Assembly (NCBI RefSeq): GCF_017874235.1 | Contig: NZ_JAGGLC010000004.1 | Location: forward strand, 1 to 64,000 | Reading direction: 5' to 3' | Source: Halolamina salifodinae | Lineage (GTDB): Archaea; Halobacteriota; Halobacteria; Halobacteriales; Haloferacaceae | Length of the DNA: 64,000 nt | Part shown: piece by piece, positions 1 through 64,000 of the stretch | Position numbering within the stretch: the stretch's first letter is position 1 | How the letters are laid out: every line of letters begins with the position of its first letter | Made by a program: the position numbers and the translations under genes | Notes under the pieces: model-generated | The model's database searches: none | Seen by the model: only the letters and a program-made list of their open reading frames with translations | Told to the model about the DNA's origin: nothing

Positions 1-162
1 AATGCGGACGTGAACGGCGCGGTGAATATTCGGAGAAAGATAACTCAGAGTCCCCCGACGGGGGATATGAGTAACGGCTGGTTGGCACAGCCCGGGGTCT
101 TCCTGTTCGACCGCGAGAGCGGGTCGTTCACAACGAGAGAGCAGGGGGACTGTAAACCCTAA
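1..162 (+). CDS. tnpB: TnpB (IS200/IS605 OrfB family), C-terminal end only
   Basis: The reading frame is open from base 1 and ends with TAA. It encodes the last 53 residues, beginning NADVNGAVNIRR, which is the end of the third RuvC motif (the Asp of xADxNAAxNI) typical of TnpB RNA-guided endonucleases. The rest of the protein lies before the window. The tail after the motif is variable in this family. Directly downstream lie two hairpins typical of the right end of these elements, so this is the 3' end of an IS1341- or IS605-type element. Whether a tnpA gene accompanies it cannot be seen. Confidence 0.85.
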   Translation, partial: NADVNGAVNIRRKITQSPPTGDMSNGWLAQPGVFLFDRESGSFTTREQGDCKP

Positions 163-163
163 T

Positions 164-201
164 ATCCCAACGCTTGGGATTCCTCCGGCTTTAGCTGGAG
201 G
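164..201 (+). repeat. IS200/IS605 right-end double hairpin
   Basis: Two adjacent stems follow the tnpB stop codon: ATCCCAA/TTGGGAT with loop CGC (164-180), and CCTCCGGC/GCTGGAGG with loop TTTA (182-201, one G-U pair). The following AGGAGGATGTCA (to about 211) resembles the terminus of haloarchaeal IS605-type right ends. Such hairpins are recognised by Y1 transposases and form the scaffold part of the TnpB omega RNA. The exact cleavage point is inferred. Confidence 0.75.
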
Positions 202-266
202 AGGATGTCAACCGGGGCTGTCGGGGTTAGAAAACCCTAAGCCCGCGCCGGCGGAGCACACTGGGT

Positions 267-1406
267 ATGGAGTTCAGCCTCGACGCCGAGCAGCGCCAGA
301 TCCGCGACACCGTCGCCGAGTTCGTCGACGAGGAGGTGGTCCCCCGGGCCTCGGAGATCGACGAGAGCGACGAGCACCCGGATGACCTGGTCGACCAGAT
401 GGCCGAGTTGGGGCTGATGGGGATGCCGTTCCCGACCGAGTACGGCGGCGCCGGCCTCGACTACCACTCCTACGCCATCGGGATCGAGGAGATTTCGCGG
501 GGCTCGGGCGGTCTCGGCACCATCGTCGCCGCCCACACCTCGCTCGCGGGCAACATGCTCTACGAGTTCGGCGACGAACGGCAGAAAGAAGAGTACCTCA
601 CGCCGCTCGCGCGCGGCGACGACCTCGGCGCGTTCGCGCTCTCGGAGGCGGGCGCGGGCAGCGACGTGCCGGCGATGACCACCTCGGCCGAGAAGGACGG
701 CGACGAGTACGTTCTCAACGGCGGCAAACTCTGGACCTCCAACGGCTCTGTCGCCGACACGGTAACGGTGTTCGCGAAAACGGACCCCGACGCCGGCAAC
801 CGGGGAATCAGCTCCTTCGTCGTCCGACCCGAGGAAGACGACGGCTTCATCGTGGAGAACACCGAGCACAAACTCGGCGACAAGGGCTGTCAGACCGCGG
901 AACTCCGGTTCGACGACCTGCGCCTTTCCGCGGACCGCGTCATCGGCGACGAGGGCGACGGGTTCGTACAGGCGCTCAAGACGCTCAACGGCGGCCGCAT
1001 CTCCATCGCCGCCCGCGGTGTCGGCATCGCCCGCGCGGCCAAGGAAGCGGCGACGGCGTACGCCACCGACCGCGAGCAGTTCGATCAGCCCATTTCGGAG
1101 TTTCAGGCGATCCAGCACAAACTCGCGGATATGGACACGAAGGTGCAGGCCGCGAAACTGCTGATGCACAAGGCCGCGGACCTCAAGATGCGCGACGAGG
1201 AGTATATCAAGGAGGCCGCGCAGGCGAAACTCTACGCCAGCGAAGTCAGCCGCGAGGTGGCCAACGAGTCGATCCAGGTCCACGGCGGCTACGGCTACAC
1301 GAAGGATTTCCCGGTCGAGCGCTACTACCGCGACGCCAAACTCAACGAGATCTACGAGGGCACCAGCGAGGTGCTGCGCAACACTATCGCCGACCGGATG
1401 CTGTAG
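267..1406 (+). CDS. Acyl-CoA dehydrogenase
   Basis: A 379-residue flavoprotein of the acyl-CoA dehydrogenase superfamily, which oxidises acyl-CoA to 2-enoyl-CoA and passes electrons to ETF in fatty-acid or branched-chain amino-acid degradation. The N-terminal helical domain spans about residues 1-115, the beta domain carries FALSEAGAGSD, and the C-terminal helical domain ends with the IYEGTSEV motif, whose Glu (about E364) sits where the catalytic base lies in short-chain family members. Length is normal. The start ATG is the first in frame after the upstream IS end. It appears monocistronic, with a T5 run 12 bases after the stop. Substrate chain length cannot be told from sequence. Confidence 0.93.
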   Translation: MEFSLDAEQRQIRDTVAEFVDEEVVPRASEIDESDEHPDDLVDQMAELGLMGMPFPTEYGGAGLDYHSYAIGIEEISRGSGGLGTIVAAHTSLAGNMLYEFGDERQKEEYLTPLARGDDLGAFALSEAGAGSDVPAMTTSAEKDGDEYVLNGGKLWTSNGSVADTVTVFAKTDPDAGNRGISSFVVRPEEDDGFIVENTEHKLGDKGCQTAELRFDDLRLSADRVIGDEGDGFVQALKTLNGGRISIAARGVGIARAAKEAATAYATDREQFDQPISEFQAIQHKLADMDTKVQAAKLLMHKAADLKMRDEEYIKEAAQAKLYASEVSREVANESIQVHGGYGYTKDFPVERYYRDAKLNEIYEGTSEVLRNTIADRML

Positions 1407-1417
1407 CGCGGGCGCTC

Positions 1418-1422
1418 TTTTT
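1418..1422 (+). terminator. Oligo-T terminator after acyl-CoA dehydrogenase
   Basis: A T5 run (CTCTTTTTCC) lies 12 bases past the stop codon, in the gap before a convergent gene. Archaeal termination typically occurs at such U-tracts. No strong hairpin precedes it. Confidence 0.4.
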
Positions 1423-1452
1423 CCGTCGGAAAATTGACCGCGAGCCGCGAAA

Positions 1453-2376
1453 CTACTGCTGGACGTGTTCGGGCGGCAGTTCGATCTGGCCCGAGAGATC
1501 CCGCTGGGGGAACGGGATCTCGATCCCGGCCTCGTCGAAGCGGGCCTTCACGTTCTTGACGTACTCAGAGCGGATCTTCACGAAGTCCGCCCGCGAGGGG
1601 TTGTCGATCCAGATGCGCGAGCGCAGGCCGACGTAGGAGTCGGCAAGTTCCGTCAGGCGCACGCTCGGGGCCGGATCCGTAAGGATCTCGGGGTGGCGTT
1701 CGGCCTCATCGACGATGATGTCGGTCGCCGTCTCGACGTCGTCCTCGTAGCCGATGCCGAACGTGAACTGGAGCCGCAGCGTGTCCTTCGCGACGGGGTT
1801 CTTGATCACGCCGTCGGTTAGCTGGGAGTTCGGCACGGTGAGCAGTTCGTTGTCGAACGTGCGCACGCGGGTCACGCGGAAGGAGATGTCCTCGACGATG
1901 CCGGAGTTGCCCTCCCACTCGATCCAGTCGCCGATGCGGAACGGGCGGTCGGTGAAGATGAACAGGCCGGCAACGAAGTTGGCGATCACGTCCTGCATCG
2001 CGAAGCCGATAGCCAGCGTCGCGGCGGCGGCGATGGTCGCCAGCGACTGGAGGAAGTTGCCGAAGCCGGCGAAGCCGAACGCGACCGCGATGCCGACGAA
2101 CACGATCAGGACGCTCGTCAGCTTCTGGACCGGCAGTCGCGCGTGTTTCTCGAGGCCGCGGGCGTCGAGCACGCGGTCGACCAGCGGGACGACCATCGCC
2201 TGCCCGACGAGGTACACGGCGGCGAGTACCCCGACGAAGACGATGGCGGCGCCGACGGCGTTGGCGAGCACCGTCGGGACCCCGAGCCCTTCGAGGAACG
2301 CGGCGGCGACGTGGTTCGCGCCCATCGTCGAGTCCATCCCCGCGGTCGGGGTCGCAGTCGTCTGCAGCAGCGCCAT
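1453..2376 (-). CDS. MscS-family mechanosensitive ion channel
   Basis: A 307-residue membrane protein with about three N-terminal transmembrane segments (residues about 35-140), then the MscS beta domain (QDVIANFVAG, RIGDWIEWEGNSGIVEDI, TVPNSQL) and a C-terminal alpha/beta portion. MscS channels release solutes on hypo-osmotic shock, which fits a halophile. Its ATG overlaps the stop codon of the upstream YhbY gene by one base, so the two are probably translationally coupled and in one operon with RNase P component 4. Confidence 0.92.
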   Translation of the reverse strand: MALLQTTATPTAGMDSTMGANHVAAAFLEGLGVPTVLANAVGAAIVFVGVLAAVYLVGQAMVVPLVDRVLDARGLEKHARLPVQKLTSVLIVFVGIAVAFGFAGFGNFLQSLATIAAAATLAIGFAMQDVIANFVAGLFIFTDRPFRIGDWIEWEGNSGIVEDISFRVTRVRTFDNELLTVPNSQLTDGVIKNPVAKDTLRLQFTFGIGYEDDVETATDIIVDEAERHPEILTDPAPSVRLTELADSYVGLRSRIWIDNPSRADFVKIRSEYVKNVKARFDEAGIEIPFPQRDLSGQIELPPEHVQQ

Positions 2377-2618
2377 CAGTGGAACACCGCCGTATGCCCG
2401 CGCGTGTCGATCACCTCGGCGTTGACACGGTCCGCGAGGTCAGCCGCCAACTCTTCGGTATCGTCGGTCCCCCGCGCCGAGCGGAGGAACTTGGCCTTGA
2501 CTAGCTCCTCGCTTTCGAGCTGATCCGATAGCTCGTCGACGACTGCGTCGACGCCCTTTTTCCCCACCCACACCGTAACCTCGAGTTCGTGTGCCTGCTT
2601 TCGGAACTCCTCGGACAT
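2376..2618 (-). CDS. YhbY/CRM-domain RNA-binding protein
   Basis: An 80-residue single CRM (YhbY) domain protein. It contains a VWVGKKGVD segment, equivalent to the GxxG RNA-binding loop region, and a KAKFLRSARG strand. YhbY proteins bind pre-ribosomal particles and structured RNA. The gene lies 53 bases after RNase P component 4 and overlaps the MscS start by one base. The yhbY/rnp4 pairing is seen in other archaeal genomes and supports an RNA-processing role. Confidence 0.88.
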   Translation of the reverse strand: MSEEFRKQAHELEVTVWVGKKGVDAVVDELSDQLESEELVKAKFLRSARGTDDTEELAADLADRVNAEVIDTRGHTAVFH

Positions 2619-2671
2619 TCTTACCGAATACTCACCCCCCTGAAGCTTTGAAGCTTCGGTCTGGGGACCCG

Positions 2672-2956
2672 TCAGTCGGTGTACGGGTAGCGCGCCGTCG
2701 CGCCACAGTCACACCGGCGGATCACGCGCCCGCGCTGGGCCCGCACCCGGACGTTGACGCCGGGGCGCTGGTAGACATCACACCGGCCGCACGCCGCGCG
2801 GGCGAACGACCGCGGGAGCGAGAGCCGGTGGCGCTCGGCCAGCCGTCGGGCCAGCCGCACGTACTCCCGCGAGCGGTCGAACTCCCCGTCGGCGACGGCC
2901 GCCTCGGCCAGCGCCGCGAGGCGTTCGATCCGCTCGGCGGCGATATCCGCACTCAT
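2672..2956 (-). CDS. rnp4: RNase P protein component 4 (Rpr2/Rnp4)
   Basis: 94 residues. The N-terminal half is a helical segment (AAERIERLAALAEAAV...) and the C-terminal half a zinc ribbon with paired cysteines, CGRC and CDC, matching archaeal Rpr2/Rnp4, which works with Rnp1 in tRNA 5'-end maturation. The start is placed at MSADIAAERI. An upstream ATG in the same frame would add 20 residues of low-complexity basic sequence and is less likely. It is the first gene of the presumed rnp4-yhbY-mscS operon, and the 34-bp tandem repeats begin about 55 bases upstream. Confidence 0.87.
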   Translation of the reverse strand: MSADIAAERIERLAALAEAAVADGEFDRSREYVRLARRLAERHRLSLPRSFARAACGRCDVYQRPGVNVRVRAQRGRVIRRCDCGATARYPYTD

Positions 2957-3010
2957 ACGTAATCGAACGCCGGCAGCGTGGTTATCGCTTTCGGGCCTGC
3001 GCTTCCGGGC

Positions 3011-3102
3011 CGGCACCGGTCAGCCGGGACGTTGGAAATCGGTCCGGCACCGGTCAGCCGGGACGTTGGAAATCGGTCCGGCACCGGCCAGCCGGAACGT
3101 TG
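3011..3102. repeat. 34-bp tandem direct repeat, 2.7 copies
   Basis: Two perfect copies of a 34-bp unit (3011-3044 and 3045-3078) are followed by a partial third copy (3079-3102) with two changes. The unit starts CGGCACCGGTCAGCCGGGAC and ends GGAAATCGGTC. It lies in the divergent gap between rnp4 and the glycosyltransferase pair, so it could affect either promoter. No unique spacers separate the copies, so this is not a CRISPR. Confidence 0.95.
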
Positions 3103-3134
3103 ATCAATCCGTCCTCCAAAGAACGACGAAAGCC

Positions 3135-4199
3135 GTGCGCGTTCTCGACTATCTCGAACTGGAAGGCCGGATCCGCGGCGGCATCGCCACCGCGACACGT
3201 CAGCAGCGCAAAGCCCTCGACGCCGCCGGCGTCGACGTGGTTGAGTCGCCGTGGGTCGGCGACGACCCCCTCGACGCCGGCAAATCACGGCTGACGGGCG
3301 GGTCGGCATTCATGGAGTACGACGTGGCCCACTGCAACCTCGTCGGCCCCGGGAGCGTCGCCGTCGCCCGGCACGCCAAACGCAACGACATCCCCCTCGT
3401 CCTGCACGCTCACGTGACCGCGGAGGACTTCGGCGAGTCGTTCCGCTTCACGAGTCAGGTCGCACCCGCACTCCGCCCGTACCTCCGGTGGTTCTACTCG
3501 CAGGCGGACCTGGTGCTCTGCCCCAGCGAGTACACGAAGGGGGTGCTCCGGGAGTACCCGGTCACGACGCCCATCGAGCCAGTGACCAACGGCGTCGACA
3601 CCGAGTCGCTTTCGGGGTTCGAGTCGTTCCGGGAGGAGACCCGCGAGCGCTTCGACCTCGACGGGATGGTGGTGTTCTGCGTCGGCGAAGTGTTCGAGCG
3701 TAAGGGGCTGACGACGTTCTGCCGGGTCGCCCGAGGGACCGACTACGACTTCGCGTGGTTTGGCCACTACGAGGAGGGCCCCGCGGCCAGCGAGACGGTG
3801 CGCCGGTGGACGACGGACCCGCCGGAGAACGTCACGTTCACCGGCTGGATGGACGACAAGCGCGCCGCGTTCGGCGCCGGCGACGTCTACCTGTTCCCGA
3901 CGAAAGACGAGAATCAGGGCATCGCGGCGCTGGAAGCGATGGCGTGCGGCAAAGCGGTCGTGGTCCGGGACATCCCGGTGTTCGAGGAGTTCTTCACCCA
4001 CGGCGAGGACTGCCTGAAGTGCGAGACGGAGGCGGAGTTCGTCGACGCGCTGGACCGACTGGCCGAGAACCCCGACCTCCGGGAGCGACTGGGCGAGAAC
4101 GCCGAGGAGACGGCCGCCGAACACTCGCTCGAACGCGTCGGCGACCGACTGGTCGAGCAGTACGAGCGCCTGCTCGAGCGCCAATCCGGAACCGCTTAA
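3135..4199 (+). CDS. GT4-family glycosyltransferase
   Basis: About 354 residues with a GT-B fold. The N-terminal acceptor domain includes RIRGGIATATRQQ and the C-terminal donor domain has FCVGEVFERKGL and the ExxxxGIAALEAMACGKAVV signature of family 4. The start is set at GTG 3135 (VRVLDYLELEG), because the longer reading to TTG 3066 runs into the tandem repeats. It transfers a sugar from an activated nucleotide donor to an unknown acceptor, plausibly a membrane lipid or surface glycan. A second GT4 gene follows 24 bases later. Confidence 0.87.
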   Translation: MRVLDYLELEGRIRGGIATATRQQRKALDAAGVDVVESPWVGDDPLDAGKSRLTGGSAFMEYDVAHCNLVGPGSVAVARHAKRNDIPLVLHAHVTAEDFGESFRFTSQVAPALRPYLRWFYSQADLVLCPSEYTKGVLREYPVTTPIEPVTNGVDTESLSGFESFREETRERFDLDGMVVFCVGEVFERKGLTTFCRVARGTDYDFAWFGHYEEGPAASETVRRWTTDPPENVTFTGWMDDKRAAFGAGDVYLFPTKDENQGIAALEAMACGKAVVVRDIPVFEEFFTHGEDCLKCETEAEFVDALDRLAENPDLRERLGENAEETAAEHSLERVGDRLVEQYERLLERQSGTA

Positions 4200-4201
4200 G
4201 G
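4194..4201 (+). promoter_or_regulatory. TATA box for second glycosyltransferase
   Basis: GCTTAAGG is centred about 26 bases before ATG 4224 and overlaps the stop codon of the preceding gene, so the second glycosyltransferase may have its own leaderless transcript. Confidence 0.55.
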
Positions 4202-4223
4202 GCCGTCGGCCGATCCTGCCACC

Positions 4224-5333
4224 ATGGAGTCGGTCGCGGCGTTTACAGACACCTACCTCCCCACAGTCAACGGCGTCACCTACACCGTCCAAGGCTGGCG
4301 CGACCGTTGGGAACAGCGGGGTGGCCGCATGGACGTGGTCTACCCCGGCGCGCCCGACCGCGACCCGGAACCCGGCGAACACCCGGTTCGGTCGCTGCCG
4401 TTGCCCATCTACGCGGGCTATCGGCTTGGGCTGCCGCGGGTGCCCGACGCCGTCACCGATGTCGACATCGTCCACGCGCACACACCGTTCTCGCTGGGGC
4501 TCGCTGGCTTCAGGCTGGCCCGCAGTCAGGACCTTCCGCTAGTGGCGACCTACCACACGCCCGCCTCGGAGTACGCCACCTACCTCTCCTCGTGGGCGCC
4601 GATCCGGAAGCGGACGGCGGCGCTCAGCCGTCGCTACGAGTCGTGGTTCCTCGGGCAGGCCGACGCGGTGATCGTCCCCTCCGAGAACACCGGGCAGTAC
4701 GTCGCCGAGGAACTGGGCGTCGACGACCCACGGGTGGTCCCCAACGGTGTCGACACCGAGCGGTTCCGACCGGTCGATCCCTCTGGCTTCCGCGAGCGCC
4801 ACGACCTCCCGGAGGACCGGACGCTCGTGGGCTACACCGGGCGGCACGGCCACGAGAAGTCGCTGCCTGAGATCCTCGTCGCCTGCGACCGCCTCGACCG
4901 CGAGGTAACGGTCGTGTTCGGCGGCGACGGCCCCGCACGCGAGGAGTTGGAGGCCGCCGCCCGCGCAAGGAACGTCGACGCGCGTTTCTTGGGTTTCCTC
5001 GACCGGGAGGAGCTGCCGGCGTTCTACGCCAGTCTCGACGCGTTCCTGTTCCCGAGCCCCGTGGAGACGCAGGGACTGGTGGCGCTGGAGTCGTTCGCTT
5101 GCGGCACGCCCGTGGTCGCCGTCGACAGCGGCGCGCTCTCGGACACCGTCGACGACGGCGAGACGGGCTATCACTTCCCGGAAGGCGACGTCGACGCGTT
5201 CGCCGGGGCGATTGCGCGGACGCTCGACGACCGCGAGCGACTCAGCGCGAACTGTCTGGACAAACGGGAGGCGATCAGCGTCGAACACGCGGTGGATCTG
5301 CTGGCGGAGATATACGCCGACGTGCGGGCGTAG
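4224..5333 (+). CDS. GT4-family glycosyltransferase
   Basis: 369 residues with a GT-B fold. The N-terminus SVAAFTDTYLPTVNGVTYTV is the nucleotide-sugar glycosyltransferase start seen in glycolipid synthases, followed by DIVHAHTPFS, VPNGVDTERF, GYTGRHGHEKS and the donor-site motif VETQGLVALESFACGTPVV. The N-terminal pattern resembles mannosyl- or glucosyl-transferases acting on diacylglycerol-type lipids, so a glycolipid role is plausible but unproven. It follows another GT4 gene and probably acts with it in sequence. Confidence 0.88.
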   Translation: MESVAAFTDTYLPTVNGVTYTVQGWRDRWEQRGGRMDVVYPGAPDRDPEPGEHPVRSLPLPIYAGYRLGLPRVPDAVTDVDIVHAHTPFSLGLAGFRLARSQDLPLVATYHTPASEYATYLSSWAPIRKRTAALSRRYESWFLGQADAVIVPSENTGQYVAEELGVDDPRVVPNGVDTERFRPVDPSGFRERHDLPEDRTLVGYTGRHGHEKSLPEILVACDRLDREVTVVFGGDGPAREELEAAARARNVDARFLGFLDREELPAFYASLDAFLFPSPVETQGLVALESFACGTPVVAVDSGALSDTVDDGETGYHFPEGDVDAFAGAIARTLDDRERLSANCLDKREAISVEHAVDLLAEIYADVRA

Positions 5334-5353
5334 CTCTCGGCAGAATCACGGCG

Positions 5354-5360
5354 CTTAAAC
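5354..5360 (+). promoter_or_regulatory. TATA box for small acidic protein
   Basis: CTTAAAC is centred 27 bases before ATG 5384, the spacing expected for a leaderless haloarchaeal gene. Confidence 0.6.
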
Positions 5361-5383
5361 CGGTGCCTGCGGTACGGAGGCGT

Positions 5384-5596
5384 ATGAGCTTCGAGAAGGG
5401 CGATGTAGTCGTTCTCCACGACGAGCACAGCGAGTTCGACGGCGAGGAAGGCGAAATCACGCAGGTCATGGAGACCATGTTCGGCGCGCCGAACTACACC
5501 ATCGTCTTCGAGGAGGGCCAGGAGGCCGGCATCCCCGAGGACCAGCTGGAGCTGGTCGAGGAAGCCGGCGACGACGAAGAAGACGACGAGGAGTAA
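5384..5596 (+). CDS. Small acidic SH3/KOW-like protein
   Basis: 70 residues. The N-terminal part (FEKGDVVVLHDEHSEFDGEEGEI) reads like an SH3-like/KOW barrel start, and the C-terminus is an acidic tail. Similar small proteins are conserved in haloarchaea but I know of no assigned function. The start is chosen at ATG 5384 because a TATA box sits 27 bases upstream. The reading frame extends further 5' only through the preceding gene. Confidence 0.75.
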   Translation: MSFEKGDVVVLHDEHSEFDGEEGEITQVMETMFGAPNYTIVFEEGQEAGIPEDQLELVEEAGDDEEDDEE

Positions 5597-5637
5597 GCGA
5601 TTCTGTCTCGGCGAGCGGTGGTCGCCGTCGAGGAAGC

Positions 5638-5643
5638 CTTTTG
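5638..5643 (+). promoter_or_regulatory. TATA box for RNA-binding protein
   Basis: CTTTTG is centred 27 bases before ATG 5668. Confidence 0.5.
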
Positions 5644-5667
5644 CGCGCGACCCACGAACGAACAGCC

Positions 5668-6111
5668 ATGCCGAGCGTCCCGTTTCACTACGTCGACCTG
5701 CGGACCTTCTGCTACGCCACGGAGGACGAGAAGCGCGTCGAGCAGGCGCTCCGCCGGTTCCTGCCCGAGGAGTACGAGATCGAACGCGCCGTCAACAGCG
5801 GCCACCACGGCGACCGCATCGTCGTGTTCTCCGCGCGCGTGGACAACGCCGACGACGTGCGCCACGTGCTCCGGCAACTCAGCGAACTCTCCGACATCGA
5901 GACGGTGATCGCCGAACTCGACGAGCGCGTCGACGACAACTGTGCGTTCTTCCTCCGACTCGACAAACAGGACGCGTTCAAAGGGACGGTCGACCGCGGC
6001 CCCGGAATCACTCTGCGGGCGAAAGTCGAAGCCTACCCCGCCAAACAGCCCGCGGCCGTCGAGAACGCCCGCGAGGCGCTGGAACAGGCCCGGGAGCACG
6101 CCGGGAACTGA
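5668..6111 (+). CDS. Predicted exosome-associated RNA-binding protein (COG1325-like)
   Basis: 147 residues, starting MPSVPFHYVDLRTFCYATED. The arrangement of an N-terminal RNA-binding-like fold with a conserved HHGDRIVVFSARVDN strand resembles archaeal COG1325 proteins, predicted to work with the exosome. Start ATG 5668 has a TATA box 27 bases upstream, and the in-frame ATG nine codons earlier lies inside the promoter region. Assignment rests on overall pattern rather than catalytic motifs. Confidence 0.75.
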   Translation: MPSVPFHYVDLRTFCYATEDEKRVEQALRRFLPEEYEIERAVNSGHHGDRIVVFSARVDNADDVRHVLRQLSELSDIETVIAELDERVDDNCAFFLRLDKQDAFKGTVDRGPGITLRAKVEAYPAKQPAAVENAREALEQAREHAGN

Positions 6112-6199
6112 TCGACGACGGGACGAGCGCGACCGTTAGTTCTCGGTCCACTTGATGCTGCAACCCCCGGACAGCCGGTCCGAGATGTCGACTTCCTCG

Positions 6200-7570
6200 C
6201 TATTCGCCCATGTACGACGCCTCCCGGGTGTTGCGCATCCCGCGGACGATCTCGAGGTACGCCTCGGTCGAGCGCTTGCCGGCTTTGGCCTCGCGGATCG
6301 CCTCGCGCTTCTCGGGGTCCGCAAGAATATCGACGACCATCGACGCCGTCACCTTCGCGGGCAGCAGGTAGGCCATCTCCTCGTCGGCGACGCCGAACTC
6401 CGTCGAGTGGGCCGAACCCTCGAACCCGCCAGTCCACGGGTGGACCGACGGGACGATCTGACTCACGTCGCCCATGTCGGTCGATCCGGTGACGTGCTGA
6501 TGCTCGCCGAAGACGGCGTCCTCGCCGATCACCTCGCGGGCGTTGTCGTCGAACGCCGCCACCAGCGTCTCGTCGGTCCGGAGCGGGAGGTAGCCCGGGA
6601 AGTCCTCGATGGTGACGTTGGCCCCGACGGCCATCGCGCCGGACTCCAGCGCGCGATTGGTCGTCGCGTTGGCGTCCTCGATGGCGTCGACGCTCTTGGC
6701 CCGGACGTAAGACTCCATGCGCACGTCCGCGGGCACGACGTTCACGCCGTCGCCGCCCTTCGTGACGATGGGGTGGACCCGGACGTGCTCCTCGTCGGGG
6801 AACGTCTCCCGGTTGGCGTTGACGGCGTTCATCCCCGTCATCGCGGCGTTGAGCGCGTTCACGCCCTCCTCGGGTGCGCCGCCGGCGTGGGACTCCCGCC
6901 CCTCGTACTGGACGGTCTTCCCGACAAACCCGTTCGAGGAGAAGTCGCTGCTGACCTCGCGCTCAGGCGTCTCCGAGGCGGCATGGATCATCGCCGCGCA
7001 GTCGATATGATCGAAGTAGCCCTGACGGATCAGTTCCTGCTTGCCGCCGAAGAACTCGATCTCGCCCTCATCGAGCAGGCCGCGGCGGTACTCCAGATCG
7101 AGGTACTCCTCGGCCGGGACGGCGATGAACTCCACCGCGCCGGGCAGGTCGTCGACGACGCCTGACGCCACGAGACCGTAGGCCGCGCCGACGAGATTGG
7201 CCAACTGCGCCTCGTGACCGCAGGCGTGGCAGGCGCCGGTTTCCGGGTTCGCCGCTGGGTGGCCGGGGTTGACCAGCGCGTCGAGTTCGCCGAGGAGGGC
7301 GAAGACGAACTCGTCGCCTGTCTCGTCCTCGGCGTCTCCCTGGTCATCGCTGGTCCCACTGGCTCGCGCTCGCGCGCCAGTGACCGCCAGTTCGGTCTCT
7401 ACATCGAGTCCCACTCCTCGGAACTCCGCGGCGACTTTCTTCGTCGTCTCGGTCTCCTTGTACCCCAACTCCGGCTCCGCGTGGACCGATTCCGCGAGCG
7501 AGCGGATCGCCTCGTCGTTCTCGTCGATTGCCTCCCGGACGCGCCGCTTGAGCGCCGCCGTGTCAGTCAT
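6200..7570 (-). CDS. M20-family amidohydrolase/peptidase (AbgB-like)
   Basis: 456 residues of the M20D metallo-amidohydrolase class, which cleaves amide bonds of N-acylated amino acids or aminobenzoyl-glutamate-type substrates. Metal ligands include HACGHEAQ and the ALLGELDAL strand, the lid domain begins after FSSNGFVGKTVQYEGRESHAGGAPEEGVNALNA, and the C-terminal ligand region is GSTDMGDVSQ. An acidic insert (about residues 66-86) precedes the first metal strand and is probably a halophile-specific loop. It is encoded next to a DAO-type oxidoreductase, which suggests use of released amino acids. Confidence 0.9.
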   Translation of the reverse strand: MTDTAALKRRVREAIDENDEAIRSLAESVHAEPELGYKETETTKKVAAEFRGVGLDVETELAVTGARARASGTSDDQGDAEDETGDEFVFALLGELDALVNPGHPAANPETGACHACGHEAQLANLVGAAYGLVASGVVDDLPGAVEFIAVPAEEYLDLEYRRGLLDEGEIEFFGGKQELIRQGYFDHIDCAAMIHAASETPEREVSSDFSSNGFVGKTVQYEGRESHAGGAPEEGVNALNAAMTGMNAVNANRETFPDEEHVRVHPIVTKGGDGVNVVPADVRMESYVRAKSVDAIEDANATTNRALESGAMAVGANVTIEDFPGYLPLRTDETLVAAFDDNAREVIGEDAVFGEHQHVTGSTDMGDVSQIVPSVHPWTGGFEGSAHSTEFGVADEEMAYLLPAKVTASMVVDILADPEKREAIREAKAGKRSTEAYLEIVRGMRNTREASYMGE

Positions 7571-7615
7571 CGACAGCCACGAAGCGCGGCGGGGTGATGA
7601 GTGTGGCGTCCCGAC

Positions 7616-8782
7616 TCAGGCCACGTTTCGCTCCTGCAGGAGCTCGCCTTCCTCGAAGCGGTCGCTCCCGAGGGCGTCGATGTCGACTGTCGACGCCTCG
7701 CCGTCGAGGAGCAGCTCCGCGACCACCTGCCCGGTGGCGGGCGCGTGCTGGAACCCGTGACCCGAGAAGCCGATGGCCTGCACGAACCCGGGGCGTGACT
7801 CCTCGATGATCGGGTGGTGGTCGGGCGTGACCGCGTAGAGGCCGGCCCAGCCACGCTTGATCCGGGTTCCGTCGCCGAAGTAGTCACAGTAGATGCCGGC
7901 GCGCTCGACCGCCTGAGCGGCCCACGGCAGATCGTGCGTATCCGAGTAGTCGTCGGGCGAGGGTGTCTCCGGCTTGTCGGCGAAGTAGCCACCCACGACG
8001 GCCGCACCGTCGCGCTCCGGGCGGAAATGCGACCCCGTCTCGAGGTCGATGGTGAGCGGGTCGCTCTCGGGCACGGATCGCTCGGGGTCGACGACGACCG
8101 CCTGCCGGCGCTGTGGCCCGACCGGCACGTTGACGCCGGCCAGTTCGGCGATCCGGGCAGCCCACGGCCCCGTGGCGTTGACCACGGCGTCGGCGTCGAT
8201 GATCCCGTTTCGTGGCGCGCCGTCGCCCTCGACCGCGACGCCGACGGCGCGGCCGTCGTCCACCTGTACGTCGGTGACCGCGGTGTTCGTCCGGATATTG
8301 ACGCCCGCCTCCCGGGCGGCATCGGCGAACCCCTGGAGCGCGAGGTAGGGGTCGGCGAAGCCGTCGCGGGCGTTGAACGTCGCCGCCGTGATGGCGTCCG
8401 GGTCGACACCCACGCAATGCTTGGCTGCCTCCTCGGGGGTGAGGAGTTCGGTGCCGGCACCCTGCTCGCGCTGCATCTCGACCTGCCGCTCCAGCCCCGC
8501 TGCGGTCTCCTCGGTCCGCGCGAGCATGAGGTAGCCCGTCTGGCGGAACGCGATATCGACGCCGAAGCGCTCCTCGAAGGACTCCCAGACCGGCAGGCTG
8601 GCCAGCGTGAGGTCGACGTTCACCGCCGTCGAGAACTGGGCGCGGATCCCGCCGAGCGCGCGCGAGGTGCTGCCGTCCCCGAGCCGACCCTTCTCGCAGA
8701 CGGTCACGTCGGCGCCGCGCTCCGCGAGCGCGTAGGCGCTCGACAGTCCGACGATCCCGCCGCCCACGACAACTGTTCGCAT
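7616..8782 (-). CDS. FAD-dependent DAO/sarcosine-oxidase-type oxidoreductase
   Basis: 388 residues. The N-terminal Rossmann motif VVVGGGIVGLSSAYALAERGADVTVCEK binds FAD, followed by the DAO pattern GSTSRALGGIRAQF and, near the end, GWAGLYAVTPDHHPII and GFSGHGFQHAPATG. Such enzymes oxidise secondary or D-amino acids such as sarcosine, proline or glycine derivatives. The start is placed at MRTVVVGGG, since upstream residues would precede the dinucleotide fold. It is 45 bases upstream of the M20 gene on the same strand and divergent from the ornithine-cyclodeaminase-like gene. Confidence 0.9.
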   Translation of the reverse strand: MRTVVVGGGIVGLSSAYALAERGADVTVCEKGRLGDGSTSRALGGIRAQFSTAVNVDLTLASLPVWESFEERFGVDIAFRQTGYLMLARTEETAAGLERQVEMQREQGAGTELLTPEEAAKHCVGVDPDAITAATFNARDGFADPYLALQGFADAAREAGVNIRTNTAVTDVQVDDGRAVGVAVEGDGAPRNGIIDADAVVNATGPWAARIAELAGVNVPVGPQRRQAVVVDPERSVPESDPLTIDLETGSHFRPERDGAAVVGGYFADKPETPSPDDYSDTHDLPWAAQAVERAGIYCDYFGDGTRIKRGWAGLYAVTPDHHPIIEESRPGFVQAIGFSGHGFQHAPATGQVVAELLLDGEASTVDIDALGSDRFEEGELLQERNVA

Positions 8783-8964
8783 AAGTTCGACTGCGCGCGG
8801 CGCGGCCAAAACCGTTGTGCCGGCAGCCGTCGCTGTCGACGGCGACGGTGGCGAGCAGGCGGCGCGTGGGGATCTCGCGAGGGGCGCGCCACGCTCCCGC
8901 CTCGACTCCCTCGCGGCTGTTGGGGGCGCTGGTCGCCCGATCCGGTTTCAAACTCGGGGAAGAG

Positions 8965-8970
8965 CTTTCT
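8965..8970 (+). promoter_or_regulatory. TATA box for cyclodeaminase-family gene
   Basis: CTTTCT is centred about 27 bases before ATG 8994. Confidence 0.45.
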
Positions 8971-8993
8971 CCCGTCGGCAGCAGGTCGGGGGT

Positions 8994-9962
8994 ATGCGCG
9001 TGCTCTCGGACGACGACGTAGCGAGCCTGCTCGATCTGTCGGCGTTGCTGCCCGAAATCGAGCGAGCGTTCCGCAAGCAGGGGCGCGGCGAGGTCGAACG
9101 GCCCGAGCGACCCCACTTCCCCGTCGGCACAGGACTCGACGGCGACGACCCGCTCGGGACGGGGCTGACGATGCCGGCATACATCCACGGCGACCAACAA
9201 TACGCCACCAAACTCGCCAGTGTCCACGAGGGGAACGCTGATCGGGGCCTGCCGACGGTGCAGGCACAGATCGCGCTGACCGACGCGCGGACTGGCGAAC
9301 CGGTGGGGCTGCTCGCCGGGACCCGGATCACGAACGCGCGAACCGGCTGTATCGGCGGGCTGGCCGCGAAGCATCTAGCAGTCGGTGAGGGACCGGTGCG
9401 GGTGGGGGTCGTCGGCGCGGGGACGCAGGCGCGCTGGCAGACACGAGCCATCGACGCCGCGCGCGGTGTCCAGTCGGTTCGGATCTACTCCCCCAGCGAG
9501 TCGCGGGAGTCGTGTGCGGCTGACCTCCGGGAATCGGGGATCGACGCGGAAGCTGTCGACTCGGCGCGTGCGGCGATTTCGAACGCCGACGTGGTCGTGA
9601 CGGCGACGACGGCCACCGAACCGGTCTTCCCCGGGGACGCGCTGGCCCCGGGGACGCTCGTGGTCGCCGTCGGCGCCTACACCGCCGAGATGCGGGAACT
9701 CGACGCCGAGACGGTCTCGCGGGCGGCACGGCTGTTCGGCGACGTGCCGGAGGAGGTCGCGGAGACCGGCGACTTCCCTGACCAGGGGCCGTCGGCGTTT
9801 ACGCCGCTCTCGACGGTGTTCGTCAGGGGGACCGGGCGGGAGACGGACGACGAGATACTGGTGGTGGGTTCAGTGGGCTCGGCCGTGCTCGACGCCGCGG
9901 CGGCGACGGCGCTGTTCGAGCAGGCGGTCACGGAGAACGTCGGCGATCAGGTCGGGCTCTGA
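8994..9962 (+). CDS. Ornithine cyclodeaminase / mu-crystallin family protein
   Basis: 322 residues. The family pattern is complete: YATKLASVH, GTRITNARTGCIGGLAAKHLA, the NAD(P)-binding VGVVGAGTQARWQ, and DVVVTATTATEPVF. Members interconvert amino acids and ketimines (ornithine to proline, alanine dehydrogenase, or ketimine reductase), and the true substrate cannot be read from sequence. The start at 8994 (MRVLSDDDV) is chosen because it matches family N-termini and has a correctly spaced TATA box. With the M20 and DAO genes it suggests an amino-acid catabolic neighbourhood. Confidence 0.88.
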   Translation: MRVLSDDDVASLLDLSALLPEIERAFRKQGRGEVERPERPHFPVGTGLDGDDPLGTGLTMPAYIHGDQQYATKLASVHEGNADRGLPTVQAQIALTDARTGEPVGLLAGTRITNARTGCIGGLAAKHLAVGEGPVRVGVVGAGTQARWQTRAIDAARGVQSVRIYSPSESRESCAADLRESGIDAEAVDSARAAISNADVVVTATTATEPVFPGDALAPGTLVVAVGAYTAEMRELDAETVSRAARLFGDVPEEVAETGDFPDQGPSAFTPLSTVFVRGTGRETDDEILVVGSVGSAVLDAAAATALFEQAVTENVGDQVGL

Positions 9963-9963
9963 G

Positions 9964-10608
9964 CTACTCCTGCACGCCGCCGAAGGGGTCCTCGTCCTCG
10001 GAGCTGCCGCCGAACGGGTCGGACTCGTCCGCGGCGTCGGCGTCCTCGAACTCACGGAACAGCGAGTCGAACTCCCCCTGGGAGTCCATCGATTCGATGG
10101 TCGTGTCGAGTTCCTCGCGGAGCTCCGCGAGTCGGGCCTCCAGCTGCTGGTACTCCTCGTTCTCGGCGAGTTCGGCGTCGGTTTTCTCGGCCTCGAGCAA
10201 CGCCTTCTTCGAGGCCAGCGAGAACAGCTCCTGGACGCCAGCGTCGTAGCTGCTGCGGCGTTCGAGGTCGCCCACGGTGTCGAGAAGCTCCTCGCGGGCG
10301 ACCGGCTTGACGAGGTAGTCGTCGAACCCCATCTCCAGGACGTCGAAGTCCGGTTCGACCGCGGTGACCATCGCCACCTGACAGTCGATACCGCGCTGCT
10401 GTATCGCGTCGAGCACCTCGTCGCCGGAGAGACCCGGCATCCGCCGGTCGAGGAGGACGACATCGATGTCGGCATCGAGCTTCTCGAGCGCCTCGCGGCC
10501 GCCGTAGGCCGTGCGGACGCGATAGCTGTTGCCGAGCCACGCCGCGTAGAGATCGGCCAGGTCGGACTCGTCTTCGACGACGAGCACGAGGGGAAGGTCT
10601 TCGCTCAT
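9964..10608 (-). CDS. HalX-type response regulator
   Basis: 214 residues. A receiver domain (about 1-125) shows the acidic pair VEDES, the phospho-acceptor Asp in VVLLDRRMPGLSG and the Lys in DDYLVKPV. The following helical, coiled-coil segment (about 130-190) matches the HalX domain found only in haloarchaeal regulators, and the tail is acidic with repeated DPFGG motifs. There is no DNA-binding domain, so it probably acts by protein contact. No histidine kinase is adjacent. Confidence 0.9.
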   Translation of the reverse strand: MSEDLPLVLVVEDESDLADLYAAWLGNSYRVRTAYGGREALEKLDADIDVVLLDRRMPGLSGDEVLDAIQQRGIDCQVAMVTAVEPDFDVLEMGFDDYLVKPVAREELLDTVGDLERRSSYDAGVQELFSLASKKALLEAEKTDAELAENEEYQQLEARLAELREELDTTIESMDSQGEFDSLFREFEDADAADESDPFGGSSEDEDPFGGVQE

Positions 10609-10701
10609 CGGATACAGGGAGCAGTTGGCTCTGTCGGAAGACGGACGCCCGACTATATCAAAATACCCCTTCCGGAGTCCCACGCGGAGAGCTGCCCGCG
10701 C

Positions 10702-12189
10702 TTACTCGTTGGGGCTGTAGTTGGGCGCCTCGTCGGTGATCATCACGTCGTGTGGGTGGCCCTCGGTCTGGCCGGCCGCGGAGACGCGGACGAACTCCGC
10801 GCGCCGCTTGAACCCGGGGATGGTCTCGGCGCCGACGTAGCCCATCCCGGACTGCATCCCACCGACGAGCTGGTGGAGCTCGGAGGCCAGCGTCCCCGTG
10901 TAGGGGGTTGCCGCCTCAACGCCCTCGGGGACGTAGTCCTCGTCGTTCTCCTCCTTGAGGTAGCGCTCGCCGCCGCCGGACTGCATCGCGCCGACGCTGC
11001 CCATCCCGCGGTACTGCTTGTACTTCTTGCCGTTCATCGTGATGACGCGGCCCGGCGCCTCGTCGGTGCCGGCGAAGTAGGAGCCGAGCATCACCGCGTC
11101 GGCGCCGGCGGCGATGGCCTTGATCGCGTCGCCGGAGTACCGAATCCCTCCGTCCGCGATGACGGGCACGTCCTGCTGGCTCGCCACGTCGGCCACCTCG
11201 GCGACGGCCGTGATCTGGGGCATCCCCGCGCCGGAGACGACTCGGGTTGTACAGATGCTGCCCGGCCCGATTCCGACCTTGATCCCGTCCGCGAAGTCGA
11301 CGCAGGCCTCGGCGGCCTCCTTGGTGCCGACGTTCCCGACCACCACGTCGGCGTCGACGGACTCGGTGATGGCCTCCGCGGAGTCGAGAACGTTGAGGTT
11401 GTGCGCGTGGGCGCAGTCGATGAACAGCACGTCGGCGCCGGCCTCGTCGGCGGCGACCGCGCGCTCCTCCTCGAACGGGCCGACTGCGGCGCCGACGCGC
11501 AGGCGACCGTCCGCGTCACGGGCCGCGTTCTCGTTCTCGCGACGCGCGAGGATGCCCTGCATCGTCAGGAGGCCGACGAGGCGGTCCTCGTCGTCGACGA
11601 TGGGGACGCGCTCGATCTTGTGGTCGTACATGAGTTCCAGTGCGTCGCGGGCGCTCACGTCCTCGGCGGCGGTGACGACTTCGTCGGTCATCGCCTCGCG
11701 GACTTCGTCGTTCTCGCCGACCTCGAGGTACGGCCGGATGTCGGTGCCGGAGATGATCCCCAGCACGGTGTCGTCGTCGTCGACGACCGGGGCGCCGGAG
11801 ACGCCCTTCTGCTCCATCATCGCGTCCACGTCGTCGACGGTCTGGTCGGGCGAGGCGGTGACGACGTTCTCCCGCCGGATCACCAGTTCGTCGGCGCGCT
11901 TGACCTGGATGATCGAGGCCTCCATCGCGGCGGTGTCCATGTTGCGGTGGAGCACGCCGAGCCCGCCCTCGCGAGCCATGCCGATGGCCATCCCGGCCTC
12001 GGTGACGGTGTCCATCGCCGCCGAGAGGATGGGGATCTGCAGATCGACGTTCTTCGTGACCTTCGTCGACACGTCCGCCGCGTCGGGTTCGACACGGCTC
12101 TCTTTGGGTCGCAGCAGAACGTCGTCGAACGTCAGCGCTTCCGGTACTCGTAGCTTCTCCGAGAAGGGTTCCGACTCGTTGCTCTCCAT
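10702..12189 (-). CDS. guaB: IMP dehydrogenase
   Basis: 495 residues. It catalyses NAD-dependent oxidation of IMP to XMP, the committed step of GMP synthesis. The TIM barrel begins with [12 protein letters not shown], two CBS domains are inserted at about residues 95-220, and the active-site loop [15 protein letters not shown] contains the catalytic Cys. The flap follows ([11 protein letters not shown]) and then YVPEGVE. Length is standard. The start MESNESEPF at 12189 has a TATA box 27 bases upstream, so the gene is probably leaderless and monocistronic. Confidence 0.97.
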
Positions 12190-12649
12190 GTAACAGGTGG
12201 TGAGCCTCGGCCCAAAAACGTTCCGAGTCCCGAAACCGTGTGCGCCGTCTCGCCACACCCGTCAGGCCCGGTATCGGGACATCGACCACGAGCAGCGGGT
12301 TGCCCCGCCGCGCTCGGCGGGCGTCGGCATATCTTCAGTTTTATGCCCGTATATCCGAGAGTTCGTAGACGTTTGGGCAGTTTCGCCGATGATGTGGCCG
12401 TGCATATGGGGGCCTTTCTCACGCAACGTTTATCGCCCTCTCGGGAGAACCAGTGGGTATGGACGTCGAAAGTCCCGCCGCATCGCGCATCGCCGGCCAG
12501 CCGACCGTCAGTGCCGCTGCGATCTTTAAACCGATGTGGCGAACACTTCGATGTCCGTTCCCGAAATTTACAGGATCCTCCCGCCACCGCGGCTATCCTG
12601 AATCGGGGTCACACCACCGTTTGGCCACGGGTGAGGCCGCTAGCTAGTC
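12190..12649. other. 460-bp gap with two TATA-like boxes and short reading frames
   Basis: Between divergent guaB and the 12650 gene there is no recognisable gene. Two plus-strand TATA-like boxes occur: CGTTTATC near 12427 with ATG 12459 downstream (frame to 12647, no recognisable protein), and TCTTTAAACC near 12523 with ATG 12551, a leaderless-spaced frame of only 16 codons (MSVPEIYRILPPPRLS). I cannot say whether either is translated. Confidence 0.4.
12211..12220 (-). promoter_or_regulatory. TATA box for guaB
   Basis: On the minus strand CGTTTTTGGG is centred 27 bases before the guaB ATG. Confidence 0.55.
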
Positions 12650-13624
12650 GTGAGTGTCTCCGATCACCCGATCGCGCTTCGCCTACAGCAGCGCGTCCGG
12701 GGCCCCACGAAGCTTCTCGCAACCGTCATGGGCCTGCCGCTGGTCGACGGCATCTTCCCCGCGCTGGTCATCGCCGGCGCGCTGACGACCGAAGCCGGCG
12801 CCCTCGACCCAGCCGGCATGCTCCAGACCGGCCTCCTCATCTTCGGCGGGTCGGCCACGGTGGCCGTCATCCTCGCGGAGATGGACGGCTCGCGCGCCGA
12901 GAAGGTCAGCTCCGTCCTGCTTCTGGGGCTGGTCCTGATCCCCGTCGCCGTCGTCGAGGCCGCGTTCGCCGAGACGCTCCGCTCGGTGCTCGACTTCGCG
13001 ACCTTCCAGCGCTTTGCGGCCGTGGTGATCCTCGCCATCGCCGCCAAAACCGCGAGCGCCGAGATCGGCACCTACCTCCCCAGCCCCGGCACGGTCATCG
13101 CGCTCGGGCTCGTCGCGAGTGTCCGCCCGGCCGGCGCCGAACTCGTCGTCACCATCGAGCCGTCGACGCTGCTCGCGGCCGCCGGCGCCGCCGGCGCGGG
13201 CATCGCGTTCGCGCTGGGCGTCGCGCTCGCGGCGCCACAGCTCCGTGGCGTCGTCGACCTCGACCGCTTCCGCTTCGGGAGTTCGGTCGCGCTCGGGATG
13301 CTCGCCATCGAAGTGCTCGGCCTGATGCCGGTCCAACAGCCGGTCGCGCTGGCCGTGCTGGTCGTGAGCGCGGTGTTCGCCTACGACCCGGACGCCAGCA
13401 TCGACGCCGCCGCGGCGCCGACGGAGCCAGCCATCGACTACACTGCCGACGCGGGGAGCGAGGACCGCCCCGTCGACCTCCCTGCGGAGCTAACCGCGCG
13501 GAGCTACCCGGAGGAGCGTGAGGAGACGGTGTTCGGCGCCGACGGCGGCACGAAGACCGAGGCCGAAGACGGCCCGGCCGAGAACGCCGAGACGGCCGAG
13601 CCCGAACGCCCGCCGTACCTCTAA
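12650..13624 (+). CDS. Haloarchaeal multi-pass membrane protein (DUF5794-like)
   Basis: 324 residues starting with GTG (VSVSDHPIALRLQQRV). Around seven hydrophobic segments occupy residues about 20-245, followed by a cytoplasm-like acidic tail of about 75 residues rich in Ala, Glu and Pro. The pattern matches the haloarchaeal DUF5794 family as I recall it. Function is unknown. A T5 run follows the stop. The DUF number is from memory and should be confirmed by profile search. Confidence 0.8.
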   Translation: MSVSDHPIALRLQQRVRGPTKLLATVMGLPLVDGIFPALVIAGALTTEAGALDPAGMLQTGLLIFGGSATVAVILAEMDGSRAEKVSSVLLLGLVLIPVAVVEAAFAETLRSVLDFATFQRFAAVVILAIAAKTASAEIGTYLPSPGTVIALGLVASVRPAGAELVVTIEPSTLLAAAGAAGAGIAFALGVALAAPQLRGVVDLDRFRFGSSVALGMLAIEVLGLMPVQQPVALAVLVVSAVFAYDPDASIDAAAAPTEPAIDYTADAGSEDRPVDLPAELTARSYPEEREETVFGADGGTKTEAEDGPAENAETAEPERPPYL

Positions 13625-13632
13625 ATAGGTCC

Positions 13633-13637
13633 TTTTT
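13633..13637 (+). terminator. Oligo-T terminator
   Basis: A T5 run lies nine bases past the stop of the 12650-13624 gene, between convergent genes. Confidence 0.4.
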
Positions 13638-13641
13638 CGGC

Positions 13642-14358
13642 TCAGCGCTGTCGGAGCCACCAGACCGCCACGACGCCGAGTAGCACCGCCGCCCCGCCGA
13701 GGAAAAAGAGCAGCCCCGGCGGCAGGCCGGTGGCGCTCTCGGCAGTCACCGTCGCCTCCGGCGCCTGCGTGGCGGTGGCCGCAGCCTGCTCCGTCGTCGT
13801 TTCAGTCACCTCGGCGACGCTCAGCCCCGTCTCTGTCGGCGTCGAGGTGGCTGTCGGCGTCGCCGTCGCGTCAGCGGCCGTGTCGTAGTCGCCGCCGCTC
13901 CCGGCCGTCCCGAACGGGAACGGCAGGTCGCCGACGTACGCCTGGACGAGCACGCTCCCCAGTCCCAGCGCCGCAACGGCGCCGATGAGCCGGGAGAGCG
14001 CGGCTTTGAGCCCGGTCGTGTCGTCCTCCGTGCCGGCGTAGACGATCAGCGGGGCGTCGGCGGGGCCGTACACCTGCATCTCGCGGCCCTTCTCGGAGTA
14101 GACCGTGTCGACTGGCTCGATCAGGCCGGCCTCTTCCAGATTGCCGATGTGGTACTGGGCGTTCTGCAGCGAGATGTCCTGTCGGTCGGCGATCCCCGAG
14201 GGGGTGTCGGGATCCCCGTGGAACGCGCGCAGCATGCCCCGAGCAGTGTCCGAGGAGAGCGCAGCGAGGGTTTCGCCCGCCTCGTCGCTGTCGACGCCGA
14301 GCACCCGTGGTTCGGGGTCGGGGTCGGCGTCCGGGGTGGAGGGTAACAGATCGACCAT
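13642..14358 (-). CDS. Membrane-anchored winged-helix (ArsR-like) regulator
   Basis: 238 residues. Residues about 25-95 form a winged helix (TARGMLRAFHGDPDTPSGIADRQDISLQNAQYHIGNLEEAGLI) typical of haloarchaeal ArsR-like transcription regulators. A hydrophobic segment (about 115-135), a Thr/Ala-rich extracellular-type linker and a C-terminal transmembrane helix (LLFFLGGAAVLLGVVAVWWL) ending in RQR follow. It may sense an envelope signal and act on nearby promoters, but targets are unknown. Confidence 0.82.
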   Translation of the reverse strand: MVDLLPSTPDADPDPEPRVLGVDSDEAGETLAALSSDTARGMLRAFHGDPDTPSGIADRQDISLQNAQYHIGNLEEAGLIEPVDTVYSEKGREMQVYGPADAPLIVYAGTEDDTTGLKAALSRLIGAVAALGLGSVLVQAYVGDLPFPFGTAGSGGDYDTAADATATPTATSTPTETGLSVAEVTETTTEQAAATATQAPEATVTAESATGLPPGLLFFLGGAAVLLGVVAVWWLRQR

Positions 14359-14398
14359 ACAGTCCCGCTATCACCCCGGAGGTTGAAACGTTGTTCCC

Positions 14399-15766
14399 TC
14401 ACGCCCCGCCCGGAACGACCAGCACCCGGAGGTCGTTGACGTTGGTCCCGGTCGCACCCGTCAGGAGCGCCGCGTCGAGCGAGTCGAGATAACCCAGCGA
14501 GTCGTTCTGGTCGAGTGCCGTGCGCGCCGCGGCCTGATCGTCGAGGGTGCCGGCGTCGACCAGCGCTCCCGCGGCCCCGGTGGCGCCGTCGTTGCCGTCC
14601 GTGTCGATGGCGCCGACGACGATTTCGTCGGGCGCGGCGTCGCTCTCCCCGAGCGACAGCGCCGCTGCGAGCGCGAACTCCGTGTTCGGGCCCCCCTCGC
14701 CCTCGCCGAGAACGTCGACGGTTGTCTCGCCCCCGGAGAGTAGGACTGCCGGCGGGTCGGCCGGGTCGCCGGCCGCGGCCACTTCCTCAGCGACGCCGAC
14801 GTGGGTTGGCGCCGCGCCGCGGGCGCTCCCGCGCACCCTGGTCGAGAGCACGCAGGCGTCGTAGCCCCAGTCCTCGGCGGCCGCGGCGGCCGCGGCGATG
14901 GCGGTCCGGTTCCCAGTGACGACGTGCGTCGGCACGTCGACGACGGCCGGCTCGTCCGGACCGGGCGTCTCCGAGAACGCTCCCGCGTCGCCGGCCTCGA
15001 GATGGTCGCGAACCGCCGGCACGTCGATCCCGTAGCGCGCGAACACGTCGAGGGCCTCCTCGTAGGTCGTCTCGTCCGGCGCTGCCGGGCCGGAGCCGAT
15101 CACGCCCGGCGGGTCGCCAACCACGTCGCTCACTGCGAGCGTGGCGACCGTCGCCGGATCGGCCGCTGTGGCGAGTCGGCCGCCCGTCACCCGCGAGGTG
15201 TGCTTCCGGACGGCGTTTATCTCCTCGATGCCGGCGCCGGCGGTGAGCAGCGCGCGCCCGGATCGACGGAGGTCCCCGACCGACAGATCACCCGCGGGCG
15301 CGGCGAGCAGCGCGCTCGCGCCGCCCGTGACGACCGCGAGCACGAGCGTCCGCTCGTCGGCGGACTCGGCCAGTTCGAGCAGTTCCTCGGTGGCGCGGGC
15401 GCCTTCGGGGGTCGGATCGGGGTGGCCGCCACCCGCGACGGCGACGGCGCCGATGGTGTCGCCGACCGCGGGGTCGGCCTCGGGGACGACGATCAGGCCG
15501 TCCGAGATCCGGTCGCCGAGGCAGGCCTCGATGGCGCGGGTGACGCCCGCGGCGGCCTTGCCGCCGCCGAGGACGAGGATTCGGTCGAAATCGGGGAGGT
15601 CGAGTGAGGTCCGATCGTCGGTGCTGATCTCGAGGCGGTCGTCGACGGCGGTGAGCGCGTCGCGGGTCGCGCGCTCGGGGTCGGCGCCGCGGATACCGGC
15701 CGCGAGACAGTGGAGTGCCGTCTCGTGGGCGGGCGAGCGGGCGTGGGTCTCGCGGTTCCGGAACAC
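14399..15766 (-). CDS. Glycerate 2-kinase (MOFRL/DUF4147 family)
   Basis: 455 residues. The N-terminal DUF4147 domain contains ILVLGGGKAAAGVTRAIE, and the C-terminal MOFRL domain contains VLLSGGETTVDVLGEGEGGPNTEFALAAAL and the signature DTDGNDGATGAAGALVD. These kinases phosphorylate D-glycerate to 2-phosphoglycerate, linking glycerate to lower glycolysis. The start is set at GTG 15766 (FRNRETHARSPAHETAL). The frame stays open further upstream, but the sequence there is low-complexity and overlaps the divergent TraB promoter. Function is confident at family level. Confidence 0.9.
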   Translation of the reverse strand: MFRNRETHARSPAHETALHCLAAGIRGADPERATRDALTAVDDRLEISTDDRTSLDLPDFDRILVLGGGKAAAGVTRAIEACLGDRISDGLIVVPEADPAVGDTIGAVAVAGGGHPDPTPEGARATEELLELAESADERTLVLAVVTGGASALLAAPAGDLSVGDLRRSGRALLTAGAGIEEINAVRKHTSRVTGGRLATAADPATVATLAVSDVVGDPPGVIGSGPAAPDETTYEEALDVFARYGIDVPAVRDHLEAGDAGAFSETPGPDEPAVVDVPTHVVTGNRTAIAAAAAAAEDWGYDACVLSTRVRGSARGAAPTHVGVAEEVAAAGDPADPPAVLLSGGETTVDVLGEGEGGPNTEFALAAALSLGESDAAPDEIVVGAIDTDGNDGATGAAGALVDAGTLDDQAAARTALDQNDSLGYLDSLDAALLTGATGTNVNDLRVLVVPGGA

Positions 15767-15849
15767 GTGAGAGAGCGCGGGCCCAGGGGGCAAAACGGTT
15801 CGGGCGGGCTTCGTCACGGTAAAGGCCCGCGGGCGCCCAAGCCGAGGAA

Positions 15850-17511
15850 ATGAGTGAGTCGGAAGGCAGCGTGCGGGTCGTCGGGACCGCGCACGTCTCT
15901 GCCGAGAGCGTCCGGGAGGTCGAGGAGACCATCGAGGCCGAGCGCCCGGACGCGGTCGCCGTGGAGTTAGACGAGGGGCGCTACCACCAGATGCGCGGCG
16001 AGGAGCCGGAGGACCTCTCTGCGGGCGACCTGCTGGAGGGCAACACCGTCTTCCAGTTCCTCGCGTACTGGATGCTCTCCTACGTGCAGGCCCGGATGGG
16101 CGACCGTTTCGACATCCAACCCGGCGCCGAACTGCTGGCGGCCGTCGAGACGGCCGAGGATCTGGGCATCGACGTCTCGCTGGTCGACCGCGACATCCAG
16201 GAGACGGTCCGGCGCTTCTGGGACCGCATGACGCTGTTCGAGAAGCTGAGAGTGGTCGGCTCGCTGGCATTCGGGATCACCGACCCCCGGATCGGCGGTG
16301 TGATGTTCGGCCTGCTCGTTGGGGTCATGGTCGGGCCGATACTGGGCATCCTCGGCGGCGCCGTCGGCGTCACCCAGTCGCTGCTGGTGAGCCTCACCGG
16401 CGGCATGCTGCTGGCGCTGCTCTCGGGCTACCTGCTCTCAGAAGTCGCGTTCCGCGCGCTCGACGACGACGCACTGGCACTGGGTCTCGCGGGCGGCGGT
16501 GGGTTCGCCGTCGGCACAGTCGGTGCCAGCCTCGGTCTGACCGACTCGCTGGTGAGCCAGTATCTCGGCGACTTCGTGATCACCGCCGTGGGGTCGATGA
16601 CGCTCGGCCTCGCAGCGGGGCTGGTCGTCGGGGCCGTCGTCGCCGTCACGATGAGCCTGTTCGTCGACGAGGGCGCCGAGGAGGGGATGGAGGAGGCGTT
16701 CGACCCCGCTGAGCTGACCGACACCGACGTGGTGACGGCGATGATGGAGGAGTTCCGGCAGTTCTCCCCCGGCGGCGCCGAGGCGCTGATCGACGAGCGC
16801 GACGCGTTCATCGCGCACAACCTCGTCGACCTGCGCGCACAGGGGAAGAACGTCGTCGCCATCGTCGGCGCGGGCCACCGTGAAGGAATCGAGAGCTACC
16901 TCAAGCACCCCGAGACGCTGCCGCCCAAGGAGACGCTGACGGGCGAGAAGGAGAGCCTGCTCCCGTGGGGGAAGATCCTCGCCGTCGCCATCACGGGCGC
17001 CTTCGTGGCCTTCTTCGTGCTCCTGGCGCTGGCTGGCGTCGAGGACCGCTTCCTGCTGGAGCTGTTCGGCGCGTGGTTCGTCGTCAACGGCGTGTTCGCG
17101 GCGGGACTCGCCCGCCTCGCGGGCGCACGCTGGCCCTCCGCACTCGTCGGCGGGTCGGTCGCGTGGCTCACCTCCGTGAATCCGCTGCTCGCCCCGGGGT
17201 GGTTCGCGGGTTACGTCGAACTGCGCTACACCACCGTCAACGTCGGCGACATCGAGACGCTGAACCGCCTGCTCGACGATCAGGAGACGCCGATTGCGGA
17301 CCTGCTCGGGCAGATGTTCGAGGTGCCGCTGTTCAAACTGATCATGATCGTCGGCCTCACGAACGTCGGGAGCTTCGTCGCCTCCTTCCTGTTCGCGCTG
17401 TACGTGCTCCCGGCGTTCTTCGGCGACCTGGGTGGTGTCGGCGCAGTGCCTGACCTGCTGATCGACGGCGCCCAAAACGGCGCCCGGATCGTCTGGGGGT
17501 GGGTTGCATGA
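15850..17511 (+). CDS. TraB-family membrane protein (COG1916)
   Basis: 553 residues. An N-terminal TraB domain (RVVGTAHVSAESVREVEETIEAERPDAVAVELDEGRY...) continues to NVVAIVGAGHREGI at about 338. Two blocks of hydrophobic helices (about 150-275 and 375-553) embed it in the membrane, and the gene is longer than bacterial TraB. Bacterial relatives shut down pheromone signalling, and the fold has a predicted metallo-protease-like or ligand-binding role. It overlaps the downstream site-2 protease gene by ATGA, pointing to a coupled membrane-proteolysis pair. Confidence 0.87.
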   Translation: MSESEGSVRVVGTAHVSAESVREVEETIEAERPDAVAVELDEGRYHQMRGEEPEDLSAGDLLEGNTVFQFLAYWMLSYVQARMGDRFDIQPGAELLAAVETAEDLGIDVSLVDRDIQETVRRFWDRMTLFEKLRVVGSLAFGITDPRIGGVMFGLLVGVMVGPILGILGGAVGVTQSLLVSLTGGMLLALLSGYLLSEVAFRALDDDALALGLAGGGGFAVGTVGASLGLTDSLVSQYLGDFVITAVGSMTLGLAAGLVVGAVVAVTMSLFVDEGAEEGMEEAFDPAELTDTDVVTAMMEEFRQFSPGGAEALIDERDAFIAHNLVDLRAQGKNVVAIVGAGHREGIESYLKHPETLPPKETLTGEKESLLPWGKILAVAITGAFVAFFVLLALAGVEDRFLLELFGAWFVVNGVFAAGLARLAGARWPSALVGGSVAWLTSVNPLLAPGWFAGYVELRYTTVNVGDIETLNRLLDDQETPIADLLGQMFEVPLFKLIMIVGLTNVGSFVASFLFALYVLPAFFGDLGGVGAVPDLLIDGAQNGARIVWGWVA

Positions 17512-18212
17512 GCGCCCCGAACGGCGGCGGGCGGCGAGGGGGTCAGGGCGGCCCCGGTGGCCGATTCGACCCGGAGCCGTCGCTGCGCTTCTCCGCCCAG
17601 GAGATGCAGGACCTGCTGATCGCGTGGCTGGCGCTGGGCTTTGCGTTCGCCATCTTCTTCGAAGGCGGCGGGAATCAGGCTATCGCGCTGGTGACCGGGA
17701 GCCCCACGGCGTTCATCATCGCGCTGGTCGTTTCGCTGCTCACGGCCGGCGTGGGGTTCCTGCTTCACGAACTGGGCCACAAGGTGGCAGCGGTGCGCTA
17801 CGGCAACATCGCCGCGTTCCGCGCGGACTACAACATGCTGTTCCTGGCGATCATGAGCGCCTTCCTGGGGTTCATCTTCGCGGCGCCCGGGGCGGTCCAC
17901 CACCGCGGTCAGGTCACGGAGCGCCAGCACGGCCTTATCGCGCTCGCTGGCCCCGCAGTCAACCTCGCGCTGGCGGTGATCTTCGTCCCGATCTGGATCC
18001 TCGGCGTCGTCGGCGGCGTCGACGTGCTCGCGCTGCTGGGCAGTCGGGGACTCGCAGTGAACCTGTTTCTCGCGGCGTTCAACCTGATCCCCTTCGGCGC
18101 ACTCGACGGGAAGACGGTGATCGGCTGGAGCAAGGCGGTCTGGGCAGCCGTGTTCCTGCCGAGCGTCGCCGTGACGGTGTACGTGGTGTTCGTGCTCGGG
18201 ATCGGCTTCTGA
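17508..18212 (+). CDS. Site-2 protease family M50 membrane metalloprotease
   Basis: 234 residues with about six hydrophobic segments. The zinc motif HELGHK (residues about 90-95) and the second-ligand motif FNLIPFGALDGKTVI, equivalent to NxxPxxxLDG, are both present, so it should be active in intramembrane cleavage. The start is ATG 17508, which overlaps the TraB stop (ATGA). The Gly-rich N-terminus is probably cytoplasmic. Substrates are unknown. Confidence 0.92.
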   Translation: MSAPNGGGRRGGQGGPGGRFDPEPSLRFSAQEMQDLLIAWLALGFAFAIFFEGGGNQAIALVTGSPTAFIIALVVSLLTAGVGFLLHELGHKVAAVRYGNIAAFRADYNMLFLAIMSAFLGFIFAAPGAVHHRGQVTERQHGLIALAGPAVNLALAVIFVPIWILGVVGGVDVLALLGSRGLAVNLFLAAFNLIPFGALDGKTVIGWSKAVWAAVFLPSVAVTVYVVFVLGIGF

Positions 18213-18240
18213 GTCGGCTTGGATAGGCAGTGATGCTTCG

Positions 18241-18245
18241 TTTTT
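18241..18245 (+). terminator. Oligo-T terminator after TraB/S2P operon
   Basis: A T5 run lies 29 bases past the S2P stop codon, at the start of a 459-bp gene-free region. Confidence 0.35.
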
Positions 18246-18641
18246 GCCGGAATGGGTTGCTTGGTCAGCGACCGCAACAGCATCTCGTTCGTTGGCAACT
18301 TGTGACCGCAGGGCGCCGGGCACGAGGCCCGGCGCAGCCCGTTTTCCCCACCCCTCCCCCCGCGGGCGCCGACCATGGGCGCCCGCGAGGCGTCCACCGC
18401 GACCGCCCCGCGGCCGGCGGGGGCGCGATGCGTTCGCGTCGACGGACGCGAACCGAGCGCGAGGGACGAGCGACTGTATTGGAGCGAGTCGGCTGGGGAG
18501 GCTGTGGCCGCGGTGCGGGGCGGTGCGGTCACAAGTGTCCTTGGGAACTCCGCGGTTGTGTCCGCGGTAGCAACAACGGCCTCCTCAGTAGTGTTGGCAC
18601 AGACCCCGAACACTCACCCAGTGAAGAGTCGGAGCGGTGGA

Positions 18642-18648
18642 CTTTTGC
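18642..18648 (+). promoter_or_regulatory. TATA box for purM
   Basis: CTTTTGC is centred 27 bases before ATG 18672. Confidence 0.6.
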
Positions 18649-18671
18649 GCCGTCCTCCCGCCGCTTCAGCC

Positions 18672-19652
18672 ATGACCGACGAGGAGGGGCTGACCTACGC
18701 CGACGCGGGCGTCGATATCGCCGACAGCGAGGCGGCGACGGCCGCCCTGGTCGGCGCCGCGGGCGCCGCGGGCGAGGGCACCGACAGCGACTACGCCGGG
18801 CTACTGGACATCGGCGACCGCTACCTCGCACTGGCGACCGACGGCGTCGGGACGAAACTGCTGGTCGCCGAGGCCATGCAGGACTACTCCACCATGGGCA
18901 TCGACTGCATCGCGATGAACGCCAACGACCTCGTGGCTGCGGGCGTGCGCCCGGTGGCGTTCGTCGACTACCTCGCCGTCGACGAACCCGACGAGCGCTT
19001 CGCCGAACAGATCGGCGAGGGCCTCGCGGCCGGCGCCGAGGCCGCGAACCTCGAACTGGTCGGCGGCGAGACGGCGGTGATGCCGGAGGTCGTGAAGGGT
19101 CTCGACCTCGCGGGCACCTGCGCGGGGCTGGCAAAGAAGGACGCGGTGTTCCCCGGCAGCGCCGAACCGGGCGACGTACTCGTGGGCTGGGAGTCCTCAG
19201 GAATCCACTCGAACGGCCTGACGCTGGCCCGCAAGGCCGTCACCCGCGAGTACCAGTACACCGACCCCTACCCCGGCGAGCGCTACGACGCCGTCGGCGA
19301 CGCCCTCCTCGAACCGACGCGACTGTACACCGACCTGCTGGACCCCATGCGCGAGCACGGCGTGCGCGCCGCCGCGCACGTGACCGGCGGCGGCTGGACC
19401 AACCTCGAACGGCTGGGCGACCACCGCTACGTCGTCGACGACCCGTGGCCCGCACAGGAAGTGTTCGACTTCGTGGAGGACCTCGGCGACGTGAGCGACG
19501 AGGAGATGCACCGGACGTTCAACATGGGCACCGGGTTCGTCGCCGCGCTGGATCCCGAGCAGGCGGATTCGCTGGTCGCCGAGACCGGCGGGCGCCTGAT
19601 CGGGCAGGTCGAGGAAGGTGAGGGCGTGGCGATCCGCGGGCTGGAGCTGTAG
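18672..19652 (+). CDS. purM: Phosphoribosylformylglycinamidine cyclo-ligase
   Basis: 326 residues. It closes the imidazole ring in purine synthesis, making AIR from FGAM with ATP. Family motifs include TYADAGVDI at the N-terminus, ATDGVGTKL, the NDL/D-rich metal site IAMNANDLVAAG, ELVGGETAVMPEV, SSGIHSNGLTLAR, HVTGGG and FNMGTGF. Length is normal for archaea. The start has a TATA box 27 bases upstream and a long hairpin-rich region before it. Other purine genes in the window are guaB and purA, at separate loci. Confidence 0.96.
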   Translation: MTDEEGLTYADAGVDIADSEAATAALVGAAGAAGEGTDSDYAGLLDIGDRYLALATDGVGTKLLVAEAMQDYSTMGIDCIAMNANDLVAAGVRPVAFVDYLAVDEPDERFAEQIGEGLAAGAEAANLELVGGETAVMPEVVKGLDLAGTCAGLAKKDAVFPGSAEPGDVLVGWESSGIHSNGLTLARKAVTREYQYTDPYPGERYDAVGDALLEPTRLYTDLLDPMREHGVRAAAHVTGGGWTNLERLGDHRYVVDDPWPAQEVFDFVEDLGDVSDEEMHRTFNMGTGFVAALDPEQADSLVAETGGRLIGQVEEGEGVAIRGLEL

Positions 19653-19664
19653 ATTCCCGAGAAA

Positions 19665-19673
19665 GTATTTATC
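19665..19673 (+). promoter_or_regulatory. TATA box for lipoprotein gene
   Basis: GTATTTATC is centred 27 bases before ATG 19695. It is one of the best TATA matches in the window. Confidence 0.65.
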
Positions 19674-19694
19674 CGCCGGGCGGGTCGTAGAAAC

Positions 19695-20567
19695 ATGCCC
19701 TCCAGACGCGAGTACCTCGTCGTGGCCGGGTCGCTCTCGCTCGGTGGCTGTCTCGACAACGGCGGAGCGTCGACGCTGTCAGGAACGACTACGACGACAG
19801 CCGGTACAGCCACGCCGGCGGCCACAGCCACTCCGGCCCAGGTCGGAGAAGCAGTGAACGTCAACGGCGCCGAGGTGACCCTCAACCGCGTCACCACCCA
19901 GTCGTCCTTCGTCTATCAGGAGAGCGCCGACACGAAAGGCGTCGCCACACGCGAGGGTGAGCGATTCCTCCTCGCGGAGTTCGGCATCAGCAGTGAATCG
20001 CGGCCCACTGTAACGCAGTTCTCGATCGTCGCCGACGGCGAGACGGTGAGCGAACCCATCCGGGATTACCGAACTCGACAGCCGTCGGGGCCATCGTTCG
20101 ACAGGAGCCCATACGACGAAAACGGTGGCTGGCTACTGTTTCCTGTACCCGCCGAACTCGACGCCGAGTCGATCAGAATCGTCGTCGGTGACGTTGGCTG
20201 GGGGCTCTCTGATGCAGTGAGTACTCAACTCCGCCAGCCACTCCCGACGTTCGACATCGTCTCCTTCGAGCACCCAGAGACAGTCGAGACCGATGAGGAG
20301 TTTAGCGTATCCGTAACGGCAGAGAACATCGGGGAGACGACAGGGACGTTCCGCGGCGTGCTCAATGTCGCCGGGGTGGAGTACGCCGTCTACCCGTACC
20401 CCTTCGAACTCGAACTTGATCCGGGCGAGTCGGCGACGTGGACGAGGGAGTACGGGCCGGAATCAGGCCTGAACGAGGCAGGCGACACCGGCTCGCTTGA
20501 CCTCCGCACGCCCGTGGGTGACCGGGGCGGCGAGATCGAGGTCGTAGACAAGACGTCGACGCCTTAG
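19695..20567 (+). CDS. Secreted lipoprotein, haloarchaeal, function unknown
   Basis: 290 residues. The signal has a twin Arg (SRREYLVVAG) and a lipobox LGGC with Cys at residue 19, so Tat export and lipid attachment at the outer face are likely. A Thr/Ala-rich linker (about 25-50) follows, then two beta-rich modules. The second (about 190-290) reads like a CARDB/immunoglobulin-like domain (EEFSVSVTAENIGETTGTF, DPGESATWTREY). No enzyme motif is visible. Its end overlaps the convergent HTH-CBS gene by 4 bases. Confidence 0.82.
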   Translation: MPSRREYLVVAGSLSLGGCLDNGGASTLSGTTTTTAGTATPAATATPAQVGEAVNVNGAEVTLNRVTTQSSFVYQESADTKGVATREGERFLLAEFGISSESRPTVTQFSIVADGETVSEPIRDYRTRQPSGPSFDRSPYDENGGWLLFPVPAELDAESIRIVVGDVGWGLSDAVSTQLRQPLPTFDIVSFEHPETVETDEEFSVSVTAENIGETTGTFRGVLNVAGVEYAVYPYPFELELDPGESATWTREYGPESGLNEAGDTGSLDLRTPVGDRGGEIEVVDKTSTP

Positions 20568-21103
20568 GAGAGGTGACTCGCGATGTCGGCTTCGGTGATG
20601 ATCCCCACCGCCTCGCCGCCCTCGGTAACGATGACGGCTTTGTAGTGGTCGAGCAGGTTCCGCACCTCGTCGACAGTCGCGTCGGCGCTCACTGTCGGGA
20701 ACGACTCACTCATCACGTCCGCGACGGGTAGGTCGCCGACGTTCTCGCCGGCGTGGACCACGTCGGACTGGGAGATAGAGCCGACGGGGACGCCGTTCTG
20801 GATCACCGGTAGCTGCGAGTACGCTTCCTCGTCCATCAGGTCGACCGCGTCGCTGACGGAGTCGTCCGGCCCGACGTTGACCACGTTCTCGTGCATCAGG
20901 TCCGCGGCCCGGACGACCTCGCCCTCGGCGGCGTCGAGCGCCTCGACGATTCGCCGGAGCGTCGAGAGTCGCGGGTCGACGTCGTCGTTCTCGACGCGGG
21001 CGATCAGCGGCTGGGAGACATCGGCGCGGTCGGCCAGCGCCGACTGGGTCAGCCCCACCGCGTTCCGCCGCTCGCGAAGGTCCTCGGGTGTCGGCAGTTC
21101 CAT
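20564..21103 (-). CDS. XRE-family HTH plus CBS-pair regulator
   Basis: 179 residues. The helix-turn-helix (RRNAVGLTQSALADRADVSQPLIARVEN, about 12-40) is followed by two CBS repeats (about 60-178). CBS pairs bind adenine nucleotides, so this is probably an energy- or nucleotide-responsive transcription regulator, a family common in archaea. Targets are unknown. It lies convergent to the lipoprotein gene and upstream of nothing obviously linked. Confidence 0.9.
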   Translation of the reverse strand: MELPTPEDLRERRNAVGLTQSALADRADVSQPLIARVENDDVDPRLSTLRRIVEALDAAEGEVVRAADLMHENVVNVGPDDSVSDAVDLMDEEAYSQLPVIQNGVPVGSISQSDVVHAGENVGDLPVADVMSESFPTVSADATVDEVRNLLDHYKAVIVTEGGEAVGIITEADIASHLS

Positions 21104-21180
21104 ACGTGCTAATAACTAGGGGTAATTTGAAAGCGTTTCGGAGCGCGCCGGGACTCGGTCCATCGCGCCCCAAACTAGTC

Positions 21181-21549
21181 TTACTCCTCGCCTTCCTCGT
21201 CGCCTTCCCCGGTCTCGATGGCCTGGATGACCTCGAGGGGAACGTCTCGCAGCGCGCCCCCGACCTCGCTTTTCGCGATACGGGTGGCGTGCTCCTCGTT
21301 CTCGGCGTTGAAGATGTCGATCTCGAGGACCAGCCCCACCAGCGCGGTGCTGGCGGCAATAAAGGCCGAGTCGAACGGCTCGCCACAGGCCGGGCAGTCG
21401 GTCAGACCGACCTCGACGTCAACGTACTCCTTGTCGGCCTCGTTGAGTCGGCGACCCGACTCCGAGACGGCGACGCCGATGGCGTCGTCGATACCTTCGA
21501 CGTCTCGCACGAGCCACGCAGCCTCCATCACGACGTGATAGTTGCTCAT
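21181..21549 (-). CDS. UPF0212 (DUF555) family protein
   Basis: 122 residues. It contains the family's paired-cysteine segment TDCPACGEPFDSAFIAAS and the preceding conserved N-terminal MSNYHVVMEAAWLVRDV. The family is restricted to archaea and has no established function. One CxxC motif suggests a single metal or redox pair. The acidic C-terminal tail is haloarchaeal. Confidence 0.87.
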   Translation of the reverse strand: MSNYHVVMEAAWLVRDVEGIDDAIGVAVSESGRRLNEADKEYVDVEVGLTDCPACGEPFDSAFIAASTALVGLVLEIDIFNAENEEHATRIAKSEVGGALRDVPLEVIQAIETGEGDEEGEE

Positions 21550-21699
21550 ACAGGGAGAAGTGGCCTGTGCACGTTAACTCCAGCGAAGCGCGGACGACCG
21601 CTGAGTGGTTGGCGGCCCCCTGTGGATCGCCCTTATGCTGGAGGTCCGAAGGTCCCGCTCCTCGGTCGGCGTCGTCGGCTTCCGATGGCGCACGCGGGG

Positions 21700-22128
21700 T
21701 CAGGTCCGGCCCCAGGTCCACTTCACGTCCAGCACGTAGCGATAGACGCCGCTGAGCAGGATGGCGACGGCGTTGGCGATGAGGTACTGGATCCCCTGCC
21801 AGTCGACTAGCGCGTAGAGCACCCCCAACTGGATGGGGATGGCGGTCCCGCGCACGAGGTTGGTTTTGAGCAGGCCGACGAGGTAGTTCCGGCGGCCGGT
21901 GTTCTGGATCGACGCGAACGTCCAGGCGTTGTTGAGGACGTACGTCATCACGATGGTGATCTCGATGGCCACCGTGGCGCCGACGAGGTAGTTGAGGGCG
22001 GTGACATCGACGAACAGCCAGAGCAGCAGCATCTGTACCCCGGCGGTGGTGGTGCCGACCACCGTGTAGCGCCGGAGTTGGACGGCCACCGGCCCCGAAA
22101 CGAGACTTCTGAGGTACGAGCGGAGCAT
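21700..22128 (-). CDS. GtrA-family membrane protein
   Basis: 142 residues with four hydrophobic segments and GtrA signatures (RYTVVGTTTAGVQMLLLWL, YVLNNAWTFAS, YVLDVKWTWG). GtrA proteins are linked to translocating lipid-linked sugars for cell-surface glycans. It abuts the upstream sulfatase-fold gene with no gap (stop codon of one directly next to the start of the other), so both are likely in one transcript concerned with envelope polysaccharide. Confidence 0.88.
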   Translation of the reverse strand: MLRSYLRSLVSGPVAVQLRRYTVVGTTTAGVQMLLLWLFVDVTALNYLVGATVAIEITIVMTYVLNNAWTFASIQNTGRRNYLVGLLKTNLVRGTAIPIQLGVLYALVDWQGIQYLIANAVAILLSGVYRYVLDVKWTWGRT

Positions 22129-23622
22129 CTATCGGTAGCCCAGCGCCTCCAGCCGGTTCTGGAGGTCCTCGTCGACCGCGCCAGCGGTCTCCTCGCCCTC
22201 GCTCGCGCGGAGCAGGTCGGCGTGGGCGTCGACGAGCGGTCGGAACGACTCGATCACGGCCTGCTCCTCCGGCGTCGGGTCCACAGCGAGGTTCTCCTGC
22301 TGGTCGGGGTCGTCGGGGCGGTAGTAGAGTTCCCGGCCGTCGGCAGCATCAGCCTCGGAGTCAGCATCGATGTCGTCAGACCGCGTCTGATTGTCCGGAG
22401 AGGGTCCCTCGCCGATGTTCTCGATGTAGGTCCAGTCCTTGTCGCGGACGCTGATCAGTAGCTCCCCGTCGTCGAGCGAGCGCGGGATGGGCTGGCTCGT
22501 GACCTCTTCGTCCCGGACCGTGACCGAGACCACTGGCTCGTCGGCGGGCGCCTCGCCGTCGAGTACGCTCGGCGCGACGCTTTTCCCCTGCCACGCCTCG
22601 GGCGTGTCGACGCCCAACAGGTCCGCCACCGTCGGGGGGATGGCGTCGAGGCCGACCTGCCCGGAGATCCGGCCGCCGTCGGCGCCGGGCGCGTCGACGA
22701 TCAGGGGGACGTTGATCAGTTCGTCGTACAGTTTGGGGTAGTGCGCGAGGTGGCCGTGCTCCTGGAACTCCTCGCCGTGGTCGCCGGCGACGACGACGGC
22801 CGTCTCGTCGTCGACGCCCGCTGCTTCGAGCGAGTCGAGCACGCGGCCGACGCTGGCGTCGACCTGCCGGACGGCGGCCTGATAGAGCGTCCGGAGGTCC
22901 CCGAGCGTGCGCTCGCCGACGTTCCAGCCCAGCCCCGTCCGAGTGTGGGCATGGATCATCCGGTGGGTACCCAGCAGGCCGTCGGACACCTCGCGGATGT
23001 AGCGGGGCGCCGGGACGTACGGCGTGTGGGCGTCCATGTAGTGGATCCAGAGGAAGAACGGGTCGTCGGTGGACTCGACGAACTCCGTCGCGGCGTGTTC
23101 GACGTCGAACATCCGCGAGGTGTCGATGAACGGTCGGTCGTCGGTGCCCCCGCGGAGCCAGGAACTCAGGCGCCGGGCCGGCGAGGTAGCCAACTGGAGC
23201 CACGCCTCGACGGTCGGATGGGTCGCGAGATACTTGCTGTAGATGCTGGAGCCGACGCTGGCGACGAACGGTTCGAACTCGTCGAACCCGTCGTCGTAGC
23301 CCCAGTGGGAGGTGAGAAAGCCGTTGGCGGCGTTGAAGCCGGCCGTCGCGAAGCCCGCGTCGTCGAGCGTCTCGGCCAGCGTCGCCGCGCCGTCGACGCC
23401 GATGCGGCCGGTGTCGGCGAACACGGGGCGAGAGGCCATGATCGACGGGAACGAGAACGGGGTCCAGTTGCCGTTGGCGAACGCGTTGTCGAACGTCGTC
23501 CCGCGGTCCGCGAGGTCGTTGAGGACCGGCGAGTGCCGGTCGCCGTCGTAAGCGCCGAGCGCGTCCGCCCGGAGCGAATCGACCGTGACGAGCACGACGT
23601 TCGAGATGTCGGAGTCAGCCAT
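22129..23622 (-). CDS. Sulfatase-fold (alkaline phosphatase superfamily) hydrolase
   Basis: 497 residues. Metal-binding residues appear in VLVTVDSLRADALG and later in VVVAGDHGEEFQEHGHLAHYPKLYDELINVPLIV. At the nucleophile position the sequence reads NWTPFSFPSIMASR, with no C/S-x-P-x-R formylglycine motif, so it is more likely a phosphodiesterase or phosphoglycerol-transferase-like enzyme than a true arylsulfatase. There is no signal peptide at the chosen start MADSDISNVVL. It is coupled to gtrA downstream. Confidence 0.87.
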   Translation of the reverse strand: MADSDISNVVLVTVDSLRADALGAYDGDRHSPVLNDLADRGTTFDNAFANGNWTPFSFPSIMASRPVFADTGRIGVDGAATLAETLDDAGFATAGFNAANGFLTSHWGYDDGFDEFEPFVASVGSSIYSKYLATHPTVEAWLQLATSPARRLSSWLRGGTDDRPFIDTSRMFDVEHAATEFVESTDDPFFLWIHYMDAHTPYVPAPRYIREVSDGLLGTHRMIHAHTRTGLGWNVGERTLGDLRTLYQAAVRQVDASVGRVLDSLEAAGVDDETAVVVAGDHGEEFQEHGHLAHYPKLYDELINVPLIVDAPGADGGRISGQVGLDAIPPTVADLLGVDTPEAWQGKSVAPSVLDGEAPADEPVVSVTVRDEEVTSQPIPRSLDDGELLISVRDKDWTYIENIGEGPSPDNQTRSDDIDADSEADAADGRELYYRPDDPDQQENLAVDPTPEEQAVIESFRPLVDAHADLLRASEGEETAGAVDEDLQNRLEALGYR

Positions 23623-23849
23623 GGATGTGTGGGTCCCCTCCGCCGACGGCGTGATCGGCTGCCTCGCGGTTCGACACCGCGAACACGTGCCGGCGTCAGG
23701 CTCGGAACGGGATCGACGTACCGCGTTCCCCCGTCCGAGCAAGGGGGGTTACTGCGTAGGTCGGGGGATTACGGGCTTTACTGTTTCGTTCCGACCGGAT
23801 CGGCGTGGTAGCGACGACTGTTTCCCGCCGGGGTGAGAACGGCCGGGCG

Positions 23850-24824
23850 ATGGCCCGCGAGTGGCTCCAGCGACGGCAGGTGGCGGTGTACGCCGGAGCG
23901 GTCGCGCTGGCGGTCGCCCTCGCGGTCGGTCGGCCGTCGACGGCGCCGGTCCTCGAAGGCCTGATCGACCCGACGCTCGCGGTGCTGCTCTACGTGACGT
24001 TCCTCGAGGTGCCGTTCGTTCGTCTGCGCCGGGCGTTCCGGAACCGCCGGTTCGTCGGCGCCGCGCTGGCGACGAACTTCCTCGTCGTTCCGGCGGTGGT
24101 CTGGCTGCTCACGCGCGCGCTCCCGAACCGCCCCGCGCTACTGCTCGGGGTGTTCATGGTGCTGTTGACGCCCTGTATCGACTACGTCATCACGTTCACC
24201 GGCCTCGCGGGCGGCGACGCCGAACAGGTGACGGCGACGACGCCCGCCCTCCTGCTCGCGCAACTGCTGGCGCTGCCAGCGTACCTCTGGCTGTTCCTCG
24301 GGCCGACAGCGGCCGCAGCGGTCGAGATCGGTCCGTTTCTGGAGGCGTTCCTGCTGATCATCGCGCTGCCGCTCTCGCTGGCGTGGCTGACTGAGGCGTG
24401 GGCCGAGCGCTCGCCCCGCGGCGCGTCGTGGCAGGCGGCGATGGGCTGGCTCCCTGTACCGATGCTGGCTGTGACGCTGCTGGTGGTCATCGCCTCTCAG
24501 CTCCCCCGGATCGGCGACTCGCTTGGGCAGGTCGCCGCGGCCGTCCCGGTGTACGTCGCGTTTTTGGTCGTGATGCCGCCGATAGCGCGGCTGGTGGGTG
24601 CTCGGCTGGATCTTCCGGTCGGCGAGCAGCGTGCGCTCGTGTTCACCTCGGTCACGCGGAACTCGCTGGTGGTGCTTCCGCTGGCGCTGGCGCTCCCGGC
24701 GGGCTACGAACTGGTGCCCGCAGTGGTGGTGACGCAGACGCTCGTGGAACTGGCGGGAATGGTCGCGCTGACTCGGGTCGTGCCGCGGTGGCTGGTGCCG
24801 GACCGATCGGCAGCCGAAAACTGA
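23850..24824 (+). CDS. ACR3-like / bile acid:sodium symporter family transporter
   Basis: 324 residues with about ten transmembrane segments. The segment LLTPCIDYVITFTGLAGGD resembles the conserved Cys region of ACR3 arsenite exporters (PCxxMVxxW), but the aromatic/Trp context differs, so the substrate is uncertain. TSVTRNSLVVLPLALALP matches the family's TM9-10 motif. The start is set at ATG 23850 (MAREWLQ). A GTG at 23805 in frame would add 15 polar residues. No arsR or arsenate reductase gene is nearby. Confidence 0.83.
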   Translation: MAREWLQRRQVAVYAGAVALAVALAVGRPSTAPVLEGLIDPTLAVLLYVTFLEVPFVRLRRAFRNRRFVGAALATNFLVVPAVVWLLTRALPNRPALLLGVFMVLLTPCIDYVITFTGLAGGDAEQVTATTPALLLAQLLALPAYLWLFLGPTAAAAVEIGPFLEAFLLIIALPLSLAWLTEAWAERSPRGASWQAAMGWLPVPMLAVTLLVVIASQLPRIGDSLGQVAAAVPVYVAFLVVMPPIARLVGARLDLPVGEQRALVFTSVTRNSLVVLPLALALPAGYELVPAVVVTQTLVELAGMVALTRVVPRWLVPDRSAAEN

Positions 24825-24828
24825 GGAG

Positions 24829-25188
24829 TTACACCCCCGGGATGCCGACGGCCTCGAACGCGCCGATGTTCATCAGGGCGAGCATGTAGAGGACCACGAG
24901 CGTCGCGATCCACGCGATCAGGGCGATGAGGGCGGCCGCGAACCAGCCGCCGGGGTAGCGATAGTGGATGACGCCGATGTACGCCAGCAAGACCAGCGCC
25001 GGACCGAGCAGCGGTATCCAGCCAAAGAGGAAGCCGGCGACGGCCCAGATGATCGCGCCGATCAGCGCGGTCACGATGGCGTACGTGTAGTCTTTCGAGC
25101 CGGTGACGAGTTGGGCGCCGACGTAGATACCCAACGCCCCGATGAGGAGGCTGACGATGAAGACGATGAGCGAGTCGAGTAGTGCCAT
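24829..25188 (-). CDS. Small membrane protein, four helices
   Basis: 119 residues, almost entirely hydrophobic, with four predicted transmembrane helices (about 1-25, 33-58, 62-80, 83-105). No catalytic motif is present. The start is set at MALLDSLIVF rather than three codons upstream. It is convergent with the ACR3-like transporter (4-base gap). Similar proteins are common in haloarchaea and uncharacterised. Confidence 0.75.
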   Translation of the reverse strand: MALLDSLIVFIVSLLIGALGIYVGAQLVTGSKDYTYAIVTALIGAIIWAVAGFLFGWIPLLGPALVLLAYIGVIHYRYPGGWFAAALIALIAWIATLVVLYMLALMNIGAFEAVGIPGV

Positions 25189-25277
25189 ACAGGTCACCCG
25201 GCCCGCCGGTGGATAGTTAGCCCCCGCTTATCGGAACCTCGTCCCGGGCCGGGACCCTACGGAGGAGTCCCCACCGC

Positions 25278-25790
25278 TCACTCGTAGACCTCGCCGCGTC
25301 CCTCGCGTGACTGCAGCCACGTCCCGAGCGAGAGGCCGAAGATGACGTGGCCAGTGTGGAACACCATCCGCTCGCCGTCGTCGAGTTCCTCGCCGAGGAG
25401 TCGTCGGAACACCACCCGCGTCCCGAACACTGAGAGCAGGAGACTGTAGCCGACAGCGAGCGTGACGGCGGTGAATCGACGGCTCCGCGCCGTCCGGACG
25501 TCGACGAGGCTGAACGCCAGCCCCAGCAGGCCGCCTGCGGCGCCGCCGTAGAGCAGGTGCAGCGCCAGCCCCTCGATTGGGTACTCTTCGGCCCTCCCTC
25601 CGGCGACGTACGTCGCCCAGAACTCGGCCGTCGGCGGCACCGCCCGAAAGGTCGGGAACCGGTAGAGTGTCATCAGGACAGTCGCGACGAGGCCACCGAC
25701 GACCCCGCGACCCGCCGACCGGAGGACCCCGAGCGTGGTGAGCGTGTGCCGAGCGGACCGCTGCGCGGTGTCGGACTGTTGGCCAGTCAT
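25278..25790 (-). CDS. Uncharacterised membrane protein
   Basis: 170 residues with four hydrophobic segments (about 26-45, 75-100, 108-130, 143-162). The start is MTGQQSDTAQ at 25790. It is the last core gene before the chorismate-mutase-associated island, so on the uninterrupted chromosome it would be the gene just downstream of chorismate mutase. Function unknown. Confidence 0.75.
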   Translation of the reverse strand: MTGQQSDTAQRSARHTLTTLGVLRSAGRGVVGGLVATVLMTLYRFPTFRAVPPTAEFWATYVAGGRAEEYPIEGLALHLLYGGAAGGLLGLAFSLVDVRTARSRRFTAVTLAVGYSLLLSVFGTRVVFRRLLGEELDDGERMVFHTGHVIFGLSLGTWLQSREGRGEVYE

Positions 25791-25882
25791 GCCGCCAGAT
25801 GCGGGCGAAACGTGGAAAACAGTAGTTACGACGTGTGTACCAGAAACTCCGGCCATCCGGCCGTTCGACCGACGAGGGACCG

Positions 25883-25909
25883 TTACCGGCTCTCGCGCTG
25901 TTCGACCTT
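25883..25909 (-). repeat. Copy A of chorismate mutase 3' end (att-like)
   Basis: Read on the minus strand this encodes KVEQRESR then TAA, the exact last eight residues of chorismate mutase, with host-preferred codons. Bases 25884-25909 are identical to 26640-26665. Upstream of the Lys codon similarity stops and the frame soon meets a stop codon, so it is an orphan gene end. Confidence 0.85.
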
Positions 25910-25963
25910 CTTGAATTTTTCGAATAGAGGGACAGATACAATAGAAAGTTCCCAGATCCCAAA

Positions 25964-26356
25964 CTACTCCATCAACTCGGTTGGCTGGACTGCACCATGT
26001 TCCAGTAGTTCGCCATCGAACGTGACTAGAGTGGCGTCAACATCCTCGGCAAGGGCGAGGAGTATGCAGTCGAGCGTGTACAGTAGCGTGTCTTGCTGGA
26101 GACCGTACGCCGAAATTTGGTCGCTGATTTCCGGCGCATAGATATCGACGCGTCCGTAGATATCGGCTAGGAGTTCCTCAACTTGTTCTTGCTCAACACG
26201 CTTCTTTTTCGTCAACACCGACCGAATCTCCATAAGGTTGAGAATCGATGTGCAAAACTCGTAGTCCTCGTTTAGGAGGTCAGTCGCTATTTCGCCACGG
26301 CCCGGCTCATCAGTAATGCTGGCGATGAATACGTTCGTATCGATGAACAGCTTCAT
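25964..26356 (-). CDS. vapC: PIN-domain ribonuclease toxin (VapC-like)
   Basis: 130 residues. PIN active-site acidic residues are visible in order: MKLFIDTNVF (Asp6), LNLMEIRSV (Glu), TLDCILLALAEDV (Asp) and ATLVTFDGELL (Asp). VapC toxins cleave tRNA or rRNA when unbound by antitoxin. It starts four bases inside the end of the upstream small gene, the classic vapB-vapC overlap. It sits between copies A and B of the chorismate mutase end, so the toxin may stabilise this insert. Confidence 0.85.
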   Translation of the reverse strand: MKLFIDTNVFIASITDEPGRGEIATDLLNEDYEFCTSILNLMEIRSVLTKKKRVEQEQVEELLADIYGRVDIYAPEISDQISAYGLQQDTLLYTLDCILLALAEDVDATLVTFDGELLEHGAVQPTELME

Positions 26357-26544
26357 CGACGCTCTCGGGCTTCACGAACCGCCTCGACGGAGTCGACATC
26401 AACATCTTCCAGTCGGCCGGACAGTAGATCACCGAGCTTGACTGTCGATCCGTCGTCCGTATCAGAGCCACCGAGCGTAGTTGTCGGTTCGTCACTCCCC
26501 TCAGTCGACTTTGGCCAATCTGGCGGCCTCGCGTAGCTTCCCAT
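26353..26544 (-). CDS. Putative antitoxin of the PIN pair
   Basis: 63 residues starting MGSYARPPDWPKS, acidic, ending VDVDSVEAVREARERR. It has no recognisable DNA-binding domain, but position, size and the 4-base overlap with the PIN gene argue for an antitoxin. The start at 26544 is preferred over 26589 because TTTACTATT lies 20-28 bases before it. The C-terminal helix probably blocks the PIN active site. Confidence 0.65.
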   Translation of the reverse strand: MGSYARPPDWPKSTEGSDEPTTTLGGSDTDDGSTVKLGDLLSGRLEDVDVDSVEAVREARERR

Positions 26545-26563
26545 ATAGTATAATAGCGGAGCT

Positions 26564-26572
26564 AATAGTAAA
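26564..26572 (-). promoter_or_regulatory. TATA box for toxin-antitoxin operon
   Basis: TTTACTATT at -20 to -28 relative to ATG 26544 supports a leaderless transcript for the pair. Confidence 0.55.
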
Positions 26573-26638
26573 TCAGTTTGGCTGGTCATCCCCTATTCCC
26601 GATCCGGGAGAGTACACAAACGCATCTGACTGGTCGTA

Positions 26639-26677
26639 CTACCGGCTCTCGCGCTGTTCGACCTTGTTCAGTTCAAT
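26639..26677 (-). repeat. Copy B of chorismate mutase 3' end (att-like)
   Basis: On the minus strand it encodes IELNKVEQRESR then TAG, identical in protein sequence to the last 12 residues of chorismate mutase. 31 of 39 bases match copy C, and all eight differences are synonymous or swap one stop codon for another. A stop codon lies two codons upstream, so it is not part of a gene. Confidence 0.9.
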
Positions 26678-26722
26678 AACTCACGTAACACGCTTTCGTG
26701 TACTTTACCGGTATCCCAGTAA

Positions 26723-26860
26723 CCCGCTTGTAGCAGTGTGGTCAAAGCCGGCAATCTCACGTCGCTGATGCTGGAGGAAGCCCATGCCGTGTCGAGCCTG
26801 AAAGAACGTGTTCTAAAGTCGTACCCTTGGTCAGACGAGCCTTCTCGCGTTACAGGCTGA
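26723..26860 (+). other. Short open fragment, unassigned
   Basis: A frame closed by TGA at 26858 stays open for 45 codons (including LMLEEAHAVSSLKERVLKSY). It lacks a start near its 5' end other than GTG 26738 and overlaps the end of the convergent metallo-hydrolase gene. It may be a remnant of a larger gene lost from the island. I recognise no family. Confidence 0.2.
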
Positions 26861-27608
26861 TCTGCTCCCCGTCTTCAGGAACGTGTACGTCCTCCGTCTC
26901 CGCTCGCAGTTCCTCGCGCGACAGCAAGCAGTGGTTAATCGCCTCCATGTGGACGACGACGACGGTGGCATCGGTGGCCTCGCGGACAGCTGAGATGTCT
27001 TCGACGCCCATTGTGATGGGTTCGCCCTGCTCGAACTGTGCTTTGCCGCCGTTGAGGACGACCATGTCGGGCTCGAACTGGTCGAGGATCTCTTCGACCG
27101 GTTCGTACCAGATCGTGTCGCCAGCGACGTACACCGTCTCGTCGCCCTCGAAGACGAAGCCCGAGACCGGGCCCATCCCCTCGGCTAACTCGCCATGTCC
27201 GTGTTGGCCCGGCGTTCGGTAGATGGTGACACCGTCGAAGGAGGTCTCGTCGTCAACAGGCCGGACGTCGGCAAAGCCTTCATCGGTAAACGCCTCGGCC
27301 TCCTCGGGTTGACAGAACAGTGGCACGTCGGCGTCGAGTTCCTCTCTGGCCGCCTCGTCCCAGTGATCGGGGTGGCGATGCGTGACGACCACGGCGTCGT
27401 ACGATAAACTCACGTCCGGCAATGGAACGAGTGGGTTCCGTTTCTGGTTCGCTGTCGTAAGGAACTCGGGAACGGCAGGGTTGTCCGTCACCGTCGGCAT
27501 CTCGCCCTGCGGCGTGAACATCGGATCGACGAGGAACGTCGTGTCGCCAACGTCCACGAGAATCGTGGCGTTGCGAATCAGCTGCACGTTAGTACCAGTT
27601 GTTGGCAT
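26850..27608 (-). CDS. Metallo-beta-lactamase-fold hydrolase (UPF0173/UlaG-like)
   Basis: 252 residues. It starts MPTTGTNVQLIRNATILVDVGDTTFLVDPMF, and zinc-binding motif THRHPDHWD, GQHGHGE and AGDTIWYEP are in the right order for the UlaG/UPF0173 class. UlaG relatives hydrolyse lactones or phosphodiesters. The true substrate here is unknown. It follows the HTH regulator with a 77-base gap containing its own TATA box. The start is chosen at ATG 27608, since the longer frame has no promoter. Confidence 0.85.
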   Translation of the reverse strand: MPTTGTNVQLIRNATILVDVGDTTFLVDPMFTPQGEMPTVTDNPAVPEFLTTANQKRNPLVPLPDVSLSYDAVVVTHRHPDHWDEAAREELDADVPLFCQPEEAEAFTDEGFADVRPVDDETSFDGVTIYRTPGQHGHGELAEGMGPVSGFVFEGDETVYVAGDTIWYEPVEEILDQFEPDMVVLNGGKAQFEQGEPITMGVEDISAVREATDATVVVVHMEAINHCLLSREELRAETEDVHVPEDGEQISL

Positions 27609-27640
27609 ACAGGTACCATTGTGAGGGCCATCGGGGTAGG

Positions 27641-27648
27641 ATTTATTT
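27641..27648 (-). promoter_or_regulatory. TATA box for metallo-hydrolase
   Basis: AAATAAAT on the minus strand lies about 37 bases before ATG 27608, giving a predicted leader of about 10 bases. Confidence 0.45.
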
Positions 27649-27685
27649 CGACATATTCCAACCGACGTGGCGTTCAGCCACTCGC

Positions 27686-28453
27686 TCACTGAATGAACTC
27701 GATATCCTCAGGATCCAGATCTACGTCGAGGTCGATGTCGAGTGAATCGGCGGCGAACTGCTGTGCCAGCCACGCCTCCGCTCGGTTGAGACGGTACTGG
27801 AACGTCGAACGCGACACGTCTACGTCGGCAGCAATTTCGGTGACCGACTGCTGCCGTGGCTCCTCGTAGTACCCGCGTTCGATTGCAGCCTCAAGTGCTG
27901 ACTTCTGTTCGGGCGTGAGGGTTTGCTGGACGCGACCGTCTTCGAGCAAGCACGGCGGCGTGCCGAGGCGTTCGACAGTAAGCGACAGTCCCTCCCGAAG
28001 GTTCTCACGGACTTCCTCGTGAATCGCTGTGACAGGCTCGTCGATGAGCAAGCGCCATCGGAATTGGTCGCCACGACGCTCCGATCGCATTATCAACCCC
28101 TCGCCGATATGGTTCGCGGCGACGAGCGGGATCGATCGCGGGCCGTCGCCTTCCCGGCGAAGCGAGTGGATTTTCCGTGACTCCGGGTTCGACGAGAGGA
28201 TCGTGTACTCGTACTCGGTCACGGGCGCACCACACATCCCAGTTGTATTCGGATCATTGGCGACGCGTTCTAGCCGGTCGTCAAGCTCGTCGAGAACAGT
28301 AGTTGGGCCGACGACTTTGTCGATTCCCCACACTGTCTCGCTGGTCGCATTGATCTCCATCGACCGGGCGTACAGCTCTGCATGTTCGATGAAGAGATCC
28401 ATCACCTCGTCAGCCCCTGCCTCGTATTCGACTGTAAAGACGAACTCGCGCAA
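27686..28453 (-). CDS. Bat-type (HTH_10) transcription regulator
   Basis: 255 residues. The N-terminal bacterio-opsin-activator-like sensor region (1-185) ends in LTPEQKSALEAAIERGYYEEPRQQSVTEIAADVDVSRSTFQYRLNRAEAWLAQQF, the C-terminal HTH_10 of haloarchaeal Bat regulators. The start codon appears to be TTG 28453 (MREFVFTVEYEAG matches Bat-family N-termini), with a TATA box 24-32 bases upstream. It probably controls the adjacent metallo-hydrolase gene. It lies between copies B and C of the chorismate mutase end. Confidence 0.85.
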   Translation of the reverse strand: MREFVFTVEYEAGADEVMDLFIEHAELYARSMEINATSETVWGIDKVVGPTTVLDELDDRLERVANDPNTTGMCGAPVTEYEYTILSSNPESRKIHSLRREGDGPRSIPLVAANHIGEGLIMRSERRGDQFRWRLLIDEPVTAIHEEVRENLREGLSLTVERLGTPPCLLEDGRVQQTLTPEQKSALEAAIERGYYEEPRQQSVTEIAADVDVSRSTFQYRLNRAEAWLAQQFAADSLDIDLDVDLDPEDIEFIQ

Positions 28454-28476
28454 GATACTGTACGTTCTCGCTCAAC

Positions 28477-28485
28477 GGGTAAAGC
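28477..28485 (-). promoter_or_regulatory. TATA box for Bat-type regulator
   Basis: GCTTTACCC on the minus strand is centred about 28 bases before the TTG start, which supports that unusual start codon. Confidence 0.5.
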
Positions 28486-28700
28486 CTGTTAGGTGTATTC
28501 TCTATACTTAACGATAATCGGTCATTGTGTGACAAATCCGGCATATTGTATGAAACGGTCGTCGTGGCCGCGTGTGCAACGAGACTTGCGTCAAATCTTC
28601 CGGCTGCTCATCGAGTCTGAAAATTCGTAAGGTGGCGTCGTGAATCGACTCCTATCTCACTAATACGCAGTTAGAAGACCTGAAATAGTCGTTCTCTCGC

Positions 28701-28739
28701 TTATCGACTCTCTCGTTGCTCAACCTTGTTCAGTTCGAT
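28701..28739 (-). repeat. Copy C: live 3' end of chorismate mutase gene, recoded
   Basis: The last 12 codons and stop. The final seven codons (GTT GAG CAA CGA GAG AGT CGA) use rarer synonyms than copies A and B. A 14-base stretch (28723-28736, matching 26661-26674) is identical between B and C and is the likely crossover zone. Confidence 0.85.
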
Positions 28740-28991
28740 CAGTAGCCGGAAAATCGCCTTCACGAGGTTCGAGTCGACATCGAAGCGCTCGGCGTTCTCG
28801 CCCGCGCGGTCCATCACCGCCTGCTCCTGTGCCTCGTCGGTGGTCGGGAGCCCCTGTTCCTCCTTCACGTCGGCGATGGTGTCGGCGACGTAGGTGCGTT
28901 GGGCGATGAGTTCGACCAGTTCCTGATCGATCTGTTGGATCTCCTCGCGCAGTTCGTCCAGCGTCATGTCGTCGGGTGTGCGTTCACTCAT
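28701..28991 (-). CDS. Chorismate mutase (AroQ class)
   Basis: 96 residues, all-helical AroQ type. It converts chorismate to prephenate for phenylalanine and tyrosine synthesis. Motifs include LDELREEIQQIDQELVELIAQRTYVADTIADVKEE and the C-terminal helix VKAIFRLLIELNKVEQ. Its ATG overlaps the shikimate kinase stop by four bases, so the two are one operon. The last seven codons are composed of less-favoured synonyms, and two extra copies of this gene end lie downstream (see repeats A and B). Confidence 0.93.
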   Translation of the reverse strand: MSERTPDDMTLDELREEIQQIDQELVELIAQRTYVADTIADVKEEQGLPTTDEAQEQAVMDRAGENAERFDVDSNLVKAIFRLLIELNKVEQRESR

Positions 28992-29863
28992 AGATAGCGT
29001 CCTCCGGTGGTCCGCGTCTCGGTTCGCAGCGTCTCGCCCGGGTGCTCGCCCCAGATCTCCGCGACGGCGTCCAGTCCCGCGGCGTCGCCGACGGCGACGA
29101 CGCTCGGTCCCGTGCCGGAAAGCGAGACGCCGTCGACGTGAGGCATCGCCTCGACAGCGGGGTCGGCCGAGAACCCCAACGCCGCCGAGAACGCGAGGCC
29201 GTTGACCGTCATCGCCTGACCGTACTTCCCAGCGAGCGCGAGGTCCTCGACCAACTCCGCCATCGGCGCCACCAACTCACAGCGGTCAGCGTCTGCGTCG
29301 GCCGAGTAGGCGCGCTCCGGCGGGGTCCAGATCAGCGCCTCCCAGTCGACCTCCTCGCGGGCGAGCAGTTCGTCCGCGGTGTTGTCGGTGACGGTGAGGC
29401 CGCCGAGCATCGACGCGCTGGCGTCGTCGAACGCGCCGGTGACGGTGACGCCCGCCTCGCGCGCGGCCTGCACGCCGACCCGGCAGGCCGCCTCGTGGTC
29501 GATGTCCCCGGCGAGGCCGAGTGCGTCGGCGGCCGCGAGTACCGTTGCGTTGGCGGCTGCCGAGGAACTCTTGAGGCCCGCAGCGGTCGGCACTTCGCTC
29601 TCGGTCCGGACCGTTCCTCCGGGGGCGTCCGGAACGTCGACGGGTGCGTCGTCGCGCCAGCGCTCGACCGCCAGGGTCACGCAGCGCTCGATCAGTTCGG
29701 TATCGGCGTCAGGCTGGCCGTCGATGGCTCCGGACATCCCGCCCGAGCCGTCGAGGTCGACGTGCGCGGCGGTCTCGATGTCGAGCGCGAACGCCGAACC
29801 CCGACCCGTCGCGAGCGCGTTGAGCACCGTGCCCGCACCGGGCGCGGCGGCGTGGCCGTCCAT
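28988..29863 (-). CDS. aroK: Archaeal GHMP-type shikimate kinase
   Basis: 291 residues of the GHMP kinase superfamily, unrelated to bacterial AroK. The ATP-binding loop PTAAGLKSSSAAANAT and the C-terminal SLSGTGPSVVAVGD are diagnostic, and GAFDDASASMLGG matches archaeal shikimate kinases. It phosphorylates shikimate in the aromatic pathway. The start is MDGHAAAPGAGTVLNAL. It is coupled to chorismate mutase by ATGA overlap. Another GHMP kinase lies just upstream. Confidence 0.93.
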   Translation of the reverse strand: MDGHAAAPGAGTVLNALATGRGSAFALDIETAAHVDLDGSGGMSGAIDGQPDADTELIERCVTLAVERWRDDAPVDVPDAPGGTVRTESEVPTAAGLKSSSAAANATVLAAADALGLAGDIDHEAACRVGVQAAREAGVTVTGAFDDASASMLGGLTVTDNTADELLAREEVDWEALIWTPPERAYSADADADRCELVAPMAELVEDLALAGKYGQAMTVNGLAFSAALGFSADPAVEAMPHVDGVSLSGTGPSVVAVGDAAGLDAVAEIWGEHPGETLRTETRTTGGRYL

Positions 29864-29939
29864 GCCCCTACCGGGGGCGTTCCGGGGCTTGAAGCTGGTG
29901 GTCCCGACAGTGTCGGGCGACCGACAGCAGTCGGGTGAC

Positions 29940-30719
29940 CTACAGCAGCCGAGCGCCCGCAGGCGACACCCGCGTCCGGTTCGGGAGCACGCCCTCGCAG
30001 TCGACGGCAACGACCGTCTCGCCGAGCATCGCCATCGTCCCGACGCCGCCCTCGGCCTCGACGCGCGCCACGTCCTCGACCACGCGCTCGGTCGGGAGGC
30101 CCAGCGCCCGCGCGAACGGCCACGAGCGCTCGACGACCGCGCGAACCGTTGGCGGATCGGGCAGCGAGTCGAGCACCGCGCCGCCTTCCTCGCGAACGGT
30201 CGCCATCAGTTCCTCGTCGGCCAGCGCGTCCGCGGTCGGCAGGCCGCCGTAGGAGGCGTACTCGACTGGCTCGTCGGTTTCGACGCGCTGGCGGCCGTTC
30301 CCGACGTTGTAGACCAGTCCGCCGGCCTCCTGCACGAACACGTCGCCGAGGCCGGTGCCGGCGTCGACCTCGGCGTCGTGGGCGTGGCTGAGGAGTTCAT
30401 CTCGGGAGTTTCCGAGGTCGAACTGTGCGTTCGCGGCCAGCGCGGTCGCGAGCGTGGCGGCGCCGCTGGCGCCGAACCCCGCGCCGATAGGGGTGTCTGG
30501 CTGGACGTCGACGGCGGCGGCGACGCCGAGGCGCTCGAGCACCCCCGCGACGGGTTCGAAGCTGGCTGGCTCGCCGTCGACGGTTACGGTCGTCTCCTCG
30601 GCGGCGGCGACGGAGACGGTCACGCCGTCCTCGAGGGCGACGCTGGCGCCGCGGGAGCCGGATTCGGTGTCGTCGGGGGCGAAGACGGCCGTCACGCTGG
30701 CCGGGGCGAACGCGTCCAT
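29940..30719 (-). CDS. Pantoate kinase (archaeal GHMP kinase)
   Basis: 259 residues. It starts MDAFAPASVTAVFAP, with the GHMP ATP loop DTPIGAGFGASGAATLATALA and the glycine-rich TGLGDVFVQEAGG. The pattern matches archaeal pantoate kinase (COG1829), which makes 4-phosphopantoate for coenzyme A synthesis together with phosphopantothenate synthetase. Gap to aroK is 76 bases, so co-transcription is possible. The synthetase partner is not in the window. Confidence 0.9.
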   Translation of the reverse strand: MDAFAPASVTAVFAPDDTESGSRGASVALEDGVTVSVAAAEETTVTVDGEPASFEPVAGVLERLGVAAAVDVQPDTPIGAGFGASGAATLATALAANAQFDLGNSRDELLSHAHDAEVDAGTGLGDVFVQEAGGLVYNVGNGRQRVETDEPVEYASYGGLPTADALADEELMATVREEGGAVLDSLPDPPTVRAVVERSWPFARALGLPTERVVEDVARVEAEGGVGTMAMLGETVVAVDCEGVLPNRTRVSPAGARLL

Positions 30720-30822
30720 ACCGGCTGCTGGGGTTGGGCGTAGTTGAATCGGGGTGGTTCGGCCGGCACTTTGGCGTCATCGAGGCGTAACACTCAAACG
30801 CGGACCCCGACAATCCAGAGGC

Positions 30823-31110
30823 ATGGAACTGCGGGTCATCGAAAAGACTGAGGAGGAACTCCGCATCGAGGTCGCCGGCGAAGGGCACACGTTCATGAAC
30901 GTGCTCAAGGGGACCCTGCTGGAGAACGACGACGTGGCCGCCGCGACCTACGACGTGAACCCCGAGCAGTCGGGGGGTCAGACCGAGCCGATCCTCTCGA
31001 TCACGACCGAGGGCGGCGCCGACCCCCTCGACGTGCTCGAGGAGGCCGCCGGCGGCGTGAGCACGAAAACCGAAGAACTGCGTACCGCGTTCGAAGACAC
31101 CGCCGCCTGA
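30823..31110 (+). CDS. rpoL: DNA-directed RNA polymerase subunit L (Rpo11)
   Basis: 95 residues. The L/RPB11 motif [33 protein letters not shown]... is complete. With subunit D it forms the alpha-like assembly platform of archaeal RNA polymerase. It stands alone, followed by convergent hisF. Confidence 0.95.
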
Positions 31111-31224
31111 ACTTCTTTCGGCCATCTCCGCGGTTGGTCGGTGACTCTCTGCCGGCGTCGACTCATCGGCGCTCCGGCAGGCGGTGCCTGAATGGCGACA
31201 GCCCGCCGAAGCGTGCGCTGCGAC

Positions 31225-32040
31225 TCAGATACGGACCGGGATGCCCCGCTCGGCGAGATACTGCTTGACCTCCTGGATCGTGTAGTCGTCGAAGTGCAGA
31301 ATCGACGCCGCCAGCCCCGCGTCGGCGTCGGCCTCGGTGAACACCTCGTACATGTCCGCGGGCGAGCCACAGCCTGAGGAGGCGATGACGGGCGTCGAGA
31401 CGGCGTCACAGACCGCGGAAGTCAGCGGGATGTCGTAGCCGTCCTGGGTGCCGTCCTTGTCGATGGAGTTGACGAACAGTTCGCCCGCGCCGCGCTGTGC
31501 AGCCTCCTCGGCCCACTCGACGGCGTCGAGGCCGGTCCCCTCGCGGCCACCCTTGACCGTGCACTCGAACCAGCAGGACTCGCCGTTGACGCGCTCGTAA
31601 TGTTCGCCCTGCTCGTCGTAGCGCCGGCGCGCGTCGAGCGAGATGACGATACACTGGGAGCCGAACGCCTCGGCGCCACGGTTGATCAGGCTGGGGTCGG
31701 CAATGGCGCCGGAGTTGATGCTGACCTTGTCCGCGCCGGCCCGCAGCGTCTCCTTGATGTCGTCGGTGGTGCGGATCCCCCCGCCGACGGTCAGCGGGAT
31801 GAACACCTCGTCGGCAACCGCCGAGACGGTGTCGAGCATCGTCTCGCGGCCCTCCGCGCTGGCGGTGATGTCGAGGAAGACGAACTCGTCGGCGCCGGCC
31901 TCGTTGTAGCGTTTGGCCATCTCCACCGGGTCGCCGGTGTACTCCAGGTCCTCGAAGTTGACGCCGGTGTACACTGCCGGCTCGCCGTTCTCGTCAACGT
32001 CCACGTCGATGCAGGGGATGACCCGTTTGGTGAGCGTCAT
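31225..32040 (-). CDS. hisF: Imidazole glycerol phosphate synthase, cyclase subunit
   Basis: 271 residues, TIM barrel. The catalytic Asp residues are in RVIPCIDVD and ISLDARR, and phosphate-binding loops TVGGGIRT and [14 protein letters not shown] are present. It makes IGP and AICAR with HisH, linking histidine and purine synthesis. The start at 32040 ([15 protein letters not shown]) is clear. Other his genes are not nearby, as is usual in haloarchaea. Confidence 0.96.
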
Positions 32041-32176
32041 TGTGTGGGCTGGGCGGGTTCGGTGAGCGCTCCGCGCATACCCGAGGCTGGGCGGTCCACC
32101 CATTTGCACGTTACGGAACTGGCGGTCCGGCGCCGAGAGAAAACCCCGAGACGGGAGCGTGCCACTCGCCGGAAGC

Positions 32177-32183
32177 GATTTAC
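32177..32183 (+). promoter_or_regulatory. TATA box for small zinc-finger gene
   Basis: GATTTAC is centred 27 bases before ATG 32207. Confidence 0.55.
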
Positions 32184-32206
32184 GGTGTCCGTCCCCACGT
32201 CCGGGC

Positions 32207-32341
32207 ATGGTCGAAGCAACGGAGCGCGACGGCATGACGTGGTACCAGTGTGAGAGCTGTGGCCTCCTGTTCGACGACGAGGGCGACGCCAGCCAGCACG
32301 AGGACAACTGTGCGGGCGACGATCCCTCGTACTTGCAGTAG
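32207..32341 (+). CDS. Small single-zinc-finger protein (DUF7128-like)
   Basis: 44 residues: MTWYQCESCGLLFDDEGDASQHEDNC holds a C-x2-C...H-x4-C arrangement, a C2HC-like zinc finger. The gene is leaderless, with a TATA box 27 bases upstream. Haloarchaeal genomes hold many such micro zinc-finger proteins, several linked to regulation, but this one's role is unknown. The family number is from memory. Confidence 0.8.
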   Translation: MVEATERDGMTWYQCESCGLLFDDEGDASQHEDNCAGDDPSYLQ

Positions 32342-32342
32342 C

Positions 32343-32386
32343 CGCGCTCAACCGTCACCACTGGCGCGCTCAACCGTCACCACTGG
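32343..32386. repeat. 22-bp direct repeat, two perfect copies
   Basis: The unit CGCGCTCAACCGTCACCACT+GG occurs at 32343-32364 and 32365-32386, immediately after the zinc-finger stop codon. No gene is disrupted. Confidence 0.9.
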
Positions 32387-32437
32387 CGCGCCCCGCCGTC
32401 GCTATCGCTGCGCCGACTCCCGTCGACGCCGTCGCCG

Positions 32438-32875
32438 TCAGTCGTCCCCTTCTCCGACGATTTCGAAGCTCTGCTCGCCCCAGTCGTCCTCGACGAACAC
32501 GAACACGCGGCCGCGGGCGACTTCGGGGTCTGCCTCGACCTCGATCCGGCGGGCCTCGCCGTGGCGCACGGTGACGCCCGGGAACACCTCCTCGCTCTCC
32601 CCGGGGTCGAGCATCACCCGGCCGACGCCGGTGTCCTCGAGGATCTCGTCTTCGGTTTTCAGGTCGTTGATGTAGAGCATCACGCCCTCCGTCTCGGTCG
32701 GGTCGGTCACGAGCAGGTGACACTCCTTGCCGGGGCCGGTCCGGAGGGAGCCCTCCTTCACGGTGGGGACGCCCCGGTAGAGCGTCTCGCGGCCGTCGGC
32801 GTACTCGACGACCACGCCCTCCTCGCGGAGGTCGACGCCGACGGTTCCCGGGGGTACGTCGTTCCGGTTGGACAT
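32438..32875 (-). CDS. Conserved haloarchaeal protein (DUF5796-like)
   Basis: 145 residues, beta-rich and acidic, with GTVGVDLREEGVVVEYADGRETLYRGVP and GKECHLLVTDPTETEGVMLYINDLKTEDEIL. No catalytic motif is evident. I match it to haloarchaeal DUF5796 from memory. It precedes the lipoprotein/DUF2110/tfe cluster on the same strand but is 84 bases downstream of it and may be transcribed with it. Confidence 0.78.
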   Translation of the reverse strand: MSNRNDVPPGTVGVDLREEGVVVEYADGRETLYRGVPTVKEGSLRTGPGKECHLLVTDPTETEGVMLYINDLKTEDEILEDTGVGRVMLDPGESEEVFPGVTVRHGEARRIEVEADPEVARGRVFVFVEDDWGEQSFEIVGEGDD

Positions 32876-32959
32876 ACTCGGACTACCGCCTGCGGGCGCA
32901 AAAGGGCCGCGACGCGCGGTCGTCAGCGGAGAAGCGAGGCGAGAGCGGCGGCGAAACGG

Positions 32960-33748
32960 TCAGCCCATCCCCGGTGGCGGGCCGTCGCCGTCGTCGTGCT
33001 CGATATCCACGTCGAGTCCGATCTCCTCCCGGCGTTCGCGGAGTTCCTTGATCTTCCGCCAGTAGTAGCCGCCGCCGGCGACGCCGACGCCGACCAGGCC
33101 GATTAGCAGGCCGCCGAACAGCTGCACGTCACGCGGGAGGTAGTAGCGCACGAGCAGCGTCTCGCCGGTGGCCTGGACCCAGACGATGTGGAGTCGGCCG
33201 TCCAGCGTGATCGTCGAGTCCGGCGCGGGGACGATGCGGCCGAACAGCGGCACGGACGTCTCGCGGTTCTCCGGAAGGACGACGGTGTAGGAGCCCTCCT
33301 CGACGGCAATCGGGTGGGAGAACTGCTTGGGCGTGCCGTCGCCCGAGTAGGCCATCTTGCCGTCGTCAGCCGGCGGTTCGATCACGAGCGCGTTGTCCTG
33401 CGTGCCCACGGAGCCGCCGTGCTCGTCGAACTTCGAGCCGTTGATAACCGTCCCGTTGGGGTAGCGATAGCGCAGCGACCGGATCGACACCGGCGTGTCG
33501 GTGCCGAGGAAGCCGCCCTCGGCGAGCCTGATGCTCTCGTTGAACGCCGAAACGTCGTACACCGCGCGGTAGGTGGTCTGGTTGGTGACGGTGATGGAGA
33601 CGTCAGTGTTGGTGTCCCAGTCGTACGCCGTCTCGGGGGGCTGGTCGAGTTGGTCGTCGCTGGCCGGGCCGCCGCCGATGCCGCCGAGGCAGCCGCTCAG
33701 CACCAGCAGGCCCGCGAGCGCGAGCAGCGCGAGGCGTCGACGGCTCAT
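32960..33748 (-). CDS. Membrane-anchored lipoprotein (DUF5803-like)
   Basis: 262 residues. The signal peptide has lipobox LSGC (Cys about 20), a beta-rich exported domain (about 40-205) and a single transmembrane helix (about 210-232) followed by a charged cytoplasmic tail KIKELRERREEI. It is exported and anchored at both ends. It starts only four bases after the DUF2110 stop, so it is in the same operon as tfe. Function unknown. Confidence 0.82.
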   Translation of the reverse strand: MSRRRLALLALAGLLVLSGCLGGIGGGPASDDQLDQPPETAYDWDTNTDVSITVTNQTTYRAVYDVSAFNESIRLAEGGFLGTDTPVSIRSLRYRYPNGTVINGSKFDEHGGSVGTQDNALVIEPPADDGKMAYSGDGTPKQFSHPIAVEEGSYTVVLPENRETSVPLFGRIVPAPDSTITLDGRLHIVWVQATGETLLVRYYLPRDVQLFGGLLIGLVGVGVAGGGYYWRKIKELRERREEIGLDVDIEHDDGDGPPPGMG

Positions 33749-33752
33749 CGGC

Positions 33753-34439
33753 TCAGGGGACGACGCACTTGAGCTCCGCCGGCAGGTACTCGCCGACGCT
33801 GGCGAGCAGGCCCGGCGGGTCGGTCCCTTCCGTACAGACGACGCTCTGTTCGAGCAGGCCGAGGCGCTCGACGGTCACGACGTCCCGGGCGTGGCCCGCG
33901 CGGTTGAGCGTGGCGCGCACTTCGCCCCGGGTCGCGGAGTTGACGTTTAGGCGCCCGCCGGTCTCGCCGTCCTCGTCGCGGGTCCAGCCGTAGAGCATGT
34001 CCTGCGTTTCGTCGGCGAGGCGGTGGTCGCCATCCTCGTCGTAGACGAACGCAAGCGGCGTGTGCTGGACGACGCCGAACCGGTCGCGGATCTGGGACGG
34101 GTCGCCCGGCCCGAGACCGAGGTCGTCCCGGGAGATGTCGATCTTCTGGCCGGCGTCGAGCACCCAGCCCTCGTCGTTCCAGTAGCGCAGCGTGCCGACG
34201 TACGTCTCGCCGTGGTCGAAGTGGTCGGTGACCTCCCCCCAGCGCTCCCGCAGGAGGTTCTGGGCGACCGTCTCGTCGTCTCCCTCGACGGTGACCGAGA
34301 CGAACTCGTCGTCGAGGACGCCGATGGTCCAGTCGATGTCGAGTTCCGCGAGGTCGTTGGCGACCAGCGAGTCGAGCGAGTCGAGTGCGCGCTCGCGGGC
34401 GTCGCCCTCGACGTAACATTTGGTTGCGAGGACGACCAT
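33753..34439 (-). CDS. DUF2110 family protein
   Basis: 228 residues. MVVLATKCYVEGDARERALDSLDSLV and LLERSVVCTEGTDPPGLLASVGEYLPAELKCVVP-type ends match archaeal DUF2110 proteins, which are found beside TFE in many archaea. A role with transcription or RNA handling is suggested by that context only. The start overlaps the tfe stop by one base (TGATG), so translation is coupled. Confidence 0.87.
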   Translation of the reverse strand: MVVLATKCYVEGDARERALDSLDSLVANDLAELDIDWTIGVLDDEFVSVTVEGDDETVAQNLLRERWGEVTDHFDHGETYVGTLRYWNDEGWVLDAGQKIDISRDDLGLGPGDPSQIRDRFGVVQHTPLAFVYDEDGDHRLADETQDMLYGWTRDEDGETGGRLNVNSATRGEVRATLNRAGHARDVVTVERLGLLEQSVVCTEGTDPPGLLASVGEYLPAELKCVVP

Positions 34440-34960
34440 CAGGCGGCCTCGACGTTTAGCTCCTCGCGGAGTTGGTCGAGGCGCCACTCCATGGCCTCGA
34501 TCATGCGGGAGTTCTCCATCGACTCTAGTTGGGTGCCACATTCGGGGCACTCGAAGCCGAACTCCATCGCCTCCTCGAACTCGAAGCGCAGCGAGCAGTT
34601 CTCACAGAGGTAGAACTGGTGTTCGGTCTCGTACTCCACACGCCCTTCGAGGGCGTCGATGAGCCGGTGCATCTCCTCCTCGAGGTTCTCCGGGATGTTC
34701 TCGTAGTGGAACGTCCAGAGATACGTGAGCCAGCCCGAATCCTCGTCGCGGACCCGTCGGTAGGCCGCCAGGTCGTTCTCGTAGAGGATGAACAGCGCAC
34801 GGCGCACGTCGTTGAGTTCGAGGCCGAGTTCTTCGGCCAGTTCCTCGTCGGTCACTTCGCCGTCGGGGGGCGCCGCCGCCACGGGCATCCCCGTCGGGCC
34901 GACCAAGTCGTGGAGGTACTTCTGAATCACCGGGTCCTCCAAGAGTTCCTCAAAAGCCAT
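34439..34960 (-). CDS. tfe: Transcription factor E
   Basis: 173 residues. The N-terminal winged helix (1-100; LLEDPVIQKYLHDLVGP...GLELNDVRRALFILYENDLAAYRR) binds at the upstream fork of the promoter, and the C-terminal zinc ribbon has CENC and CPEC pairs. TFE stimulates promoter opening with RNA polymerase, TBP and TFB. First gene of the tfe-DUF2110-DUF5803 operon. The 480-bp hairpin-rich region lies upstream. Confidence 0.95.
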   Translation of the reverse strand: MAFEELLEDPVIQKYLHDLVGPTGMPVAAAPPDGEVTDEELAEELGLELNDVRRALFILYENDLAAYRRVRDEDSGWLTYLWTFHYENIPENLEEEMHRLIDALEGRVEYETEHQFYLCENCSLRFEFEEAMEFGFECPECGTQLESMENSRMIEAMEWRLDQLREELNVEAA

Positions 34961-35440
34961 TACGGTGACGTAAAAGGGGCACGCGCTTCAACGTTGTGGG
35001 TTATGGGCCTGATTAGTGGGGATTGCGGACAGAGAGGGATGGGTGGTGCTCGGTTGCTTCGTTGGAAACGAGACTGAGTGGGTCAGCAACACTGTGAAAG
35101 CCCCTGTTCGCTCGGCTCGGGCGTCTCGCTGCGCTCCTCACTTCGCTGCGGTGCTTACGTCGTCGTCCGTCGCCGAGCGAACAGCCCCTTTCAGCCCCAC
35201 GCGAGACGCTTCGCGCCTCGCTGGCTCCCGTTCGCTTCGCTCACGGGAACACCCGACAGCACCACCCACAGACCTCCCCAGCCGACTCACTCGCTCACTC
35301 CGTTCGCTCCTTCGTCCCTCGCGCTCGCGTCGCGCACGGAGGCGTCGTGCGGGCGACCCGTGCGTCGCCCGCACTGCCTGCGAGAGCTCCGCTCTCGCTC
35401 TGCGAGCGCTTCGCGCCGCCGCAGAAAATGCGCTAGAAAA
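34961..35440. other. 480-bp gene-free region dense in perfect inverted repeats
   Basis: No credible gene is present. Stems include CTGTTCGCTCGGC/GCCGAGCGAACAG (35104-35116 and 35172-35184, 55-base interior with nested CGCTGCG motifs), GTGCGGGCGAC/GTCGCCCGCAC (35347-35374) and GCGAGAGC/GCTCTCGC (35380-35398). The tfe promoter must lie in the first 60 bases. The rest looks like a haloarchaeal palindromic intergenic element or a structured RNA. Confidence 0.6.
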
Positions 35441-36010
35441 CTACTGCTCGTCGACGGCGCCGGCCTCGTCGACTTCCTCGGGGTCGACGACGCGCTTCCC
35501 GGTCTCCATGGGGAGCACGCGCTGCTCGCCGCCCTCCCACTCGCGGTCGAGTTCGTCGCCGTCGAACAGACGGTCGAGGAAGACGGCGAGGCCGGCGACC
35601 TCCGAGTGGGGCTGGTTCGTGACGCCGACGTTCCAGTCGGCCTCGTCGTACACCTCGAAGGGCACCTTCTCGCCACCGACGACGATCAGAATCGGCTCCT
35701 CGGTATGGACTTCGCGGATCTCGTCTTGAACCGTTTGGACCTCCTCGCCGTACATCGTGAGGTGGACGACCGTCCCCTCCCAGTTCCGGATGGTGGCGCG
35801 CTGCTCGCCGTCGAGTTCCACCTCGAAGGGGCCGCCGAAGCGCCCGGTGATGTCCCGCACCGTCTCGGCGGACTGGCTGGCGTTGTCCGGGAAGATCACC
35901 CGGTCGGCGCCCAGCGCGCGCGCCGTCAGCCCGACGTGGGTGGTCATGCGGTCGTCCCGCCCGGGCCGATGGCCGAACCGTAGCACGCAGCACTCCGGCG
36001 ATCCCTGCAT
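35441..36010 (-). CDS. tRNA (cytidine(56)-2'-O)-methyltransferase (aTrm56)
   Basis: 189 residues of the SPOUT superfamily. It starts MQGSPECCVLRFGHRPGRDDRMTTHVGLTARALGAD, matching the aTrm56 N-terminus VLRLGHRPxRDxRxTTHV. The trefoil-knot segment is EEPILIVVGGEKVPFEVY...DWNVGVTNQPHSEVAGLAVFLDRL. It methylates ribose of C56 in the T-loop of archaeal tRNAs, replaced by a guide RNP in some lineages. The start is chosen at 36010 so the RFGHRPGRD motif is included. Confidence 0.93.
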   Translation of the reverse strand: MQGSPECCVLRFGHRPGRDDRMTTHVGLTARALGADRVIFPDNASQSAETVRDITGRFGGPFEVELDGEQRATIRNWEGTVVHLTMYGEEVQTVQDEIREVHTEEPILIVVGGEKVPFEVYDEADWNVGVTNQPHSEVAGLAVFLDRLFDGDELDREWEGGEQRVLPMETGKRVVDPEEVDEAGAVDEQ

Positions 36011-36112
36011 ACTCGGGCGAAATGGGGGCGGAAGGGTGGCGCTTTCGGTTCCCAGCCGTCGGCGCCGCCGCCCAACCAGAACGCACTTCCCCCGACCGGA
36101 ACACCCCCGGAT

Positions 36113-37063
36113 ATGGACCTCAGCGGCAAGAACGTAGTCGTGACCGGCGGCGCGGGGCTGGTCGGCTCGCACCTCGCCGGCGTGCTGGCCGAGGAGAACG
36201 ACGTGCTGGCCGTCGACGACCTCTCGAAGGGCGAACGCGAGGCGATCCCCAAGGATGTCGCCTTCGCGCAGGCGGACGTGCTGGACCCCGACGACGTGGC
36301 ACAAGTCATCGACGAGGCGACGGACATCGTGTTCCACTTTGCGGCTCACACCGACGTGCGCGTCGACGACCCCGAGGACGAGCGCCGGGTGTTCGAGGAG
36401 AACACCGAGATGACGTACAACGTCCTCGAGCGCATGCGCGAGGTCGGCTGTGAGGCGTTCGCCTTTACCTCCTCCTCGACGGTGTACGGCGAGGCGCCGA
36501 TGCCGACCGCGGAGGACTACGGTCCCCTCGAACCGATCAGCATCTACGGCGCCTCCAAACTCTCCGACGAGGGAGTCGTCTCCACCTTCGCGAACTCCTA
36601 CGGCATCCAGTCGTGGGTGTTCCGCTTCGCCAACATCGTCGGCCCGCGCCAGCGCGGCAACGTGATCCCGGACTTCATCCAGAAACTGCAGGACGGCCCC
36701 GAGACGCTCACCATCCTCGGCGACGGCCGGCAGGAGAAGTCCTACCTCCACGTCTCGGACTGCGCGGCGGCGATCCGGGATGTCGTCGAGAATGCTGAGG
36801 ACGACTACAACGTCTACAATCTCGGATCGAAGACGACCACCTCCGTCGTCGACATCGCCGACATCGTCGCCGACGTGATGGACCTCGACCCGGAGTACGA
36901 GTTCACCGGCGGGGACCGCGGCTGGACCGGCGACGTACCGAAGATGCGCCTCGACACGACGAAGCTCTCGGAACTGGGCCACGACGTGCCCGAGGACAGC
37001 GACGAAGCGGTCCGGCGCGCGACCGAACAGCTCTACGACGAACTCCGCCGATCAGGTCAGTAG
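36113..37063 (+). CDS. NAD-dependent epimerase/dehydratase (UDP-sugar epimerase-like)
   Basis: 316 residues, extended SDR. The Rossmann motif VVVTGGAGLVGSHLA, the Ser-Thr-Tyr-Lys centre (FTSSSTVYGE, then YGASK) and RFANIVGPRQRGNVIPDFI are intact. Members act on nucleotide sugars such as UDP-glucose/galactose for surface glycans. Specificity cannot be assigned. Its stop overlaps the convergent BsuPI-domain gene by 12 bases. Confidence 0.92.
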   Translation: MDLSGKNVVVTGGAGLVGSHLAGVLAEENDVLAVDDLSKGEREAIPKDVAFAQADVLDPDDVAQVIDEATDIVFHFAAHTDVRVDDPEDERRVFEENTEMTYNVLERMREVGCEAFAFTSSSTVYGEAPMPTAEDYGPLEPISIYGASKLSDEGVVSTFANSYGIQSWVFRFANIVGPRQRGNVIPDFIQKLQDGPETLTILGDGRQEKSYLHVSDCAAAIRDVVENAEDDYNVYNLGSKTTTSVVDIADIVADVMDLDPEYEFTGGDRGWTGDVPKMRLDTTKLSELGHDVPEDSDEAVRRATEQLYDELRRSGQ

Positions 37064-37396
37064 CGTCTCCTCGTCCCGGATCTCTCGATCCTGGCAGGTG
37101 ACTTCGCCGACCGCGAGGTACTCGCCCGGCTCAGGCTCCTTCCAGGCCGTCTCGAACGTGACGCTCTCTCCTGCGGGGACTGTCTCGGTTCCGACCACCT
37201 GTGCGAACATCCGGTCGGCGTCAGAGCGCCACACTGGGTCCGCGTCGTCGCCGCCGGCCGCGAGGGAGACCGTGACCCGGAGGCGCTGGGCGTCGGGGAA
37301 AGAGAGCTCGGCGGCCTCGTCGCCGTGGTTCTCGACACGGAGTTCGAACGCGAGCGAGTCGCCGCGGGGCTGGCTGGTGAGCGTGGCTTCGAGCAC
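37052..37396 (-). CDS. BsuPI-like (intracellular proteinase inhibitor) domain protein
   Basis: 114 residues. The whole protein resembles the BsuPI beta-sandwich: FELRVENHGDEAAELSFPDAQRLRVTV, then VWRSDADRMFAQV and ETVPAGESVTFETAWKEPEPGEYLAVGEV. In bacteria the domain inhibits an intracellular serine protease. The archaeal role is unknown. No signal peptide. Confidence 0.82.
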   Translation of the reverse strand: MLEATLTSQPRGDSLAFELRVENHGDEAAELSFPDAQRLRVTVSLAAGGDDADPVWRSDADRMFAQVVGTETVPAGESVTFETAWKEPEPGEYLAVGEVTCQDREIRDEETLLT

Positions 37397-37435
37397 AGAC
37401 GCCGTTCCCGCGACTCGCTGAAAAAGGTTCCCGCG

Positions 37436-37624
37436 TCAGGCCTCGTCGCGCATGTCCGGCGGGAGCAGGTTCGGGATACCGTCTTCGATGGGGTAGGACT
37501 CGCCGCAGTCGGTGCAAGTCAGCGTCCCCGAGATGATCTCCCCGTCCTCGCGCTCGTCGGCGTCGAGTTCGAGCTCGTGTTTGTCCATCGGGCAGCAGAC
37601 GATCTCCATCAGCGACTCCTTCAT
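37436..37624 (-). CDS. Trm112-like zinc-ribbon protein
   Basis: 62 residues. CCPMDKHELEL, a second Cys pair TCTDCGESYPIEDGIPNLLPP and overall size match Trm112, a zinc-binding activator partner of several rRNA, tRNA and release-factor methyltransferases in archaea. The start MKESLMEIVCC is at 37624. It is 39 bases upstream of the BsuPI-domain gene on the same strand and the two may be co-transcribed. Confidence 0.87.
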   Translation of the reverse strand: MKESLMEIVCCPMDKHELELDADEREDGEIISGTLTCTDCGESYPIEDGIPNLLPPDMRDEA

Positions 37625-37805
37625 GTGGTGCTGGTGGGGTCGGATGGGGCAAAAGGCTGCGGGTTCTCCCGGCCGAACCCTCAAGTAGGAACACGGGACC
37701 AGTCAGTCCGTGCGCTGACGGATGCCGCGGGCCGGCCCCGGCAGGAGCGTGACCATCCGGCTCGTGAAGCGATGTGGATCGGTCGCCTGTTCGCCACCCC
37801 GGTCG

Positions 37806-39125
37806 CTACCAGGGGGTCTGGCGCTCGACGGTCTGGTCGCGGTCGGGACCGACGCCGACGGCGTAGACGGGTGCGTCGAGTTCGGCCTCGAGGTACTCGA
37901 GGTAGTCACGGCAGGCCGCGGGCAGCGCCTCGTGCCCCTCGGCGGCGACGGCGCTCCAGTCCTGTTCGCTCCACGTCTCGAACTCGCGGAAGTTCGGCTC
38001 ACAGCGCGCCCACTCCTCGGTCGTCGCGGGCATGGTCGTCCGCGTTTCGCCGTCGAGGTCGTAGCTGTGACAGACCTTCAGTTCCTCTAGCCCGGCGAGC
38101 ACGTCGACGTGGTTCACCGCCAGCCCGGTGAACGTCGAGCGCCGCGCGGCGTGGCGAAGCATCGGCACGTCGAGCCAGCCGATGCGGCGCGGGCGGCCGG
38201 TGACGGTGCCGAACTCGCCGCCCTTCTCGCGGATCTCGTCGGCGAGATCTTCCTCGTCTTCGTTCATCTCGGTCGGGAGCGGTCCCTCGCCAACGCGCGA
38301 GAGGTACGCCTTCACGATACCGACGATTTCGCCGTCGCCGACGATGCCCGGCCCGACGCCGGAGCCGACGGCGGCGCCGCCGGCGGTCGGGTTCGAGGAA
38401 GTGACGTTGGGGTAGTTCCCGTGGTCGATGTCGATGCTCGTCCCCTGTGCGCCCTCGAACAGGAGGTTGCCACCCGATTCGTGCTGCTCGTAGAGGAAGT
38501 CGCCGGCCTCGACGAGCATCCCGTTCTCGCGGAGGCGCTGGCCGTAGTTGGCGTACTCCGCGACGAGCTGGTCGACATCGAACTCGACGCCGGTCTCGAT
38601 GCCGAACACGTCCTCGGCGACCGCGCGCTTCTGCGGGACGGTGTACTCGAGTCGGCTCCGGAGCACGTCCATGTCGAGCAGGTCGCCGACCCGAACGCCG
38701 CGCCGGCCGGCTTTGTCCTCGTAGGTCGGGCCGATGCCACGCCCGGTGGTGCCGACCTTCATGTCGGTGTCCTCCTTGTCGGCCTCTTCCATGTTGTCGA
38801 ACACGCGGTGGTACGGCATGATCACGTGAGCGCGCTTGGCCACGCGCACGTCGGGGTCGAGACCCTGCTCGCGCAGGGTCTCGATCTCGTCGAACAGCGT
38901 TCGGGGGTTGACGACACAGCCGTTCCCCAGCACGCCGGTCTTGCCGCGGACACAGCCGCTCGGGACCAGCGAGAGCTTGTACTCCTCGCCGCCCTCGACG
39001 ACGGTGTGGCCAGCGTTGTCTCCGCCCTGATATCGCACGACAGTGTCGGCCTCCTCGCCCCAGCGGTCGACGAGGGCGCCCTTCCCTTCGTCGCCGAGTT
39101 GAGCCCCGACGATTGTAACGGTCAT
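37806..39125 (-). CDS. purA: Adenylosuccinate synthase
   Basis: 439 residues. It joins IMP and aspartate with GTP to form adenylosuccinate, the branch to AMP. Motifs: MTVTIVGAQLGDEGKGALVD (GTP/IMP loop), GGDNAGHTVV, GTTGRGIGPTYEDKAGRRGVRVGDLL, FEGAQGTSIDIDHGNYPNVTSSN and the Arg loop GRPRRIGWLD. Length is standard. The TATA box lies 26 bases upstream. guaB, which takes the other branch from IMP, is also in this window but far away. Confidence 0.96.
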   Translation of the reverse strand: MTVTIVGAQLGDEGKGALVDRWGEEADTVVRYQGGDNAGHTVVEGGEEYKLSLVPSGCVRGKTGVLGNGCVVNPRTLFDEIETLREQGLDPDVRVAKRAHVIMPYHRVFDNMEEADKEDTDMKVGTTGRGIGPTYEDKAGRRGVRVGDLLDMDVLRSRLEYTVPQKRAVAEDVFGIETGVEFDVDQLVAEYANYGQRLRENGMLVEAGDFLYEQHESGGNLLFEGAQGTSIDIDHGNYPNVTSSNPTAGGAAVGSGVGPGIVGDGEIVGIVKAYLSRVGEGPLPTEMNEDEEDLADEIREKGGEFGTVTGRPRRIGWLDVPMLRHAARRSTFTGLAVNHVDVLAGLEELKVCHSYDLDGETRTTMPATTEEWARCEPNFREFETWSEQDWSAVAAEGHEALPAACRDYLEYLEAELDAPVYAVGVGPDRDQTVERQTPW

Positions 39126-39146
39126 ACGCGGGGGTTCAGTAGCCCC

Positions 39147-39156
39147 GGCTAAACCG
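39147..39156 (-). promoter_or_regulatory. TATA box for purA
   Basis: CGGTTTAGCC on the minus strand is centred about 26 bases before the purA ATG. Confidence 0.55.
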
Positions 39157-39268
39157 ATTACGATGCGTCAGTCGGTGCCCACCCCCGCGCCGCCGGTGAC
39201 CGAACGGTTAACTGCGTCCCATGCGTACGCTACCCATCCGGCCCGACGCCGCCCGCCGCCGAGGGGAA

Positions 39269-39277
39269 GTTTTAAGC
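39269..39277 (+). promoter_or_regulatory. TATA box for small wHTH regulator
   Basis: GTTTTAAGC is centred about 31 bases before ATG 39304, predicting a leader of about five bases. Confidence 0.55.
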
Positions 39278-39303
39278 TCTCGCAAGAGAAGTTAACATAC
39301 AGC

Positions 39304-39609
39304 ATGATAGATCGACTGGAGAAAGAAGTGGACATGCTGGAGCGGCACCTCCAAGTCCTCCGCATGGTCATCGAGAACGAGCCGATCGGGATCGTGAAGA
39401 TGTCGAACGAGACGGGCTACCCGCACCACAAGGTTCGCTACTCGCTGCGCGTGCTCGAGGAGGAGAACCTCATCGAGCCGTCGAGTCAGGGTGCGATCAC
39501 CACCGACCACACCGCAGAGTTCGTCGAAGATCTCGACGAGAAGCTCGACAGCACCGTCGAGAAGCTCCGAGACATGCGGATCGAGTCGGCGCCGGAAGCC
39601 GAAAACTGA
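39304..39609 (+). CDS. Small winged-helix transcription regulator
   Basis: 101 residues. An N-terminal coiled-coil helix (IDRLEKEVDMLERHLQVLRMVI) leads to a winged helix (IGIVKMSNETGYPHHKVRYSLRVLEEENLIEPSSQGAITT) and a C-terminal helix likely used for dimerisation. This architecture is a conserved haloarchaeal predicted regulator. Targets unknown. It is convergent with the large coiled-coil gene. Confidence 0.82.
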   Translation: MIDRLEKEVDMLERHLQVLRMVIENEPIGIVKMSNETGYPHHKVRYSLRVLEEENLIEPSSQGAITTDHTAEFVEDLDEKLDSTVEKLRDMRIESAPEAEN

Positions 39610-39632
39610 CGCTTTAGCTGGTTTTCTGCGGC

Positions 39633-41792
39633 CTACAGTTCGGGGACGGTGACGTGGAACTCCCCGTCGCGGGTCTCCACCAGCGCGAGGTGGTAGCCGT
39701 CCTTTCGCGAGAGCCGCACGAAGCTCTTGTTCTTGCCGCGACTCAGGATGCCGCCGCCAGTGGCCTCCTCGGCGGTCTCGAGGGCACCCGGCTCGTAGTA
39801 GCTGCTCGTGACGTAGAACGCCGCCGACAGCCGTTCGCTCGCCTCGCCGACCGGCGTCGCGTTCCGAATCAGCGACTCCAGCATCGGCTCGGTCGCGGGC
39901 TCCCGGGAGTCGTTGAGGTCGGTCACGATCAGCGGCTGGCCCATCCGGTCCCGGAGCACCACGTCGAAGGCGGCGCTCTCGGAGCCGGCCCCCTCCTCGT
40001 TCTCGGCCACCTCGCCGAGGTCGACGCTGCCGCGGAACTCGATCCGGTCGATCTCCGGGATGGCGTCGAACAGCTTCCCGAGCGCGGTCTGGTTGCGCGT
40101 CTCCCGGATATCGTGGACGAACGTCCCGGTGAGCCAGTTGACGAAGCCGTACTCGATGGTGTCGCGCAGCCACTCGTCGAACGGCTCGCCGTCGACGAGC
40201 GCCCCCTCGTCCTCGAACTCCGTGTGGCGTTCGAGCCGGACGTTCCCGTTGACCGCGTCGCGGCCGGCGTCGCCGTTGTGGGCGTCCTCCAGCGTCGGCC
40301 CGCCCTCGCGCTCGTAGCGGACGAACAGGCTCGTCCCCTGCATCGCCTCCTCTGGCGAAATCTCGTGGTCCCCCTCGGGAATGTACTCCTGGGCGGCCGC
40401 GAGTTCGGTCTCGGCCGTCTCTAACTCCGCCTCCAGTCGGTCGACGGTGGCCCGGAGCTCCTCGAGTTCGTCCTCCAGCCCCTCGGCCGTCGACGCCGCC
40501 TCGTCGCGCTCGCGCTCCAGCCGGTCGCGTTCGCTGCCGAGTCGCTCGGTCTCGCCCTCCAGCGTCTCGACACGCTCACGCAGGCGGTCGCGCTCGTCCC
40601 GGAGCGCCTCGACCTCTTCCGCGGGAACGCCGGCGGTCGCGGCAGCGCCCGCTCCTGCTCCCGCAACCGCACCCCCGGCCTCCGCCGGTTCGGCGGGCGG
40701 GGTCTCGGACTCCATCGACACCGACTCCTCGGGGTCGAGCGCGGGGATCGTCGACGTTCCCTGCCACTCGGCCTCGGCAGCGAACTCGCTGCCCTCCGAC
40801 GCCGCGGCGTCGGTCGCCGGCGTCGGCTCCGCCGTCGTGGACTCGGTCGTCGATTGCGTCGTGGAGGGAGTCGGCTCGTCGGGCGTCGACGCCGGCGCCG
40901 AATCCCTCGTCCGGCGTTCCCGCGAGGTCGTCGGCGTCGTCTCCCCCGTCGAGGACTCGCTCGGTATCGAGTCGGCTTCCGTGGCGTCGGTTTCCGTCGT
41001 TTTGGCCGCTTCCACGGGCTCGGCCGGTGTGGCCTCTTCGGGGTCGGGCTCCGGCTGCGTGGCCGTGGGAGTAGCCTCCTCGGTCGCCGTTGTCGCTTCA
41101 GTCGGGCTCGGCGTTTCGGTCCCGGTCGCCGTGTCAGTCGACGTCGTGGCCGGCTCGTCGGGTGTCGCGACAGGCTCGTCGGGTGTCGCGGTGGTCTCCT
41201 CGGCCGAGGAATCGCTCGCGGCGGCCGCGGCCGTCGTGGAGTCCGCGCCCGCCGGTTCGGGGATGTCGGTGATCTCGAGATCGACCGTCTTGACCCGATA
41301 GATCCCCACTTCGTCGGCGGCGCGCTCGAACGCCTCGTCGCCGGTGAGTCGGCGATCCTGGTTGCCGACGAACGCGACCGGCAGGCGCCGGCCGCCGTAG
41401 TAGACGAGGTAGTAGTCCCCCGAGAGGACGTTCTCGGATAGCTCCACGTAGCCCGTGAAGTTGCCCGACTGGAGGGTGCGGTCCACCTCCGAGAGCGGCG
41501 TCTCCTCGGTGTAGTACTCCCCGCGGACCTCGCCACCCGTCTCCTGCATGGCGAACAGGAGGGGGAGCGACTGATCGGGGGCGACGTAGGCCGTGCCATC
41601 GGCGTCGGAAAACCGGGAGAGGTCGCCGTCGAACACCCCAACAACCCGGCCGTTGAGCATGAACAGCCAGCCTGCGCCGTCAGTGACGGCGCCGGTGAAA
41701 TCCCGGTCCGCGAACTCGTGTAGCCCGGCGTGCCCGCCGTTGAACGGCTCCGAGCCCCACTCGGTCACCCGCTCGACCGTATTACGCTCCAT
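39633..41792 (-). CDS. Large haloarchaeal coiled-coil protein, three-part
   Basis: 719 residues. Residues about 1-180 are a folded N-terminal domain (NTVERVTEWGSEPFNGGHAGLHEFADRDFTGAV...). About 190-390 are a low-complexity Thr/Pro/Glu/Ala linker. About 400-490 are a heptad-rich coiled coil (EVEALRDERDRLRERVETLEGE...). The C-terminal 210 residues form a second globular domain (EDAHNGDAGRDAVNGNV...GYHLALVETRDGEFHVTVPEL). No signal peptide or transmembrane segment. It resembles uncharacterised haloarchaeal proteins annotated only by DUF number. A cytoplasmic scaffold or DNA/RNA-related role is possible but not shown. Confidence 0.8.
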   Translation of the reverse strand: MERNTVERVTEWGSEPFNGGHAGLHEFADRDFTGAVTDGAGWLFMLNGRVVGVFDGDLSRFSDADGTAYVAPDQSLPLLFAMQETGGEVRGEYYTEETPLSEVDRTLQSGNFTGYVELSENVLSGDYYLVYYGGRRLPVAFVGNQDRRLTGDEAFERAADEVGIYRVKTVDLEITDIPEPAGADSTTAAAAASDSSAEETTATPDEPVATPDEPATTSTDTATGTETPSPTEATTATEEATPTATQPEPDPEEATPAEPVEAAKTTETDATEADSIPSESSTGETTPTTSRERRTRDSAPASTPDEPTPSTTQSTTESTTAEPTPATDAAASEGSEFAAEAEWQGTSTIPALDPEESVSMESETPPAEPAEAGGAVAGAGAGAAATAGVPAEEVEALRDERDRLRERVETLEGETERLGSERDRLERERDEAASTAEGLEDELEELRATVDRLEAELETAETELAAAQEYIPEGDHEISPEEAMQGTSLFVRYEREGGPTLEDAHNGDAGRDAVNGNVRLERHTEFEDEGALVDGEPFDEWLRDTIEYGFVNWLTGTFVHDIRETRNQTALGKLFDAIPEIDRIEFRGSVDLGEVAENEEGAGSESAAFDVVLRDRMGQPLIVTDLNDSREPATEPMLESLIRNATPVGEASERLSAAFYVTSSYYEPGALETAEEATGGGILSRGKNKSFVRLSRKDGYHLALVETRDGEFHVTVPEL

Positions 41793-42022
41793 CGTTGGAC
41801 GGTAGTCACCCTGTGTGGTCAAAATACTTTGTGGAGCCGCCGCCGCGAACAGAACAGCCGGTTGACGGGTCACGCCCGGTTCCTGATCGGTTCGCTCCGG
41901 GGGCCGATCAGAGACTCCACCAGCGACAGGAGCAACATAATCACACACCAGCGCGAGCAGTTTTCGGTCGGGAACTGTCGACCACGGTAGTCACACCACC
42001 TCGGGCCGTCGTCGGCTGCCGG

Positions 42023-42409
42023 TCAGGCCAGCGCCCGGATGGGCGTGGCGACAGTCGGGGGAACGAGCAGCGCCAGTACCACCGCCAGCAGCGGGTCAGC
42101 GACGATACTGGTAACAGGTCTCAGCCCAGCGCTGGCAGCCCACATTCCGACGCTGACGGGCCACGTGCCGACGACGGCGACCCACGTCGTGATGGCCGCG
42201 GCGACGACGATGCCGAAACTCGCGGCGCTCGCGAGCGCTCGCGCCGGCGACGGGGCCACGATCCCCAGCAAGAGGCCAGCAACGGCCAGCCCCGCCGGGT
42301 GAGCCACGGTCGTGGCGGCGCCGACGAGCCACGCGAGCGCAGTCACCGCGTCAGCATACCGGCCCTCACGGACGGACGTGAGCCGCGATCCGTCGGCGGC
42401 CAGCGTCAT
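42023..42409 (-). CDS. Small membrane protein, unassigned
   Basis: 128 residues, MTLAADGSRLTSVREGRYADAVTALAWLVG, with about four hydrophobic segments and no conserved motif that I recognise. Composition fits a real haloarchaeal membrane protein, and the frame ends just before a gap shared with the divergent CoA-ligase promoter. Moderate confidence it is expressed. Confidence 0.6.
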   Translation of the reverse strand: MTLAADGSRLTSVREGRYADAVTALAWLVGAATTVAHPAGLAVAGLLLGIVAPSPARALASAASFGIVVAAAITTWVAVVGTWPVSVGMWAASAGLRPVTSIVADPLLAVVLALLVPPTVATPIRALA

Positions 42410-42497
42410 CGGACGATCCCTCGCACGCCCCCGAAACTGACGGGTCGTAGATCAATCCACTCACTCGTTCTCCGGTGGTGTTCCGTGGTACCCAATC

Positions 42498-42503
42498 GCT
42501 TTT
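42498..42503 (+). promoter_or_regulatory. TATA box for CoA-binding protein
   Basis: GCTTTT lies about 28 bases before GTG 42530 and supports that start. Confidence 0.45.
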
Positions 42504-42529
42504 GTGATGGTATCGCAAACGTCGGGGTC

Positions 42530-44029
42530 GTGCTACCTGACTCGCCCAAACTCGACCCGCTGTTCGACCCGGGCTCCGTCGCGGTCGTCGGTGCGAGCCC
42601 CGACTCGTTCTACGCCGGCAACCTCATCGATCACCTCCTCGACTACGGGTTCGACGGGGAGCTCTACCCCGTCAACCCCGGCCGCGAGGAGGTGTGGGGC
42701 CGGCACTGTTACGACGATATCGACGACGTGCCCGAGACGGTCGACCTCGTCGTCGTGAGCGTCCCCCGTGAGTACGTCGTCGATGTGGTCCGCGCCGCGG
42801 GGGAGCGGGGCGTGCCGGCCGCACTGGTCGTGACGGCGGGGTTCTCCGAAGCCGAGGAGGAGGGCGCCGAGATCGAGGCCGAAATCGCCGCGGCCGCCGA
42901 CCAGACGGACATCGACGTGGTCGGCCCGAACTGCATCGGCGTCATGTCCGCCGCGGGTGCGACGCTGACGGCGACCTGCTCTCGCGAGCCGGAGCAGGGC
43001 TCCATCGCGCTGGTGAGCCAGTCGGGCGCGCTGGCGTTCACGACGTTCTTCGAGCGCGCGGCCGACCGGGATATCCACTTCAGCCACATCGTCTCGACGG
43101 GCAACGAGGCGGACCTGACCACCAGCGACTACGTCGCCTACCTCGCCGAACAGCCGGAGGTCGACGTGATCTGCACCTACGTCGAGGGGATCGCGGACCC
43201 CGAGCGGTTCATGCGCGTCGCGGACGCGGCCACGCGCGCGGGCACGCCGGTCGTCTCCGTAAAGGTCGGCTCCTCGGAGGTCGCCGAGGCGGCGACGCTC
43301 TCCCACACTGGCTCGCTGACCGGCGACGACGACGCGTGGAACGCCGCGTTCCGCCAGACCGGCGTCGAGCGCGCCCCGGACATCCCGGACCTACTCGCGC
43401 GCGGGAGCGCCCACGACGAGTACGACTCCCCCGACGGCGACAGAGTCTGTGTGGCCTCCACGAGCGGCGGGCTGGCGAGCCTGCTCGCGGACATGGCCGC
43501 CGAACGAGACCTCGAACTGCCCGACATCGCCGGCGAGACCGAGCAGACGTTACTCGACATGGAGCAGCTACTCACCTTCGGGGAGTTCCATAACCCCGCG
43601 GACATCCGGGGGTATGGCGCGGAGGTGCTCCCGGAAATCGCCGAGACGCTGTTCGCCGACGACAGCTTCGACGCCTACGTGTTCGCCATCGGGCTCTCGG
43701 GGATTGACGACCGCGCCGAAGAGGTCGCCGCGGATCTGAAGTCCATCGTCGCCGACGCCGACGACCCCGCAGTCGTGCTCTGGACCGGCCGAAAGGAGCC
43801 CGATGACCCGACCGAGACGCCGCCGTACGCGAAACTCCGTGAGCACGTACCCGTCTACGAGGACCCCGCCAAGTCCATGGACGCCGTCGCGTCGCTCATT
43901 GACTTCGCGGCGACCGTCGACCGACGGAAGGAGCACCCGACGCGCGAGGATCTCGAAGCCGCGACGCCCTCGCCGGAACTCGACCTCCCGGGCGACCGCG
44001 TGCTCGTCTGGGAGCGCCCGAAGGGCTAA
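42530..44029 (+). CDS. NDP-forming acyl-CoA synthetase, alpha-type (CoA-binding and ligase domains)
   Basis: 499 residues. An N-terminal CoA-binding Rossmann domain (SVAVVGASPDSFYAGNLIDHLLDYGF) is followed by two succinyl-CoA-ligase-like domains (VVGPNCIGVMS, SQSGALAFTTFFERA, VKVGSSEVAEAATLSHTGSLTGDDDAWNAAFRQTGV). The conserved His in LSHTGSL is the phosphorylated residue of ADP-forming acetyl-CoA synthetases. The ATP-grasp subunit is absent from this protein and from neighbours, so a partner must be elsewhere. The start is GTG 42530, since the frame extends upstream without a promoter. Confidence 0.88.
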   Translation: MLPDSPKLDPLFDPGSVAVVGASPDSFYAGNLIDHLLDYGFDGELYPVNPGREEVWGRHCYDDIDDVPETVDLVVVSVPREYVVDVVRAAGERGVPAALVVTAGFSEAEEEGAEIEAEIAAAADQTDIDVVGPNCIGVMSAAGATLTATCSREPEQGSIALVSQSGALAFTTFFERAADRDIHFSHIVSTGNEADLTTSDYVAYLAEQPEVDVICTYVEGIADPERFMRVADAATRAGTPVVSVKVGSSEVAEAATLSHTGSLTGDDDAWNAAFRQTGVERAPDIPDLLARGSAHDEYDSPDGDRVCVASTSGGLASLLADMAAERDLELPDIAGETEQTLLDMEQLLTFGEFHNPADIRGYGAEVLPEIAETLFADDSFDAYVFAIGLSGIDDRAEEVAADLKSIVADADDPAVVLWTGRKEPDDPTETPPYAKLREHVPVYEDPAKSMDAVASLIDFAATVDRRKEHPTREDLEAATPSPELDLPGDRVLVWERPKG

Positions 44030-44053
44030 CTTCCAGGACACCAACCCTGTGAC

Positions 44054-44641
44054 GTGTCCTCCACCCCCGACGCAGGTCTGTCGGGCCGGCAGGCCGCCCG
44101 GCTTACCGGCCCAGCGGCCGTCATCGTCTCACTCGGCGGCATCCTGCTCGCGACGGCGCTCTCCTCGACGTTCGACTGGCAAGCCAGCGCGCTCTCGGAT
44201 CTGGGCGTGGCGCCGGCGACGGCGTGGCTGTTCAACGGTGTGCTCGTCGGCGGCGCCGTCGTTGGTATGCCGTACGCGTGGGCGTTGTGGAGTGCCGCGC
44301 CCGGCGTGCTGGGCCGGATCCGGGCCGCGAGCTACCTGCTCGCCATCGCGGCGATGGGCGGCGTCGGCCTCGCGCCGTCGGGTAATCCGCTCCACCTGCC
44401 GTTCGCGGTCACGTTCTTCCTGCTCGCCGCGCTGACGGCCGTCGTCGACGGCGTGGCGCGGTTCCGTCTCGCGAGCGGGAAGCTGTCGGTTGTAGTCGGC
44501 GTGCTCGCCGTGCTCGCGTGGCCAGTCTGGCTGCTCTGGCTCGACGGCGGCGGCATCGCCGTCCCGGAGTTCGTCGGGGCGGCGCTGTTCGGGCTCTGGG
44601 TGGTCGGCCTCAGTCCGGAACGTCCCGGGCGGCCGATGTAG
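44054..44641 (+). CDS. DUF998 membrane protein
   Basis: 195 residues, GTG start, with six hydrophobic segments. ALSDLGVAPATAWLFNGVLVGGAVVG and GVGLAPSGNPLHLPFAVTFFLL match the DUF998 family. Function unknown. It begins 24 bases after the CoA-synthetase gene and may share its transcript. Confidence 0.85.
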   Translation: MSSTPDAGLSGRQAARLTGPAAVIVSLGGILLATALSSTFDWQASALSDLGVAPATAWLFNGVLVGGAVVGMPYAWALWSAAPGVLGRIRAASYLLAIAAMGGVGLAPSGNPLHLPFAVTFFLLAALTAVVDGVARFRLASGKLSVVVGVLAVLAWPVWLLWLDGGGIAVPEFVGAALFGLWVVGLSPERPGRPM

Positions 44642-44650
44642 GGCGGTTCG

Positions 44651-46276
44651 CTAGGCGACGAGCTCCGCGAACGCGTCGACGGCGTCGTCGTCGCCTGCCA
44701 CGACCAGCGTGTCGCCCTCCCGGATCCGGAAGCCGGCGTCGACGCCCGTGATGGTCTGGCCGTCCCGCTCGACTGCGAGCACTGTACAGTCAGTCCGGGC
44801 GCGCACGTTCGCCTCCCCGAGCGTGCGCCCGACGAGCGCGGGCGCCTCGCGGCGGACCAACTCTACCTGCGTCTCGGGCGTGATCACCTCTTCGTCCAGC
44901 AGTTTCGAGGCGAGCATCCGACCACTCACGGTCGGGAGCGAGAGCACGTAGTCGGCGTCGGCCCGGTAGAGCTTCGGCGAGGAGTCGGCGTCGTTTGCGC
45001 GGGCGATGATCCCCGTCGCCGGGGCGACCTGCCGGGAGACGAGCGCAGCGAACAGCGCGGTGGTGTCCTCGCTCAGTGCGAGCACCAGCGCGTCGGCGTC
45101 CTCGATCTCGGCGTCCTCTAAGGTGATGGGATCGGTCACGTCACCCACCACGTCGACGCTCGGGCTGTCTTCCACGTCGACGATGGTGACCGAGAGCCCC
45201 CCGCTCGTGGCGGTCTCAGCGACCGCGGAGCCGGTGACGCCGTTGCCCGCGATGACGAGGTGGTCCTGGGGCGGCCGGTCGCCGTCGAGGCTGCGATCCT
45301 TCATCGCCTCGACGCCCGCTGCCGGCCCCGCCACCAGCAACACCGTATGGTCGTCGATGCGGCGGTTGGGGTCGGGCGCCGAGACGAACTCCCCGCGGAA
45401 CCACGCACCCACGACGTGGGTCCCGGGCAGGTCGTCGGTCACAGCGTTCCCGACGGTGCGGCCTTCGAGGTCGGAGCCGCCCTGCACCAGGAGTTCAGCG
45501 ATCTCGAAGTTCTCCGCGATCTCGACGGCGTCGTTGAGGCCGGAGTAGATCGCCGTCGACGCCTTGCCCGCCAGCGACTCGCCGAGCACCTGTCGGGGCT
45601 GGACTACCTCGTCGGCGCCGGCGTAGCGGTGGTAGTCGGCGTGGTTCTCGTCCTCGACCAGACTCAGCACGCGCGTCTCGGGGGCGACGTGCTGGGCCGC
45701 GAGAATCACGCTGGCGTTGGTCTCGTCGTCGTCGGCCGCGACGACCGCGTCGGCTTCGTCGACTGACACCGCCGCCATGGTCTCTACGTCCTCGGGGTTG
45801 CCCTGTACGATCTCCACGCCATCCGCCTCCAGCGTCTCGACAGTCTCGTCGTCGGACTCCACGACGACGTAGGGCTGCCCCCGGGCCTCGAGTTCGGTGA
45901 TCAGCGTGTCGACGGTGGGCGAGAACGTACAGATCACCACGTGGTCCTCGCCGTCGTAGATCCGCGCCGGCCCCGAGGCCAGCGCCTCCGCGAACAGCGG
46001 CAGCACGAACGCCGGCAGCGTGAGGAAGATGAGCGCGACGCCGGTGAGCTGCATCGCGATGGAGAGCGCGAGCATCGCGGTGGAGTTCCAGCTTTCGGCC
46101 TGCTCGCCGTAGCCGACGGTCGTGAACGTCTCGACGACGACGTGGAGCGCCTCGATGAACCGCATCTCCACCCCCTCGAGACGGGCCATCCCGAGCTGGT
46201 AGAGCAGCGCGTACACCAGTATCACCCCCGCGGTGGCCAGGAGGTAGAGCCCCGCGCGGCGTGCCGGCTTCGCCAT
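44651..46276 (-). CDS. Potassium channel with two RCK (TrkA) modules
   Basis: 541 residues. Two transmembrane helices surround the selectivity filter TTVGYG (52-57). Two tandem RCK units follow. The first N-lobe (about 110) reads HVVICTFSPTVDT and lacks the GxGxxG nucleotide loop, whereas the second (about 345) keeps it (HLVIAGNGVTGSAVAE). TrkA-C domains follow each (the last ends RIREGDTLVVAGDDDAV). The protein gates K+ in response to nucleotide or ligand, key in organisms that accumulate molar K+. Convergent with DUF998. Confidence 0.92.
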   Translation of the reverse strand: MAKPARRAGLYLLATAGVILVYALLYQLGMARLEGVEMRFIEALHVVVETFTTVGYGEQAESWNSTAMLALSIAMQLTGVALIFLTLPAFVLPLFAEALASGPARIYDGEDHVVICTFSPTVDTLITELEARGQPYVVVESDDETVETLEADGVEIVQGNPEDVETMAAVSVDEADAVVAADDDETNASVILAAQHVAPETRVLSLVEDENHADYHRYAGADEVVQPRQVLGESLAGKASTAIYSGLNDAVEIAENFEIAELLVQGGSDLEGRTVGNAVTDDLPGTHVVGAWFRGEFVSAPDPNRRIDDHTVLLVAGPAAGVEAMKDRSLDGDRPPQDHLVIAGNGVTGSAVAETATSGGLSVTIVDVEDSPSVDVVGDVTDPITLEDAEIEDADALVLALSEDTTALFAALVSRQVAPATGIIARANDADSSPKLYRADADYVLSLPTVSGRMLASKLLDEEVITPETQVELVRREAPALVGRTLGEANVRARTDCTVLAVERDGQTITGVDAGFRIREGDTLVVAGDDDAVDAFAELVA

Positions 46277-46321
46277 ACGTCGGGCTTCCGGTGCGGGGGG
46301 CTAAAAGCCGCCGGCCGTGGC

Positions 46322-47602
46322 TCAGGCTGCCGTGCGTTCGACCGGCCGGACCGCGAACATGGCGAGGCCGGCCAGCGCCAGCAGCCCCGCCGCGAGCAGG
46401 AACGACTGTCCCCACCCGATTGCGGCGATGAGGGCGCTCGTCGCCGTGCCGCCGAGGACGCTCCCCCAGAGTTTGCCGGTGTACATCACCGCGTAGTTTT
46501 CCGACGAATGGCCAGTGCCGTAGTAGTCGCTGAGCAGCCCCGGAAACACCGCGAACACCGGGCTCCGGAAGAAGGCGGTGGCGCCGACAAGCAGGACGAA
46601 CACCGTCCCGTACCCGTTGCCGCCGGCGACCACCGCGCCCGCGACGGCGAGGGACCCCAGCAGGAGCGCGACACCGACAGTCCGCGTCGGGTGTAGTCGG
46701 TCGGCGACGACGCCGCCGCTGACCACGCCGGCGCCGTCCCCGAAGGCGATGGTCGAGGCCGCGCCGGTCGCCACCGCCGCCGGGAGGCCGAGGCCGTCGG
46801 CGAACGCGATGACCTTCTCGATGAGCATCAGGCCGATGCCGTTGATGACGACGAAGACGGCGTAGAGCAGCCAGAACTGCCACGTCCGCATCGCCTCGCG
46901 CCAGCCATAGCTGGGCGCCTCACTGACGCCATCGCTGCTGTCGTCACTGATGCCCTCGTTCGCCTCACTCGTCGTGTCTTCCTGAGTACTGTCGTCGCTC
47001 GTCCCCTCCTCCGGGTCCCGGATGACGACGATGCCGACGAGACAGGCCACCAGGACCAATGCCGCCAGCGCGAACAGCGTCGATGCGAACGTGCCGCCGA
47101 TCCCGCCGCGGACTGCCGGGATGAGGGCGACACTCAGGCCGCTGTAGGCCATCGTCACCAGCCCCGTCGCGAGGCCACGGTGTGTGGAGAACCACTTGAC
47201 TGGGGTGTTCACCGTGACGCTGTAGACGGTCCCCGCGCCCGAACCGCCGACCAACACGGCGACGGCAGTGGCTATTGGCGTCGCCACGACCGAGAGCGCG
47301 CCGTACCCGCCGGCGAGCATGACCGTGCCCACGAGCATGGGCAGGCGTGGGCCGTAACGGTCCCGGACCCAGCCAGCGGGGAACTGCGAGAGCGTCTGGG
47401 CGACGATGAGCAGCGTGAACAGGCTGCCGAGCGTCTGCTCGGAGGCGCCGACCTGCGACCCGAGCGGCCCGCGGATCGACGACCAGACGAACTCGTAGCT
47501 CCCGGCAGCGCCCATCCCGAACGCGGCGGCGACGACCAACCACCACCGCGAGAACGGGAGCGCCCCCTCCGCGGCGGCCGAGTTTGTCGTTTGGCCGCCC
47601 AT
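46322..47602 (-). CDS. MFS transporter (OxlT-like)
   Basis: 426 residues, 12 hydrophobic segments with a charged, acidic/Thr-Ser-rich central loop (about 200-230). GWVRDRYGPRLPMLVG and VVADRLHPTRTVG are the MFS loop 2-3 and 8-9 motifs. The pattern fits the oxalate/formate-antiporter-like group, but substrate is unknown. A short reading frame lies directly upstream (see 47604-47720). Confidence 0.87.
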   Translation of the reverse strand: MGGQTTNSAAAEGALPFSRWWLVVAAAFGMGAAGSYEFVWSSIRGPLGSQVGASEQTLGSLFTLLIVAQTLSQFPAGWVRDRYGPRLPMLVGTVMLAGGYGALSVVATPIATAVAVLVGGSGAGTVYSVTVNTPVKWFSTHRGLATGLVTMAYSGLSVALIPAVRGGIGGTFASTLFALAALVLVACLVGIVVIRDPEEGTSDDSTQEDTTSEANEGISDDSSDGVSEAPSYGWREAMRTWQFWLLYAVFVVINGIGLMLIEKVIAFADGLGLPAAVATGAASTIAFGDGAGVVSGGVVADRLHPTRTVGVALLLGSLAVAGAVVAGGNGYGTVFVLLVGATAFFRSPVFAVFPGLLSDYYGTGHSSENYAVMYTGKLWGSVLGGTATSALIAAIGWGQSFLLAAGLLALAGLAMFAVRPVERTAA

Positions 47603-47603
47603 C

Positions 47604-47720
47604 TCAGACGGGGCAGGTGCGCCGGCCGCCAGACGGGGCCAGACCGGGGTTCAAACCCGATGCCGAGGCCGGAGGCGCGAGGCTCGATTCGCTGGCGACG
47701 CCGAGGCGGGCCGTGGACAT
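47604..47720 (-). other. Putative 38-residue upstream reading frame before MFS gene
   Basis: ATG 47720 starts a 38-codon frame (begins MSTARLGVASESS, ends RRTCPV) whose TGA ends one base before the MFS ATG. The TATA box is 23-31 bases upstream of ATG 47720, so the MFS transcript probably starts there and carries this frame in its 118-base leader. Confidence 0.4.
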
Positions 47721-47742
47721 GCTCCCAGCAACGATGGTGGTG

Positions 47743-47751
47743 TACTTAACA
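47743..47751 (-). promoter_or_regulatory. TATA box for MFS transcript
   Basis: GTGTTAAGT on the minus strand lies 23-31 bases before ATG 47720. Confidence 0.5.
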
Positions 47752-47845
47752 CCCGAGACGTCGGCGTAGTGCCGTCCCCGTCGACCTGCCACATCGATAC
47801 CGCCGGCGCCCAAGAGCTATCCACGCCGACGCCCACGTCTGGGTC

Positions 47846-48103
47846 ATGACTCGCCACGTGACCCGGGAGGCCCACGGCCCGAAATATCTGGACGAGGAGG
47901 ACATCGACCCCGAGAAGGGCGACATCGCGGTCTGTCGCTGCGGCCTCAGCGACGAGCACCCGTTCTGTGACGGCTCCCACCGGCGGACCGAGGACGAGGG
48001 CGACGGCGTCTACTGCTACGTCGACGGCGAGCGCCGCGAGATCGCGAGCGTCACGTTCGCCGACGGCGAGACCGTCGAGCACGGCGACGAAGAGGCTGAG
48101 TGA
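47846..48103 (+). CDS. CDGSH-type iron-sulfur protein
   Basis: 85 residues. CRCGLSDEHPFCDGSH holds the three Cys and one His ligands of the CDGSH 2Fe-2S cluster (C-x-C...C-x3-H). Family members work in redox or iron-sulfur transfer. No membrane anchor. The acidic tail is normal for halophiles. Confidence 0.92.
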   Translation: MTRHVTREAHGPKYLDEEDIDPEKGDIAVCRCGLSDEHPFCDGSHRRTEDEGDGVYCYVDGERREIASVTFADGETVEHGDEEAE

Positions 48104-48116
48104 CAGGTCGGCCGAT

Positions 48117-48125
48117 CACTTTAGG
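48117..48125 (+). promoter_or_regulatory. TATA box for DUF457-like membrane hydrolase
   Basis: CACTTTAGG is centred about 27 bases before GTG 48149. Confidence 0.5.
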
Positions 48126-48148
48126 GCGATGACGCGCGCAGTCTGGGT

Positions 48149-48643
48149 GTGTATCGGACCGGCCATCTCGGGGTATCGCTACTGGTGTTCGCCCCCATCG
48201 GCTACCTGTTGGTCGCCGCGGGCGAACCGCTCGCCGCGCTGGTCACCGGCGGCGCCATGCTCTGGCTGGCGATGCTGCCGGATCTGGATCACCGCATCCC
48301 GGGGATTCCCCATCGCGGGCCGACCCACTCGCTGCTGTTCGCCGCGCTCGTCGGCGGCGCCTTCGCCGGCGCGGGCGCGCTGCTGGCCAATGGCCTCGAC
48401 ATACTCGATCAGGCCAGACTCTCGGCGTTCGGCTTCTTCGTCGGCGCCGTGAGCGTCGGCGCCCACCTGTTCGGCGACGTGCTTACCCCCGCCGGTGTCA
48501 ATCTGTTCTGGCCGTTGGGCCGGGAGTTCAGCCTCTATCTCACCCGCGCGGACAGCACCATTGCGAACTACGGCCTCCTCCTGCTGGGCGTGTTCGCCGT
48601 CGCCGTCGCGGGCGCGCTGGCGGTTCAGGGACTCCCGGTCTGA
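48149..48643 (+). CDS. Membrane-bound metal-dependent hydrolase, YdjM/DUF457-like
   Basis: 164 residues with GTG start. LWLAMLPDLDHRIPGIPHRGPTHSLLFA contains the conserved Asp/His cluster (PDLDH and HRGPTHS) of the YdjM (LexA-binding inner membrane) family, with four transmembrane helices around it, and HLFGDVLTPAGVN adds further polar residues. The enzyme activity is unproven. Overlaps the convergent GNAT gene by 19 bases. Confidence 0.88.
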   Translation: MYRTGHLGVSLLVFAPIGYLLVAAGEPLAALVTGGAMLWLAMLPDLDHRIPGIPHRGPTHSLLFAALVGGAFAGAGALLANGLDILDQARLSAFGFFVGAVSVGAHLFGDVLTPAGVNLFWPLGREFSLYLTRADSTIANYGLLLLGVFAVAVAGALAVQGLPV

Positions 48644-49368
48644 CCCCGGTCGAGCACCAGCACCGCGCTCCGGGCCCAGCGCTCGAACCCCAGTGATTCG
48701 GCCAGCGAGAGCGACGCCGCCGCCGACGCCGGCGTGCGGTAGCGAACCACCGCGTCCGCGGTGGCGTCGAACGCCGCCGCGGTGATCGCTGAGACGACCG
48801 CGCGCCCGTAGCCACGCCCGCGGTGCTCGGGATCGACGACGACGCCGACGTCCGGAAGCGGGAGGTGCGTCAGCGTCGCGACCGCGACGAGTCGCTCGCT
48901 TTCGAACAGCCCTGCCGTCTGCCCCGGCCGGAACGTCGGCGACGCACGCGCCCAGTCGGCCTCGGGGACGCGCTCGCGCAGGCGTTCGAACGCGGACTCG
49001 TCCGCCCCCACGAGCAGACGGGCGTCCGACTCGACCGGCGAGAACGCGGGCTGGTCGACGTACCAGAGTACGTACGGGCCGTGAACCGCGTCGATTGCTG
49101 TATCAGTATCGGCCAGTGCGCGCTCGACCGCGTCAGTCCCTGGAAAGTCGGCATCGAAAACCGCCTCGCTGTGGCCCGCAGTCGCATCCCCGAGGTCCGC
49201 GGGCACGGCGACCACGAGCGCGTTCTGGCGACGGAGTAGGCGGATCGTCTCCTCGTTCGCGTGTCCGGTGACGGTAACGCCCGACTCCCGGAACGCCGCC
49301 GGCGAACAGCCCAGCCGCTCGGCCCAGTAGCGGGCGATCCGATCCTCGGTGTCGGGCGCGAGCGCCAT
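48625..49368 (-). CDS. GNAT-family N-acetyltransferase
   Basis: 247 residues. The C-terminal half is a GNAT domain (GLFESERLVAVATLTHLPLPDVGVVVDPEHRGRGYGRAVVSAI; acetyl-CoA loop RGRGYG). The N-terminal 100 residues (EDRIARYWAERLGCSPAAF) resemble those of other haloarchaeal GNATs. Substrate unknown. Confidence 0.87.
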   Translation of the reverse strand: MALAPDTEDRIARYWAERLGCSPAAFRESGVTVTGHANEETIRLLRRQNALVVAVPADLGDATAGHSEAVFDADFPGTDAVERALADTDTAIDAVHGPYVLWYVDQPAFSPVESDARLLVGADESAFERLRERVPEADWARASPTFRPGQTAGLFESERLVAVATLTHLPLPDVGVVVDPEHRGRGYGRAVVSAITAAAFDATADAVVRYRTPASAAASLSLAESLGFERWARSAVLVLDRGQTGSP

Positions 49369-49485
49369 CTGTCGACGTATTGGGGCCGAGCCGGAAAGCT
49401 TCGGGGCTCACACCGCCGGGCGGCGGCAGGCCGGCTCGACCGTTTCTCGGGTGTCTTGAAGTGGTCCCGCGCCGAACGACCGGCG

Positions 49486-50067
49486 ATGACGGACCCCGAA
49501 CTCGACGACGACGCGATGACCCGCTTCGACGTGCCGGACTTCGACGACCTCCCGGAGGACCTCCAGCAGCGCATCGGCGCCGAAACCGAGGAGGCCGGCT
49601 TCACACCCAACGTGTTCTCGGCGTTCGCCTACAAGCCGAGCCACTTCCGGGCCTTTTTCGCGTACCACGACGCGCTCGTCGACGACGCCGCACTCGACCG
49701 CGAGGAGATAGAGATGATCGTGGTCGCCGTCTCGGGCCGGAACCACTGCTACTACTGCAACGTCGCCCACGGCGCGCTCGCGCGGATCTACTCGGGCAAC
49801 CCCGAACTCGCGGACCAACTGGTCGCGAACTACCGGCAGGCCGACGTGAGCGAGAAGCGCATGGCGATGCTCGACGTGGCGGTGAAGCTGACCGAGTACC
49901 CCGACCGCGTCACCGAGGCGGATCTGGAGCGACTGGCCGAGGTGGGCTACAGCCCGGAGGAGATGTGGGACATCGCCGCCGTCACCGCCTTTTTCAACCT
50001 CAGTAATCGGATGGCGATGTTCGCGGACATGCGGCCCAATTCGGAGTTCCACACGATGGGGCGCTAA
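49486..50067 (+). CDS. AhpD-like peroxidase-related protein
   Basis: 193 residues of the carboxymuconolactone decarboxylase/AhpD superfamily. EEIEMIVVAVSGRNHCYYCNVAHGA contains the E...CxxC...H motif of AhpD-type reductants. This subgroup is annotated as peroxidase-related and handles peroxides with a thiol partner. The start is ATG 49486 (MTDPELDDD). It is the last recognisably core gene before the accessory stretch to 56 kb. Confidence 0.9.
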   Translation: MTDPELDDDAMTRFDVPDFDDLPEDLQQRIGAETEEAGFTPNVFSAFAYKPSHFRAFFAYHDALVDDAALDREEIEMIVVAVSGRNHCYYCNVAHGALARIYSGNPELADQLVANYRQADVSEKRMAMLDVAVKLTEYPDRVTEADLERLAEVGYSPEEMWDIAAVTAFFNLSNRMAMFADMRPNSEFHTMGR

Positions 50068-50094
50068 CGGACGGTGGGGCTCTGGTCGGGGCGC

Positions 50095-50148
50095 TCAGAC
50101 CGCGATTGCGGCGTCGACGACCAGCAGCATCGACTGGGGCGGAGTCAT
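50095..50148 (-). other. Leaderless-type micro reading frame, 17 codons
   Basis: ATG 50148 begins MTPPQSMLLVVDAAIAV then TGA. The sequence GTATTTACG sits 27 bases upstream, the expected TATA position, within a hairpin (50168-50183). I cannot tell whether it is translated. Confidence 0.3.
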
Positions 50149-50167
50149 GGTCGGACCGGCGGCGGCC

Positions 50168-50204
50168 GGGCGTAAATACGCCCGGCTCCGATATGAACGG
50201 AGCC
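50168..50204. repeat. Two adjacent perfect hairpins
   Basis: GGGCGT/ACGCCC with loop AAAT (50168-50183) is followed without gap by GGCTCCG/CGGAGCC with loop ATATGAA (50184-50204) and then ATCTAGGATGTGT. The layout of two back-to-back hairpins then GGATGT resembles the IS200/IS605 right ends seen at 164-211 and 62406-62442 but no transposase remains. Confidence 0.6.
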
Positions 50205-50257
50205 ATCTAGGATGTGTGGGGAATGTTGAAGTTACCGTATTGTGAATCGATACCAAG

Positions 50258-51898
50258 ATGCGATTACGAGAACTGATCGACGAAGAATGGAACAGCTACG
50301 AAGAGAAACGCTTCAGGAAGGACGAGACGAAATCCGAAACCGACTCGTTCGATCCAGAATCGTTCAAGCACGACGGTTTCGACGATCGCGAGAAGTATAC
50401 CGAGGAGTACGTTCCGGCACTAGCTTCAGACGAACGGCTCGAGGCCGAGCTCAACGGTTTCACGCCGCCGCGCCTACACGCGCTCAACGATTCGCCGTAT
50501 CAGGCACTCGTGATCCGGTACGGCATTCTCCGCCAACTCATTCAGCGACCGGGCTACAGTATGCCGAAAAGCGAACTTCTCGAGAACGTTCAGGCGTGGC
50601 AGCGTCAGGTTATCGAGGAGTTCGGCGAGGATGATTTCTCTGAGTCCGATGACCTCCTCCATCTCGCGAAAGCGGGAGTCAGCTACAAGAACGACGTTGA
50701 CGACTCGGAGCTACACATGGTGTACAGCTACTTCGAACTGCATAATCGCTCCCACGAGAGCAAACACGAGTACTACACGTGGCTGGACTTCTTCAAGCGG
50801 CTCTCAGCGATCGGCCGCTTCCCGAAAGTGAGGCGCTCCGACAGCCCCGAACACGCGATCGATACGATTGAGAAGGGGCTCTGGTCACTACAGGAGCAAG
50901 CGATCCTCTACGAAGTGAACACCGAGGAGACGAAGGAACTGGTCGGGATCCCCGAGGACTACGCCGATTACGTTCGGGACTGGCTCTACTACGAGATGTC
51001 CGAAGAGAACTATCTTCGGATGCTGGAGGCTATCGACCCGTTCGATCGCCAGTCCCTGCTCGTCGACGTTCGGGATCACTACGGTATCGAATCGAAGACT
51101 GGAGGGCGTAACGACCGACGCCGCAAGAGCATCGTCAAAGACGGCGTGTTCCCGAGCGAACTCCTTCGGTACGCACTCACGAAAGTGGAACTGAAAGCAG
51201 TCGTCGATCGATACGGCCTCGATGCCCACAAGCAGAAAACCGAGGAGATGATCTCGGCGATAATCGAGTACTTCGAACAGTCCCAGAAGTCCGTCGGGGA
51301 CGATGATCCCGACGTCGACCTGTATCTGAGCGCCTTCGAGGATATCGCGGATGGGACCGTTCAGCAAGTCCCCCCACAGCTTCAGGATCTCGTTGACGCG
51401 GATAACCCGTCCGAGAAGCTTGACGTGCTCTTTGAGGACGCGACCGCGGAGATATTCAGCGAAGTATTCAACTTATCGGGGACTGAGCTGCTCGGACAGC
51501 AGGCAAGCGGCGTCGTCGCAGACGGCGAGATCGAACAGGAAGGAAAGTGGCTACTGTGGGACAACAAACGACGGGCACGGGAGTTCAAGATGGGGAGCAC
51601 CACGCGGAGCAAGATCAAGAGCTACATCGACACGAAGGCAGAACAGCACGACGTTGAGTGGTTCCTCGTCATCGCTCCCGAGTTCAGCGAGAACGCCGAG
51701 ACACACGCGGAACAGCTCGAGATGCAGGTCGGCGAAGACATTCGGCTCGTGAGCGCAGGCGACCTCAAAGCGTTGGCCGAGTGGTGGCGCGAACAATACG
51801 AAGACGACGGCCACGAACTGCCGCTTTCGATATTCTACGGTTCGGGGATGTTCGATCCTGAAGTCGCGATGAACGTACTGGATCAACAGTTCTCCTGA
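50258..51898 (+). CDS. Orphan SAP-domain plus PD-(D/E)xK-like nuclease
   Basis: 546 residues. The N-terminal 295 residues are helical, without a family I recognise. Residues about 299-341 (SELLRYALTKVELKAVVDRYGLDAHKQKTEEMI) look like a SAP or Rho-N-type DNA-binding helix pair. Residues about 385-512 resemble a restriction-endonuclease core: E393/E398, ADGEI (D422) and LLWDNK (D435-x-K437), then FLVIAPEFSE. Codon use is less GC-rich than its neighbours. There is no methylase or other defence partner beside it. A defence or mobile-element role is plausible; alternatively a recombination nuclease. Confidence 0.65.
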   Translation: MRLRELIDEEWNSYEEKRFRKDETKSETDSFDPESFKHDGFDDREKYTEEYVPALASDERLEAELNGFTPPRLHALNDSPYQALVIRYGILRQLIQRPGYSMPKSELLENVQAWQRQVIEEFGEDDFSESDDLLHLAKAGVSYKNDVDDSELHMVYSYFELHNRSHESKHEYYTWLDFFKRLSAIGRFPKVRRSDSPEHAIDTIEKGLWSLQEQAILYEVNTEETKELVGIPEDYADYVRDWLYYEMSEENYLRMLEAIDPFDRQSLLVDVRDHYGIESKTGGRNDRRRKSIVKDGVFPSELLRYALTKVELKAVVDRYGLDAHKQKTEEMISAIIEYFEQSQKSVGDDDPDVDLYLSAFEDIADGTVQQVPPQLQDLVDADNPSEKLDVLFEDATAEIFSEVFNLSGTELLGQQASGVVADGEIEQEGKWLLWDNKRRAREFKMGSTTRSKIKSYIDTKAEQHDVEWFLVIAPEFSENAETHAEQLEMQVGEDIRLVSAGDLKALAEWWREQYEDDGHELPLSIFYGSGMFDPEVAMNVLDQQFS

Positions 51899-51951
51899 AA
51901 CCAATCGTTCGTTATCTCGTTTCGGGAACGTCTATACAGATGTGACATCCT

Positions 51952-51989
51952 CCCCGCCGTAAACGGCGGGGCTTCCCCTACGAGGGGAA
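51952..51989. repeat. IS200/IS605 right-end double hairpin (remnant)
   Basis: CCCCGCCG/CGGCGGGG with loop TAAA (51952-51971) and TTCCCCT/AGGGGAA with loop ACG (51973-51989), just downstream of the tnpB remnant in its reading direction. TGACATCC next to it matches the family terminus GGATGTCA. Confidence 0.75.
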
Positions 51990-52005
51990 TCCGGTTCGGC
52001 AGGTT

Positions 52006-52262
52006 TCAGCCCGAAAACCCCGAAAGCGTCATCTGTCCGGCTTTCGGACTCGTCTCTCGGTGGACTATGGTGCTGTCACAGGCGCTCCCATCCTGTGGCG
52101 AGTCATCGCATCCGCCTTCCCAACGGACGCTCTCTCCCCACGGGTCTACGCGACCGGCGATGTTCGCCGCCGCGTTAATATCTGCTTGGAACTCCGATAC
52201 GTGGCAGTCGTCATGCGGACACACGAACTCCGCTTGCTGACTCCGCCGACCGAGTCTCCTTT
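52006..52262 (-). pseudogene. TnpB remnant (C-terminal third only)
   Basis: On the minus strand the frame encodes a zinc-finger end CPHDDC, then HVSEFQADINAAANIAGRVD and a variable tail to the stop at 52006. It contains the last RuvC Asp. An in-frame stop interrupts just upstream of 52262, and the remaining upstream TnpB sequence is missing. It has kept its right-end hairpins, so it is the decayed 3' end of an IS200/IS605-type element. Confidence 0.85.
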
Positions 52263-52384
52263 AGGTGCGAGCGCCAAACGGGATACGTCCAGACCTCAGA
52301 AACGATGTCCCAGATACTACGACGCGGAAGCACGGTCCCGGACCACGGTTGTGGCAGCCCCGACCGCGGGCAGGGCCGGCGACG

Positions 52385-54841
52385 ATGAACGTCGACGAGG
52401 GCGACACGGAGGGGAGCTGTGCGCTCTGTGGGCTCTCTCTCAGCCGAGGCCGCATCGAGGGGGAAGACGAGACGTTCTGTTGCGTGGGCTGTCGGGACGT
52501 GCACGATGCCCTCGGCGACGTTTCGGATATCGACGAGGACGATGTCCGGGAGGCAGCCGAGAGCGAGGACGCCGTCGACGACGAACCGCCAGAGGGCTAC
52601 GAGCGAAGCTACTTCCACGTCAGCGGGATGCACTGTACGACCTGCGAAGCGTTTCTCGAATCGCTCGCGGCGCGGGAAGAGGGAGTCAGCGGCACGCAGG
52701 CGAGCTACGTCACCGAGACGGTCCGGGTGGACCACGATCCCGAGACCATCGACGAGACAGCAGTCGCCGAGAGTCTCACGACGGCAGGCTACGTCGCTGC
52801 CGACAGGGAGGACCACACCGCCGCCGACCGTGCGGAGGACTCGCTGCTCTGGCGGGTCGCCGCAGGCGCAATGCTCGGCATGTCGGTGATGATCCCCTAC
52901 ATAGTCTACATCTATCCGGTCCACTTCAACCTCTACCCGCCGTGGCTGGCCGAGATGGCCCGCGAGCAGCTGGCGGGCGGTAGCTACTTTTTCGTCGTCC
53001 TCGGCCTGCTGACCGCTCTCATCCTGTTCGGGGTCGGGCAGCCGATACTCCGGGGGGCGCTCGTGAGCCTACGGACACGCAAGCCGAACATGGACCTGCT
53101 GGTCGCGCTGGCGGCAGTCAGCGCGTTCTCCTACAGCGCGCTCGCGGCCGCACTCGGACGTATCGATGTCTACTTCGACGTGACTGTCGCGATCATCGTG
53201 GTCGTCACTGCGGGCAACTACTACGAGTCCTCGATCAAGCACCGGGCGATGGGGATGCTCTCGGAGTTACGCCGTGATCAGGTCTCCGACGCGACCCGTT
53301 ACGAGCCGGACGACTCGACGATGACCGTCGACGTGGCGGAGTTGGAAGGGGGCGACCGCGTTCTCGTCCGAACGGGCGAGCGTGTTCCGGTCGACGGCGA
53401 GGTCATCGACGGCGACGGGACCGTCGACGAGGCAGTCGTCACTGGCGAATCGCTCCCGGTGTCGAAGCGTGCGGGCGATTCCGTGGTTGGCGGGTCAGTC
53501 CTCTCGAGTGGCTCGCTCGTCGTCCGTGTCGGCGAGGGTGCCACCAGCAGTGTCGACCGGGTGACGAGCCTGCTGTGGAACCTCCAGAGTGGTAACGGCG
53601 GGATTCAGAAGCTCGCAGACAAGCTCGCCGTCATCTTCGTCCCGACTGTGGTGCTGCTCGCTGCCGTCGCCGGCGTCAGCTACTTCCTGCTCGGGGCGGG
53701 GATCACCCAGTCGGTGCTCGTCTCGCTCACCGTGTTGCTGGTCTCCTGTCCCTGTGCGCTGGGACTGGCAACGCCGCTCGCGGTCGCAGCGGGTATCCGG
53801 GACGCAATCGAGCGCAACATCGTCGTGTTCGACGAGACCGTGTTCGAGCGTCTTCGCAGCGTCGACACGGTCGTCTTCGACAAGACGGGCACCCTCACGA
53901 CCGGCCAACTGAAACTCCGTACGGCCGACGCGCCGGACGACTTACTCGCGGCTGCAGCCGCGCTGGAAGCGCGATCCTCGCACCCGGTCGCCGATGCCAT
54001 TGCCGGGGCGTTCAGCGACGGGGCTAATGGTTCGGGGACTGGTGGGGCCCGCACGGACGGGGGGACGGTCGCGTCGGGTGGATCAGACAGCACGAACGTA
54101 GTCACGGAGTTCACCAACCACGCGAACGGGGTTTCGGGAACTGTCGATGGGCGATCGATCCTCGTCGGACACCCGGACCTGTTCCGCGAACGAGGCTGGA
54201 CGCTCTCGGAAGGGCTCGTGGAACGAGCCGAGCACGCGCGCAACGCTGGCGACCTGCCTATCGTCGTCGGCCGCGACGGCACGGCCATGGGCACGGTCGT
54301 GTTAGGTGATCAGCCACGGGATGGCTGGAAGGAGACCGTCTCTGCGCTCGGCGACCGCGGTATCGAGGTCGTGTTGCTGACCGGTGACGAGGGTGAGGCG
54401 ACGACGACGTTCCGGGACCACCCAGCTATCGACCGAGTGTTCGCTGGCGTTCCGCCGGAAGGGAAAGTCGAAACCGTCCGCCGGCTCGGCGCCGGGCGCA
54501 GTATCGCTATGGTCGGCGACGGGACGAACGACGGCCCGGCGCTCGCGGCCACAGACCTCGGTGTTGCACTCGGGAGCGGGACCGCGATTGCGGTCGACGC
54601 CGCCGACATGGCCATCGTTGACGACGATCTCGACTCACTCCAGACCGTCTTCGATCTGTCCACCGCTGCGGGGACCCGGGTGAAACAGAACATCGGCTGG
54701 GCGTTCCTCTACAACGCGGTCGCGATCCCACTCGCACTCTCCGGGATGCTCAACCCGCTGTTCGCGGCCGTCGCAATGGCCGCGAGCAGCCTACTGGTCG
54801 TCACCAACTCCTCGCGCCCACTACTCGACGAGGAAACGTGA
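52385..54841 (+). CDS. Copper-type heavy-metal P-type ATPase (P1B)
   Basis: 818 residues. The N-terminus carries an unusual Cys-rich segment (CALCG at 12-16 and CCVGC at 32-36, TRASH/YHS-like), then a heavy-metal-associated domain GMHCTTC (81-87). Eight transmembrane helices hold the metal site CPC (455-457). Actuator TGES (353-356), phosphorylation site DKTGT (499-503) and hinge GDGTNDGPA are intact. The N-terminal Cys-pair layout is like FixI/CcoI pumps that supply copper to heme-copper oxidases. A SafE-like protein follows, as in that gene group. No oxidase gene is nearby. Confidence 0.92.
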   Translation: MNVDEGDTEGSCALCGLSLSRGRIEGEDETFCCVGCRDVHDALGDVSDIDEDDVREAAESEDAVDDEPPEGYERSYFHVSGMHCTTCEAFLESLAAREEGVSGTQASYVTETVRVDHDPETIDETAVAESLTTAGYVAADREDHTAADRAEDSLLWRVAAGAMLGMSVMIPYIVYIYPVHFNLYPPWLAEMAREQLAGGSYFFVVLGLLTALILFGVGQPILRGALVSLRTRKPNMDLLVALAAVSAFSYSALAAALGRIDVYFDVTVAIIVVVTAGNYYESSIKHRAMGMLSELRRDQVSDATRYEPDDSTMTVDVAELEGGDRVLVRTGERVPVDGEVIDGDGTVDEAVVTGESLPVSKRAGDSVVGGSVLSSGSLVVRVGEGATSSVDRVTSLLWNLQSGNGGIQKLADKLAVIFVPTVVLLAAVAGVSYFLLGAGITQSVLVSLTVLLVSCPCALGLATPLAVAAGIRDAIERNIVVFDETVFERLRSVDTVVFDKTGTLTTGQLKLRTADAPDDLLAAAAALEARSSHPVADAIAGAFSDGANGSGTGGARTDGGTVASGGSDSTNVVTEFTNHANGVSGTVDGRSILVGHPDLFRERGWTLSEGLVERAEHARNAGDLPIVVGRDGTAMGTVVLGDQPRDGWKETVSALGDRGIEVVLLTGDEGEATTTFRDHPAIDRVFAGVPPEGKVETVRRLGAGRSIAMVGDGTNDGPALAATDLGVALGSGTAIAVDAADMAIVDDDLDSLQTVFDLSTAAGTRVKQNIGWAFLYNAVAIPLALSGMLNPLFAAVAMAASSLLVVTNSSRPLLDEET

Positions 54842-54968
54842 AGATCACCCCCGTTCGTCAATCGAACCAGAACCCCGAAGCCGTGCCGCCCCGTACGTCG
54901 GGTATGCGGATTTCGAGCACTGTAACGGTAAGTTGGATGCCAGGCGCCACCGTTCCGCTGGGGGGCCG

Positions 54969-55769
54969 ATGACCACGATATCGAGCGTCCTCACACTGCC
55001 GCTCCATACGGGGCTGCTCCCGACTCGGGACGTAGAGACGGTCGTGTTTCTCGTCGTCGGAGTGCTTGGCGGCGCCCATTGTCTCGGGATGTGCGGTCCG
55101 CTGGTGACGATGTACGCGGATCGCATGACCAGCGGCGGCGGCAGGGGTGCCCTCACGCTGTTCGAAGTGCGCCAACACGCACTATTCAACGCCGGCCGGA
55201 CGGTGAGCTATGCGGTGTTGGGCAGTCTGTTCGGGCTTGCCGGGTCGCTGTTCTACGGCGCCGCGGGCGCCGTGACGACAGTCGGGAACGCCGTCCGAGC
55301 GGTCAGTGGCATCGTTGTCGGTCTCGCCATCCTCGCGGTCGGCCTCCAGTACGTCTCAGGCCGGTTCGGTGGCCATGGTCTGTTCGGCGGGGGCACGTTC
55401 GGGAAGGTGTACGGTCGCCTCGCAGGCCACGTCGAGCAGTGGGCGAACGGCCCCGGAATCATCGGTCTTGGGCTCGTTCACGGACTACTTCCCTGCCCGA
55501 TCCTCTACCCGGCGTTCCTGTACGCGTTTGCTCAAGGATCACCAATGACTGGCGCCGTCTCGCTCGGGCTGCTCGGGCTGGGAACGTTCCCGACCCTGTT
55601 CCTCTACGGGACGATCATTCAGTCGATCGGCGACACCCATCGGGAGCGACTGCATCGCGCACTTGGTGTCGCGTTCCTGGTACTCGGATGGATGCCTCTC
55701 GCCCACGGCCTCGAACTGGTCGGCGTCTCGATCCCGCATATCGAGGTGCCGATATACAGTCCGTGGTGA
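54969..55769 (+). CDS. SafE/CcoH-like sulfite-exporter-family membrane protein
   Basis: 266 residues with about six transmembrane helices. GGAHCLGMCGPLVTMY is the conserved CxxxC motif of this COG2836-type family, often next to copper ATPases and cytochrome oxidase assembly genes. It may pass copper or reductant across the membrane. The start MTTISSVL at 54969 is chosen over a longer Arg-rich frame. 127 bases follow the ATPase stop, so an operon is possible. Confidence 0.87.
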   Translation: MTTISSVLTLPLHTGLLPTRDVETVVFLVVGVLGGAHCLGMCGPLVTMYADRMTSGGGRGALTLFEVRQHALFNAGRTVSYAVLGSLFGLAGSLFYGAAGAVTTVGNAVRAVSGIVVGLAILAVGLQYVSGRFGGHGLFGGGTFGKVYGRLAGHVEQWANGPGIIGLGLVHGLLPCPILYPAFLYAFAQGSPMTGAVSLGLLGLGTFPTLFLYGTIIQSIGDTHRERLHRALGVAFLVLGWMPLAHGLELVGVSIPHIEVPIYSPW

Positions 55770-56051
55770 TCACGGTCGGTCTCTCGGGCCGCCCGTTCTC
55801 GTCGAACAGGTGTGGGAACAGCGCGGTGCCGGATCCTCCCCCTGCTCGTCCCTTCCCTTCGTCGGTGCTCGCTGAAGAAGGAGGCTTAGCTCCTACGTTC
55901 ATCTAACTGCCCTACCCGTCTATATTCTCATAATTATCGAGCTGCGCTAGAGTCTACTAGCAGTTGACGGTTTCAACAACGCCGTTTTGAGACGTGTTTG
56001 GGGACTACTACACCGGGATGCATATACGAATTCGAGCCTACTGTCTTGTAT
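55770..56051. other. 282-bp AT-richer leader before nop5
   Basis: There is no gene. Base composition falls towards AT, especially after 55910, and it continues without a break into the AT-rich first 85 codons of nop5. The AT-rich tract TCTATATTCTCATAATTATC lies near 55920, and ATATACGAATTC follows at 56024 close to the nop5 start. Confidence 0.5.
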
Positions 56052-56924
56052 ATGACTGACGCCGGTGCCGACTCAGGTTGGTTTGAATCGGTTCCACCTG
56101 GCGATCTTGGAGCCGCCCGAAAAGCCATTGAAAACGGAACTGCAGAAACGCCAAAGGATTGGCCCACTAAGGCTGTTGAGTCAGGATTTGCAGAAGACAA
56201 GGAGGAGTATTACGAAAAACTCCACCAAGCAACGGTTTACGCTGCCCGAGAAGCCGCAGAAGAAGAAGAAAGGGCAGATGACCAACAGTTAAAGCATAGT
56301 ATTCGTGCCATGGACGACACGGAACGCACGGCCAACGAACTCGCCGAGCGCCTCGAAGAGTGGGCCGGTGCGCTGCTCGACGTCGAGGCCGACGCGACCG
56401 GCCTCGACTTCGCGGCCGTCGTCGCCGACCGCGAACCGGAAGACGCGACCGAGGAGCGAGCTATCTCGCTGGCCCAGCGAGCAATCGACCTGCGCGACGA
56501 GCGCGACGACCTGCGGACGTTCATCGAGCGCCGCGCGCCCGAGGTGGCCCCGAACCTCGCGGAGATGGCCGGGGCCGTGCTCGCGGCGCGGCTGATCTCG
56601 CTGGCGGGCGGGCTTGAGTCGCTGGCAAAGATGCCCTCCGGCACCGTGCAGGTGCTGGGTGCCGAGGATGCGCTGTTCGCGCACCTGCGCGGGCACGCCC
56701 CCTCGCCCAAGCACGGCGTGATCTTCACCCACGAGTTCGTCAACGGCACGCCGCTCGAGGACCGCGGGTCGGCCTCGCGCGCGCTGGCGGGGAAACTCTC
56801 CATCGCCGCCCGCATCGACCACTACTCGGGCGACCGACGTGCGAGCGTTCACGAGGACCTACGGGAGCGAATGGCGACGATTCGCGCGCGTGCGGACGAG
56901 ACCACGGAGGGCGACGATGAGTAA
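56052..56924 (+). CDS. nop5: Nop5 (Nop56/58-like C/D box RNP core protein)
   Basis: 290 residues. The central coiled-coil and NOP domain are intact (KHSIRAMDDTERTANELAERL, AGAVLAARLISLAGGLESLAKMPSGTVQVLGAEDALFAHLRGHAPSPKHGVIFTHEFV). It bridges L7Ae and fibrillarin on box C/D guide RNAs for 2'-O-methylation. The first 85 codons have only about 39 percent G or C at the third position (my hand count, 33 of 85), whereas the next 30 have 26 of 30. The change falls at the conserved RAMDD. It overlaps the fibrillarin gene by eight bases. Confidence 0.93.
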   Translation: MTDAGADSGWFESVPPGDLGAARKAIENGTAETPKDWPTKAVESGFAEDKEEYYEKLHQATVYAAREAAEEEERADDQQLKHSIRAMDDTERTANELAERLEEWAGALLDVEADATGLDFAAVVADREPEDATEERAISLAQRAIDLRDERDDLRTFIERRAPEVAPNLAEMAGAVLAARLISLAGGLESLAKMPSGTVQVLGAEDALFAHLRGHAPSPKHGVIFTHEFVNGTPLEDRGSASRALAGKLSIAARIDHYSGDRRASVHEDLRERMATIRARADETTEGDDE

Positions 56925-57549
56925 GCTCCCCGACGGCGTCGACCGTCGCAGCATCGCCGGCGAGGAGCGCCTGACCACGGAGGGAGAACCGGTGTACGGC
57001 GAGCCGACCGTCGACGGCCGGCGCGTCTGGGACGCCGGCCGGTCGAAACTCGGTGCGATGCTCGAACTCGGGATGGACACCCACCTCGCCGGCGGCGAGT
57101 CGATCCTGTACCTCGGCGCCGCCTCCGGGACGACCGTGAGCCACGTCGCCGACTTCTCGGGGCCGACGTACGCGGTGGAGTTCGCCCCGCGGCCCGTCCG
57201 GGATCTGGTGGACGTGGCCGAGTCGCGGCCCAATCTGTTCCCGCTGCTCGCCGACGCCCGGAAGCCAAGCGAGTACGCCGGGGTCGTGGAGTCGGGGCTC
57301 GACTCCATCGTGCAGGACGTAGCGACCCGCGGGCAGGCCGACGTGGCGAACCGCAACGCGCAGTTCCTCGCAGCGGACGGGATCCTGCTGGCGGCGATCA
57401 AGGCCCGCAGCGAGAACGTCGTCGCCGACCCCGACGAAGTCTTTGAAGACGTTCGGGAGACGCTCTCGGAGTCCTACGAGATCCTCGAAACCGAACGACT
57501 GGAGCCGTATCACGACGACCACCTCGGCGTCGTCGCCCGGAAGCGGTAA
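56917..57549 (+). CDS. flpA: Fibrillarin-like rRNA/tRNA 2'-O-methyltransferase
   Basis: 210 residues. The AdoMet motif [33 protein letters not shown] and [15 protein letters not shown] identify archaeal fibrillarin, the catalytic subunit of C/D box RNPs with Nop5. The start [13 protein letters not shown] overlaps the nop5 end by eight bases, so translation is coupled. Confidence 0.95.
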
Positions 57550-57593
57550 TCGCTGCCGGGGGCTGGTACGCCGCGCGTTCCGGAGCCGGCACC

Positions 57594-57601
57594 CTATTTA
57601 C
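57594..57601 (+). promoter_or_regulatory. TATA box for gamma-glutamylcysteine ligase gene
   Basis: CTATTTAC is centred about 28 bases before ATG 57626. Confidence 0.6.
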
Positions 57602-57625
57602 GCGGGGGCCCTCAGTAGCGGGCAA

Positions 57626-58711
57626 ATGGAGGAACTGGGCTCCCGGGCGAACTTCGACCGCATGGGTACCCTCGGGGTCGAGGAGGAGTTCTACGTCGTC
57701 GACGAGGAGGGACAGCCGGTGTCGGGCATCGACGAACTGGTGTACGGCGACAGCGACCCGCCGGAGCCGCTGGCGGGGAAACTGGATCACGAACTGTTCC
57801 AGTTCACCATCGAGACCCAGACGCCGCTGATCGAGGACGTTGCCGACGCCGAGGAACACCTGCTCGCCGTGCGGGAGGCGCTGGTCGAACACGCCGAGAC
57901 CCACGACTACCGCATCGCCGCCGCGGGGCTCCACCCCGAGGCCCGCTGGCGCGAACTGGACCACGCCGAGAAGCCGCGCTACCGCTCCCAACTCGAACGG
58001 ATCCAGTACCCACAACACCGCAACACCACCGCCGGTCTGCACGTCCACGTCGGCGTCGACGACCCGGAGAAGGCGGTCTGGATCGCGAACGAACTCCGGT
58101 GGGACCTCCCGCCGCTGCTCGCGCTGTCGGCGAACTCCCCGTTCTGGAACGGGTTCGACACCGGACTGGCCTCGGCGCGGGCGAAGATCTTCGAGAACCT
58201 CCCGAACACCGGGATGCCCACCCGCTTTGCGGACTACGAGGCGTTCGAGCGCTACGAGCGCCGGATGGTCGAGCAGGGGTCCGTCGAGGACCGCGGCGAA
58301 CTCTGGTTCGACGTGCGTCCCCACACCGGCCACGGCACTGTCGAGATCCGGGCGCCCGACGCGCAGGCCGACCCCGCGGTCGTGCAGGCGTTCGTCGAGG
58401 GGATCCACGCGATGGTGATCGATCTCGCGGAGCGCTACGAGGACGGCGCCGAACGGCTCGGCCCGGGGCTGCGCCGCGAACTCCTCGACGAGAACAAGTG
58501 GCGCGCCACTCGGCACGGCCACGACGCGACGTTCGTCGACCGGGACGGCGAGTCGACGGTCACGCTCGCGGACGCCGTCGAGCGCACCTGCAACCGGATC
58601 GGCAACGACGCGCTCGCGAACCTCCTCGATCAGGAGAGCGGGAGTCGGCGCCAGCGGCGGATCCACGAGACCCGCGGCGCCGCGGAACTGCGGGAGTCGC
58701 TAATCCTGTAG
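57626..58711 (+). CDS. gshA: Glutamate-cysteine ligase (GCS2 family)
   Basis: 361 residues. [45 protein letters not shown] and [15 protein letters not shown] are hallmarks of the YbdK/GCS2 carboxylate-amine ligase family. In haloarchaea gamma-glutamylcysteine is the main low-molecular thiol and GshA of this family makes it. The start is supported by the TATA box. It ends 12 bases inside the convergent histidine kinase gene. Confidence 0.9.
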
Positions 58712-61084
58712 CGGGGCGTCGACGGTTTCGACGCCGGTGATCTCGAAGCGCGCGCCACCAGCCTCGCTTTCGGTGATCTCGATCTCCCAGTCGTGGGCAT
58801 CGACTGCCTGTTCGATGATGCTCAGGCCGAAACCGGTGCCGTCCGTCGACGTGGAGTAGCCCGCCTCGAACACCGATTCGCGCTCGTCGTCGGGGATCCC
58901 GGAGCCGTCGTCGGCGACGTAGAACCCATCGGGGAGGTCCCCGACCCTGACTGTCACGTCGGCAGCACCGTGTTCGACCGAGTTCCGCGTCAGGTTCTCG
59001 AACAGTTGGCGGAGGTGGCTCTCGTCGGCCCGGATCGTCAGGTCGGTCGTCGTTCGGAGTGTCGCGTCTTCAGTGTCGACGTTGCGCCAGCACTCCGTCG
59101 CGAGCGTCGCCACCTCGACCGGGCCGACCTCCGTCGCAGTGTCGCCCTCGCGGGCCAGTGTTAGCAGATCCGTTATCAGCGCGTCCATGCGCTCGTGGGC
59201 ACGGCCGATGGCGTCGAGATGTTCGCTGTCACACTCCTCTCGGAGCAGTGCCAGCCGCCCATCGGCGACGTTGAGGGGGTTCCGCAGGTCGTGGGAGACG
59301 ATGTTGGTGAACTGCTCGAGGCGCTCGTTCTGTCGTTCGAGCGTGTGCTCGCGCTTCTGGAGGTTCGTCTCCCGCTGGACTCGCTCGAGCGCGGTAGTCA
59401 GCGAGGTCGCCACGAGTTCGACGTAGGTCTTGTCCGAGGGGTCGAAGGCGTTGGGCTGGTTCGCCGTGACGATGAACACGCCGTACTCGCCGAGGGGGTG
59501 GATGATCGCACTCCGGGCCGGCGAGCGCTCGGTGAGGCCCTCGCGCTCCCGCACGTCGTCGATGACGACGACCTCGCCCGTCTCGAACGCCTCCCAGACG
59601 AGCCTCGATATCGGGTTGTCGTCGTCCCGGCGGTAGGTCGGCGGCTCGAACGCCTCGCGGTACGTGTCCACCACCGCGGTCGGGGGGAGCGCGCCGCCGT
59701 CCTCCGAGACGAGGTGGACGCCGCCGGAGGGTGAGTTGAGGATGTCGTGGGCCGCCTCGACGGCGGCCTTCGCCGTGTCCTCCTTCGTTGCGGTGTGCAT
59801 CAACCGCTGGGTGCGCTCCTGGAGTTCGGTGAGGCGGCGTTCGCGCTCGATCTGATCGAGCGCGCTCGTGGCGTGGGCGGCCAGCGTCTGCATCAGCGAG
59901 ACGTCCGTCTCGTCGAAGGTGCCGGTTTCCGGCGATCCGACGTGGAGCACGCCGTGGCCGGTCAGCGGGAGGATCAGTTCGCTGCGGGCGTTGGTCTCGT
60001 CGTTGAGTCGGCCTGGCTGGGTCGACACGTCGTCGAAATGCCGTGGCTCGCCGGTTTCGAACACCTGCCAGGCGAACCCCTCCCCGCGTTCGAACGTCGG
60101 GATCTCGCCGACGAACTCGGTCGCCCGGTCGGTCGCGGCGACCGGATACAGCGAGTCGTCGTCCTCGTCGTAGAGATGGACGGAGTTGATCGGCATGTCG
60201 AGGATGTCCCGGCCCGCGTCGACGACGGTCTCCGCGACGGCCTCGTGGGATTCGCTGTGCCAGATCTCCCGGGCGGTCTCGTGGAGCGCCTGGATCGCGC
60301 GCTCGCGTCGCGTGCGTTCGGTGATATCCCGAATGATGCCGACGATCCGCGTGACGGTGCCGTCGTCGAGGATCGGCTTGGCCTCGGCGTGAACCAGTCG
60401 CACGTCGCCGTCGCCGGCGACGATTCGGAACCCGATCTCCTCGGGCGTGCCCGCCGAGACAGCCCTCATCGTCCGGCGGACGGTCGACCGGTCCTCCGGG
60501 TGGACGTGCTGGAGAAACGCACAGGAGTCTCCCTCCAGCTCGGCGATAGAGCCGCCGAAGACCTCCTGATAGGCGGAGTTGATGAACAGGGTCTCCTCCC
60601 AGTCGGCGTCGAACATGAACAGGACGTCGTCGCTCTTCTCGGCGAGCTGGTGGAGCTTCCGTTCGGTGGCCTCGGCGACCTGCTCGGCGCGGTACTGGTC
60701 GACGGCAGTGGCGATTCGGTTGGCCAGCACGGTGTACTGGCTGGTGCCGGCCTGCTTCTGGAGATAGTCGGTGACGCCCGCAGAGATCGCCTCGCTGGCG
60801 ACCTCCTCGCTGCCTTTCCCGGTGTAGAGGATGAAGGGGAGATCCGGATGGTCCTCGCGGACGGATCGGAGGAACTGGAGGCCGTTCTCGTCGGGTATCT
60901 CGTAGTCACAGACGATGCAGTCGACCGCGTCGCCGTCGAGTCGCTCCCGCGCGTCGCGCACGCTCTCGGCCGTGTGGACTGCGAACCGCTCGTGCTCGGC
61001 TTCGAGAACCGTCGCCGCAAGCTCCGCGAACGCCGGATCGTCGTCGACGTGGAGGATAGAGATCGTGTCAGACGAAACGGTCAT
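58700..61084 (-). CDS. Multi-sensor histidine kinase with receiver domain
   Basis: 794 residues. Order: receiver (1-125; Asp in [13 protein letters not shown], Lys region YLQKQAG), PAS with PAC (about 145-260), two GAF-like domains (about 275-420 and 430-590), HisKA ([16 protein letters not shown] with phospho-His about 610) and an ATPase domain ([42 protein letters not shown]). No transmembrane segment, so the sensors are cytoplasmic. No dedicated response regulator is adjacent. The TATA box is 26-34 bases upstream. Confidence 0.95.
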
Positions 61085-61109
61085 CTATACAGCCTGATAG
61101 GTCGTCCGG

Positions 61110-61118
61110 GTATAAGTA
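61110..61118 (-). promoter_or_regulatory. TATA box for histidine kinase
   Basis: ACTTATACC on the minus strand is centred about 30 bases before ATG 61084. Confidence 0.55.
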
Positions 61119-61151
61119 AATGGGGCTCGGTTACGGGTGCCGTTCCAGCGA

Positions 61152-61841
61152 TCAATAGCGGATCGGGTACTCCCGTATCGACTCGGGGACGGCGTCACCC
61201 CAGAACTTCTCCATCTCGTCGTCGTCCATCTCGCGCTCGGTCTCGAGCGCCGACTCGTAGGCCGCCCGGAGGTCAGCGATTGGCTGGCCGGGGCTGTCGA
61301 CCCGGAGGTTGTGGTAGAGCTTCGAGGGGTCGGCCTGGACCAACACCGCGGCGCTGAGGTTGTCCCCGCGCGTGTCGCCGCCGGCGTCCTCGCTGGCCTC
61401 CAGCGCGGTCAGCAGGCGGTCGGTGAAGCGGCCAGTGGCCTGCTCGAACGCCGACTGGGTCGCCTCGGTCACGTCCGGGCTGGCGAGGAGGTCCCCCGCG
61501 ACGGTGTAGTTCTCGCCGACGACGTGGCCGGCGTGCTCGACGCATTTCTCGCCGGTGTGGGCGTAGATGGTGCCGTCGGCGTCGATCCCGTGGAGTTGGA
61601 CGCCTTGGGCACCCGGCCGGTCGTCGATCAGCGTCTGGGCCGCGGCCGGGAGCGAGAGCCCCTGATCGAGCAGCGAGAGGATCGGCTCGCCGTAGTCGGC
61701 GCCGGCGTCCCACGACTGCGTGGCGACGGCGCCGTCGGCGCTGACCCACGGGCAGACGGCGCCCACCGCCGGGAACGCCGAGGCCACCGCGACGCCGTAC
61801 TGGTCGGTGTCGGGATCGCGGGCCGCGATGGAGATCGTCAC
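61152..61841 (-). CDS. DUF1028 (Ntn-hydrolase-like) protein
   Basis: 229 residues starting at GTG 61841 (TISIAARDPDTDQYGVAVASAFPAVGAVCPWVSADGAVATQSWDAG). The family keeps an Ntn-hydrolase-type fold and is often near amidases and peptidases. Catalysis is unproven. The GTG start is preferred because the motif TISIAARD begins the domain. Confidence 0.88.
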   Translation of the reverse strand: MTISIAARDPDTDQYGVAVASAFPAVGAVCPWVSADGAVATQSWDAGADYGEPILSLLDQGLSLPAAAQTLIDDRPGAQGVQLHGIDADGTIYAHTGEKCVEHAGHVVGENYTVAGDLLASPDVTEATQSAFEQATGRFTDRLLTALEASEDAGGDTRGDNLSAAVLVQADPSKLYHNLRVDSPGQPIADLRAAYESALETEREMDDDEMEKFWGDAVPESIREYPIRY

Positions 61842-61925
61842 GGTCGCCCCCCTCCGACCGTGGCACTGTTGAACACACCGAACGTGGGGTGGTTTTAGGC
61901 TTGAACGTTCCGGCCGTGACAGAAC

Positions 61926-61931
61926 GCTTTT
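61926..61931 (+). promoter_or_regulatory. TATA box for small protein 61958
   Basis: GCTTTT is centred about 29 bases before ATG 61958. Confidence 0.5.
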
Positions 61932-61957
61932 GCGCGACGGCGCCGCCATCGCTCACT

Positions 61958-62272
61958 ATGTATCTCTCACATCCGGTGCGACGGATGCGGCGCGACCCCG
62001 GCCCGGAGACGGCTGGACTTGTCGTGGAACTCGACCCCGACGCCGACCCGGCGGCGCTCCAGGAGGCCGTCGACGACGCCGGCGGCGAGGTAGCCGCGGA
62101 GTTGCAGTTCGACTGCTGGCTGATTCGCGTACCCGAGGCGGCCCTCGACGACCTCTGTTCGCTCCCGGGGGTCGTGCGCATCGAAACCGAAGCGACGCTG
62201 GACCGTAGCGTCGACGAAACACTCGGCGACATCGACGACGAGGGTGATGCGACCCCTAATGGTGGCAACTGA
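61958..62272 (+). CDS. Small protein, ferredoxin-like/I9-like pattern
   Basis: 104 residues. AGLVVELDPDADPAALQEAVDDAGGEVAAELQFDCWLIRVPEAALDDLCSLPGVVRIETEAT has the beta-alpha-beta-beta-alpha-beta rhythm of subtilisin-propeptide (I9)-like or ACT-like small domains. I cannot pick between them. It is leaderless, with a TATA box 29 bases upstream. Confidence 0.7.
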   Translation: MYLSHPVRRMRRDPGPETAGLVVELDPDADPAALQEAVDDAGGEVAAELQFDCWLIRVPEAALDDLCSLPGVVRIETEATLDRSVDETLGDIDDEGDATPNGGN

Positions 62273-62362
62273 CGGCGGGGCCGAGGGCTTTCAGGAGTCG
62301 TCGCCGACGCTGGGTATTCGGCGTCGCCGCAAGCGATGACGGCCGCTCGTGAACCGCCTCGG

Positions 62363-62401
62363 GGTCAAGTGGTTCGAGACGCTTCGCGTCTCGTCTTGAC
62401 C
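62363..62401. repeat. Two-stem cruciform adjoining IS right end
   Basis: Outer stem GGTCAAG/CTTGACC (62363-62369 and 62395-62401) and inner stem CGAGACGC/GCGTCTCG with loop TTC (62375-62382 and 62386-62393). It directly abuts the IS200/IS605 right end. Confidence 0.8.
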
Positions 62402-62600
62402 TCCTCCCGCGCCTAAAGTCGCGGGAATCCCACCATGGGATTTCAGGCCGAGCACGGCCCTAAGGTTTCAAGACGCATACGTTCCAAGCGTCTCTTGCTG
62501 GGTGTCAGCATCGGCTTGGCTGTCTTGTGGGACGGTCAAACGTCCCCCTTCCTCAGCCGAGTCATCGCCACTCGTGTGTTCTCTTGAATGGCTCTCTCCG
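62400..62600 (-). ncRNA. Predicted TnpB omega RNA (scaffold region)
   Basis: TnpB guide RNAs come from the 3' end of tnpB and the right-end hairpins, with the guide read from flanking DNA. Here the scaffold should lie within about 62400-62600 and the guide in the bases below 62400, which contain the cruciform. The boundaries are inferred, and no transcript data are available. Confidence 0.35.
62406..62442 (-). repeat. IS200/IS605 right-end double hairpin (intact element)
   Basis: CCCGCG/CGCGGG (62406-62411 and 62420-62425) and AATCCCA/TGGGATT with loop CCA (62426-62442). Positioned 26 bases past the tnpB stop, in the same arrangement as at 164-201. Confidence 0.8.
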
Positions 62601-63703
62601 CCGAGGTAGCGGTCTGCAATATTGAGCGCGGCGTTAACGTCTGCTTGGAACTCCGAAACCCAACACTCCGAGTTGGAACACTTGAACGTCGCCTGCTTCG
62701 GACGGTAGCCCTGTTTACCGCAACAGTGGCACGTCTTCGAGGTGTACGCGGGATTTACCGTCTCCACACGAATCCCTTTCGCAGCCGCTTTGTAGCGAAT
62801 CTGAGCGTGCATCTTCGCAAATCCCCATCCGTGGAGTCGCCGGTTCATGAACGCGCCGTAGTCCATGTTCTCACGGATGTGCGACAAGTCTTCCAGAACC
62901 AGCACGGGGCTCTCGAATTGGTCGGCGTAGGTGACGGCCTCCGACGTGACCGTGTGGAGGATGTGGTCGATATGTCGCCACAACTCGTCACCGTAGATTT
63001 CAGCGATACGTTCGCTTCCACGTTTCTGAAGGCGTCGAGTCGCCGTGAAGTACGTCTCACGGAGTTGTCGAACCGTCTTGCCTTCGTCGTTCCAGAGGTT
63101 GGGAGCAGTCGGGGAGCCACGCTCGTCACGGTGACACACCGTTAACAAAGAGGCTTCCCCGATGTCTACCCCAATCGGCGTCTCCGCCGAACTGGTTTCT
63201 CGTTCCTCCACGTCCCGCGTAGCGACGATGTGGAAGTACCACTCACCGCCACGGTCGAACAGACGACACTCACCAATCGTCGCGTCTCCTGCGTGCAACG
63301 CTTCCAACCACTCCCGCTGTTCGGGGTTCGGTTGTGCGGGCAACCAGAGGTGGTAGTCGTCGTGGTGCGGGATTTTGACGTACCACTCGATGGCGTTCTG
63401 TGGCTTGTGGTCGAGCTTCGGCCCTTCGTTCGTGAACCGTACAGGGTGGTCGTCGTGAATCTCTTTCGCGTCGTAGCTTCCGCCACACAGTTGCGGGACG
63501 TACTTCTTGAGCGCGTTCTTCGCGTAGCCGCTCAGGTCGTAGTTGACCACCACGTCGTTGGCCGCCGACTGCGTGGTACAGTTGGCGGTGAACGCCGCTT
63601 CGAGCGCGTCTTGGTACGCCTGTTTCGTCTTGCAGAGTTTCCGATGCTTGTGTGCATTCGGTTCCACAAGCTTCAGTTCCAACGTCTCGGTGAGTTCGGT
63701 CAC
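62468..63703 (-). CDS. tnpB: TnpB RNA-guided endonuclease (IS605 OrfB)
   Basis: 411 residues. RuvC residues are intact: D180 (GVDIGE), E271 (VLEDLSHIRENMD) and D355 (EFQADVNAALNIA). A zinc ribbon has C325/C328 (CHCC) and C342/C347. The start is GTG 63703, whose G-T-G overlaps the tnpA stop (GTGA). TnpB cleaves DNA adjacent to a target motif using an omega RNA and promotes element persistence. Compared with the remnants at 1 and 52006, this copy looks functional. Confidence 0.93.
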   Translation of the reverse strand: MTELTETLELKLVEPNAHKHRKLCKTKQAYQDALEAAFTANCTTQSAANDVVVNYDLSGYAKNALKKYVPQLCGGSYDAKEIHDDHPVRFTNEGPKLDHKPQNAIEWYVKIPHHDDYHLWLPAQPNPEQREWLEALHAGDATIGECRLFDRGGEWYFHIVATRDVEERETSSAETPIGVDIGEASLLTVCHRDERGSPTAPNLWNDEGKTVRQLRETYFTATRRLQKRGSERIAEIYGDELWRHIDHILHTVTSEAVTYADQFESPVLVLEDLSHIRENMDYGAFMNRRLHGWGFAKMHAQIRYKAAAKGIRVETVNPAYTSKTCHCCGKQGYRPKQATFKCSNSECWVSEFQADVNAALNIADRYLGGESHSREHTSGDDSAEEGGRLTVPQDSQADADTQQETLGTYAS

Positions 63704-64000
63704 TGTTCGTCCTCCTCGTGACGCTGGATGTACTTCTCGACAGTCTCGCTCGAAACGTGTCCTGCTGTTCCTGCGTAGTAGCCGCGTGCCCACTTGATTT
63801 TCTCGCCATCGTGGTCGGCGTAGCGGTGATTGTATTTCCGCGAACTGATGCCTTTGAACCAGTTGGCGAGAAGTGACGGGGCGTGTTTCGGCGGGCTACT
63901 GACGAACAGGTGGATGTGGTCGGGCTGAACGGTGAGGTCGATAATTTCCAAGCCCTTGTCGTCGGCGATTTCGTGGAGGATGGTTCGCACACGGTCGGCG
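63700..64000 (-). CDS. tnpA: TnpA (Y1 transposase), N-terminus beyond window
   Basis: The frame is open at base 64000 and codes for at least 99 residues. It holds the HUH motif in VQPDHIHLFVSS and the catalytic Tyr near VEKYIQRHEE, with WARGYYAGTAGHVSSETVE between. The HUH/Y1 family cuts single-stranded DNA at hairpin ends. Only the N-terminal part (about 40 residues) is outside the window. Confidence 0.93.
   Translation of the reverse strand, partial: ADRVRTILHEIADDKGLEIIDLTVQPDHIHLFVSSPPKHAPSLLANWFKGISSRKYNHRYADHDGEKIKWARGYYAGTAGHVSSETVEKYIQRHEEDEQ

Follow-up and report, generated by a model that had tools for sequence, protein, structure and literature searches.

In haloarchaea, site-specific recombination very probably uses the 3' end of the chorismate mutase (CM) gene as an attachment site, at which cassettes insert, renew the gene end and form arrays. 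Integration into this gene end is strongly supported, and its scope is much broader than the window, the 64,000-nucleotide stretch of Halolamina salifodinae DNA that we analyzed. The evidence comprises repeats, empty sites, units that recur across array slots, genera and families, CM ends that are specific to individual elements, and a clade of tyrosine integrases associated with CM, which we name IntCM. The CM gene in the window (genus Halolamina) has two downstream cassettes, each of which ends in a copy of the CM 3' end. The features are as follows.

28988..29866, minus strand: shikimate kinase gene, directly upstream of CM as a conserved pair; named from annotated plasmid homologues
28701..28991, minus strand: CM gene, the predicted integration target (PF01817, E 5.7e-20)
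28701..28736, minus strand: putative hybrid CM 3' end, attL-like; homology to plasmid pHTS171 begins at 28736
26678..28700, minus strand: body of cassette 1, an MBL-hydrolase/HTH-regulator unit; 2,062 bp counted from the CM stop through copy B
27686..28453, minus strand: HTH_10 / HVO_2928_N transcriptional regulator, cargo of cassette 1 (PF24281, E 4.2e-52; PF04967, E 3.4e-15)
26850..27614, minus strand: MBL-fold hydrolase, cargo of cassette 1 (PF12706, E 2.9e-16)
26639..26677, minus strand: copy B of the CM 3' end, putative att site separating the two cassettes (55.8 bits by weight matrix)
25910..26638, minus strand: body of cassette 2, a PIN-toxin unit; 756 bp from the end of copy B to that of copy A
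26353..26544, minus strand: small protein, putative antitoxin to the PIN protein; start set by comparison with a 50-aa ORF of locus L085
25964..26356, minus strand: PIN-domain (VapC-like) toxin (PF01850, E 3.6e-16; phrog_17124, E 1.2e-55)
25883..25909, minus strand: copy A of the CM 3' end, putative distal att relic and former gene end (weight-matrix score 34.6 bits)

The original prediction held that copies A and B reproduce the end of CM in frame and up to a stop codon, and the translations agree: copy A reads KVEQRESR and stop, and both copy B and the true CM end (copy C, 28701-28739) read IELNKVEQRESR and stop, all three on the minus strand and thus in the single orientation that had been proposed. 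The identity of A and B over 26 bases (25884-25909 and 26640-26665) was likewise confirmed, as was the AT-richness of the DNA between copies, which has GC fractions of 0.580 and 0.520 compared with 0.673 in the window, 0.700 in the flank (29000-34000) and 0.598 in the CM gene. The three copies do not bracket one accessory island, as first thought, but two successive inserts. With up to three mismatches, the 26-base core has two matches in the window (mean 0.00 over 100 shuffles), and the 2.75-Mb genome assembly contains none beyond the same two. Shuffles, a reverse-strand control and a control with internal 30-mers rule out a chance origin of the repeats, and a tRNA gene as target was rejected when ARAGORN found none in the window. 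Synonymous changes set copy C apart from A and B, probably because it is a newer end brought by cassette 1; judging by where homology to the same cassette on pHTS171 starts, the last 36 nucleotides of CM in the window probably came with it.

Both cassettes have att sites on either side and carry no recombination genes, which is the arrangement of a cis-mobilizable element. A hidden integrase in the array was considered and rejected, since the ORFs scanned there are not integrases. Cassette 2, which belongs to a cluster of eight members in four genera (c4), consists of the PIN domain and an adjacent small ORF without a family match; the longer reading of that ORF (26353-26589) gave no Pfam or NCBIfam match. 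In the search for a viral source, only the PIN gene resembled a gene of phiH. Relatives of this gene and of the MBL/regulator pair are also present on plasmids, in fetched stretches that contain no att copy (L239, L240).

To survey the family of this organism (Haloferacaceae), 135 CM genes were fetched; shikimate kinase adjoins CM upstream in all of the first 20 stretches (tblastn). A weight matrix detected CM-end copies, one to three per locus, at 68 of the 135 loci, and the other 67 have no copy above the cut. At a threshold of at least 18 bits there are 94 sites on the forward strand and 0 on the reverse, the forward count being partly circular because the matrix was derived from 49 copies of these very loci. 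When each genome's own last 30 bp of CM were searched within 5 kb downstream (at least 22/30), 48/135 loci matched, with 0/135 on the reverse strand and 6/405 for internal CM 30-mers. A laxer cut (at least 20/30) gave 59/135 loci, 70/405 control tests and one reverse match. Loci L033 (779; the window's genus) and L071 (421) pass the 22/30 search, score 11.4 bits and lie outside the 68; L083 is the empty site of L071. Matches more than 9 kb away are uncounted except at L037 and L192, L220 has no CM, L039 and L040 share one genome and are not independent, and downstream sequence is shorter than 9 kb at 6/135 loci, with 745 bases at one of them.

The 94 segments delimited by these copies have a median length of 986 bp, and 64 fall in six toxin-antitoxin-like clusters. 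One array (G061, locus L038) contains a second shikimate kinase-CM pair. CM itself stays intact while direct repeats of its 3' end border the elements, which is the pattern of integration into a gene 3' end. Gln92 of the window's CM aligns with residue 88 of 1ecm (phmmer, query 11-92 to chain 7-88); this Gln is kept in 135/135 CM genes, and Gln and stop are both kept in 65/94 downstream copies. The CM-proximal copy is better preserved in 14/21 arrays, which is not significant (p = 0.07). A right-arm motif, T[TC]N?CAG, occurs at 12-40 nt in 22/94 segment starts versus 6.5% of 1,800 control windows, a result that is only suggestive.

Across the class, the att-like motif was detected in 95/391 genomes, compared with one genome for a reversed-pattern control. 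The analysis placed 99 of its 115 sites downstream of CM, on its strand and within 50 kb (64/76 outside the family and 35/39 inside it), and did not so place the other 16. Neither pattern that the original prediction had set against integration, namely the same three copies in many relatives or scattered chance matches, was observed: spacing and content vary, and the copies lie on one strand, downstream of CM.

For 10 of the 68 occupied loci there is a zero-offset comparator, in which homology starts exactly at the junction, and by inspection host DNA is present in five of these (L032/L034, L054/L053, L080/L103, L100/L102 and L129/L107). In two comparisons, G054 with G051 of the same genus and G016 with G014, the homologous sequence picks up again at the copy in one genome and directly at the stop codon of CM in the other. 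For the array in the window itself, no relative showed a clean empty site. The original prediction proposed to look for a strain with CM directly followed by the 25278-25790 gene and no island; that gene (25278-25856) was not found in the first 20 relatives. It is very improbable that the repeats arose by homologous recombination or by tandem duplication around CM, with no site-specific recombinase. The second gene pair in the G061 array indicates that larger duplications or transfers do occur; however, the copies are only about 30-50 bp long, the left arm at their start is non-CM sequence, junctions to some empty sites are precise, and CM-adjacent integrases cluster in a tree.

The last of these observations concerns IntCM. 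Integrases were found downstream of CM in G052 (Halolamina pelagica), G109, G383, G412, G281 and, at a distance of 10.6 kb, G342, while G022 has a remnant; a Pfam search superseded a regular-expression search over the first 20 relatives, which had yielded nothing but spurious frames and had overlooked the integrase of G052. The check for linkage to CM covered integrases other than those in G194, G261, G271, G272, G304, G317, G374, G408 and G413. Four CM-linked integrases in a tree of 30 occupy one side of one branch (support 100/98). Two IntCM islands, of 37,563 and 37,944 bp, terminate in att copies, with left arms identical to the cassette consensus at 17/20 and 20/20 bases (counted by eye), and CM tails at integrase-bearing loci vary by element. 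Tyrosine recombinase genes beside CM, which the original prediction had proposed to look for in other genomes, are therefore present in several of them, and together with the empty sites they support its central claim of site-specific integration into a gene 3' end, with a replacement end supplied by each insertion.

The genome of the window (92% complete) has 12 PF00589 matches, the nearest on the window's contig more than 160 kb away, and no integrase that resembles the CM-linked one at E 1e-60. At 65/68 occupied loci no CM-linked integrase was identified. Because IntCM was found neither in this genome nor at most occupied loci, we infer mobilization in trans, and the earlier suggestion that the integrase was lost or acts in trans fits an array with no integrase and a genome with none like IntCM. 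The integrase profile matched nothing in the PDB, and no circular form or attP of the cassettes was seen. Viral contigs contained no exact match to one degenerate CM-end pattern, and neither they nor phages (a collection searched at E 1e-5) contained an IntCM relative; a viral source of the cassettes was rejected on these grounds.

We propose that small mobile cassettes insert within the last codons of CM, each carrying an att site in which a left arm (about TTATGGATTTCAGCTAC) would be joined to a duplicate of the final ~33 nt of the gene. Insertion would swap the CM end, together with the codon that aligns to the catalytic Gln, for the cassette's in-frame end, and the old end, displaced downstream, would persist as a direct repeat and decay. 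Repeated insertions would build arrays such as that in the window, with the MBL hydrolase/regulator cassette followed by the PIN toxin unit. IntCM, carried on ~38 kb islands in two genomes, may catalyze these events and move integrase-less cassettes in trans.

Several units recur in a manner that bears on this proposal. Cassette 1 (26809-28736) is found at 88.9% identity on plasmid pHTS171 of Haloterrigena (Natrialbaceae), where homology sets in at the CM-end copy of the second slot in a CM array; only the CM side is reproduced, as homology stops at window position 26809 and the next site scores 7.5 bits. MazF cassettes exceed their host CM bodies in similarity in 44/55 pairs (for example, 95.0 versus 81.0% between two genera). 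A compact unit of 709-714 bp occurs in 11 segments from three genera, in slots 1, 2 and 3. The short segments might instead be decayed integrase-bearing islands that lost IntCM by deletion after arrival and never moved in trans, which we consider unlikely. Integrase-bearing islands at CM share the att arm of the cassettes, G022 retains only an integrase fragment, cassette 1 lacks its distal end on pHTS171, and ssrA islands without integration modules are known in Dehalococcoides (PMC3146451). However, independent deletions are not expected to yield a near-constant unit length in three genera, or a CM-side boundary of cassette 1 that is identical in another family.

More tentatively, and with somewhat more doubt than confidence, trans-mobilized cassettes at CM could represent an archaeal analogue of the integron that spans the class and arose independently. 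A housekeeping-gene end would serve as the entry point, and a dedicated tyrosine-integrase clade, provided in trans by visiting islands, would carry small ~1-kb cassettes, toxin-antitoxin modules among them, from a common pool across genera, families and replicons; each capture would renew the gene end with its catalytic residue, and as a result only elements that encode a functional enzyme end would survive. The CM end points to a defined gene-capture gateway across much of the haloarchaeal class, which would explain a hotspot of toxin-antitoxin-like modules, and IntCM is its candidate recombinase clade. An enzyme C-terminus, active-site Gln included, appears to be repeatedly replaced by mobile DNA, and a short att site in a gene with an assayable product offers a simple test bed for archaeal trans-mobilized cassettes.

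SCC elements, located at rlmH of staphylococci, which are bacteria, resemble the CM system in that the 3' end of a housekeeping gene is entered and renewed and composite islands form. Unlike CM cassettes, they use serine recombinases, are larger and are bacterial. CcrB is also a serine recombinase. The ssrA islands of Dehalococcoides, 16 with an integration module and 15 without, resemble CM arrays in lying in tandem behind a single conserved gene, in being bounded by direct repeats of the 3' end of that gene and in having a motif just upstream of the repeats (PMC3146451). Their target is a tmRNA gene, their proposed recombinase, DsiB, is CcrB-like, and their cargo includes reductive dehalogenases (PMC3146451). 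CM, in contrast, is a protein-coding enzyme gene, its candidate integrase is a tyrosine recombinase, and most of its units are about 1 kb.

Protein-gene 3' ends are documented integration targets in archaea (PMC6563490, PMC8371274), so only CM as the target looks new; the expectation that CM was undescribed in this role agrees with our literature search, which found no report of it. Among integrated elements of Thaumarchaeota, 14/68 lie in the 3'-distal part of protein-coding genes, and one example introduces a stop codon, much as CM insertions do; the targets named in the cited sections do not include chorismate mutase, and those sections describe no arrays of integrase-less ~1-kb cassettes (PMC6563490). 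SNJ2-type haloarchaeal integrases, a family defined by 30% identity over 60%, are like IntCM in being tyrosine integrases beside two small genes, but SNJ2 integrates at a tRNA gene (PMC8371274). The SNJ2 label, suggested for IntCM by operon layout, was not kept, the IntCM query having matched nothing in the phage collection (E 1e-5).

Archaeal integrons and CALINs resemble CM arrays in their tandem small cassettes at one site, in a single orientation and mostly with no identified adjacent integrase (PMC9668308). It is nevertheless extremely improbable that CM arrays are true integrons, in which IntI would act on attI and folded attC and the end of CM would stand in as an atypical attI. Their repeats simply duplicate a coding end and have a conserved left arm; two CM-linked integrases, scanned with a model for archaeal XerA and integron integrases whose cut-off is 220, reach 37.0 and 38.3 bits; and the window array has no integrase. 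The string "Halobacter" occurs 0 times in the archaeal integron text (PMC9668308). The archaeal integrons described there combine IntI with structured attC sites in metagenome-assembled genomes (PMC9668308), whereas CM sites are direct copies of a gene end.

The three copies of the chorismate mutase (CM) 3' end that the original prediction described are present in the window, each in frame up to a stop codon in the checked translations, and the 26 bases said to be identical between copies A and B are so, where the chance expectation in the window is none. The DNA between the copies is also AT-richer, as had been proposed, with a GC content of 0.58 and 0.52 vs 0.70 in the flank. Copies A and B are the sole such sites in the 2.75-Mb assembly in a search allowing up to three mismatches. 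Read outward from CM on the minus strand, the array consists of cassette 1, copy B, cassette 2 and copy A, where a cassette, or segment, is the DNA between the CM stop codon and a copy of the CM end, or between successive copies.

Features of the window array and its surroundings
28701-28991, minus strand: CM gene, with its true end (copy C) at 28701-28739
Cassette 1, 2,062 bp, minus strand: HTH_10 regulator and MBL-fold hydrolase
26639-26677, minus strand: copy B
Cassette 2, 756 bp, minus strand: PIN toxin and small putative antitoxin
25883-25909, minus strand: copy A
25278-25856 and 24829-25197: two genes past copy A, without a Pfam match
23805-24824: transporter-like gene (by inspection of the sequence), next after those two

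The PIN toxin gene region (25964-26356) matches phrog_17124 and its DNA is 66% identical to that of a VapC gene carried by halovirus phiH in the L segment. The transporter-like gene lies in the host DNA behind the array, and homologues occur inside CM-end-bounded segments in two relatives (stretches L115 and L070), as if an old cassette had become fixed.

CM was found in 167 of 170 family genomes, and stretches from most of these (133, plus the window) yielded 135 CM genes, one genome (G061) contributing two and another (G129) two matching stretches. The last 30 bp of CM are repeated at 22/30 or better within 5 kb downstream at 48 of the 135 loci and on the reverse strand at none; internal CM 30-mers reach this level in 6 of 405 control tests. 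A cut of at least 20/30 gives 59 loci forward and is unusable, because the control rises to 70/405 internal 30-mers and one reverse match. A 50-bp weight matrix with the consensus TTATGGATTTCAGCTACCTGAACAAGGTCGAGCAGCGGGAGAGTCGGTAG, derived from 49 of these copies, gives at 18 bits or more 94 sites forward and none in reverse. These are spread over 68 of the 135 loci (one copy in 47, two in 16, three in 5) and 19 of 24 genera; two loci passing 22/30 fall below the matrix cut. About the first 18 bases of the consensus are not CM sequence, so that an att-like site comprises this left arm and a copy of the CM 3' end.

A glutamine that lines up with catalytic residue 88 of the E. coli enzyme is kept in all 135 CM genes. 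Among the 94 downstream copies the stop codon is kept in 77, the glutamine in 79 and both in 65, as expected of former gene ends freed from selection. The CM-proximal copy is better preserved than the distal ones in 14 of 21 arrays, which falls short of significance (p = 0.07).

The plain pattern GATTTCAGCTACCTGAACAAGGT, with up to three mismatches, occurs in 95 of 391 class genomes and 41 of 86 genera, and its reversed control in one of the 391. Of the 76 sites outside the family, 64 (in 51 of 60 genomes) follow CM on the same strand at a distance of up to 50 kb, and for 59 the distance is no more than 10 kb; inside the family, 35 of 39 follow CM in this way. The remaining 16 have their CM on a different contig or at a great distance, or belong to genomes for which CM was either not found (G353) or absent from the list (G162). 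One genome has three att-like sites (G342:C4:14036-21556) on a contig other than that of its CM (C24), possibly the same array split by assembly. In another (G295:C1:2087648-2091034), a three-mismatch site lies ~2.3 kb from an integrase relative; CM is remote from this site, on a different contig.

DNA past the last copy aligns with a relative's DNA past the CM stop at zero offset in 10 of 68 occupied loci, and a comparator falls within 120 bp in 24. Five of the ten zero-offset comparators are host DNA by inspection, such as that of G054 vs G051 in the genus of the window. The remaining five have at their start a MazF-like cassette, from a cluster of 20, which points to insertion ahead of an older cassette.

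The 94 segments have a median length of 986 bp, two being 38-kb islands, and certain lengths recur (709-714, 732-735, 754, 772/773, 807, 954/955 and 1232-1237 bp). Their mean GC content is 0.571; that of the 1.5-kb stretch up to the CM stop is 0.698, and that of the 2 kb past the arrays 0.642. Six clusters hold 64 segments and, judged by scans of one or two representatives each, comprise PemK/MazF toxins (22 members), four PIN groups (12, 10, 9 and 8 members, the largest with a weak PIN match) and RHH/ParE (3 members). Within clusters, some members exceed the common unit length and others are short fragments. Translations of other segments read as alpha/beta hydrolases, a methyltransferase, a glyoxalase-like protein, an acetyltransferase, and metal-ATPases or other transporters.

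In 44 of the 55 pairs formed by 11 MazF cassettes of ~713 bp, the cassettes resemble each other more closely than the CM bodies do. The clearest case of mobility is cassette 1. Plasmid pHTS171 of Haloterrigena salifodinae (Natrialbaceae) carries it as the second unit in a CM array, with 88.9% identity over 1,932 aligned columns. The homology begins at the CM-end copy and ends at window position 26809, with no good copy after it, so the far end is not kept. On a Natronorubrum bangense plasmid, four sites scoring 35-51 bits lie downstream of CM, with annotated PIN, RelE/ParE and MazF toxins. The shikimate kinase-CM pair and array are plasmid-borne in both (L237 and L238; 171 and 214 kb). Genes related to the PIN gene and to the MBL/regulator pair occur on two further plasmids (L239, L240), with no CM-end copy within the stretches fetched. 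One stretch (L038, from G061:C48; 8289-13838) carries a single array with two shikimate kinase-CM pairs, about 69/78% and 76/90% identical to those of the window. The second CM's own end there acts as a copy within the array, which suggests that a whole CM-array block may have been transferred.

Halolamina pelagica CDK2 (G052), of the same genus as the window, encodes downstream of CM a 400-aa tyrosine recombinase (PF00589). The closest relative of this recombinase among the 170 family genomes (G109, 52%) is also downstream of CM, as is an integrase fragment in G022 (58% over 99 aa). Searching the 391 class genomes with a profile of two integrase sequences brings in two more, G342 and G383, which score far above the rest. 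Placement relative to CM covers 25 genomes: the listed integrases are downstream of CM in seven (G052, G109, G022, G383, G342, G412 and G281) and in none of the remaining 18. When 30 integrases are placed in a tree, rooted at the midpoint only, the four CM-linked ones used share one side of a branch (support 100/98). CM tails in integrase-bearing genomes vary (RDNRKTE, RHNRKTD, RHNREIK and RQNR, and longer in G412 and G281). Two islands traced to their ends (37,563 and 37,944 bp) both terminate in att copies with the left arm seen in cassettes, and the DNA past the G109 island resembles MazF-type cassettes. This 38-kb island encodes, in the region L192 7281-18956, an HmaB-like methylase and a helicase that matches several defence models, best BrxHI and also HmaA; the G052 island has a related-looking helicase. 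A CM-linked integrase was not found in the genome of the window, whose assembly is 91.79% complete.

No report of CM as an integration site was found among the results of our literature searches, and the consulted portion of a paper on Halorubrum ezzemoulense islands has no occurrence of "chorismate" (PMC11078007). Integration of archaeal elements into protein-coding genes is already known (PMC8371274; PMC6563490), and at ssrA of Dehalococcoides, islands that lack integration modules have been described in tandem (PMC3146451).
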